Source of the DNA: a virus
Reading direction: 5' to 3' (one strand)
IMG/VR virus record: IMGVR_UViG_3300025127_000242
Span: 1-25,542 of that record
DNA length: 25,542 bases
Below the pieces are notes generated by a model. The model worked only from the letters and a program-made list of their open reading frames with translations. It was not told the origin of the DNA and ran no database searches. Of the stretch, positions 1 to 25,542 are shown in pieces. Every line of letters starts with the position of its first letter. Position 1 is the first letter of the stretch. The position numbers were made by a program, and so were the translations under genes.

Positions 1-744
1 CTTATGTCCAGTTTTTACGCAACCAAGTTTGTTGTAAATGTTGGGGATGAAGACGGTATAACGATCTATAATGATGGTGCAAACGAACGCGCCTACATCA
101 TGTTTGCTGACGCAACTTCTGGAACGGGAAGATATGCTGGTCAGATATCATACGATCACAACAACGATCAGATGAGTTTTACTACAGGGACACAAACAAG
201 GGTGACTATAGACGGTTCGGGTGGGACTGGTGGAAACGTAAACATTTTGGGTGGTGACCTTGTAATAAGCACATCAGGTAATGGTATCGACTTTTCTGCA
301 CAAACAGCCACAAGTGCAAGTGGCGCAAGCACTAGCTCTGAACTTTTAGACCATTATGAAGAAGGCACATTTACTCCAAGTGTTGGAAGTGCATCAGGAA
401 GTGGAGGATCGGCAGGAAGTAACGTAGGAAGATATACAAGAATTGGTAATAGAGTATTTGCTGATTTTAGTCTATCAGTTAGTAGTGTAGGAAGTATGTC
501 AGGTGCTTTTTTTATAGTTGGTTTTCCTTTTGCAAGCAATTCAACTTTTATACAATCCCAAGGTGCAGTAAGGAGTCAGGGTCTTGGTGGATCAAACGAC
601 ATACCAGTAGTTTTTGAAATGGTTAATGGTAATAGTTACGGAAGATTTCATTTTCAATCAGGGGACAATACACAGAGAACAGTGCAAGTTTCTGATGTAT
701 CTAATAATGATTTTATCGCTGCTAGTATTTCATATATAGTATAA
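1..744 (+). CDS. Tail fibre / appendage protein, C-terminal part (partial)
   Basis: The frame is open at base 1, so the gene probably starts upstream; the first ATG, at base 4, need not be the true start. The product is rich in Ser, Gly, Thr and Asn, as expected for a beta-rich fibre shaft. About residue 115 it carries an LLDHYEEGTFTPSV-type segment, followed by a Gly/Ser linker, then YTRIGNRVFADF and a hydrophobic IVGFPF segment. I know this 'DxYEEGTxTP...YTxIGxxV...GLPF' layout from C-terminal domains of marine phage tail-fibre or appendage proteins that face the host receptor. No chaperone or peptidase domain is visible. It ends 48 bp before a run of small genes. Fibre role is inferred from composition and motif; the exact receptor is unknown. 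Confidence 0.65.
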   Translation, partial: LMSSFYATKFVVNVGDEDGITIYNDGANERAYIMFADATSGTGRYAGQISYDHNNDQMSFTTGTQTRVTIDGSGGTGGNVNILGGDLVISTSGNGIDFSAQTATSASGASTSSELLDHYEEGTFTPSVGSASGSGGSAGSNVGRYTRIGNRVFADFSLSVSSVGSMSGAFFIVGFPFASNSTFIQSQGAVRSQGLGGSNDIPVVFEMVNGNSYGRFHFQSGDNTQRTVQVSDVSNNDFIAASISYIV

Positions 745-792
745 TCCATTGCATAGCATTGGGTCGGACAGTCCAAGCCAAAGGAGATAAAC

Positions 793-1104
793 ATGGCACA
801 AGGCGACATAACAAAAGAAATAGAATACGATAAAATAGAAGTGGCAAACAAATGGAACATAAATGTTCGCCAAGCTAATGTGATTATGGAAGAGGGTGCA
901 GGTGGCGCTAAAACAGAAATTAGTCGTAGCTTTCACAGGCATGTGTTAGTGCCTTTTTCTTCTGAGAAAGCTGAAGATGGTAGTTGGACACACACAGCTA
1001 CAGACATCTCAGGTGAGGATGCTAGTGTGCAAGCCATAGCTAATGCAGCATGGACAGACTCAGTGAAGACAGCATATAAAGCTATGGTTGAGGCAAGAGG
1101 ATAA
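793..1104 (+). CDS. Hypothetical phage protein, 103 aa
   Basis: Strong ribosome binding site (AAGGAGATAAAC) just before the ATG supports this start. The protein is soluble, mixed charge, with no membrane segment and no motif I can name. It contains AQGDITKEIEYDKIEVAN near the N-terminus and an Ala-rich C-terminal helix (AIANAAWTDSVKTAYKAM). Lying directly after the fibre gene and before small membrane proteins, it may be a minor virion or fibre-associated protein, but nothing in the sequence proves this. Confidence 0.7.
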   Translation: MAQGDITKEIEYDKIEVANKWNINVRQANVIMEEGAGGAKTEISRSFHRHVLVPFSSEKAEDGSWTHTATDISGEDASVQAIANAAWTDSVKTAYKAMVEARG

Positions 1105-1136
1105 TAACTTTAACATTAACTTAAAAGGAGATCACG

Positions 1137-1361
1137 ATGGCTGAGAAACAAACAAAATCCATCACGATAAATGACAAAGAATACACTGAAGATCAACTAA
1201 CAGATCAACAGAAGGTGATGATTAACCACATTACTGACCTAGATCGTAAGATCGGCTCTACGCAGTTTAACCTTGACCAGTTACAGGTTGGTAAAAGTGC
1301 GTTTATAGAATTGTTAAATAAGTCTTTAGAAGAACCACCAGAGGATATAGCAGCAGAATAA
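1137..1361 (+). CDS. Small coiled-coil protein, DUF6447-like
   Basis: 74 aa with a good ribosome binding site (AAAAGGAGATCACG then ATG). The N-terminus is a beta-hairpin-like stretch (SITINDKEYTEDQLTDQQK), followed by one long amphipathic helix (about residues 25-65) and an acidic tail. This arrangement resembles the small phage family DUF6447 (short 'INGKEY..EDL' hairpin plus a helix that counts back residues on pairs of chains); that assignment is from memory and is not checked. Its stop codon overlaps the start of the next gene by one base (TAATG), so the two are translationally linked. Function unknown. Confidence 0.72.
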   Translation: MAEKQTKSITINDKEYTEDQLTDQQKVMINHITDLDRKIGSTQFNLDQLQVGKSAFIELLNKSLEEPPEDIAAE

Positions 1362-1594
1362 TGGAAATGGACGCGCTCATAAACGTGGGACTGACTGCCG
1401 CAATAGGCGGTTTAGGTTGGTGGTTGAAAAGCCAACATGACGAACTTGGGCGCGTTCAAATTCTTCTTAATAAAACAAGAGAAGAATTAGCAAAAGAGTA
1501 TGTTAGTAAAGTAGAAAATAATACGGTCATGGATCGTGTTATGGATAGGTTTGACAGGTTAGAAGAAAAAATAGATCGTTTAATGGAACGCTAG
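1361..1594 (+). CDS. Small single-TM coiled-coil membrane protein (lysis-region candidate)
   Basis: 77 aa. Residues about 4-22 (ALINVGLTAAIGGLGWWL) form one hydrophobic membrane segment. The rest is a charged coiled coil ending in MDRFDRLEEKIDRLMER. One N-terminal membrane helix plus a cytoplasmic or periplasmic coil fits small holin- or spanin-like phage proteins, but the sequence alone does not decide which. The ATG at 1361 overlaps the previous stop; a second ATG two codons later (1367) is an equally possible start. Confidence 0.65.
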   Translation: MEMDALINVGLTAAIGGLGWWLKSQHDELGRVQILLNKTREELAKEYVSKVENNTVMDRVMDRFDRLEEKIDRLMER

Positions 1595-1603
1595 GTTTGG
1601 CTC

Positions 1604-2074
1604 ATGGTAGACCCTGCCACTGCACTTGCTCTCGCTAGTAGCGCATTTCAAGCCATCCGCAAAGGTTGTCAAATCGGGCGTGATTTAGAAGGCATGGGTA
1701 AAGACTTGTCCAGATGGGGCAAGGCGATGGCTGACTTTGATTTTGCAGCAAAACAAATAGAAAAACCTCCTTGGTACAAAGCAATGGGTGGCGGGATCGA
1801 AGCCCAAGCTATGGAACTGTTTGTGCAACGCCGTCAGATACAGGCCCAACGCGATGAATTAAGAACATGGATCAGTGGCACACTAGGACCGTCTGCATGG
1901 AATGAGTTGCTTAAAATAGAGGCTGAAGTACGTCAGGCCCAGAAAGAACACGAATATCGCCGCATAGAACTAAAGCAAAAGATAATAGAATGGGTGCTTG
2001 GCATTTTTCTTTTTATTATTTCTGTTAGTGGGCTGTTTGTTTTAGTTTGGTTGTTGAGGAGCGCAAGCCAATGA
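1604..2074 (+). CDS. C-terminally anchored coiled-coil membrane protein, 156 aa
   Basis: The N-terminal two thirds is helical and charged, with a long coil around residues 75-128. A single strong membrane segment follows at about 130-150 (IIEWVLGIFLFIISVSGLFV), leaving a very short tail. A tail-anchored topology of this kind, inside a lysis region, could suggest a spanin-like or holin-partner role, but no lipobox or overlapping o-spanin gene is seen. It overlaps the next gene by ATGA (2071-2074). I recognise it as a protein type common in marine phages with no known function. Confidence 0.7.
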   Translation: MVDPATALALASSAFQAIRKGCQIGRDLEGMGKDLSRWGKAMADFDFAAKQIEKPPWYKAMGGGIEAQAMELFVQRRQIQAQRDELRTWISGTLGPSAWNELLKIEAEVRQAQKEHEYRRIELKQKIIEWVLGIFLFIISVSGLFVLVWLLRSASQ

Positions 2075-2307
2075 TTGATCCTGTAAGGAACATGCCATTT
2101 GCCGTTGATGCAAATATAAAAGCTGCACGTCAAAGCATCGAAAACCATCAAGCGCAGCAGAATATAGAGCGTGAACATCAGCGCGTCCATAAGCAGCAAA
2201 AAGTCGTAGAACAGCAACAAGTTGCTTTACAGTACAGTTATGATAGATTGGGTGAGAAGAAAGCCGTGGAGCAACCACAAGGTTTACGGGTTGATGTAGA
2301 GGTGTAG
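2071..2307 (+). CDS. Gln-rich helical small protein, 78 aa
   Basis: I chose the ATG at 2071 because it overlaps the previous stop as ATGA and has GAGGAG about 9 bp upstream; a TTG at 2047 in the same frame has no such support. The product is soluble, with a helical core rich in Gln, His, Glu and Arg (EREHQRVHKQQKVVEQQQ) that should form a coiled coil. No enzymatic motif. Translationally coupled to the membrane protein before it and the two-TM protein after it, so it may belong to the same complex; function unknown. Confidence 0.62.
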   Translation: MIDPVRNMPFAVDANIKAARQSIENHQAQQNIEREHQRVHKQQKVVEQQQVALQYSYDRLGEKKAVEQPQGLRVDVEV

Positions 2308-2308
2308 G

Positions 2309-2509
2309 GTGACGAACACTTTTGAAAAAATACTTCAATACAAGCTGATGCCGCGACTTATGATGTTTGTAATGACGATTATGTATATCAAAGTCATAAA
2401 CTGGGGAATGAGCCTTGAAGATTTATCAACGCAACAAAGTGCTATGATTTCAGTGGTCAGCGGGGCCATGACGGGAACGATAGCGGTGTGGCTGGGTTCA
2501 GAAAAATGA
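2309..2509 (+). CDS. Holin candidate, two membrane segments, 66 aa
   Basis: Starts at a GTG one base after the previous stop codon. Two hydrophobic segments are visible: residues about 14-33 (PRLMMFVMTIMYIKVINWGM) and 43-62 (SAMISVVSGAMTGTIAVWLG), joined by a short polar loop (SLEDLSTQQ) and followed by SEK. Length, two-helix layout and the position a few genes before an endolysin fit a class II holin, which would open the inner membrane to release the endolysin. The 'GAMTG...VW' second helix resembles holin-like proteins of marine phages. Role inferred, not proven. Confidence 0.62.
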   Translation: MTNTFEKILQYKLMPRLMMFVMTIMYIKVINWGMSLEDLSTQQSAMISVVSGAMTGTIAVWLGSEK

Positions 2510-2510
2510 A

Positions 2511-2732
2511 ATGGTTCTTGGCTTTTTGTTGGTCGTATATATTGACAATAAAGAGTTGGATATCGGAGGCGTTGCGGCGTTCAGAGACATCCATAGATGT
2601 GCCTACTTTGCAAGAGAAGTTGAAAGAACAGGACACATCTATACTCAAGGAAACAAATACTATCGCAGAAGCAAAATCCAAGCTCATTGCGAACCAAAGT
2701 TCTTCCCAAAAGAAACAAAATTCTGGGACTAA
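2511..2732 (+). CDS. Small two-cysteine protein with hydrophobic N-terminus
   Basis: 73 aa starting at an ATG one base after the preceding stop. A hydrophobic N-terminal strand (VLGFLLVVYIDNKE) is followed by AAFRDIHRCAYFAREVE and a C-terminal AHCEPKFF segment. The pattern hydrophobic strand, Cys at the start of a helix, then a second Cys near the end recurs in three other small genes in this window (3834-4031, 25073-25267, 25260-25499). A longer reading in another frame (2488-2799) is dominated by Ser/Lys low complexity and overlaps both neighbours, so I prefer this one. Function unknown; the two cysteines could form a disulfide if exported. Confidence 0.6.
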   Translation: MVLGFLLVVYIDNKELDIGGVAAFRDIHRCAYFAREVERTGHIYTQGNKYYRRSKIQAHCEPKFFPKETKFWD

Positions 2733-2734
2733 AA

Positions 2735-2932
2735 ATGACAACAAAACACGAAGCAGACATTCTAAAAAAGCTGCTAGACGAAACAAGAGAGCAAGTTAAA
2801 ATGATGTCCCATCAAATTGATGACTATCAAGCGGCATTACAACAAATGGAAGATGGAAAACAAAATTCAATGACAGAGTATCAGCGCGTTATTTATAAAA
2901 TGTTTGAAGCCTTTGTGGGAGATAGTAAATGA
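2735..2932 (+). CDS. Small coiled-coil protein, 65 aa
   Basis: Begins with ATG two bases after the previous stop (the frame is open further upstream, but that part covers the neighbouring gene). The sequence is one charged helix (ILKKLLDETREQVKMM, then QIDDYQAALQQMEDG) with a C-terminal amphipathic piece (YKMFEAFVGDSK). Its stop overlaps the next start as ATGA. No recognisable domain; likely an oligomeric accessory protein of the lysis or virion-assembly cluster. Confidence 0.6.
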   Translation: MTTKHEADILKKLLDETREQVKMMSHQIDDYQAALQQMEDGKQNSMTEYQRVIYKMFEAFVGDSK

Positions 2933-3387
2933 TAACACTGTTAGGTAGTTTGCTTGGCTTTGGCACATCGTTTTTACCAGAAGTGTTAAATTACTTTAGA
3001 GCCAACCAAGAACATAAGCACGAGCTTGAAAGAGTGCAGCTTGAGATGGATCTTATGTCCAAACGCGCTGAATTAAAACTTAGTATTATGGATAAAGAGG
3101 CTGACATTAAAGAAACAGAGGGGCTGTATAGGCATGATAGCATGGATGCTGGAGGTTTTATTAACGCACTTCGAGGTTCTGTCCGCCCTGTCATTACTTA
3201 TTGTTTTTTTGGCTTATTCGTTGCCATTAAAGTAACTGCACTGCTTGCACTTCTGAATGTTGGACACGATTTGGGCCGCGCTCTTAGTCTGATATGGGAC
3301 GATGCAACGGCAGGATTGTTTGCGGCTATTATGTCATTTTGGTTCGGCAACCGTGCAGTCAGCAAATACATGAACGTAAAACCATGA
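2929..3387 (+). CDS. GTA-holin-like 3TM family protein
   Basis: 152 aa. Residues 1-18 are hydrophobic (ITLLGSLLGFGTSFLPEVL), 25-70 form a charged coiled coil (ERVQLEMDLMSKRAELKL), and two further membrane segments lie at about 88-110 (VRPVITYCFFGLFVAIKV) and 125-143 (AGLFAAIMSFWFGNRAV). This hydrophobic / coil / 'RPxI' / 'FWFGNR' arrangement matches the holin_3TM family found in phages and gene transfer agents, thought to permeabilise the inner membrane during lysis. It is coupled by ATGA overlaps on both sides (2929-2932 and 3384-3387), placing it in one translational unit with the transporter-like gene. Confident about family, less about which of several holin-like proteins here is the true holin. 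Confidence 0.75.
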   Translation: MITLLGSLLGFGTSFLPEVLNYFRANQEHKHELERVQLEMDLMSKRAELKLSIMDKEADIKETEGLYRHDSMDAGGFINALRGSVRPVITYCFFGLFVAIKVTALLALLNVGHDLGRALSLIWDDATAGLFAAIMSFWFGNRAVSKYMNVKP

Positions 3388-3818
3388 CTTTTTCTCCACC
3401 AATACAAGCATTGTTCGGCCTCGTAATTTTTTATGTCGGGCTGAAAATGTTTAGCGGCGGCATGAAGTCGATGGGGAACTTAGAGCATTTAAATTTCTTT
3501 TTAGGCAGTCCAATTTACATGTTTATCGGTGGCATTGCCATGACGCTTTTATGGCAATCAAGTAGCCTTTCTACCACTGCAATCATAGCCTTAGTAGCTT
3601 CTGGAGCAATACCACTGCCAGCGGCCATAGCTTGTGTGCTAGGCGCAAATATTGGTACAACTGGAACGATTTGGTTAGCTGGTTTCTTCGTGTCCGATGG
3701 TATGCCAAAGGGTGACACGTTTAGAATAGCTATCGTTCATTCTGGCGCAAACCTTGCAATGGCGATAGCTCTGTTGCCTTTTTGCAGCCAAATCGCCAAG
3801 TATGTCGAAAGATTTTAA
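3384..3818 (+). CDS. Single-repeat Na/Pi-cotransporter-like membrane protein
   Basis: 144 aa from the ATG that overlaps the upstream stop (ATGA); an earlier in-frame start at 3294 would lie inside the holin-like gene. Visible hallmarks of the NaPi-II / NptA family (Na_Pi_cotrans) are the QSSS motif (WQSSSLSTTAIIAL, about residues 55-68) and GANIGTTGT (about 85-93), set between hydrophobic helices (FGLVIFYVGLKMFSGG; YMFIGGIAMTLL; FRIAIVHSGANLAMAIALLPF). Full-length family members carry two such inverted repeats and are usually several hundred residues; this protein has only one. Phosphate uptake into the infected cell is the textbook role of the family; a half-size protein would have to dimerise, or may do something else in the lysis region. 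Family call strong, function open. Confidence 0.75.
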   Translation: MTFSPPIQALFGLVIFYVGLKMFSGGMKSMGNLEHLNFFLGSPIYMFIGGIAMTLLWQSSSLSTTAIIALVASGAIPLPAAIACVLGANIGTTGTIWLAGFFVSDGMPKGDTFRIAIVHSGANLAMAIALLPFCSQIAKYVERF

Positions 3819-3833
3819 ATATGGAGAAGCATT

Positions 3834-4031
3834 TTGATTTGGGCTGCAATTTTTTTAGTGTGCACAGAAGAAAATTGTATGTCCATAGGCAGTCCCGTGT
3901 TTCCAAACAAGGAAATGTGTGAATTGTCTATAAGTGCTTATGGGGTAAATATTGTGAGGCAACGGTATCCAAATTATAATATTGTTTCTTGGCGGTGTGT
4001 AAAACTTTTTGGAGATGGTACAGATGTTTAA
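3834..4031 (+). CDS. Small Cys-containing membrane-anchored or exported protein, 65 aa
   Basis: Starts at TTG with GGAG 7 bp upstream; no ATG exists in this frame before residue 16. The N-terminus is hydrophobic (IWAAIFLVCT), followed by ENCMSIGSPVFPNKEMCELS, a helix, then YPNYNIVSWRCVKLFG. It belongs to the same architectural group as 2511-2732: hydrophobic strand, Cys before a helix, and a late Cys after a Tyr/Pro-rich turn. Its end overlaps the endolysin start by 8 bp. Common type in marine phage lysis regions, function unknown. Confidence 0.6.
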   Translation: MIWAAIFLVCTEENCMSIGSPVFPNKEMCELSISAYGVNIVRQRYPNYNIVSWRCVKLFGDGTDV

Positions 4032-4494
4032 ATTAAGCAAACGCAGTCTTGAAAGACTGGAGGGCGTAGATGAACGTCTTCAAACAATAGTAAAAACGGC
4101 AATACATAACACTAAAGTAGATTTTGGCGTAATATGTGGACTTCGTACCATTGAAGAGCAGCGTGAATTGGTTGCAAAAGGTGCAAGTCAAACGATGAAG
4201 TCTAAACATATTGATGGTTTAGCGGTCGATCTTTTTGCGTATATTGGTTCGCGTGGATCATGGGAACTGAATCTCTACGATGATATTGCTGATGCTATGG
4301 CTCAAGCGGCAAGGGATATAGGTGTAGGCATATGTTGGGGTGCGGCGTGGTCTACAAAAGATGTATCATACCCAATGGATATGCGGTATTGGGATGGTAC
4401 AATGGAAAGTGCTATGAACGCATATGTAGATAAAAAACGCAGTATGGGCAAACGTGCTTTTATTGATGGTCCACACTTTGAATTAATTGTATAA
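4024..4494 (+). CDS. Endolysin, M15-type L-alanyl-D-glutamate (or D-Ala-D-Ala) peptidase
   Basis: 156 aa starting at ATG MFKLSKRSLERLEGV, the usual N-terminus of this family; upstream in-frame starts at 4009 and 4015 would add a few residues. It cuts peptide cross-bridges of peptidoglycan at the end of infection. The zinc-binding pattern is visible: GLRTIEEQRELVAKGASQT, then SKHIDGLAVDLF with His62 and Asp69, and a C-terminal DGPHFELI with His151. Length matches single-domain M15 phage lysins. There is no signal peptide, so release needs one of the holin candidates upstream. The gene ends the + strand lysis run; an 18-bp repeated DNA element begins at its stop codon. Confidence 0.88.
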   Translation: MFKLSKRSLERLEGVDERLQTIVKTAIHNTKVDFGVICGLRTIEEQRELVAKGASQTMKSKHIDGLAVDLFAYIGSRGSWELNLYDDIADAMAQAARDIGVGICWGAAWSTKDVSYPMDMRYWDGTMESAMNAYVDKKRSMGKRAFIDGPHFELIV

Positions 4495-4508
4495 ATTGTT
4501 CGGGTTAT
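4491..4508 (+). repeat. 18-bp repeat ATAAATTGTTCGGGTTAT, copy 1
   Basis: Identical over 18 bp to 23205-23222. Both copies lie at or just after the stop codon of the last gene of an operon. It contains the 10-mer AATTGTTCGG that recurs seven times in the window; another copy follows 39 bp downstream (4533-4542). Confidence 0.8.
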
Positions 4509-4530
4509 TTTTTTAAAAAGAATATCTCGT

Positions 4531-4571
4531 ACAATTGTTCGGATTGTGTATAATCTTCTTAGCAGGAGATC
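4531..4571 (+). promoter_or_regulatory. Candidate promoter of the virion module with repeat motif
   Basis: The 80-bp gap between the endolysin and the 704-aa structural gene holds a perfect TATAAT (4549-4554), 12 bp after a second AATTGTTCGG (4533-4542), then the ribosome binding site AGGAG (4564-4568). No good -35 hexamer is seen at 16-18 bp (sequence there is about TCTCGT), so activation by a phage factor at the motif is an inference. The motif half ACAAT...ATTGT (4531-4535 and 4543-4547) is a small inverted repeat. Confidence 0.4.
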
Positions 4572-4574
4572 GTG

Positions 4575-6689
4575 ATGCCGCTTACAAAACTTCAATTTCG
4601 TCCCGGCGTAAATCGTGAAACTACGTCTTATAGTAATGAGGGCGGTTGGTTTGATACGGATAAAGTGCGATTTCGCTTTGGTTATCCTGAAAAAATAGGT
4701 GGTTGGATAAAGCAATCTAGTAATGCGTTTTTAGGCACGTCTCGTGCTCTTCATCCTTGGATTGCACTAGATGGGTCTAACTTTCTTGGCGTGGGAACAC
4801 ATTTAAAATATTATATTAATGAGGGTGGTGGATATAACGACATCACGCCTATAAGATCCACTACGTCTGCTGGTGATGTTACATTTTCTGCAAGTGCAAA
4901 CGATCTTAATGGCGCGATAGATGCAGATGTTGACATCATAACACTTACTTCAACTTCTGGCTTCCCCGGTTCTGGAAGAATAAAAATTGAAAACGAAATT
5001 ATAACATATGCTGCATTAGATGGAAATAACTTAGAAGGTTGTGAGCGAGGGCAAAGCGGAACAACTGCTGCTTCTCATGCTGATGCACAGGCTGTAACTT
5101 GTGCTACCATTATAGTTACAGATACTAATCATGGTGCATTAGAAAATGACTTTGTTACTTTTTCAGGAGCCGCTACGCTTGGTGCTAACATAACAGCAAA
5201 CGTTTTAAACCAAGAATATCAAATTACTGCGTTAATAAACGACAATAGTTATCAAATAGAAGCACGTACTGTAAGTACAATTGAAAGCATAACTACGACT
5301 TCTGGTCTTAATCAGACATTTGTTTTTGCCACTTCATCTGATAGTGGGAACGGGGGTGGTTCAGTAGTTGGTACATATCAAATCAACACTGGTTTAGACA
5401 CAACAATTGTTGGAAATGGTTGGGGTGCTGGCACTTGGGGTCGCGGTACTTGGAACTCTTCTGCTGATTTAACTGCGGCAGGTCAAACTCTTCGTATTTG
5501 GTCACATGATAACTTCGGTGAAGATTTAATCATTAATGTTAGAGACAATAATATTTATTATTGGGACAGGACAAATAGCATAACAACAAGGGCCGTGCAA
5601 TTATCTACATTGGCAGGCTCAAATAAAGCTCCAGTTGTTGCTAAACAGATCATTGTTTCAGATCGTGATCGACACGTCATAGCATTTGGCTGTGATTCTG
5701 AAACCAATCCCGGCGTTCAAGACCCTTTGCTTATAAGATTTTGTGACCAAGAGAATGTTCTTGAATGGCAATCTCTTGTAACTAATACGGCTGGTGATCT
5801 TAGAATTGGATCTGGTTCAAGAATCGTAACAGCAGTTGAAACACGTCAGCAAATACTTGTTTACACAGATGTATCACTACACGCTATGCAGTTTCTTGGC
5901 CCTCCTTTCACATTTGGCATCAACGCTATCTCAGAGGGAATTACAATAGCTGGTCCTCTTTGTGCTATAGCTGTTGAAGATAGTGTATTTTGGATGGGCG
6001 CTGAAGAGTTTTATGTTTACGCTGGATCTGTTCAAAGGCTTCCATGCTCTGTAAGAGATTATGTTTTTAATGATATAAACAGTGATCAGTTAGAAAAAGT
6101 AACGGCTGGTCTTAATTCTGCATTTGCAGAGGTAACATGGTTTTATCCCTCTGGATCTAGTGTGGAAAATGACAGGTACGTTACATACAATTATCAACAA
6201 AAAATATGGTATTACGGAAACTTACCAAGAACGGTGTGGCTTGATAGAGGCGTAAATGCAGAGCCTTTAGCAGCATCAAGTGATCATTATCTTTATCTTC
6301 ATGAGATTGGCTTTGATGATGGTAGCACAGAACCTGCTTCTGCAATCACTGCTTTTATTGAAAGCAGTCAAATGGATTTAGGAGAAGGTGATCAGTTTGC
6401 ATTTATGCGTAGACTTATACCTGATGTTACTTTTAGAAACTCTACTGCTGAGACACCTAGCGCAGTTATGACATTAAAAGTTAGAAACTTTCCGGGCGGT
6501 GATTATTTATCATCTGATGCAAGCACCGTTTCTAAAATCGCAAGCTTGCCTGTAGAGCAATTTACAGATCAAGTGTATGTACGTCTTAGAGGTAGATCCT
6601 TTGCTCTTAGAATGGAAAGCCAAAATACAGGAGTTACATGGAGATTAGGATCACCAAGAGTTGACATAAGACCAGACGGGAGGCGTTAG
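4575..6689 (+). CDS. Large beta-rich virion structural protein (tail/connector candidate), 704 aa
   Basis: Start chosen at the ATG (4575) that follows AGGAGATCGTG. The N-terminus (LQFRPGVNRETTSYSNEGGW, then DKVRFRFGYPEKIGGW) is a signature I know from structural proteins of marine short-tailed phages; P22 gp10-like 'stabilisation' or nozzle proteins are the nearest functional idea, not verified. Residues about 115-178 carry a recurring phage beta module (SGFPGSGRIKIENEIITY, GCERGQSGTTAASHADA). Residues about 182-232 hold a second module (HGALENDFVTFSGA, LNQEYQITALINDNSYQI). A GWGAGTWGRGTW segment follows, and the C-terminal half looks propeller-like (repeated hydrophobic strands ending in W/F). 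First gene of the virion module. Confidence 0.72.
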   Translation: MPLTKLQFRPGVNRETTSYSNEGGWFDTDKVRFRFGYPEKIGGWIKQSSNAFLGTSRALHPWIALDGSNFLGVGTHLKYYINEGGGYNDITPIRSTTSAGDVTFSASANDLNGAIDADVDIITLTSTSGFPGSGRIKIENEIITYAALDGNNLEGCERGQSGTTAASHADAQAVTCATIIVTDTNHGALENDFVTFSGAATLGANITANVLNQEYQITALINDNSYQIEARTVSTIESITTTSGLNQTFVFATSSDSGNGGGSVVGTYQINTGLDTTIVGNGWGAGTWGRGTWNSSADLTAAGQTLRIWSHDNFGEDLIINVRDNNIYYWDRTNSITTRAVQLSTLAGSNKAPVVAKQIIVSDRDRHVIAFGCDSETNPGVQDPLLIRFCDQENVLEWQSLVTNTAGDLRIGSGSRIVTAVETRQQILVYTDVSLHAMQFLGPPFTFGINAISEGITIAGPLCAIAVEDSVFWMGAEEFYVYAGSVQRLPCSVRDYVFNDINSDQLEKVTAGLNSAFAEVTWFYPSGSSVENDRYVTYNYQQKIWYYGNLPRTVWLDRGVNAEPLAASSDHYLYLHEIGFDDGSTEPASAITAFIESSQMDLGEGDQFAFMRRLIPDVTFRNSTAETPSAVMTLKVRNFPGGDYLSSDASTVSKIASLPVEQFTDQVYVRLRGRSFALRMESQNTGVTWRLGSPRVDIRPDGRR

Positions 6690-6985
6690 TGTCTCGCAAT
6701 CTTAATTTACCCTTTTTTCCAATACCACCTGATGAATATAATCAACAATATTTTTCTGAAGTTTTGCGCTCTTACTCTACTTACCTACAAAATGCACAAA
6801 ATGCAGGAGAGGGACGCAATACATTTACAGTGTTTACCGCATTGCAAACAGATGATTTTGGTTTAGAAGCAGGAACAGTTTTTAATCATGATGGTCAATT
6901 ACGTGTACCTCTAACGCACTCGCCCTATGTTAGAGGAAGTCAAGCAACAGGGTCAGTTGGTTCAGTAACGGTAACAATATCATGA
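6689..6985 (+). CDS. Small virion-module protein, 98 aa
   Basis: GTG start overlapping the previous stop (TAGTG), with GGGAGG a few bases upstream. The sequence contains LPFFPIPPDEYNQQYFSEVL, a helix, and a C-terminal YVRGSQATGSVGSVTVTIS tail. This 'PIPPxEYNQQYF ... GSVGSVTV' form is frequent in marine phage structural clusters next to the large beta-rich protein. Probably a small structural partner; precise place in the virion unknown. Its stop overlaps the next start as ATGA. Confidence 0.7.
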   Translation: MSRNLNLPFFPIPPDEYNQQYFSEVLRSYSTYLQNAQNAGEGRNTFTVFTALQTDDFGLEAGTVFNHDGQLRVPLTHSPYVRGSQATGSVGSVTVTIS

Positions 6986-7224
6986 GTAAAATATTAAGTT
7001 GGGAGGGCAATCAAGAGGCTTTGAGCGGTGCTTTCAGAGCTTCTTCTAGTCAAGACTTTATCCACTGTGTTCACTGTAATAATGCGGTAGATACTCCTGA
7101 AGAGATTGCATCTTATCCAAATGGCAAATGCCCAAACTGTGGTAAAAATTGGACAGGTTCAGAAAAAAGAAGTACAAATATTCGGGTTACGGCCCCAGAA
7201 GCCATTTCTGGATCAACGCTCTAG
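6982..7224 (+). CDS. Zinc-ribbon small protein, 80 aa
   Basis: Overlaps the previous gene by ATGA. Four cysteines in two CxxC pairs (C29, C32, C50, C53; HCVHC and GKCPNCGKNW) make a clear zinc ribbon, here embedded in the virion module between structural genes. The N-terminus (ILSWEGNQEALSGAFRA) is an amphipathic helix. A role in assembly or in binding nucleic acid or protein is possible; no enzyme motif. Confidence 0.68.
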   Translation: MSKILSWEGNQEALSGAFRASSSQDFIHCVHCNNAVDTPEEIASYPNGKCPNCGKNWTGSEKRSTNIRVTAPEAISGSTL

Positions 7225-7274
7225 TATTTTATGCAAACATTTGATAACTTGATAATAGCTGTCACGAGGTTAAC

Positions 7275-8303
7275 ATGATGCAAAACATGGCAAGATTCGG
7301 TAGAAACGGCGATACGCGCATGGCGCATGTCTCTCCGGGCGAAATGGTTGTGCCTCCACAAGTCTTGCGAAACAACCCTAAGGTAGCTCGTGGTCTTGGT
7401 AGAGCTTTTAGGGATGTGGGTGCTGATCCAAAAAGATATGTCGTTGGCTCCAAGCGAAATAGTATAAATCCAATTACTGGAGAGCCTGAGTTTTTTTTAG
7501 ATAAAATATTACCTTTTTTAACTAGCGCAGCACAAAACCCGTTGGTGCAAGGCGCTATAGGTAATGTTGCTTTACAGGCCATTAGAGGCAAAAAGCCATC
7601 TTTACGTGATGCTTTAATAGGGGGTGCAGTTGGAGGCGGTCTTGGTGCTATAACAGGTTCTGGTACTGGCTTAGATGCTCTTGATAATTTACTAGGATTA
7701 GATACAGACGCTTTAAGAGCAGCCACACAAACAATTAGTAAGAGTGCGGGGAAAAAGCTAGCTCCTGATGTTTCATTAAGACCAAAAGTGCGACCTTCTT
7801 CTATAAGCACACCTGAAGTAACTAGAGCAGAGGGTCTTTTGGGTATTGGTGAATTGTTAAACACTAATCCCAGCAAAGGTATTGGTCGTATTCTTAATAC
7901 CAAGGCAGGTGAAATGCTGGCATTTGGTATTGGCTCACAGCTTTTAGATGCTTTATTTAGTGAAGAGGAAGATCCTGATCCCACTGGGTCTATAGCGAGA
8001 TTTAATCGTCCATTTGGTCAAAGTCCCGTAAGATTTAGAGATAGAAGAAGAGAACCCACTAGAACGGCTCGTGAGTTGCAAGCTATGTATGCAAAAGATG
8101 GTGGTGTTGCAAACTTTCCAAGAAGAAATGGTGGCATAATGCCTAGTGAGGGATCTGGAACAAAAGATGATGTACCTGCTATGTTAACAGCAGGTGAATT
8201 TGTTATGACACGCGATGCAGTTAAAGGTGCAGGAGATGGCAGTTTAAAAAAGGGCATTCAACGCATGTATGGTATGATGGATAACCTAGAGAGGAAAGCC
8301 TGA
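7275..8303 (+). CDS. Internal/ejection virion protein candidate, 342 aa, with paired PGE motifs
   Basis: Follows a 50-bp gap; ATGATG start (7275 or 7278) with GAGG upstream. Near residues 17-31 is AHVSPGEMVVPPQVL, and near 302-316 a matching AMLTAGEFVMTRDAV. This 'h(S/T)(P/A)GEhVh...AV' motif recurs in phage tape-measure and internal virion proteins. The centre has a hydrophobic Gly-rich stretch (LIGGAVGGGLGAITGSGTG), as in proteins that enter membranes during DNA ejection. It is the first of four consecutive large Ala/Gly-rich genes, overlapping the next by one base (TGATG). Virion role likely from context; exact function inferred. Confidence 0.62.
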   Translation: MMQNMARFGRNGDTRMAHVSPGEMVVPPQVLRNNPKVARGLGRAFRDVGADPKRYVVGSKRNSINPITGEPEFFLDKILPFLTSAAQNPLVQGAIGNVALQAIRGKKPSLRDALIGGAVGGGLGAITGSGTGLDALDNLLGLDTDALRAATQTISKSAGKKLAPDVSLRPKVRPSSISTPEVTRAEGLLGIGELLNTNPSKGIGRILNTKAGEMLAFGIGSQLLDALFSEEEDPDPTGSIARFNRPFGQSPVRFRDRRREPTRTARELQAMYAKDGGVANFPRRNGGIMPSEGSGTKDDVPAMLTAGEFVMTRDAVKGAGDGSLKKGIQRMYGMMDNLERKA

Positions 8304-10024
8304 TGTCAAGTGCTTCAGTAATTAATGAAAGACCACAATACATTCGAGATATAGATGAGGCTCTTCTCGCTCGTATATTTGGCTCGCCTGCTGTTAAGGG
8401 CGAACAATTTATTTCAGGATATGATGAGCAAGGTAATCCTATATACTCAACTGCTACTGAAGCAGATGTAGGAATATTATCTGGAGGGTTAATTGATCGT
8501 CCAGATTTATTTCAAATACCCGCATACACACAAGCTGATAGCCCCTTACAGGAAGCTGTTACAGCCTCTTTTGATACTCCTGAGGGACGTCAAGAATTTT
8601 TTGACCGTTATCAACCTTATTTTACAGATGATCAGGGTGTAGCTCGTTATTTACCAGATGCAGCTTCAGCAATGCAAACTGGTCAAACAACTATTTCTGA
8701 CGCTCTTACTGATTATTTCCCTGATGCGAAAACATATTTAGAGCAGGGTCGTGGCTCTGTAGATGCAAAAGGCATTTTTGACACTGAACTTACTGACGCA
8801 AAATCTAAAGTAGATGAATCGACAGATGCATTTCAAGCAAAACAGCGTGGAGAGGCATTATTCTCTGATGCTCGTGATACTGTAAAAGGTGGCCTTGGGC
8901 AATTTTCCCCTGCTCAGATTGATTCAGGTGGTCAGTTTGATGCTCGTGAATCATTTGATCGTGGCACAGGCCGTGCTTTTGAGCTTGCCGAACAGGGTTT
9001 GGGTAGCTTTGATCCAAACAGAGTTCAAGAATTTATGGACCCCTATAAAGAACAAGTAATTGACGCAGCGATGAAAAAGATTGCTCGTGAAGGAGCAAAA
9101 GCTCGACAAGGGGAAGCAGCTAGAGCCATAGGAGCAGGGGCGTTTGGTGGTTCAAGAGCAGGCGTTCAAATAGCCGAAACACAAAGAGCACAAGAAGAAG
9201 CTCGTGCAGGCACAATCGCTAATCTTATGTCTCAAGGCTACGATAAAGCATTAGCTAGTGCGATAGCAACAGATGAAGCAGAACGCAAACGTGCATTGCA
9301 AGCATCTGGTTTAACAGGTGAACTTGGTGCAAGAGGTTCAGCAACTGAACAGAGAGCCTTTGAGGACGCTGCAAGACGTGGACTAGCTGCTGCAACGACA
9401 GAGGGCCAAATGGAGCAAAAAGCGTTTGAAGACGCAGCACGAAGATCAGTTGGTGTTGGTTCTGCTTTGGGTGACATTGGAAAAACACAACTCGGCACAG
9501 AAGCTTCTGCATTTGAGTCTGCTGAACAGCGCATGGCGAAAGCTGCTGATATGTATCGTAGCATGGGCCTATCTAGCGCAGATGCACAGATCAAAGCACA
9601 ACAAGATGAAAAGAAACGTAGTTTAGAAGCAGGTCGTTTAATGGGCGGCTTGGGTCAAACTAAGGGTGCTCTAGGAGGCGCACAAGCTGATATAGGTAAG
9701 GCTTACGGTCAATTGGCTGGTACATCTGCTGATATTGGTCGTGTTTATGCTGGTATGCAGCCTGCGGATCTTGGCTTCATGTATGAGCTTGGTGGTAAGG
9801 ATCGTGCTTATGACCAACAATATGAAGATTTCTTGCGTCAGAATGAATTGATGAAAACTCAACAGGCACTTGCGCCATATAGTTATGGTCAAACGTTCTT
9901 GACAGGATCACCATCAGCTTCGATGTACGGACAATTTACAACAACACCTTCTGCTGCACCCAATCCATTTGTATCTGGCGTGGGTACATACACCGCAATT
10001 CAAGGCTTGAACCAAGCTAGATAA
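8303..10024 (+). CDS. Ala/Gln-rich internal virion protein candidate, 573 aa
   Basis: Starts at the ATG overlapping the preceding stop. The middle is a long helical region with near-repeats: AFEDAARRGLAAATTEGQ, AFEDAARRSVGVGSALGD, then AFESAEQRMAKAADMY. A GAFGGSRAGVQIAE segment, about residues 278-292, is one I recognise from helical internal proteins of marine phages. The C-terminus is Pro/Ser/Tyr-rich (QTFLTGSPSASMYGQF). No catalytic motif. Long alpha-helical, Ala-rich composition and its place between other such genes suggest an inner-core or ejection protein. Confident as a real structural gene, moderate on role. Confidence 0.62.
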   Translation: MSSASVINERPQYIRDIDEALLARIFGSPAVKGEQFISGYDEQGNPIYSTATEADVGILSGGLIDRPDLFQIPAYTQADSPLQEAVTASFDTPEGRQEFFDRYQPYFTDDQGVARYLPDAASAMQTGQTTISDALTDYFPDAKTYLEQGRGSVDAKGIFDTELTDAKSKVDESTDAFQAKQRGEALFSDARDTVKGGLGQFSPAQIDSGGQFDARESFDRGTGRAFELAEQGLGSFDPNRVQEFMDPYKEQVIDAAMKKIAREGAKARQGEAARAIGAGAFGGSRAGVQIAETQRAQEEARAGTIANLMSQGYDKALASAIATDEAERKRALQASGLTGELGARGSATEQRAFEDAARRGLAAATTEGQMEQKAFEDAARRSVGVGSALGDIGKTQLGTEASAFESAEQRMAKAADMYRSMGLSSADAQIKAQQDEKKRSLEAGRLMGGLGQTKGALGGAQADIGKAYGQLAGTSADIGRVYAGMQPADLGFMYELGGKDRAYDQQYEDFLRQNELMKTQQALAPYSYGQTFLTGSPSASMYGQFTTTPSAAPNPFVSGVGTYTAIQGLNQAR

Positions 10025-10034
10025 GGGGGATTAC

Positions 10035-11807
10035 ATGACTGATACTTCTGGTCCACTATCCTTAGATGAACGTATTGCTGCTGCACGGCGTGAAGCAGAA
10101 CGCTCAACAGGTCAGGTTACAGGGTTTGGGGAAAGCTTTGTAGATCGTTTGCTTGGCGCAGGGGCAGCAGGTGGATATGGAATCATGGGCGGTGTTACTG
10201 ATTTAGCTGGCAACTTGGGAGCATTTCTTGGTGGTCCGTTCAGTAAAGACGCAGCTACACTAGAAATGTTTTCTGATGAAGCTTATCGCCGTGCATTGCC
10301 TTTACTTTTAGAGGGTTATTCTGAGGGCAGTCAAACTGCGGCTAAAGACGCTTTGCCTATGTTTTTGTTTGAAGAAAAAGCAATGCGTGAGGCAGAAAAG
10401 AAAAAGAAAGAAGATCCATTCTATTTTGGTGAATTTGGTGCTCCATCTGATGTTTTTATGCCTGAGGAAATTGACCCCGAAGTTGCGTCTAATATGTTTG
10501 GCGATGAATTTCAAGCACAAGAAATTGATAAAGACCTTGATGCGCTTAGTTCTGTATCGGAAAAGAAGAAAGCAAAAACACCGGGACTCACAGGGCAGCA
10601 AAGTACGACTTCTTTAGCGCAGTTAAATCAAGAAATTGCTGAAGATGCGATGGGCCGTGGTACAAGCAAAACAGTTGTTGAAGATTCATTTGTTTCTGCG
10701 ATGAGAGATTTTGTGGAGTCCGCAGGGAAGCCCGATGTTTCCCCTAAAGGTGAGTCTCGTGAGGACGCTTTAGCTCGTTATAAAAAAGAATTTGAAGATG
10801 CTACAGGTATAGACGCAAGTGGTAAGGTTGATAAAAGTAAAGCTCTCATGGCGTTTGGTTTGGCGCTTATGCAAAACAAAGCAGGTCGTGGTTTTAATGT
10901 TGGCAAAATACTTGAGTCTTTTGGTGAAGCAGGTGAGGCTGCTATGCCTGCATTGGAAAAGGCACAAGATAGAGCAGAAGCTGCAAAACTTGCTGCTGGT
11001 AAATATGCACTTCAACAAATTCAATCTGATGAAAATGCTCGTGCAGCATTAATGAAGGAACAAAGATCAGCCGCAAGGGAAGCTCAATTAAAATGGATAG
11101 AGTTTCAACAAGAAGTTTATCTTAAGAGTCTTGAAGGTAAAGAAATTAAAGATTCTAAAAAATTAGAAATTATTCCGGGTCTTGATATTTTGGTGGGAAC
11201 CTCTGGTGGTAAAAGTGTTTTTTCTCGCCCCGAATTTACGGCCCGTACTGTTGGTAATGCGTACAGAACAACACAAGTTGCTATGAGCGAACTTGGTAAA
11301 ATAGAGGATGCAATTTTAGAAGTAAAATCTTCTGGGTCACCAGCCATTAAACTTGTTGCAGATCAATTTAATACTTTTCTTGTTGGACTTGGTATGAAAG
11401 ATCCAAAAGTTGCTTTTGGAGAAGCTGGTGTATCACCTGCGCAACAAGCTGCAACATTACGTGATTCCTTAATTGCAGAGTTTAAACGCTTTCTAACACA
11501 AGAAACTGGTAACGGTATTTCAAACGTAGATATTCAGAACATGGAGCGGTTGATGGGTAAGATGGATATCTTTGGAAACCCTCAAGATGCTATTAATCGT
11601 GTTGATCAAGTTCGTGGTATTTTTGAAGCCAAGGCAACTGCTCTTACACCATTTATCAATGATTTAACTGAACCTTACTTTTATGTTAACAATGACTCTT
11701 TTCAAAAAGCTCAAGAGGCTCTTGCAACAAGCATGGGATATGGCGGTTCAAAAAAACAACCAACTCAAGCTGATGGTCGCACCGTTATTGATTTAACAGG
11801 GGGTTAA
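10035..11807 (+). CDS. Large virion-module protein, 590 aa
   Basis: Preceded by AAGGGGGATTAC, a good ribosome binding site. N-terminal region has a hydrophobic Gly-rich stretch at residues about 35-63 (LLGAGAAGGYGIMGGVTD). A charged, Lys/Glu-rich, probably extended segment follows (about 110-250), then a helical C-terminal half (LEIIPGLDILVGTSGG, then QVAMSELGKIEDAILEV). No enzyme motif recognised. Same layout (Gly-rich membrane-active-looking segment plus helices) as its neighbours, so it is probably the third of a set of ejection proteins. It ends with GGRTVIDLTGG-like residues one base before the next start. Confidence 0.6.
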   Translation: MTDTSGPLSLDERIAAARREAERSTGQVTGFGESFVDRLLGAGAAGGYGIMGGVTDLAGNLGAFLGGPFSKDAATLEMFSDEAYRRALPLLLEGYSEGSQTAAKDALPMFLFEEKAMREAEKKKKEDPFYFGEFGAPSDVFMPEEIDPEVASNMFGDEFQAQEIDKDLDALSSVSEKKKAKTPGLTGQQSTTSLAQLNQEIAEDAMGRGTSKTVVEDSFVSAMRDFVESAGKPDVSPKGESREDALARYKKEFEDATGIDASGKVDKSKALMAFGLALMQNKAGRGFNVGKILESFGEAGEAAMPALEKAQDRAEAAKLAAGKYALQQIQSDENARAALMKEQRSAAREAQLKWIEFQQEVYLKSLEGKEIKDSKKLEIIPGLDILVGTSGGKSVFSRPEFTARTVGNAYRTTQVAMSELGKIEDAILEVKSSGSPAIKLVADQFNTFLVGLGMKDPKVAFGEAGVSPAQQAATLRDSLIAEFKRFLTQETGNGISNVDIQNMERLMGKMDIFGNPQDAINRVDQVRGIFEAKATALTPFINDLTEPYFYVNNDSFQKAQEALATSMGYGGSKKQPTQADGRTVIDLTGG

Positions 11808-11808
11808 T

Positions 11809-14697
11809 ATGGGCCAAGTATCGGTCAACACAAAGTACGGACCAATTGACTTTAAAATTATTGGTCAAGCTCCCACAATTGGCGAACGCATGGAAATTGA
11901 TAAGGTTATTGCAAATCCTCGTGCTTATTTGCCTCAAGAGGTAATCTCTGACTTCGACAAAAAACAAGAAGGTTTTGACCCTCAATTTGACGTTGAAACA
12001 GGCATTCAAGACCTTGGATTGCGCCGTGCTTTGAGCTTGGCTGATACAACTGAGGAAGAAGAAGCTGTTCTTGCCAATGAGGGATTAAAGCCAGAAGAAT
12101 ATATAAGAGATAGTCGTGGTCGCCTTGCCTTAACACCGTCTGGCGCAGCGCGTTTTGGCGTAGAAACAGACAAGAATGTTTTGATTGATGAATCCAAGTT
12201 TAGTCGTGCAGATTTAGCAGATTTAGCAGGTATAGGACCTGAAGTCGGTGGTGCAATTGCGGGTGCTATTGCGGGTCAAGCTGCAATACCTATTCCAATT
12301 CTTGGCGCTATAATCGGGGCTGGAATAGGCGGTGGTGGTGGTAATCTACTTGAAGAGGGCATTGAAGCCTCAATGGGTACATCCAAGCAGTCTGCATCAG
12401 AAATCGCTAAAGACACTCTTATAGAGGCAGGTATAGCCGCTGCGGGTGAAGGTATAGTTGGCCTTATCGGTAAGTCTTTTGGTGTTGTGGGGCGCGGTTT
12501 AGGGCCACAGAGATTAACGCAAGACCAAGCAAAGACAATAAAAGAAAGTTTAGAGATGGGCGTTGCTCCAGCGCCCGGTCTTGTCGGCGCTCCCGCTCTT
12601 ATTGCTCGGGCTGTTGCTACAGAGGAGCAAATTTTTAAAGGCTCCGCACGTACTCGTTCAAACAATGAAGCAATACAATCCGCATTAGATGATCTTCGTG
12701 CAAAGGCAGGGACCAGCGACCCGGATGCTCTAGGCCGAACAATTATATCGGCTGTGCAACAAGGGGATGAAACTCTGGGCCGAGCTGTTGATAATGCAGG
12801 TGTTGCTATACTTCGCGGTATGGAAAGCACTGCTAGTGATTTAGGTCGCGCAGCAACTAAAGATTTACAACTTGATGAAGACTTATACGGTGCATTTCGT
12901 GCGGCCTATGAAAACTTTGACAACATAGCACAAGCAAAATGGACTCGTATTGGACGTGCAATGGAAGAACCAATTGGAGATTCTAGATTTATCCCCACGC
13001 AAGACATTGCGAAAAAAGCACAAGATATGAGTAAAACTTTTAGAGCCGCTCAAACAGGAACAACTGGCGGCACTATGGAATCAATGCTTACAAATATAGG
13101 TAGGCTAGGTAAAAAATCTTCTTTTTCTGAACTTTATAACGCTCGTAAAAGTTTAAACGATTTGCTCCGCAACAACGCCCGTTCTCAAACAATTCAGCGT
13201 GAGGGTCGTGTTTTTCTTGATGCTTTAGACCGTAGATTAGAGTTATTAACAGATCCTAAAGCTATCGCATCATTTGCTGCAAACTCAGGTCGAAATATTG
13301 ATAACACAGCGTTAAAGAAAATTTCTGATGCAGCATCTGATCTGCGAGGTGCGCGTGAGTTTTATGAAAAAGGCATGAGATATTTTGATGAAGTAGGATC
13401 TGCTGCATCTATTCGCGCCATTCGGGAGGAGCTTAAAAATGGAGTGGTCCCAAGCGTTGAAGAAACTGTCTTTAAGCTCGTAAAACCAAATAAGCCAAGA
13501 TATTTGATTGCTGCTCGAACTTTGTTTGATGAGTTTGGAGGCAAAGGTTCTTTTGAATCTTTTCGTCAACGCATGGCATCACAATGGTTACGAAGCTCAT
13601 TAGAAAAATCTGTTAATTCAGCTCGTCCTGATAAATTCAGCGCGTCTGCATTTAACAAAGACGTTAAAAAATTAGGCACAACACTAGATCAATTGTTCGG
13701 GAAACAAGCAAATTCTGTTCGTAAGCTTGCTAATGAAATTGATGCTGTAAGTCTTCGCAACGTTGATCAAAGTGTAATTGATCGTGTAATTACATCTGGT
13801 GCAGATGAAAGCGCAGTTGGTTTATTGCGCAATTTAAAAGATGCTCAAAAAGAGGCTTCAGAGTTTGCGCGTGATAGAGCAATTAATGCATTTCGTCGTG
13901 AGGGACTTAGCCCACAAGAAGCCGCTGATTTGATTGTCAATGGCTCAACAAAGCCAACCACAATAACCAAGATTATGAAGTATTATAATAATTCTCCTGA
14001 AGCTATGCAGCAATTGCGTGGTACATATATGGAACATATCATTGGTGATTTTGGTGAAAGTTTTCTTGTTGAACCAAAACAGTTAAAGGCTTTTGGAACA
14101 AGACTTACAAAAGAATATGACACTGGAAAACTTGGTGCGGTTTTTGGCGATGAAATGGCAGAAGAAATGGCTAAGTTTGGTCGCGTTCTTACCTTTAATG
14201 CCCGTACTGTTGAGGGCGGTGGCCTTGTTGCTGCTAACATTGCGGCAAGTCCAGTCCAAAATCTTGGCAAGTTATTGCGATACAGTTTAATTGGTCGTGT
14301 CTTTTCAAGTCCATTGTTCTACAAAAACCTATCGAAGCGCGTAAACGCAATGACAGGTGAAGGTGTGTCTAAACCAGAAGCTATAGGCAGAATTATATCA
14401 CAAGCATTGTCTTCTGCTGTTGCGCAAACAAGCGCACAATCTATTGAAGAAAGTGTATCTGAGGTTTCAAAACAAAGTAGAGCATATCTTGATTCAATGG
14501 CAGAGCGTCAACAACGCCCACCTGCGAGTGAGCGGAAGCCAACATCCATAAGCCGAACAAATATTCAAGTTCCTGAAATACCCCCGGTACAAACACCTAA
14601 TATTTCGGATGTTACTAATATACGTCAACGCGCAAGAGAAAACCCAGCAGTGGCAGCAACACTACTGGGCGGTCTAGGAAGTGCAGGTTTGCTCTAG
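11809..14697 (+). CDS. Very large internal/ejection virion protein candidate, 962 aa
   Basis: Largest gene in the window. Residues about 100-140 hold DSRGRLALTPSGAARFGVET and FSRADLADLAGIG, and 141-228 a glycine-zipper region (GGAIAGAIAGQAAIPIPILG, then GAGIGGGGG) able to insert into membranes. The rest is helical and rich in Arg, Ala and Lys. T7 gp16 and P22 gp16 analogues, which leave the capsid and form a conduit for DNA, are of comparable character; I see no SLT/lysozyme motif (no clear catalytic Glu in an ES-type motif), so a peptidoglycan-cutting role is not supported. The last residues overlap the convergent ribbon-helix-helix gene by 4 bp through a shared CTAG. Confidence 0.65.
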   Translation: MGQVSVNTKYGPIDFKIIGQAPTIGERMEIDKVIANPRAYLPQEVISDFDKKQEGFDPQFDVETGIQDLGLRRALSLADTTEEEEAVLANEGLKPEEYIRDSRGRLALTPSGAARFGVETDKNVLIDESKFSRADLADLAGIGPEVGGAIAGAIAGQAAIPIPILGAIIGAGIGGGGGNLLEEGIEASMGTSKQSASEIAKDTLIEAGIAAAGEGIVGLIGKSFGVVGRGLGPQRLTQDQAKTIKESLEMGVAPAPGLVGAPALIARAVATEEQIFKGSARTRSNNEAIQSALDDLRAKAGTSDPDALGRTIISAVQQGDETLGRAVDNAGVAILRGMESTASDLGRAATKDLQLDEDLYGAFRAAYENFDNIAQAKWTRIGRAMEEPIGDSRFIPTQDIAKKAQDMSKTFRAAQTGTTGGTMESMLTNIGRLGKKSSFSELYNARKSLNDLLRNNARSQTIQREGRVFLDALDRRLELLTDPKAIASFAANSGRNIDNTALKKISDAASDLRGAREFYEKGMRYFDEVGSAASIRAIREELKNGVVPSVEETVFKLVKPNKPRYLIAARTLFDEFGGKGSFESFRQRMASQWLRSSLEKSVNSARPDKFSASAFNKDVKKLGTTLDQLFGKQANSVRKLANEIDAVSLRNVDQSVIDRVITSGADESAVGLLRNLKDAQKEASEFARDRAINAFRREGLSPQEAADLIVNGSTKPTTITKIMKYYNNSPEAMQQLRGTYMEHIIGDFGESFLVEPKQLKAFGTRLTKEYDTGKLGAVFGDEMAEEMAKFGRVLTFNARTVEGGGLVAANIAASPVQNLGKLLRYSLIGRVFSSPLFYKNLSKRVNAMTGEGVSKPEAIGRIISQALSSAVAQTSAQSIEESVSEVSKQSRAYLDSMAERQQRPPASERKPTSISRTNIQVPEIPPVQTPNISDVTNIRQRARENPAVAATLLGGLGSAGLL

Positions 14698-14918
14698 TCT
14701 TCTAGTGCAGAGGCAATGCCGCCTAAATTATGTCTCCTGTCGTAACGAGCAGCTAACCTAGTCTGTACGTCTTCATAAGCATCATCAATCATACGTGATA
14801 ATTGACGTCCAATGGCACGATCTTCGTGGTCTGCTATTTTTACTAATTTATCGTAAGCATCTATTGAAACACCTACAGATTTATATTTTACTGGATTCGG
14901 CATGGAGGATTTTCCCAT
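14694..14918 (-). CDS. Ribbon-helix-helix (RHH) DNA-binding protein, likely repressor
   Basis: 74 aa on the - strand between two + strand blocks. The segment YKSVGVSIDAYDKLVKIADH followed by RAIGRQLSRMIDDAYEDV is a typical RHH fold: one strand (residues about 12-18), helix A (20-31) and helix B (37-50) with the usual G-x-x-hinge. RHH dimers bind short repeated sites. Its own promoter (14935-14963) and both divergent promoters 0.8 kb away share TCCCAT/TCCCAA elements, so it is the obvious candidate regulator of this region. Start at 14918; a second ATG at 14903 is less likely. It is divergent from the next gene with start codons 2 bp apart. Confidence 0.75.
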   Translation of the reverse strand: MGKSSMPNPVKYKSVGVSIDAYDKLVKIADHEDRAIGRQLSRMIDDAYEDVQTRLAARYDRRHNLGGIASALED

Positions 14919-14920
14919 AA

Positions 14921-15298
14921 ATGACGTTTCCTACTGTATATAATCCCAAGAGGCGTGGGTCAAGACCCAAGTATGGTAACAAGAAAGTAACTGTGCAGGG
15001 AATTAAATTCGACTCTAAGTGGGAGTCACAGCGTTACTTGTATCTCAAATCACTCGAACGCGCAGATCAGGTTAAGGACCTTGAGCTACAGGTGCGCTAC
15101 AATATAGCAGTCAACGGTGAGAAGATTTGTGCTTACGTTGCTGACTTTCGATACCAAAAACAAAACAAAGACGGTGATTGGTATGAAGTGGTTGAAGATG
15201 CCAAGGGTGTTGAGACTCCAGAGTTTAAATTAAAAAAGAAATTGATGAAAGCCGTTCACGGTATCGAAATATTCTTGTCAAAAAAGGGGGGGCGCTAA
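14921..15298 (+). CDS. DUF1064-type PD-(D/E)XK nuclease
   Basis: 125 aa; ATG with GGAGG at 14904-14908. Sequence shows the DUF1064 pattern: KYGNKKVTVQGIKFDSKWES (Glu35), CAYVADFRY (Asp75) and VVEDAKG (Asp93, Lys95), i.e. the E...D...(D/E)xK arrangement of restriction-like nucleases. Members of this family occur in phage recombination or replication clusters and have been suggested as structure-specific (junction or flap) endonucleases; that activity is inferred here. It is separated from the rest of the replication operon by a - strand gene, and its stop codon lies in the loop of the terminator of that gene. A basic tail (LKKKLMK, FLSKKGGR) may bind DNA. Confidence 0.78.
   Translation: MTFPTVYNPKRRGSRPKYGNKKVTVQGIKFDSKWESQRYLYLKSLERADQVKDLELQVRYNIAVNGEKICAYVADFRYQKQNKDGDWYEVVEDAKGVETPEFKLKKKLMKAVHGIEIFLSKKGGR
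14935..14963 (-). promoter_or_regulatory. Candidate sigma70 promoter of the RHH gene, with operator-like spacer
   Basis: Read on the - strand: TTGACC (14963-14958), 17-bp spacer, TATACA (14940-14935). The spacer contains CTTGGGATTA, and TTATGGGAAA covers the start codon (14921-14911). Both resemble the paired elements at 15733-15751 and 15800-15819. The promoter lies inside the coding sequence of the divergent nuclease gene. Predicted transcript leader is about 10 nt. Autoregulation is an inference. Confidence 0.5.
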
Positions 15299-15304
15299 CC
15301 CCCC
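15280..15304 (-). terminator. Rho-independent terminator of the 114-aa gene
   Basis: On the - strand the sequence reads GGGGGG TTAGCG CCCCCCC TTTTTT: a 6-bp all-GC stem, a 6-nt loop and six T. It starts 8 bp after the stop codon of 15312-15656. On the + strand no T-run follows, so it should act mainly on leftward transcription. It overlaps the 3' end of the + strand nuclease gene. Confidence 0.8.
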
Positions 15305-15311
15305 TCTACGA

Positions 15312-15656
15312 TCAGCTGATCTGCACATTATTGCAAATGTGGTCCATCAGCTTTTTAGCTTGTTTGGCAAAGTATTTGCCACCTGCGACAATATTGGGAT
15401 CGTCATCCCAATGACCTTCGCGGTAATCAATGTCAGCGCGATTATCTAAATCGCCCTGAAATACAAGCATTACGTCAATATCAACTTGCGTTGATGGCTT
15501 AATCTTCCCGTCTAGGAAGTTATTAAGAAACGTGACGTATTGATTACGTAGCGGCTGATCAATTGTATCAGCACATTCAATGAAGTGCGAGACTTCAGAT
15601 TGAGTGTAGGATTTCTGACCACGGAAGATCAGGCCGAAGGGGATAGTGTTAGACAT
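15312..15656 (-). CDS. Hypothetical acidic protein, 114 aa, single-gene - strand unit
   Basis: Soluble, acidic protein with no recognised domain. Visible segments: IPFGLIFRGQKSYTQSEVSH, LRNQYVTFLNNFLDGKI, a DIDVMLVFQGDLDNRADIDY stretch and a C-terminal helix KYFAKQAKKLMDHICNNV. It has its own promoter (15739-15767), a structured leader and its own terminator (15280-15304), so it is made independently of the + strand genes. A stand-alone, tightly controlled small gene beside a divergent replication promoter is where a phage regulator or an early host-takeover protein would sit, but the sequence itself gives no function. Confidence 0.72.
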   Translation of the reverse strand: MSNTIPFGLIFRGQKSYTQSEVSHFIECADTIDQPLRNQYVTFLNNFLDGKIKPSTQVDIDVMLVFQGDLDNRADIDYREGHWDDDPNIVAGGKYFAKQAKKLMDHICNNVQIS

Positions 15657-15660
15657 GGCA

Positions 15661-15724
15661 TACTCCTTTCAGAGTACAAGGGAGGCTTTCGCCTCGGTTG
15701 AAAATAAGAGAGCTAGAAACTCTC
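15661..15724 (-). promoter_or_regulatory. Structured mRNA leader with three hairpins
   Basis: In the roughly 75-nt leader of the 114-aa gene (read on the - strand) I see three stem-loops. GAGAG...CTCTC (15724-15708) is followed by TTATTTT. GAGGC-GAAA-GCCTC (15695-15682) has a GNRA-type loop. TACTC-TGAAAG-GAGTA (15676-15661) has a 3' arm that contains the ribosome binding site AAGGAG. The last could limit translation; the first could act as an attenuator. Effects are inferred from pairing only. Confidence 0.55.
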
Positions 15725-15732
15725 ATCCTCTA

Positions 15733-15819
15733 TATCCCATAATATCCCAAATTAAATGAAATGTCAATAAAAAAATTTATGTAAAAAGTCTGTTGACATG
15801 TCCCAAGCCATATGGGATA
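15733..15819. promoter_or_regulatory. Operator-like TCCCAT/TCCCAA elements between divergent promoters
   Basis: Four elements: TATCCCATA (15733-15741), TATCCCAAA (15743-15751, exactly 10 bp on), TGTCCCAAGC (15799-15808) and, inverted, TATGGGATA (15811-15819). The first two cover the -10 region of the leftward promoter; the last two form the inverted repeat TCCCA-N7-TGGGA (15801-15817) between -35 and -10 of the rightward promoter. Each promoter has one TCCCAT and one TCCCAA type. A bound dimer at either pair would block RNA polymerase. The RHH protein is the likely binder (inference). Confidence 0.6.
15739..15767 (-). promoter_or_regulatory. Sigma70 promoter of the 114-aa gene
   Basis: On the - strand: TTGACA (15767-15762), 17-bp spacer, TATTAT (15744-15739). 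The -35 is a perfect consensus and the -10 matches at five of six positions. Start of transcription is expected about 15732, giving a leader of roughly 75 nt. Confidence 0.72.
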
Positions 15820-15821
15820 GA
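15793..15821 (+). promoter_or_regulatory. Promoter of the replication operon
   Basis: Perfect -35 TTGACA (15793-15798), then 17 bp to GATAGA (15816-15821), a weak -10. Expected start is near 15828, about 30 nt before the 132-aa gene. The spacer contains the TCCCA...TGGGA inverted repeat. A weak -10 with a perfect -35 fits a promoter that is regulated or helped by a phage protein. Confidence 0.55.
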
Positions 15822-15857
15822 TAGGGTTCTAGTAATTTAAAGCGGAAAGGAATCGAC

Positions 15858-16256
15858 ATGAATAGTCGTGAACTATTTGAACGTAGAAGTGAACTCAAGC
15901 ACGTTATTAATGAAATGCGCGATGAGTTGAAAAATGTTGAACAGCAACTGCATGATATATTCTTTGATCAAGCGCGTGATGCTTTACGTGCAGATGGCAA
16001 AGACTTTGGCACTACGCATATCGTTGCTGGCAATAAAAAATTAAAAGCCACAGTGCGTAAGAAAGTTGTGTGGGATCAAACCACATTAGGCAACGTCTTG
16101 GAAGAGATGGATGCCGAAGATGCACGTCATTATGGCAAGCTAACACTTGCTGTTGACGAACGTAAATACACAGCAGCACCACCAGCTATTAGGTCATTGC
16201 TTCAAACCTGCCGCACAGTAGAGGTGGGTGGATTTACAATTGAGGAGGAAGACTAA
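15858..16256 (+). CDS. Hypothetical early protein, 132 aa, first gene of replication operon
   Basis: AAAGGAATCGAC precedes the ATG. The N-terminal 50 residues are a charged coiled coil (RRSELKHVINEMRDELKNVE). A compact C-terminal part follows, with GTTHIVAGNKKLKATVRKKV, WDQTTLGNVLEEM and a GGFTIEEED acidic tail. Genes of this kind directly precede Sak4-like ATPase genes in other phages as far as I recall, which would suggest a recombination accessory or DNA-binding role; this is not verified. Its stop overlaps the ATPase start by one base (TAATG). Confidence 0.7.
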   Translation: MNSRELFERRSELKHVINEMRDELKNVEQQLHDIFFDQARDALRADGKDFGTTHIVAGNKKLKATVRKKVVWDQTTLGNVLEEMDAEDARHYGKLTLAVDERKYTAAPPAIRSLLQTCRTVEVGGFTIEEED

Positions 16257-17128
16257 TGGCTTTGCAAATTATTACAGCCGATCAGCGTTTAGCTGAAAAG
16301 AAAGGTCACAAAATCGTAGTATGCGGTCAAAGCGGTGTGGGTAAAACCACACTCGCTAGGACACTGAATGGTGGAAGCACACTGTTTATGGACTTGGAAG
16401 CAGGGGATGCTGCTATCGAAGGTTTTCCAATTGATGTCATTCGTCCTCAAACATGGTCAGAGTGTCGTGATCTTGCTTGTTTCTTGGGTGGTCCAAATCC
16501 GGGATTAAGTGAGGACCAACCTTATAGCCAAGCGCATTATGATTATGTAGCTACGATGTTTGGAGACAGCACAGAGGTGTGGCAGAAGTACGATTCTCTT
16601 TTTGTGGACTCTATTACCGTGGCAGGTCGTTTGTGCTTTCAGTGGTGCTTACAGCAGCCAGAATCACGTTCTGATCGCTCTGGTAAGCTCGACACTCGCG
16701 CAGCTTATGGAATGCATGGTCGAGAAATGATGTCATGGCTAACACATCTTCAGCATATCCGCGAAAAGAACGTAATCTTTGTTGGCATTCTTGATGAAAT
16801 CACAGATGATTATGGACGCAAGCAATATGCGTTACAAATTGAAGGCAGCAAAACTGGGCGAGAATTGCCCGGAATTGTTGATGAGGTAATTACAATGGCG
16901 ATTTTATCAGGGGATCATGGTCAATATCGTGCTTTTGTTTGTCAGCCATTGAATGAATGGGGATACCCAGCAAAAGATCGCTCTGGTCGCCTCGAAACTT
17001 TAGAAGAGCCGCATCTTGGCAAACTGATGGAAAAGATGTCAAGTGGTTCTCCAGAAGAAATAAAGGATCTGACTTTTGTAGATCCTTCAACACAAGTTAC
17101 TAGCGAAGAGGAAGCACAAAATGCTTAA
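16256..17128 (+). CDS. Sak4-like P-loop ATPase (phage recombinase family)
   Basis: 290 aa. Walker A is GQSGVGKT at residues 24-31 and Walker B is YDSLFVDSI at 112-120, with a further FMDLEAGDAAIEGFP motif at 44-58 (substrate/ATPase core). This combination, single RecA-like core and length near 250-300 aa, matches Sak4/AAA_24 phage ATPases, which promote single-strand annealing together with a single-strand DNA binding protein. The next gene, overlapping by 8 bp, is such a binding-protein candidate, so the pair should act together in recombination-dependent replication. C-terminal tail is acidic (EEEAQNA). Family fairly certain; in vivo role inferred. Confidence 0.78.
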   Translation: MALQIITADQRLAEKKGHKIVVCGQSGVGKTTLARTLNGGSTLFMDLEAGDAAIEGFPIDVIRPQTWSECRDLACFLGGPNPGLSEDQPYSQAHYDYVATMFGDSTEVWQKYDSLFVDSITVAGRLCFQWCLQQPESRSDRSGKLDTRAAYGMHGREMMSWLTHLQHIREKNVIFVGILDEITDDYGRKQYALQIEGSKTGRELPGIVDEVITMAILSGDHGQYRAFVCQPLNEWGYPAKDRSGRLETLEEPHLGKLMEKMSSGSPEEIKDLTFVDPSTQVTSEEEAQNA

Positions 17129-17744
17129 TTTAAATAACGTACCCGCAGATAATAACTCAGCAGAACGTGAGTTTTCACTAATTCCAAACGGAACTATTTG
17201 CCGCGCAGTTATTATTGTAAAACAAGGTGATACAGAAATTGCAGAGTTTGGTTCTGGACCGTGGTTTAAAAAGTCCATGTCCTCCGCTGCAAAGTGGATG
17301 GAGTTAGAATTTACCATTCTCGGAGGTGATTATGATCGCCGCAAGTTTTGGGATCGTATCTTTGTTGATGGTGATAAGATGGGTCAAAGCGGTATTCCAC
17401 AAGCTAAAGAAATTGGATTACGAACTCTGAAGTCAATTGTAGAAAGCGCAAGAGCCATTGACCCAACAGACATGTCGCCGCAAGCACAACAAAATCGTAA
17501 CATCTCTGGCGTTTTTGATTTAAATGCTATGGAAATTTGTGCTAAAGTCGGTATTAAGAAAGGCACAAACGGCTATAGTGACAGTAATCGGTTGCTTGCA
17601 GCCTTAACACCTAATTCGCAAGGATACATGCCAAGCGGACAACCACCAGTGCAGCAAACACCAATTGCCGCACAATCAGTGCAACAGGCCGCACCAGCGC
17701 AACCTGTATCATCTGGTGGTATTCCATCTTGGGCAAACAGGTAA
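17121..17744 (+). CDS. DUF669-like single-strand DNA binding protein candidate
   Basis: 207 aa; ATG overlaps the ATPase stop by 8 bp. The core (residues about 13-125) has AEREFSLIPNGTICRAVIIV, a KWMELEFTILGGDYDRRKFW segment and a RIFVDGDKMGQSGIPQAKEI helix region. This is the DUF669 layout: 'IPxGxY' strand, then 'LxFEIxxGxYxxRxxWDR'. The last 45 residues are Pro/Gln/Ala-rich and disordered (VQQTPIAAQSVQQAAPAQPV), ending IPSWANR, like a flexible SSB tail for partner binding. DUF669 genes sit next to Sak4 or RecT genes in many phages. Binding activity inferred. Confidence 0.75.
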   Translation: MLNLNNVPADNNSAEREFSLIPNGTICRAVIIVKQGDTEIAEFGSGPWFKKSMSSAAKWMELEFTILGGDYDRRKFWDRIFVDGDKMGQSGIPQAKEIGLRTLKSIVESARAIDPTDMSPQAQQNRNISGVFDLNAMEICAKVGIKKGTNGYSDSNRLLAALTPNSQGYMPSGQPPVQQTPIAAQSVQQAAPAQPVSSGGIPSWANR

Positions 17745-17811
17745 TCTAGCGGCAGGGCCATTCCGCGCCTGCTAGACCACGGACAGGGGGGCCGTGGGCC
17801 GCATACCCCCC
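17745..17811 (+). ncRNA. GC-rich leader able to form an H-type pseudoknot
   Basis: The 92-bp gap before the helicase gene holds a 67-nt stretch of 73% GC in an otherwise AT-richer window. CCACGG (17777-17782) pairs with CCGTGG (17792-17797). The loop between them, ACA then GGGGGG (17786-17791), can pair with CCCCCC (17806-17811). That gives two 6-bp stems, loop 1 of 3 nt, no junction and loop 3 of 8 nt, a textbook H-type geometry. GCGGC (17749-17753) can also pair with GCCGC (17798-17802) in loop 3, and TCTAGCG repeats at 17745-17751 and 17818-17824. Function unknown: a leader controlling helicase translation or an RNA-protection element are options. Confidence 0.5.
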
Positions 17812-17836
17812 ACCAATTCTAGCGAACAGGTGTTTT

Positions 17837-19516
17837 ATGTTATTACGTCCCTACCAAGAGGTAGCCGTGAGCGATGCTATGAAGGCGCTCGACAAGCACG
17901 GCAATACCCTTGTTGTTGCTCCTACAGGCGCAGGCAAAACAATCATGCTCTCCGCGCTCGTAGGCAAACGTCACAAAGATGGTAAAAAAATTCTTATTGT
18001 TCAGCATCGTGATGAACTTGTTGATCAAAACCAATCCAAGTTTAAAAAAATAAATCCTTACATTACCACAAGTATTGTTAATGGCACAGTTAAACACTGG
18101 GATGGCGATGCAGTGTTTTCAATGGTTCAAACTATTTCACGCGAAAACAATCTAAGAAATCGACCCAAGTTTGATATGGTGGTCATTGATGAAGGCCATC
18201 ACGCAGCAGCAAAAACATATCGCCGTGTGATTGATGCTGTGCTTGAGGACAACGACAGTGCAGAAATAGTAGGATTTACAGCCACACCTAATCGTGGTGA
18301 TGGAAAGGGATTGCGTTCTGTATTTAACAATTGCGCACATCAAATTGAAATCGGTGCTCTGATCCAAGAAGGTTTTTTAGTTCGCCCCAAAACCTTCGTT
18401 GTTGATCTAGGTGTTAATGATCAACTTAATAACGTCACAAAGCGTGGCAAAGAATATGACATGGAGGAAGTTGCCGCGATTATGGATCGCCAAGTCATTA
18501 ACGATAGAATTGTTCGGGAATGGCAAAATAAAGCTGGGGATCGCAAAACTGTTGTGTTTTGCTCAACTATTAAACACGCTCAAAATTTATGTCGTGCATT
18601 TCAAGAAGCTAACATTAACGCGGAGTATATTACAGGCGAAACAGACAAAGCCTATCGTCAAGGTGTGCTGCATGATCTTGAGCATGGTAGTTTACAGGTT
18701 GTGGTCAACGTAGCGGTGCTCACAGAGGGTTTTGACGCTCCCCCTGTATCCTGCATTGTTTTAACAAGGCCGTGCTCACAGAAGAGCACAATGGTTCAAA
18801 TGATTGGTCGTGGCCTGCGTATCGTTGATCTTGAGATGTATCCAGATACGATCAAGACAGATTGCATTGTTATGGACTTCGGCACATCCGTAATCACACA
18901 TGGTAGCATTGATGATGTTGCAAACTTGGATGGTAAAGAAAAATCTGGTGATGGTATTGCTCCAACCAAAATCTGTCCAGAGTGTGATTCAGAGGTTCAT
19001 GCGCGTGTATCAGAATGTCCCATCTGTGGTCATGAGTTTGTAGAGGAAGAAAAAGCTACGCTCGAAAACTTTGTAATGACAGAATACGATTTGATGCAGC
19101 TATCTCCGTTTTTGTGGATTTGTCCATTTCACGAGGAAAAAGAAGTTTTAATGGCATCTGGATTTGAAGGATTTGCGTTTCTTGCAAAGCTTAACGAAAC
19201 CATGTGGGTTAGTATGGTAAAGCCAAGTAATTCTAAATTACGTGTGGTTTCTATCGGTGAAAAAGTTCATGCAATAGCAGCAGCAGATGATTTTTTACGC
19301 AACATTGAGGAAAGCGATGCTGCTAATAAAAGAAAGCGTTGGGTTAGCGAATTAGCCACTCAAAAGCAAAAAGATCAATTACGCCGATACGGGCAAGAAA
19401 TATCTTCTTTTGATTTACAATGGACAAAGTACAAAGCCTCTTGTGCTATAAATTTTCATTGGAACAAAGGATCAATTGTAGAGGCTTATAAACATTCTAG
19501 GAATAAACTAAAATGA
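17837..19516 (+). CDS. Superfamily 2 DNA helicase (DEAD/DEAH-type) with C-terminal zinc ribbon
   Basis: 559 aa. Conserved motifs in order: LRPYQEVAV (Q-tip, about 3-11); APTGAGKT (Walker A, 28-35); VVIDEGHH (motif II, 115-122); FTATPNR (motif III, 147-153); TEGFDAPPV (motif V, about 296-304); QMIGRGLR (motif VI, 321-328). This is a RecG/UvsW/XPB-like core that uses ATP to unwind or remodel branched DNA. A zinc ribbon with C380, C383, C394 and C397 (KICPECDSEV, SECPICGHEF) follows, then a C-terminal domain of unknown type (LATQKQKDQLRRYGQE). AGGTG lies 5-8 bp upstream. Probable role: replication initiation or fork restart. The gene overlaps the next by ATGA. Confidence 0.88.
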   Translation: MLLRPYQEVAVSDAMKALDKHGNTLVVAPTGAGKTIMLSALVGKRHKDGKKILIVQHRDELVDQNQSKFKKINPYITTSIVNGTVKHWDGDAVFSMVQTISRENNLRNRPKFDMVVIDEGHHAAAKTYRRVIDAVLEDNDSAEIVGFTATPNRGDGKGLRSVFNNCAHQIEIGALIQEGFLVRPKTFVVDLGVNDQLNNVTKRGKEYDMEEVAAIMDRQVINDRIVREWQNKAGDRKTVVFCSTIKHAQNLCRAFQEANINAEYITGETDKAYRQGVLHDLEHGSLQVVVNVAVLTEGFDAPPVSCIVLTRPCSQKSTMVQMIGRGLRIVDLEMYPDTIKTDCIVMDFGTSVITHGSIDDVANLDGKEKSGDGIAPTKICPECDSEVHARVSECPICGHEFVEEEKATLENFVMTEYDLMQLSPFLWICPFHEEKEVLMASGFEGFAFLAKLNETMWVSMVKPSNSKLRVVSIGEKVHAIAAADDFLRNIEESDAANKRKRWVSELATQKQKDQLRRYGQEISSFDLQWTKYKASCAINFHWNKGSIVEAYKHSRNKLK

Positions 19517-19671
19517 AAGTCATACTTATAACTGTTCGTGAAGGTAAAACAGGACCAGTGGTTCATATGTGGGTAGATGGTAAAGAAGTCGCTAAAAAAG
19601 AATTAACAAAAAGAGAGACGTGTATATTAATCTCTGAATTAGCAGACAAGTTGGCAGGAACTAATGGCTAG
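19513..19671 (+). CDS. Small hypothetical protein, 52 aa
   Basis: Easily missed because of its length. ATG at 19513 overlaps the helicase stop (ATGA), and its TAG overlaps the next start by 8 bp, so it is embedded in a translationally coupled chain. Visible sequence: MKVILITVREGKTGPVVHMW, then VDGKEVAKKELTK, then ETCILISELADKLAGTNG. It looks like a small two-stranded plus helix fold. Function unknown. Confidence 0.6.
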   Translation: MKVILITVREGKTGPVVHMWVDGKEVAKKELTKRETCILISELADKLAGTNG

Positions 19672-19975
19672 ATTTGAATTAAAAATGTTTATAGTTGAGG
19701 AGCAAAACGATGCTTTTGAAGCGTATGAATATAGAGTTATGTGCCACGTCAAAGACATTAAAAGCTTTGATGAAGTAACCAATAAAGCTCACAAAGTTGT
19801 TAGAAATCATATAGATGAATCTCAAAATTTAATAATTGTGGGGTCAGCCACAATTGTTATAGGCGATATGGATATGCTTTCTTTTGGGTTCAAAAATAAA
19901 GATGTCGATCAAGAACAAGTAGATTTAGTCGTAGAATTGTTCGGGATGGATGAAGAGGAAAGGACAATACATTGA
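19664..19975 (+). CDS. Hypothetical protein, 103 aa
   Basis: Coupled to both neighbours by short overlaps. Mixed alpha/beta: ARFELKMFIVEEQNDAF, then YEYRVMCHVKDIKSFDE, then hydrophobic strands (NLIIVGSATIVIGDMDML) and an acidic tail DMEEERTIH-like (FGMDEEERTIH). No named domain. The AATTGTTCGG repeat lies within it at 19935-19944. Confidence 0.6.
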   Translation: MARFELKMFIVEEQNDAFEAYEYRVMCHVKDIKSFDEVTNKAHKVVRNHIDESQNLIIVGSATIVIGDMDMLSFGFKNKDVDQEQVDLVVELFGMDEEERTIH

Positions 19976-20196
19976 CCGCAGAACCAGCACCAAAACCAAT
20001 AGATGAATTGGTACATATCTTAGGAAAGTTTGGGTGGGACACACGGTTTTCTGATTTAACAGAAGAACAAGTTCACACTTTAATATTTGGAATACAAGAA
20101 TCTCAAAGTCTAGCAAAAGAGATACAACATGGAATCCTTGAAGAAACCTACTATAAGTCAACAGGCACTTGGCCTTCTACTTCAATCCCCTTCTAA
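19972..20196 (+). CDS. Small hypothetical protein, 74 aa
   Basis: TTG start overlapping the preceding stop as TTGA, with AGAGGAAAGG upstream. Sequence has IDELVHILGKFGWDTRFSDL and EEQVHTLIFGIQESQSLAKE, two helices that could form a small helical bundle. It overlaps the nuclease gene downstream by about 68 bp. Function unknown. Confidence 0.55.
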   Translation: MTAEPAPKPIDELVHILGKFGWDTRFSDLTEEQVHTLIFGIQESQSLAKEIQHGILEETYYKSTGTWPSTSIPF

Positions 20197-20911
20197 AGTA
20201 GATCCATTAGCCGAACAAATTAGTGCAGCAGTTGATAATGGTATAATTGTTAACGAGAAAAAGCGCGAAAAACGTAAGTACATCGGTGCATCCAGTATTG
20301 GTGATGAATGTTCCCGCAAAATACAATATCGTTATCTTAACTATCCAATAGACCCAGACAAAGAGTTTAGCGCAAGAACATTGCGTATTTTTCAGTTTGG
20401 TCACAATATCGAAGATTATGCAGCCAAGTGGTTACGTGATGCAGGCTTTGATTTACGAACAGAAGACAAGCAAGGCGAACAATTTGGGTTTTCTATAGCT
20501 AACGATCAAATCAAAGGACACATAGATGGTGTGGTTTGTGATGGTCCTGTGCCTATGTCGTATCCCTCTTTGTGGGAGTGTAAGTCGGCAAATGATAAAA
20601 AGTTTCAAGCTTTTGTTCGCATGGGCGTTGCAAAAGCAAATTCAACATATGCAACTCAAATCGCTCTTTACCAAGCATACATGGAGTTAGATAAAAACCC
20701 TGCTTTGTTCACAGTGGTTAATAAAAACACATCTGAAATTTACTATGAATTAGTTCCGTACAACAGGCAGTTAGCTCAAGAAGCAAGTGACCGCGCAGTA
20801 AATATCTTGACCGCTGCAAAAGCAGGTGACATTCTACCACGCATCTCACAAAGTAAAGACTTTTTTCTTTGTAAGTTTTGTGAGTTTAGAGAGACCTGTT
20901 GGGGAGAGTAA
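20129..20911 (+). CDS. Cas4/RecB-like exonuclease with four-cysteine Fe-S-type site
   Basis: 260 aa. Active-site pattern of PD-(D/E)XK nucleases: GHNIEDY (His/Glu near residue 92-97), GHIDGVV (Asp133) and LWECKSAN (Glu150, Lys152). Cys61 (GDECSRK) plus C248, C251 and C257 (LCKFCEFRETCW) make a C...CxxCx5C set, as in the iron-sulfur 'staple' of Cas4 and AddB. Such phage nucleases resect DNA ends to make single strands for annealing by Sak4-type proteins. The start is uncertain: this ATG lies in the 3' end of the previous gene, with a weak ribosome binding site, but no better ATG follows before the catalytic core. Followed by a stem-loop and the primase gene. Confidence 0.78.
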   Translation: MESLKKPTISQQALGLLLQSPSKVDPLAEQISAAVDNGIIVNEKKREKRKYIGASSIGDECSRKIQYRYLNYPIDPDKEFSARTLRIFQFGHNIEDYAAKWLRDAGFDLRTEDKQGEQFGFSIANDQIKGHIDGVVCDGPVPMSYPSLWECKSANDKKFQAFVRMGVAKANSTYATQIALYQAYMELDKNPALFTVVNKNTSEIYYELVPYNRQLAQEASDRAVNILTAAKAGDILPRISQSKDFFLCKFCEFRETCWGE

Positions 20912-20948
20912 ATGTGAGGTGCAACCCGTCTAAAAGCGCACCCCACAT
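20912..20948 (+). promoter_or_regulatory. Stem-loop in the primase leader
   Basis: ATGTG-a-GGTGC (20912-20922) pairs with GCACC-c-CACAT (20938-20948): ten pairs with one A/C mismatch and a 15-nt loop. It lies directly after the nuclease stop, 32 bp before the primase-helicase start. No T-run follows, so it is not a simple terminator; it may be a processing site or translational element. Confidence 0.5.
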
Positions 20949-20980
20949 CTAGTGTAAGGGACTCAAGTAAGGACAAGATA

Positions 20981-23200
20981 ATGAATATTTTACATTTTGG
21001 CAAGACATCAAAAGAGGTAGCGGAACGTATTAGCAATGAAGTTCCAAGACATGTTCAACTACAAGCGTTAGTCGATACTTACCCAAATGGCATGAAGCGC
21101 GGTGGTTATTTTATGATAGGCTCTTTGGCAGGAGAAAAAGGTCAATCTTTAAAAATTAATATTGATATGAACAGTCAGTTTTTTTTAAAAGGCAAAGATT
21201 TTGAGTCTGGTGATGGTGTCGGAGGTATTAGTAAAATATTAAAAGAGGGCCGTGGCTGGACCATCTCGGAAACAGCAGAATACTTTTCAGACTATCTCCC
21301 TAGAAACTTTACAGCACCACCAGAGAATGTTGTAAAATTAAATAAGCCTGAAAACTTTCAGATAACAAAAGGTACAAATGGATTTCATCAACCCGAACAA
21401 AAGCCTGTAAAATTAAATATCGGGCCAAACACGCCTTTTGAAGAAGAGTACGATTATACTGACGAGCATGGGCAGGTTCTCGTTACAGTGCGGAAATACT
21501 TTGAAAGGAATGAAGCTGGCGAAATTGTGAAGGATGGTATGGGAAAACCTAAAAAACAATTTCGCCAGTTTATAAATGGAAACCCCGGAATACCCGAAAC
21601 AAGGCCCCTATACAACATACCAAATATAGTTGAGGCAGACAAGGTAATTTGGGTTGAAGGAGAAAAATGTGCAGATGCATTAACAAGTTTAGGATATATT
21701 GCAACTTGCACTATAGGTGGCGCTGGGATGCTATCAGAAAAAAGTGCATCTAAGTTTGATTTCACTCCCTTACGCAATAAAGAAGTAATTTTATGGCCTG
21801 ACAACGATGAGGCTGGAAAAAAGCTTGCAAAAATTGTTGAAGCACAAGCAATAAATGCAGGTGCAAAATCCACTCTCATTCTTCAAATACCATCGGATAA
21901 ATCTGAAAAATGGGATGCAGCAGATGCTGTTAGTGAAGATTTTAATGTCGGTAAATTTATTAAAAGCCACGAAAGCAAAACCAAAAAACGCATCTCATTA
22001 CTTGATGACAGTTTGCTAATAGACAAATACTTTGTTGGGACCGCTCCAGAGCAAAAGTTTCTTATCGGAGACACAATACCTCTTGGTGTGCCAGTGGTGT
22101 TTGCCGCAGCAGGAGATAGTGGTAAAGGCATGATGACGCTTGACTTGGCAATGAAAGTTGCGTCTGGTCAATCAATGGCAACCGCATTCGGTGGTCTTAT
22201 TGCAGAACACGGTGACGCGATTATTATTACCGCAGAAGATGATAAAGATGAAATGCATCGCCGTATCTCTCGACTTGATCCAAGAAGATACAGAGAAACA
22301 TACGATCATCAATTACGCATCTTACCGCTACCAAACTTAGGTGGCGTCTGGCCTATTATGAAAAAATCAGACAATGAATATTTAGTTGGTGATGAATTTT
22401 CGCGCATCTACGATCAAATGTTGGAAATGAATAACCTTAAACTTATTGTCATTGATCCCCTCGCATCTTTTGTTCATGCAGATGTAAATTCTGATCCAGC
22501 GGCAGGAGCAGCCTTTATGGGGCTTCTTTCGCAAATAGCTACAGAAACAGGTGCTACTGTCATGGTAAACCACCACATGGCAAAAATTGATGCTAAAGAT
22601 CCAATATCAACACCAGAGGAGGCACGTAATAAAATTAGAGGAACGTCTGCTATCGTTGATGGTGTGCGCTCTGCATTCGCAATATGGCAAGTAGATGACA
22701 ATACAGCAAAACAACGCTGCAAAGATTTAAACGTATCATACACGCGAAACTCTGTATTTGATGGGGGCATTGTTAAGTCTAACGGTCCTGCTAATCGGGA
22801 AATAAGACACTTCATTCGTAATCCAGATACAGGATTGCTCGAAGATCGCAGTGTAGATATTCAATCTATTGCCATGTCAACAGCCGTTAGAGACAGATTA
22901 GATCATGTTGTTCAATACGTTCGTATGCGTGAAGCACAAGGTTTGGCAGTTACGATTGATGGAACGCATGACGGTGTTTGGAATACAGCTATGGGACTAG
23001 AACCAACTGAGCCATGTATTATAGCTATTCAATCTGTAAAAACAACTACGATTAAAAATACAATTACAATGGCTATGCAACAAGGACGTATTGATAAATA
23101 CAGGCTTACCCCAAGCGGACCACTAAAATATCTTGGAGTCTCAAATGGACCTCTATCAAACGGAACATATGAACCCGTTACCGGGCGTGATAACGTATAA
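20981..23200 (+). CDS. TOPRIM primase fused to RepA-like (AAA_25) helicase
   Basis: 739 aa; AAGGACAAGATA precedes the ATG. Order of domains: N-terminal primase-like region (about 20-110; GGYFMIGSLAGEKGQSLKIN, without the CHC2 zinc finger); TOPRIM core at about 220-320 with WVEGEKCADAL (224-234) and WPDNDEAG (Asp274, Asp276); then a RecA/RepA-type ATPase from about 360. Its Walker A is AAGDSGKG (376-383), Walker B LIVIDP (488-493), then NHHMAK (530-535) and an IRGTSAIVDGVRSAF segment. This makes primers and unwinds the fork. It ends the operon; its stop codon is in a hairpin carrying the 18-bp repeat. Confidence 0.85.
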   Translation: MNILHFGKTSKEVAERISNEVPRHVQLQALVDTYPNGMKRGGYFMIGSLAGEKGQSLKINIDMNSQFFLKGKDFESGDGVGGISKILKEGRGWTISETAEYFSDYLPRNFTAPPENVVKLNKPENFQITKGTNGFHQPEQKPVKLNIGPNTPFEEEYDYTDEHGQVLVTVRKYFERNEAGEIVKDGMGKPKKQFRQFINGNPGIPETRPLYNIPNIVEADKVIWVEGEKCADALTSLGYIATCTIGGAGMLSEKSASKFDFTPLRNKEVILWPDNDEAGKKLAKIVEAQAINAGAKSTLILQIPSDKSEKWDAADAVSEDFNVGKFIKSHESKTKKRISLLDDSLLIDKYFVGTAPEQKFLIGDTIPLGVPVVFAAAGDSGKGMMTLDLAMKVASGQSMATAFGGLIAEHGDAIIITAEDDKDEMHRRISRLDPRRYRETYDHQLRILPLPNLGGVWPIMKKSDNEYLVGDEFSRIYDQMLEMNNLKLIVIDPLASFVHADVNSDPAAGAAFMGLLSQIATETGATVMVNHHMAKIDAKDPISTPEEARNKIRGTSAIVDGVRSAFAIWQVDDNTAKQRCKDLNVSYTRNSVFDGGIVKSNGPANREIRHFIRNPDTGLLEDRSVDIQSIAMSTAVRDRLDHVVQYVRMREAQGLAVTIDGTHDGVWNTAMGLEPTEPCIIAIQSVKTTTIKNTITMAMQQGRIDKYRLTPSGPLKYLGVSNGPLSNGTYEPVTGRDNV

Positions 23201-23225
23201 TCCGATAAATTGTTCGGGTTATAAT
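23196..23225 (+). repeat. 18-bp repeat (copy 2) within a 10-bp hairpin
   Basis: ATAAATTGTTCGGGTTAT at 23205-23222 is identical to 4491-4508. TATAATCCGA (23196-23205) is the inverted partner of TCGGGTTATA (23214-23223), with one U-G pair in RNA and an 8-nt loop; the stem covers the primase stop codon. A TATAAT is present at 23220-23225. No T-run follows, so a promoter-like or protein-binding role is as possible as a transcript end. Confidence 0.6.
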
Positions 23226-23249
23226 AGTTGTTAACAGTTGTATTTTTAC

Positions 23250-23278
23250 TTGACTGCTGTGGGAATATTTGGTATAAA
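23250..23278 (+). promoter_or_regulatory. Sigma70 promoter of the DUF3846 operon
   Basis: TTGACT (23250-23255), 17-bp spacer, TATAAA (23273-23278), each matching consensus at five of six positions. TGG before the -10 gives an extended -10. Expected start is near 23285, leaving a leader of about 97 nt. Confidence 0.7.
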
Positions 23279-23329
23279 TCCCATGCGACAGGGTTTTTTC
23301 CTCCGAGATGCTACCCGAATTGACACTTT

Positions 23330-23358
23330 GATGGGCGGTGGAGATCGCAAAGCCCATC
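23330..23358 (+). promoter_or_regulatory. Leader hairpin GATGGGC/GCCCATC
   Basis: A perfect 7-bp stem (23330-23336 with 23352-23358), a 15-nt loop, then GTTTTAGC. It lies between the promoter and the ribosome binding site (AAGGAG, 23370-23375) of the DUF3846 gene. It could be a weak attenuator; the T-run is short. Confidence 0.45.
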
Positions 23359-23381
23359 GTTTTAGCAAAAAGGAGATCAGT

Positions 23382-23609
23382 ATGATTCATGTTTTTGAAG
23401 ATCGCGCTCCTACCCTCGAAGAAGCGCAAGAAATTGTGGGTGGACTTGTGGAACTCGTACACTCACCCGAACATCAGGATTGGCAAATCCTTGTCAATGA
23501 AGAGGGCCTGTTAAACGGGCTACCGTTCAATGATGAAGCTACGAAAATCTGCGGAACTGGTATTGTCGGACCCGCTATTGTTTTGAAAGGAGAAGCTCGG
23601 TGGACGTAG
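23382..23609 (+). CDS. DUF3846-family protein
   Basis: 75 aa from ATG 23382, chosen for its strong AAGGAG; upstream ATG or other starts in the same frame (e.g. 23283) fall in the leader. Sequence matches the DUF3846 pattern: TLEEAQEIVGGLVELV, then DWQILVNEEGLLNGLPFN (the 'NEEGxLxGLPxN' hallmark), then GTGIVGPAIVLKG. Family members are small phage and plasmid proteins with unknown biochemical function. Has its own promoter and starts a three-gene operon. Confidence 0.8.
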   Translation: MIHVFEDRAPTLEEAQEIVGGLVELVHSPEHQDWQILVNEEGLLNGLPFNDEATKICGTGIVGPAIVLKGEARWT

Positions 23610-23767
23610 ATGCCACTATAATAAAAGAAAGAATAGAGCGGAGGATATCTTGGATTAAGCACGATGCCTCCGCTCGTAGAGATTATATGGCTGTGCAAGA
23701 GATGGAAGAATTAGAACATTTATTTAGAATGTTCTTAAGAAAAGTAGAAATTAAAGATGGCAAGTAG
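23600..23767 (+). CDS. Small charged helical protein, 55 aa
   Basis: GTG start with AGGAG about 8 bp before it, overlapping the DUF3846 gene by 10 bp, and overlapping the next gene by 11 bp. Strongly helical and charged: IIKERIERRISWIKHDASAR, then MAVQEMEELEHLFRMFLRKV. Likely a short helical hairpin or oligomer. Too short for automated callers, but start signals and overlaps support it. Function unknown. Confidence 0.55.
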   Translation: MDVDATIIKERIERRISWIKHDASARRDYMAVQEMEELEHLFRMFLRKVEIKDGK

Positions 23768-24008
23768 ATGGTCAGCCGCGCAAAAAGAAATGCAAGGCTT
23801 TAAAAGAAAACTTGCTTATGGCAACATGAAGGTATCACTTTCAACCCCTCCTTGGGAAAAAAAGATGAATCTCATTGAATTACAAGAAGAAGGCCAAATA
23901 CAAAAACGTTTAGAAGCAAATCAATGCCCCAAATGTGACATACCATTAAAAAAAATAAAAGAAAATCAAAGACAATGCACAGCGTGTAAACTTATTATCG
24001 AAGATTAA
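23757..24008 (+). CDS. Zinc-ribbon protein, 83 aa
   Basis: Basic N-terminal half (SRWSAAQKEMQGFKRKLAYG, then WEKKMNLIELQEEG) and a C-terminal zinc ribbon with C57, C60, C74 and C77 (QCPKCDIPLK, QCTACKLIIED). Probably binds nucleic acid or protein. Last gene of the + strand operon; it converges on the - strand cluster with a 2-bp gap, so any terminator must be shared within coding sequence. Confidence 0.7.
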   Translation: MASRWSAAQKEMQGFKRKLAYGNMKVSLSTPPWEKKMNLIELQEEGQIQKRLEANQCPKCDIPLKKIKENQRQCTACKLIIED

Positions 24009-24010
24009 AA

Positions 24011-24727
24011 TCAACGCATATAAGGCGATTGATTTCCAAATCCACCAAATTGATTCATGCCACGGTTTTGAACGCCCATCTGTTGAGGTTGATACATGTT
24101 CGGCATACCGCCGTACCCACCATATCCACTGCCCATCTGCTGAAACTGATTATACCCGCCATATTGTGGCTGACGCTGCATCGGCATCTGCTGAAACCGC
24201 ATGCCGCCACCATAACCCGAATAAAAGTTCGGCTGCTGCATAGGTTGTGGCTGATTAAAACCAAAAGCACCAAATCCGCGCATTGGCTGCTGCATTGGTT
24301 GACGCATCGGGAATCCACCAAACATACCCATACCCGCTGGACGCGCCATGCCCAAACCCATGCCCATCATCGGGCGGCGTTGTTGCATTTGATTTTCTAA
24401 CTGCTGAATACGAAAGTCTTTAAACGCACCAGTGCCTTGAAAAGCCTGCTGTAACTCTTGTAATTTAGTGCGCTCGTCCTCAGTCGGGGCAAGACTTTGT
24501 TGATACTCTTGTAACGCTTGAAACTCTGCAATATCCGCAAATGGACTAACAGGCTGCTGACGTTGCATTACAGGAGGTTCTGCTACTGCTTGATTTGTAG
24601 AAGCATTTTGTTGAGCTTCTTGCTGCTTTCTTAAAGCATCAAATAAAGATCCTAGGCCAAAGTTTAATGGCTGACGTGTTCGGGTTGCTGGAACAATAGA
24701 CTGAGCAAATGGGTTCATTCCTATCAT
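24011..24727 (-). CDS. Low-complexity Gln/Gly/Met/Tyr-rich protein, 238 aa
   Basis: Start set at ATG 24727 with GAGG 7 bp upstream. Residues about 25-115 are Gln/Ala-rich and helical (SLFDALRKQQEAQQNAS, then TKLQELQQAFQG). The remainder is a low-complexity tail of short FG/YG/GM and QPM repeats (MGMGLGMARPAGMGMFGGF, QQPMRGFGAFGFNQPQ, YGGYNQFQQMGSGYGGYGGM). No catalytic residues or membrane segment. The composition, with evenly spaced Tyr/Phe, is like prion-like or condensate-forming domains, but a simple flexible virion or scaffold protein is equally possible. The 19-bp repeat lies at 24213-24231. Confidence 0.72.
   Translation of the reverse strand: MIGMNPFAQSIVPATRTRQPLNFGLGSLFDALRKQQEAQQNASTNQAVAEPPVMQRQQPVSPFADIAEFQALQEYQQSLAPTEDERTKLQELQQAFQGTGAFKDFRIQQLENQMQQRRPMMGMGLGMARPAGMGMFGGFPMRQPMQQPMRGFGAFGFNQPQPMQQPNFYSGYGGGMRFQQMPMQRQPQYGGYNQFQQMGSGYGGYGGMPNMYQPQQMGVQNRGMNQFGGFGNQSPYMR
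24213..24231 (-). repeat. 19-bp repeat, copy A
   Basis: TAACCCGAATAAAAGTTCG on the + strand, identical to 24855-24873. Read on the - strand here it encodes NFYSGY. It contains TTCGGGTTA, which appears six times in the window. Confidence 0.75.
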
Positions 24728-24750
24728 CAAAGCACCTCAAATCAAAGTTA

Positions 24751-24760
24751 TTCGGGTTAT
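24751..24760 (+). repeat. TTCGGGTTAT motif in the gap between two - strand genes
   Basis: The 34-bp gap between the low-complexity protein gene and the 74-aa gene contains GTTATTCGGGTTATA. It is a family member of the 18-bp and 19-bp repeats. Its orientation is opposite to the flanking genes. Confidence 0.55.
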
Positions 24761-24761
24761 A

Positions 24762-24986
24762 TCACTTTTTATTCAACATATCAACTCGGCGTTCGCCCAT
24801 GTAAGCATCAACAACCATCAGCAAAAATAAAGGTAAATCATCCGGGTGCAAACCTAACCCGAATAAAAGTTCGCAAACTATATTTCTCGTGTTAGAAATC
24901 GAAACACGCTCTGGAAGTTTTTGGAGGAGATCCTCAACAATCTCCTCAATTTTCTCTGGAGTTAAAGAATTAGAATTTAGGCTCAT
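24762..24986 (-). CDS. Small helical protein, 74 aa
   Basis: AGGGG about 8 bp before the ATG. All-helical: EKIEEIVEDLLQKLPERV, NTRNIVCELLFGLGLHPDDL and FLLMVVDAYMGERRVDML. No known domain. The upstream 54-aa gene ends 17 bp into it, which suggests translational coupling. The second copy of the 19-bp repeat (24855-24873) is within it, read as ELLFGL. Confidence 0.65.
   Translation of the reverse strand: MSLNSNSLTPEKIEEIVEDLLQKLPERVSISNTRNIVCELLFGLGLHPDDLPLFLLMVVDAYMGERRVDMLNKK
24855..24873 (-). repeat. 19-bp repeat, copy B
   Basis: Identical to 24213-24231 but in a different reading frame (here ELLFGL rather than NFYSGY). Because the proteins differ, the identity is at DNA level. Confidence 0.75.
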
Positions 24987-25134
24987 AAATCACACCCCTG
25001 TCGTCCAACGACTTAAAGTGCTCCAACTCCCTCGCAAGCTGGGTAAGGCGAACATCGCCCTCCCATTCAGCATCATCCACCTTGCGTTGTAGATTTTTCA
25101 GTTCCTCGCTCACTATCCATAGATCGTTTTCCAT
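24970..25134 (-). CDS. Small charged helical protein, 54 aa
   Basis: Not obvious from length. ATG at 25134, AAGGA about 11 bp upstream; an in-frame GTG at 25113 is an alternative. Sequence: MENDLWIVSEELKNLQRKVD, then DAEWEGDVRLTQLAREL, then EHFKSLDDRGVIYEPKF. Strong helical heptads. It overlaps the 3' end of the gene at 25073-25267 by 62 bp and the start of 24762-24986 by 17 bp. Function unknown. Confidence 0.5.
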   Translation of the reverse strand: MENDLWIVSEELKNLQRKVDDAEWEGDVRLTQLARELEHFKSLDDRGVIYEPKF

Positions 25135-25267
25135 CAGCGTGTTCATCCTTCCATTCTACCATAATGCACTGCGGTTCGTAGTATTGATGTAGCTTATTCT
25201 TCTTTGCAAAGTCTTCGCAAGCCTCTGGATTGCTAAAAGCAATAAATGCAATAAATGCCTTATCCAT
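25073..25267 (-). CDS. Small two-cysteine protein, 64 aa
   Basis: ATG with GAGG 7 bp upstream, overlapping the previous stop by 8 bp. AFIAFIAFSNPEACEDFAKK is followed by LHQYYEPQCIMVEWKDEH. It has the hydrophobic strand, Cys, helix, Tyr/Pro, Cys order also seen in 2511-2732, 3834-4031 and 25260-25499. The C-terminal 21 residues overlap the 54-aa gene and look unstructured, so the folded part is probably residues 1-42. Confidence 0.58.
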   Translation of the reverse strand: MDKAFIAFIAFSNPEACEDFAKKNKLHQYYEPQCIMVEWKDEHADGKRSMDSERGTEKSTTQGG

Positions 25268-25499
25268 TCTCGGGCCTCACTCTCGGTCTAATCGGTTCAC
25301 GGGAAACAAGATCAGTCGTATAACAACTCACCATCATATCGTTGCCATACAAATCATATAGCTGATTATACAAAGGCTCTATGACATCCCTGTTCATAGC
25401 CTCATAACAACGATCCTCAGTGTCATAAACAACCCGAACCTCCCAAGGCTCCCCTTGAATATGATACGTCATAATAAGCACGGTAAAAAACTCAATCAT
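25260..25499 (-). CDS. Small two-cysteine protein, 79 aa
   Basis: I chose the ATG at 25499, which has GAGGA 7 bp upstream; a TTG two codons earlier is less likely. MIEFFTVLIMTYHIQGEPWE is followed by TEDRCYEAMNRDVIEPLYNQ and DMMVSCYTTDL. Same architecture as its downstream neighbour and the two + strand genes at 2511 and 3834. The hydrophobic start could be a strand or a weak membrane/export segment. Function unknown. Confidence 0.6.
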   Translation of the reverse strand: MIEFFTVLIMTYHIQGEPWEVRVVYDTEDRCYEAMNRDVIEPLYNQLYDLYGNDMMVSCYTTDLVSREPIRPRVRPENG

Positions 25500-25542
25500 G
25501 TTCAATCCTCAACTTATCCATCCAATTCTGTAAAGTTTGATA
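25492..25542 (-). CDS. C-terminal end of a gene entering from the right edge (partial)
   Basis: An open frame runs from the window edge to a TGA at 25494-25492, encoding YQTLQNWMDKLRIEHD. It overlaps the next start by 8 bp, the same spacing as other gene pairs in this window (ATGnnnTRA type), which makes it likely to be the end of a real gene. Too short to name. Confidence 0.4.
   Translation of the reverse strand, partial: YQTLQNWMDKLRIEHD

Follow-up and report, generated by a model that had tools for sequence, protein, structure and literature searches.

The promoters around a small minus-strand gene of this virus carry the same short elements in pairs, which raises the question of what reads these elements, and at how many promoters. 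A sequence-only reading had answered with a compact self-regulating switch: three promoters, each with one TCCCAT and one TCCCAA element, read by the product of a ribbon-helix-helix (RHH) gene and controlling replication genes and one gene of unknown function. The timing of gene expression by lytic phages without their own RNA polymerase is poorly known in marine bacteria, and an operator whose spacing follows a simple rule and can be read from sequence offers an early-gene switch open to testing, together with a list of targets that includes unknown host-takeover candidates.

The window, i.e., the whole stretch of DNA analysed, is a virus record of 25.5 kb (25,542 nucleotides), for which a close cultured relative was not found. 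Up to 14.7 kb it holds tail and internal virion genes. These are followed, in order, by the small minus-strand gene, a DUF1064 gene, a minus-strand gene of 114 aa, and a replication/recombination operon encoding a 132-aa protein, a Sak4-like ATPase, a helicase, a Cas4-type exonuclease, and a primase/helicase. About 140 related contig stretches were gathered at first and further ones were added later. Ten relatives of 35–56 kb and the window formed the genome-wide set, and four cultured relatives the comparison set. The terminase and portal of a 56-kb relative (G001) were closest to those of Pelagibacter phages HTVC023P and HTVC027P, phage 023Pt_psg01, phage DSL-LC04, and Roseobacter phages CRP-901 and CRP-902. 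The phage group is uncultured, marine, and tailed.

Paired half-sites at the promoters of the window

All six strings of the earlier reading were present in the window (TTTCCCATAAA at 14911, TAATCCCAAG at 14941, TATCCCATA at 15733, TATCCCAAA at 15743, TGTCCCAAGC at 15799, and TATGGGATA at 15811), and paired elements are indeed common to the three promoters it named. The relevant unit is the half-site TCCCA (TGGGA on the other strand). The base after CCCA varies freely in relatives, so that the rule of one TCCCAT and one TCCCAA per promoter fails there. The geometry differs as well: the pair is a direct repeat at 31 bp before the small gene, a direct repeat at 10 bp before the 114-aa gene, and convergent at 12 bp before the replication operon. 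A fixed 21-bp palindrome was rejected as the operator, being just one among several geometries. Element frequency alone was also discarded as evidence, since the window counts are not enriched over shuffles: TCCCAW occurs 29 times against 25.0 ± 4.6 expected (22 of 100 shuffles reach 29), and WTCCCAWR 13 times against 7.4 ± 2.9 (6 of 100 shuffles). The case therefore rests on arrangement and conservation.

The promoter of the small gene (14935–14963, minus strand) consists of TTGACC (14963–14958), a 17-bp spacer, and TATACA (14940–14935). It lies within the 5′ end of the DUF1064, or Holliday junction resolvase-like, gene (14921–15298, plus strand; Pfam PF06356, 2.3e-19; phrog_190, 1.2e-34). 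The half-site in its spacer (TGGGA, 14944–14948, minus strand) thus sits in DUF1064 coding sequence rather than in intergenic DNA. A second TGGGA (14913–14917, minus strand) lies in the leader, 31 bp from the first. The sequence-only reading had proposed to follow the elements with the gene through relatives. A homologue of the gene is encoded in all 91 distinct loci spanning the slot, and all 91 keep the spacer site. The leader site is kept in 89, at 31 bp from the spacer site in 77 loci and at 30 bp in 12, and is absent from two (L139/L140 type). Elements missing where the gene is kept, the outcome that would have spoken against the proposal, were looked for in these 91 loci and did not occur. 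The leader element overlaps the likely ribosome-binding region of the small gene and may double as its ribosome-binding sequence, for which reason it is the weaker evidence of the two.

The DUF1064 coding sequence bears an imprint of this promoter. Codons 6, 8, 9, 12, 13, 14, and 16 showed essentially zero synonymous change over 69 sequences, and synonymous differences amounted to 0.13 of the expected number in codons 6–16 versus 0.73 in the remaining codons. When the columns were shuffled 20,000 times, no 11-codon stretch ever fell to the minimum seen in the real alignment, and the frozen block coincides with the minus-strand TTGACC-17-TATACA promoter. An inverted repeat with 6-bp arms, TGGGTC-AA-GACCCA (14956–14969), covers the −35 box of the same promoter and is kept in most relatives within DUF1064 coding sequence; it could be a further binding element.

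The replication promoter (15793–15821, plus strand) is conserved in relatives and has TTGACA (15793–15798), a 17-bp spacer, and a weak −10 box, GATAGA (15816–15821). TCCCA (site 1, 15801–15805) and a convergent TGGGA (site 2, 15813–15817), 12 bp apart, are followed 10 bp after site 2, at offset 22, by a weak third half-site, AGGGT (site 3, 15823–15827); all three are given on the plus strand. A half-site lies within 45 bp of TTGAC in each of 55 distinct replication promoters. Counted from TTGAC, 26 have TCCCA at +8 and TGGGA at +20, 15 have TGGGA at +31, and eight have TCCCA at +10; the remaining six show other single or paired arrangements. These offsets were computed. As an interpretation, the shifts between classes fit a frame of three sites at offsets 0, 12, and 22, of which different viruses keep different strong ones: sites 1 and 2 in the window, 1 and 3 in L072, and 3 in the L051 class.

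The first gene of the operon (15858–16256, plus strand; 132 aa) matches phrog_2480 (8.8e-15), and the next one, the Sak4-like ATPase, matches phrog_124 (4e-47). The Sak4-like protein (16256–17128) is about 48–56% identical to proteins of Acidithiobacillus phage AcaML1 and Wolbachia phage WO, which is unexpectedly close for such different hosts. The word TCTAGTA or TCTAGCA recurs directly downstream of operator-bearing promoters, before the ribosome-binding site; its TCTAG core is at 15828–15832 in the window, and many promoters have it 35–40 bp from the first base of TTGAC. The idea that CTAG is a special, depleted word was rejected, as the genome-wide counts show no depletion.

The 114-aa gene (15312–15656, minus strand) has no Pfam or PHROG match. 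Its promoter (15739–15767, minus strand) is TTGACA (15767–15762), 17 bp, and TATTAT (15744–15739). One TGGGA overlaps the end of the −10 box, at the discriminator position (15735–15739), and another, 10 bp away, lies at the end of the spacer (15745–15749), both on the minus strand. At least four interchangeable cassettes, the 114-aa gene being one, occupy this slot, which in other relatives is filled by unrelated genes of 133/148, 67, or 87 aa. Many relatives lack the 114-aa gene, among them L002, whose regulator is identical, and many relatives without a cassette still keep the small gene and the other elements; in these, the stop codon of DUF1064 falls within the replication promoter's TTGACA. 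A minus-strand TTGACA promoter precedes each of the 16 distinct cassettes; it always carries one perfect half-site or more, and in most cases two, at offsets of 10, 12, or 22 bp. Being swapped or absent in relatives, the gene is an accessory in a hot spot under shared control and not a fixed partner. This accessory-gene hot spot spans 15299–15792, between the DUF1064 gene and the replication operon, and the same slot is seen in L009, L013, L023, L058, L064, and L225. The leader of the 114-aa gene (15708–15724) contains a possible small hairpin, GAGAG-TTTCTAG-CTCTC on the minus strand, that is kept in several cassettes.

A virus-wide set of sites

The search beyond these promoters revealed a fourth one in the window that had been overlooked, TTGACT-17-TATAAA (23250–23283, plus strand), with TGGGA (23260–23264), TGGTA (23270–23274), and TCCCA (23279–23283). 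This arrangement recurs in G001, G004, G007, and G008. Throughout the ten long relatives, half-sites recur at many promoters at offsets of 10, 12, 22, and 31. The compact three-promoter switch thus gives way to a virus-wide set, with at least four promoters in the window and many in relatives. A self-regulating circuit that includes the replication promoter is still plausible, although it is not confined to three promoters.

Chance does not account for these numbers. Non-coding half-sites were 2.6 times the expectation (82 vs. 31) in seven long relatives and the window. In the non-redundant intergenic DNA of the eleven genomes, the TCCCA direct repeat at offset 10 ranked first of all combinations of 5-mer, orientation, and offset, with 11 pairs against a rough estimate of about 0.14 expected. 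Intergenic operator-like pairs exceeded the shuffle mean in every genome, by about five- to seventy-fold, with small counts in some. The ten long relatives and the window hold 39 perfect pairs, whereas no perfect TCCCA pair was found in the four cultured relatives, which lack a close homologue of the small gene. Over 29 promoter clusters, the pair offsets were 10 (13 clusters), 22 (four), 12 (three), and 30/31 (three), with others scattered. Sites, spacing rule, conservation, virus-wide distribution, and the constraint on the DUF1064 codons are all direct observations. The set can also be seen as a natural experiment in the movement of sites by whole helical turns, and it marks an accessory-gene slot whose cargo is under the same control.

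The set is selective, since other promoters in the same genomes carry no sites; one example is a conserved TTGACC-18-TATAAG/TATAAT promoter before a structural-region gene. The operator-bearing targets comprise gamma-glutamyl cyclotransferase-like genes and many small genes of unknown function. In G001, two 118-aa genes that closely resemble each other (543–896 and about 55874–56230) lie one at each end of the 56-kb record; both follow an operator-bearing promoter, and the geometry of the two promoters differs. The gamma-glutamyl cyclotransferase-like gene beside these genes is likewise present twice.

The putative small regulator gene and its fold

The putative small regulator, termed RHH-like by pattern only, is the candidate binder of the half-sites (14694–14903, minus strand; MPNPVKYKSVGVSIDAYDKL...). 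The sequence-only reading had given it 74 aa from a start at 14918; the conserved start is the ATG at 14903, which yields a protein of 69 aa (MPNP...). At its N-terminus, the MPNP/MPKP start and residues K6, Y7, K8, and S9 are conserved, and this basic KYKS segment, invariant among homologues, stands where the strand of an RHH protein would contact DNA.

The assignment to the RHH class was plausible by pattern: the hydrophobic residues and turns align by eye with CopG-type proteins. Weak matches point the same way, to RHH_7 of Pfam in four of 23 family members (E = 0.13) and to the Arc-like phrog_6506 in one (E = 0.14). The window protein itself has no RHH match at E ≤ 0.1 in Pfam or PHROGs, no significant match to a profile of the RHH (Arc/MetJ/CopG) families was obtained, and searches of Pfam, PHROGs, NCBIfam, and PDB sequences did not confirm the fold. 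In hhalign comparisons with RHH_1 (27 proteins), the local mode did no better than shuffles, and in global mode three of 100 shuffles scored as well. Two AlphaFold monomer models of low confidence, built on shallow alignments, had pLDDT values of 67.8 and 60.3 and one long helix after residue 13, which did not confirm the fold either. An RHH fold thus stays plausible for the 69-aa protein as judged from its sequence.

Pelagibacter phage HTVC027P encodes a distant homologue, gp21 (59 aa; L337 11641–11817), which has the same KYKS start and is 48% identical over 37 residues; its profile score was 23.8, while decoys reached 9.9 at most. TAATCCTATATGATTA is present in the promoter region of gp21. 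A related operator for gp21 was considered and rejected, as this is a single palindrome and a dispersed set was not seen. The main text of the HTVC027P transcriptome paper does not mention gp21.

Proposed repression of early promoters and its alternatives

On balance, we favor, by a modest degree, the reading that the half-sites are the dispersed operator of this phage group and that the 69-aa protein binds them and represses early promoters; binder, repression, and timing are what we infer from the observations above. Pairs or triplets of half-sites, at least one helical turn apart (10, 12, 22, or 31 bp), overlap sigma70 promoters of the host type that serve early, accessory, and replication genes. 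Dimers of the 69-aa protein would cooperate in binding to these half-sites along one face of the helix and would block RNA polymerase. Strong early promoters would fire straight after infection, the protein would accumulate, and it would then shut off the early genes together with its own.

The sites lie in the spacer, at the −10 box, or just past it, in promoters near the sigma70 consensus. This geometry over core promoters fits steric repression, and with core promoters so near consensus most would need no activator. The 69-aa gene is the natural candidate for the binder because of its autoregulatory architecture, the same sites being present at its own and at several early promoters, its universal presence, and its invariant basic KYKS. 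No other clear regulator was found among the first 25 Pfam and PHROG families listed for two long relatives, in which the HTH matches coincide with a terminase small subunit match. Among the matches listed for G001 and G002 there was no RNA polymerase gene, and the 25 family matches listed first for these genomes included no integrase or CI-like gene. CRP-901 and CRP-902 lack an RNA polymerase gene and have been described as strictly lytic phages (PMC10149686). Since no polymerase is present in these phages or listed for G001 and G002, early transcription by the host polymerase, followed by shut-off by a small protein, would be the simplest reading.

The half-sites might instead be a real operator for a different binder, another unannotated small early phage protein, with the 69-aa protein in some other role. 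Small early ORFs mostly lack a family assignment, and the searches did not confirm an RHH fold for the 69-aa protein, but its gene is present in 91 of 91 loci, its own promoter has the most strictly conserved pair, and KYKS is invariant; we consider this alternative unlikely. Somewhat less likely still is that the 69-aa protein binds the sites as an activator or dual regulator rather than as a repressor. The −10 box of the replication promoter is poor (GATAGA/GATAGG/GACAAG), which can signal dependence on activation, and a dual role has been reported for the archaeal viral RHH protein AvtR (PMC5569661). Against this, the sites overlap spacer, −10 box, and discriminator, and the other targets mostly have near-consensus promoters.

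It is improbable that the sites are basal elements read by the host RNA polymerase, that is, a GGGA discriminator and a ribosome-binding sequence, with no operator at all. The GGGA discriminator is contacted by region 1.2 of sigma. TGGGA comes immediately after the −10 hexamer in several promoters (TATTATGGGA, TAATGTGGGA), where it could partly serve as a sigma-factor contact, and the leader site of the small gene has the expected position of a ribosome-binding sequence. However, such a discriminator would sit just downstream of −10 in a single orientation, which is true of just one member of some pairs: each pair has a second site upstream of −10, both orientations occur, and four cultured relatives have no pairs. 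In addition, the 10-bp spacing is kept while the position of the pair relative to the −35 box shifts (8/18 or 18/28), which points to a separate binding protein and not to RNA polymerase. A host-encoded regulator through which the phage senses the state of its host is very improbable; it would be compatible with the sequence, but the sites are missing from relatives whose structural genes are similar, they go together with one phage gene, and we know of no regulator with such a site.

The preferred reading, repression by the 69-aa protein, has counterparts among known systems. Stoperators of mycobacteriophages (L5/D29 group) are also operator copies dispersed over a phage genome and read by one repressor, and the present sites share with them the many genome-wide copies beyond chance. 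Stoperators have their role in lysogeny, and many are not located at promoters, whereas the present sites overlap promoters, in phages without lysogeny genes among the matches listed. In RHH proteins of the MetJ/Arc/CopG type, dimers cooperate on short half-sites about one helical turn apart. The half-site pairs described here are spaced in a similar way; they differ in half-site sequence and in the mix of direct and inverted arrangements, and the 69-aa protein does not score as a member.

A close parallel in promoter-level repression logic is F55 of SSV1 (PMC5569661), which is also a small virus-encoded protein with tandem short repeats over several early promoters and its own, in numbers that vary by promoter. 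It differs in its archaeal host and promoters, in maintaining a lysogenic state, in its repeats (ATAGATAG), and in having an established fold, unlike the 69-aa protein. SvtR of SIRV1, an RHH autorepressor (PMC5569661), is likewise small and virus-encoded and represses, besides its own gene, a few promoters of the virus; in contrast, it is archaeal, has about four sites with an imperfect inverted repeat, and has no virus-wide set of phased half-sites. Small viral repressors with tandem operators are thus already known. As far as a limited literature search shows, what is new is a virus-wide operator frame in lytic-looking bacterial phages, the turnover of sites by helical steps, and the attached cassette slot. 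A bolder proposal, which we hold only tentatively and rate as doubtful, is that the KYKS protein is the founding member of a family of small master regulators in phages, distinct from the known RHH families and with gp21 of HTVC027P as a distant homologue. In a widespread group of lytic marine phages, the protein would control the majority of early promoters by way of a modular lattice, with 5-bp half-sites set at 10-bp steps and site strength shuffled between positions in evolution.

Among cultured phages, CRP-901/902 and HTVC023P/027P have related terminase and portal genes, and CRP-902 also a related helicase and exonuclease, but they have no TCCCA pairs. Divergent from its replication operon, CRP-902 carries a Cro/CI-type HTH gene (L340 5411–5590), where the present phages have the RHH-like gene and the DUF1064 gene; its position suggests a replacement of the regulator.
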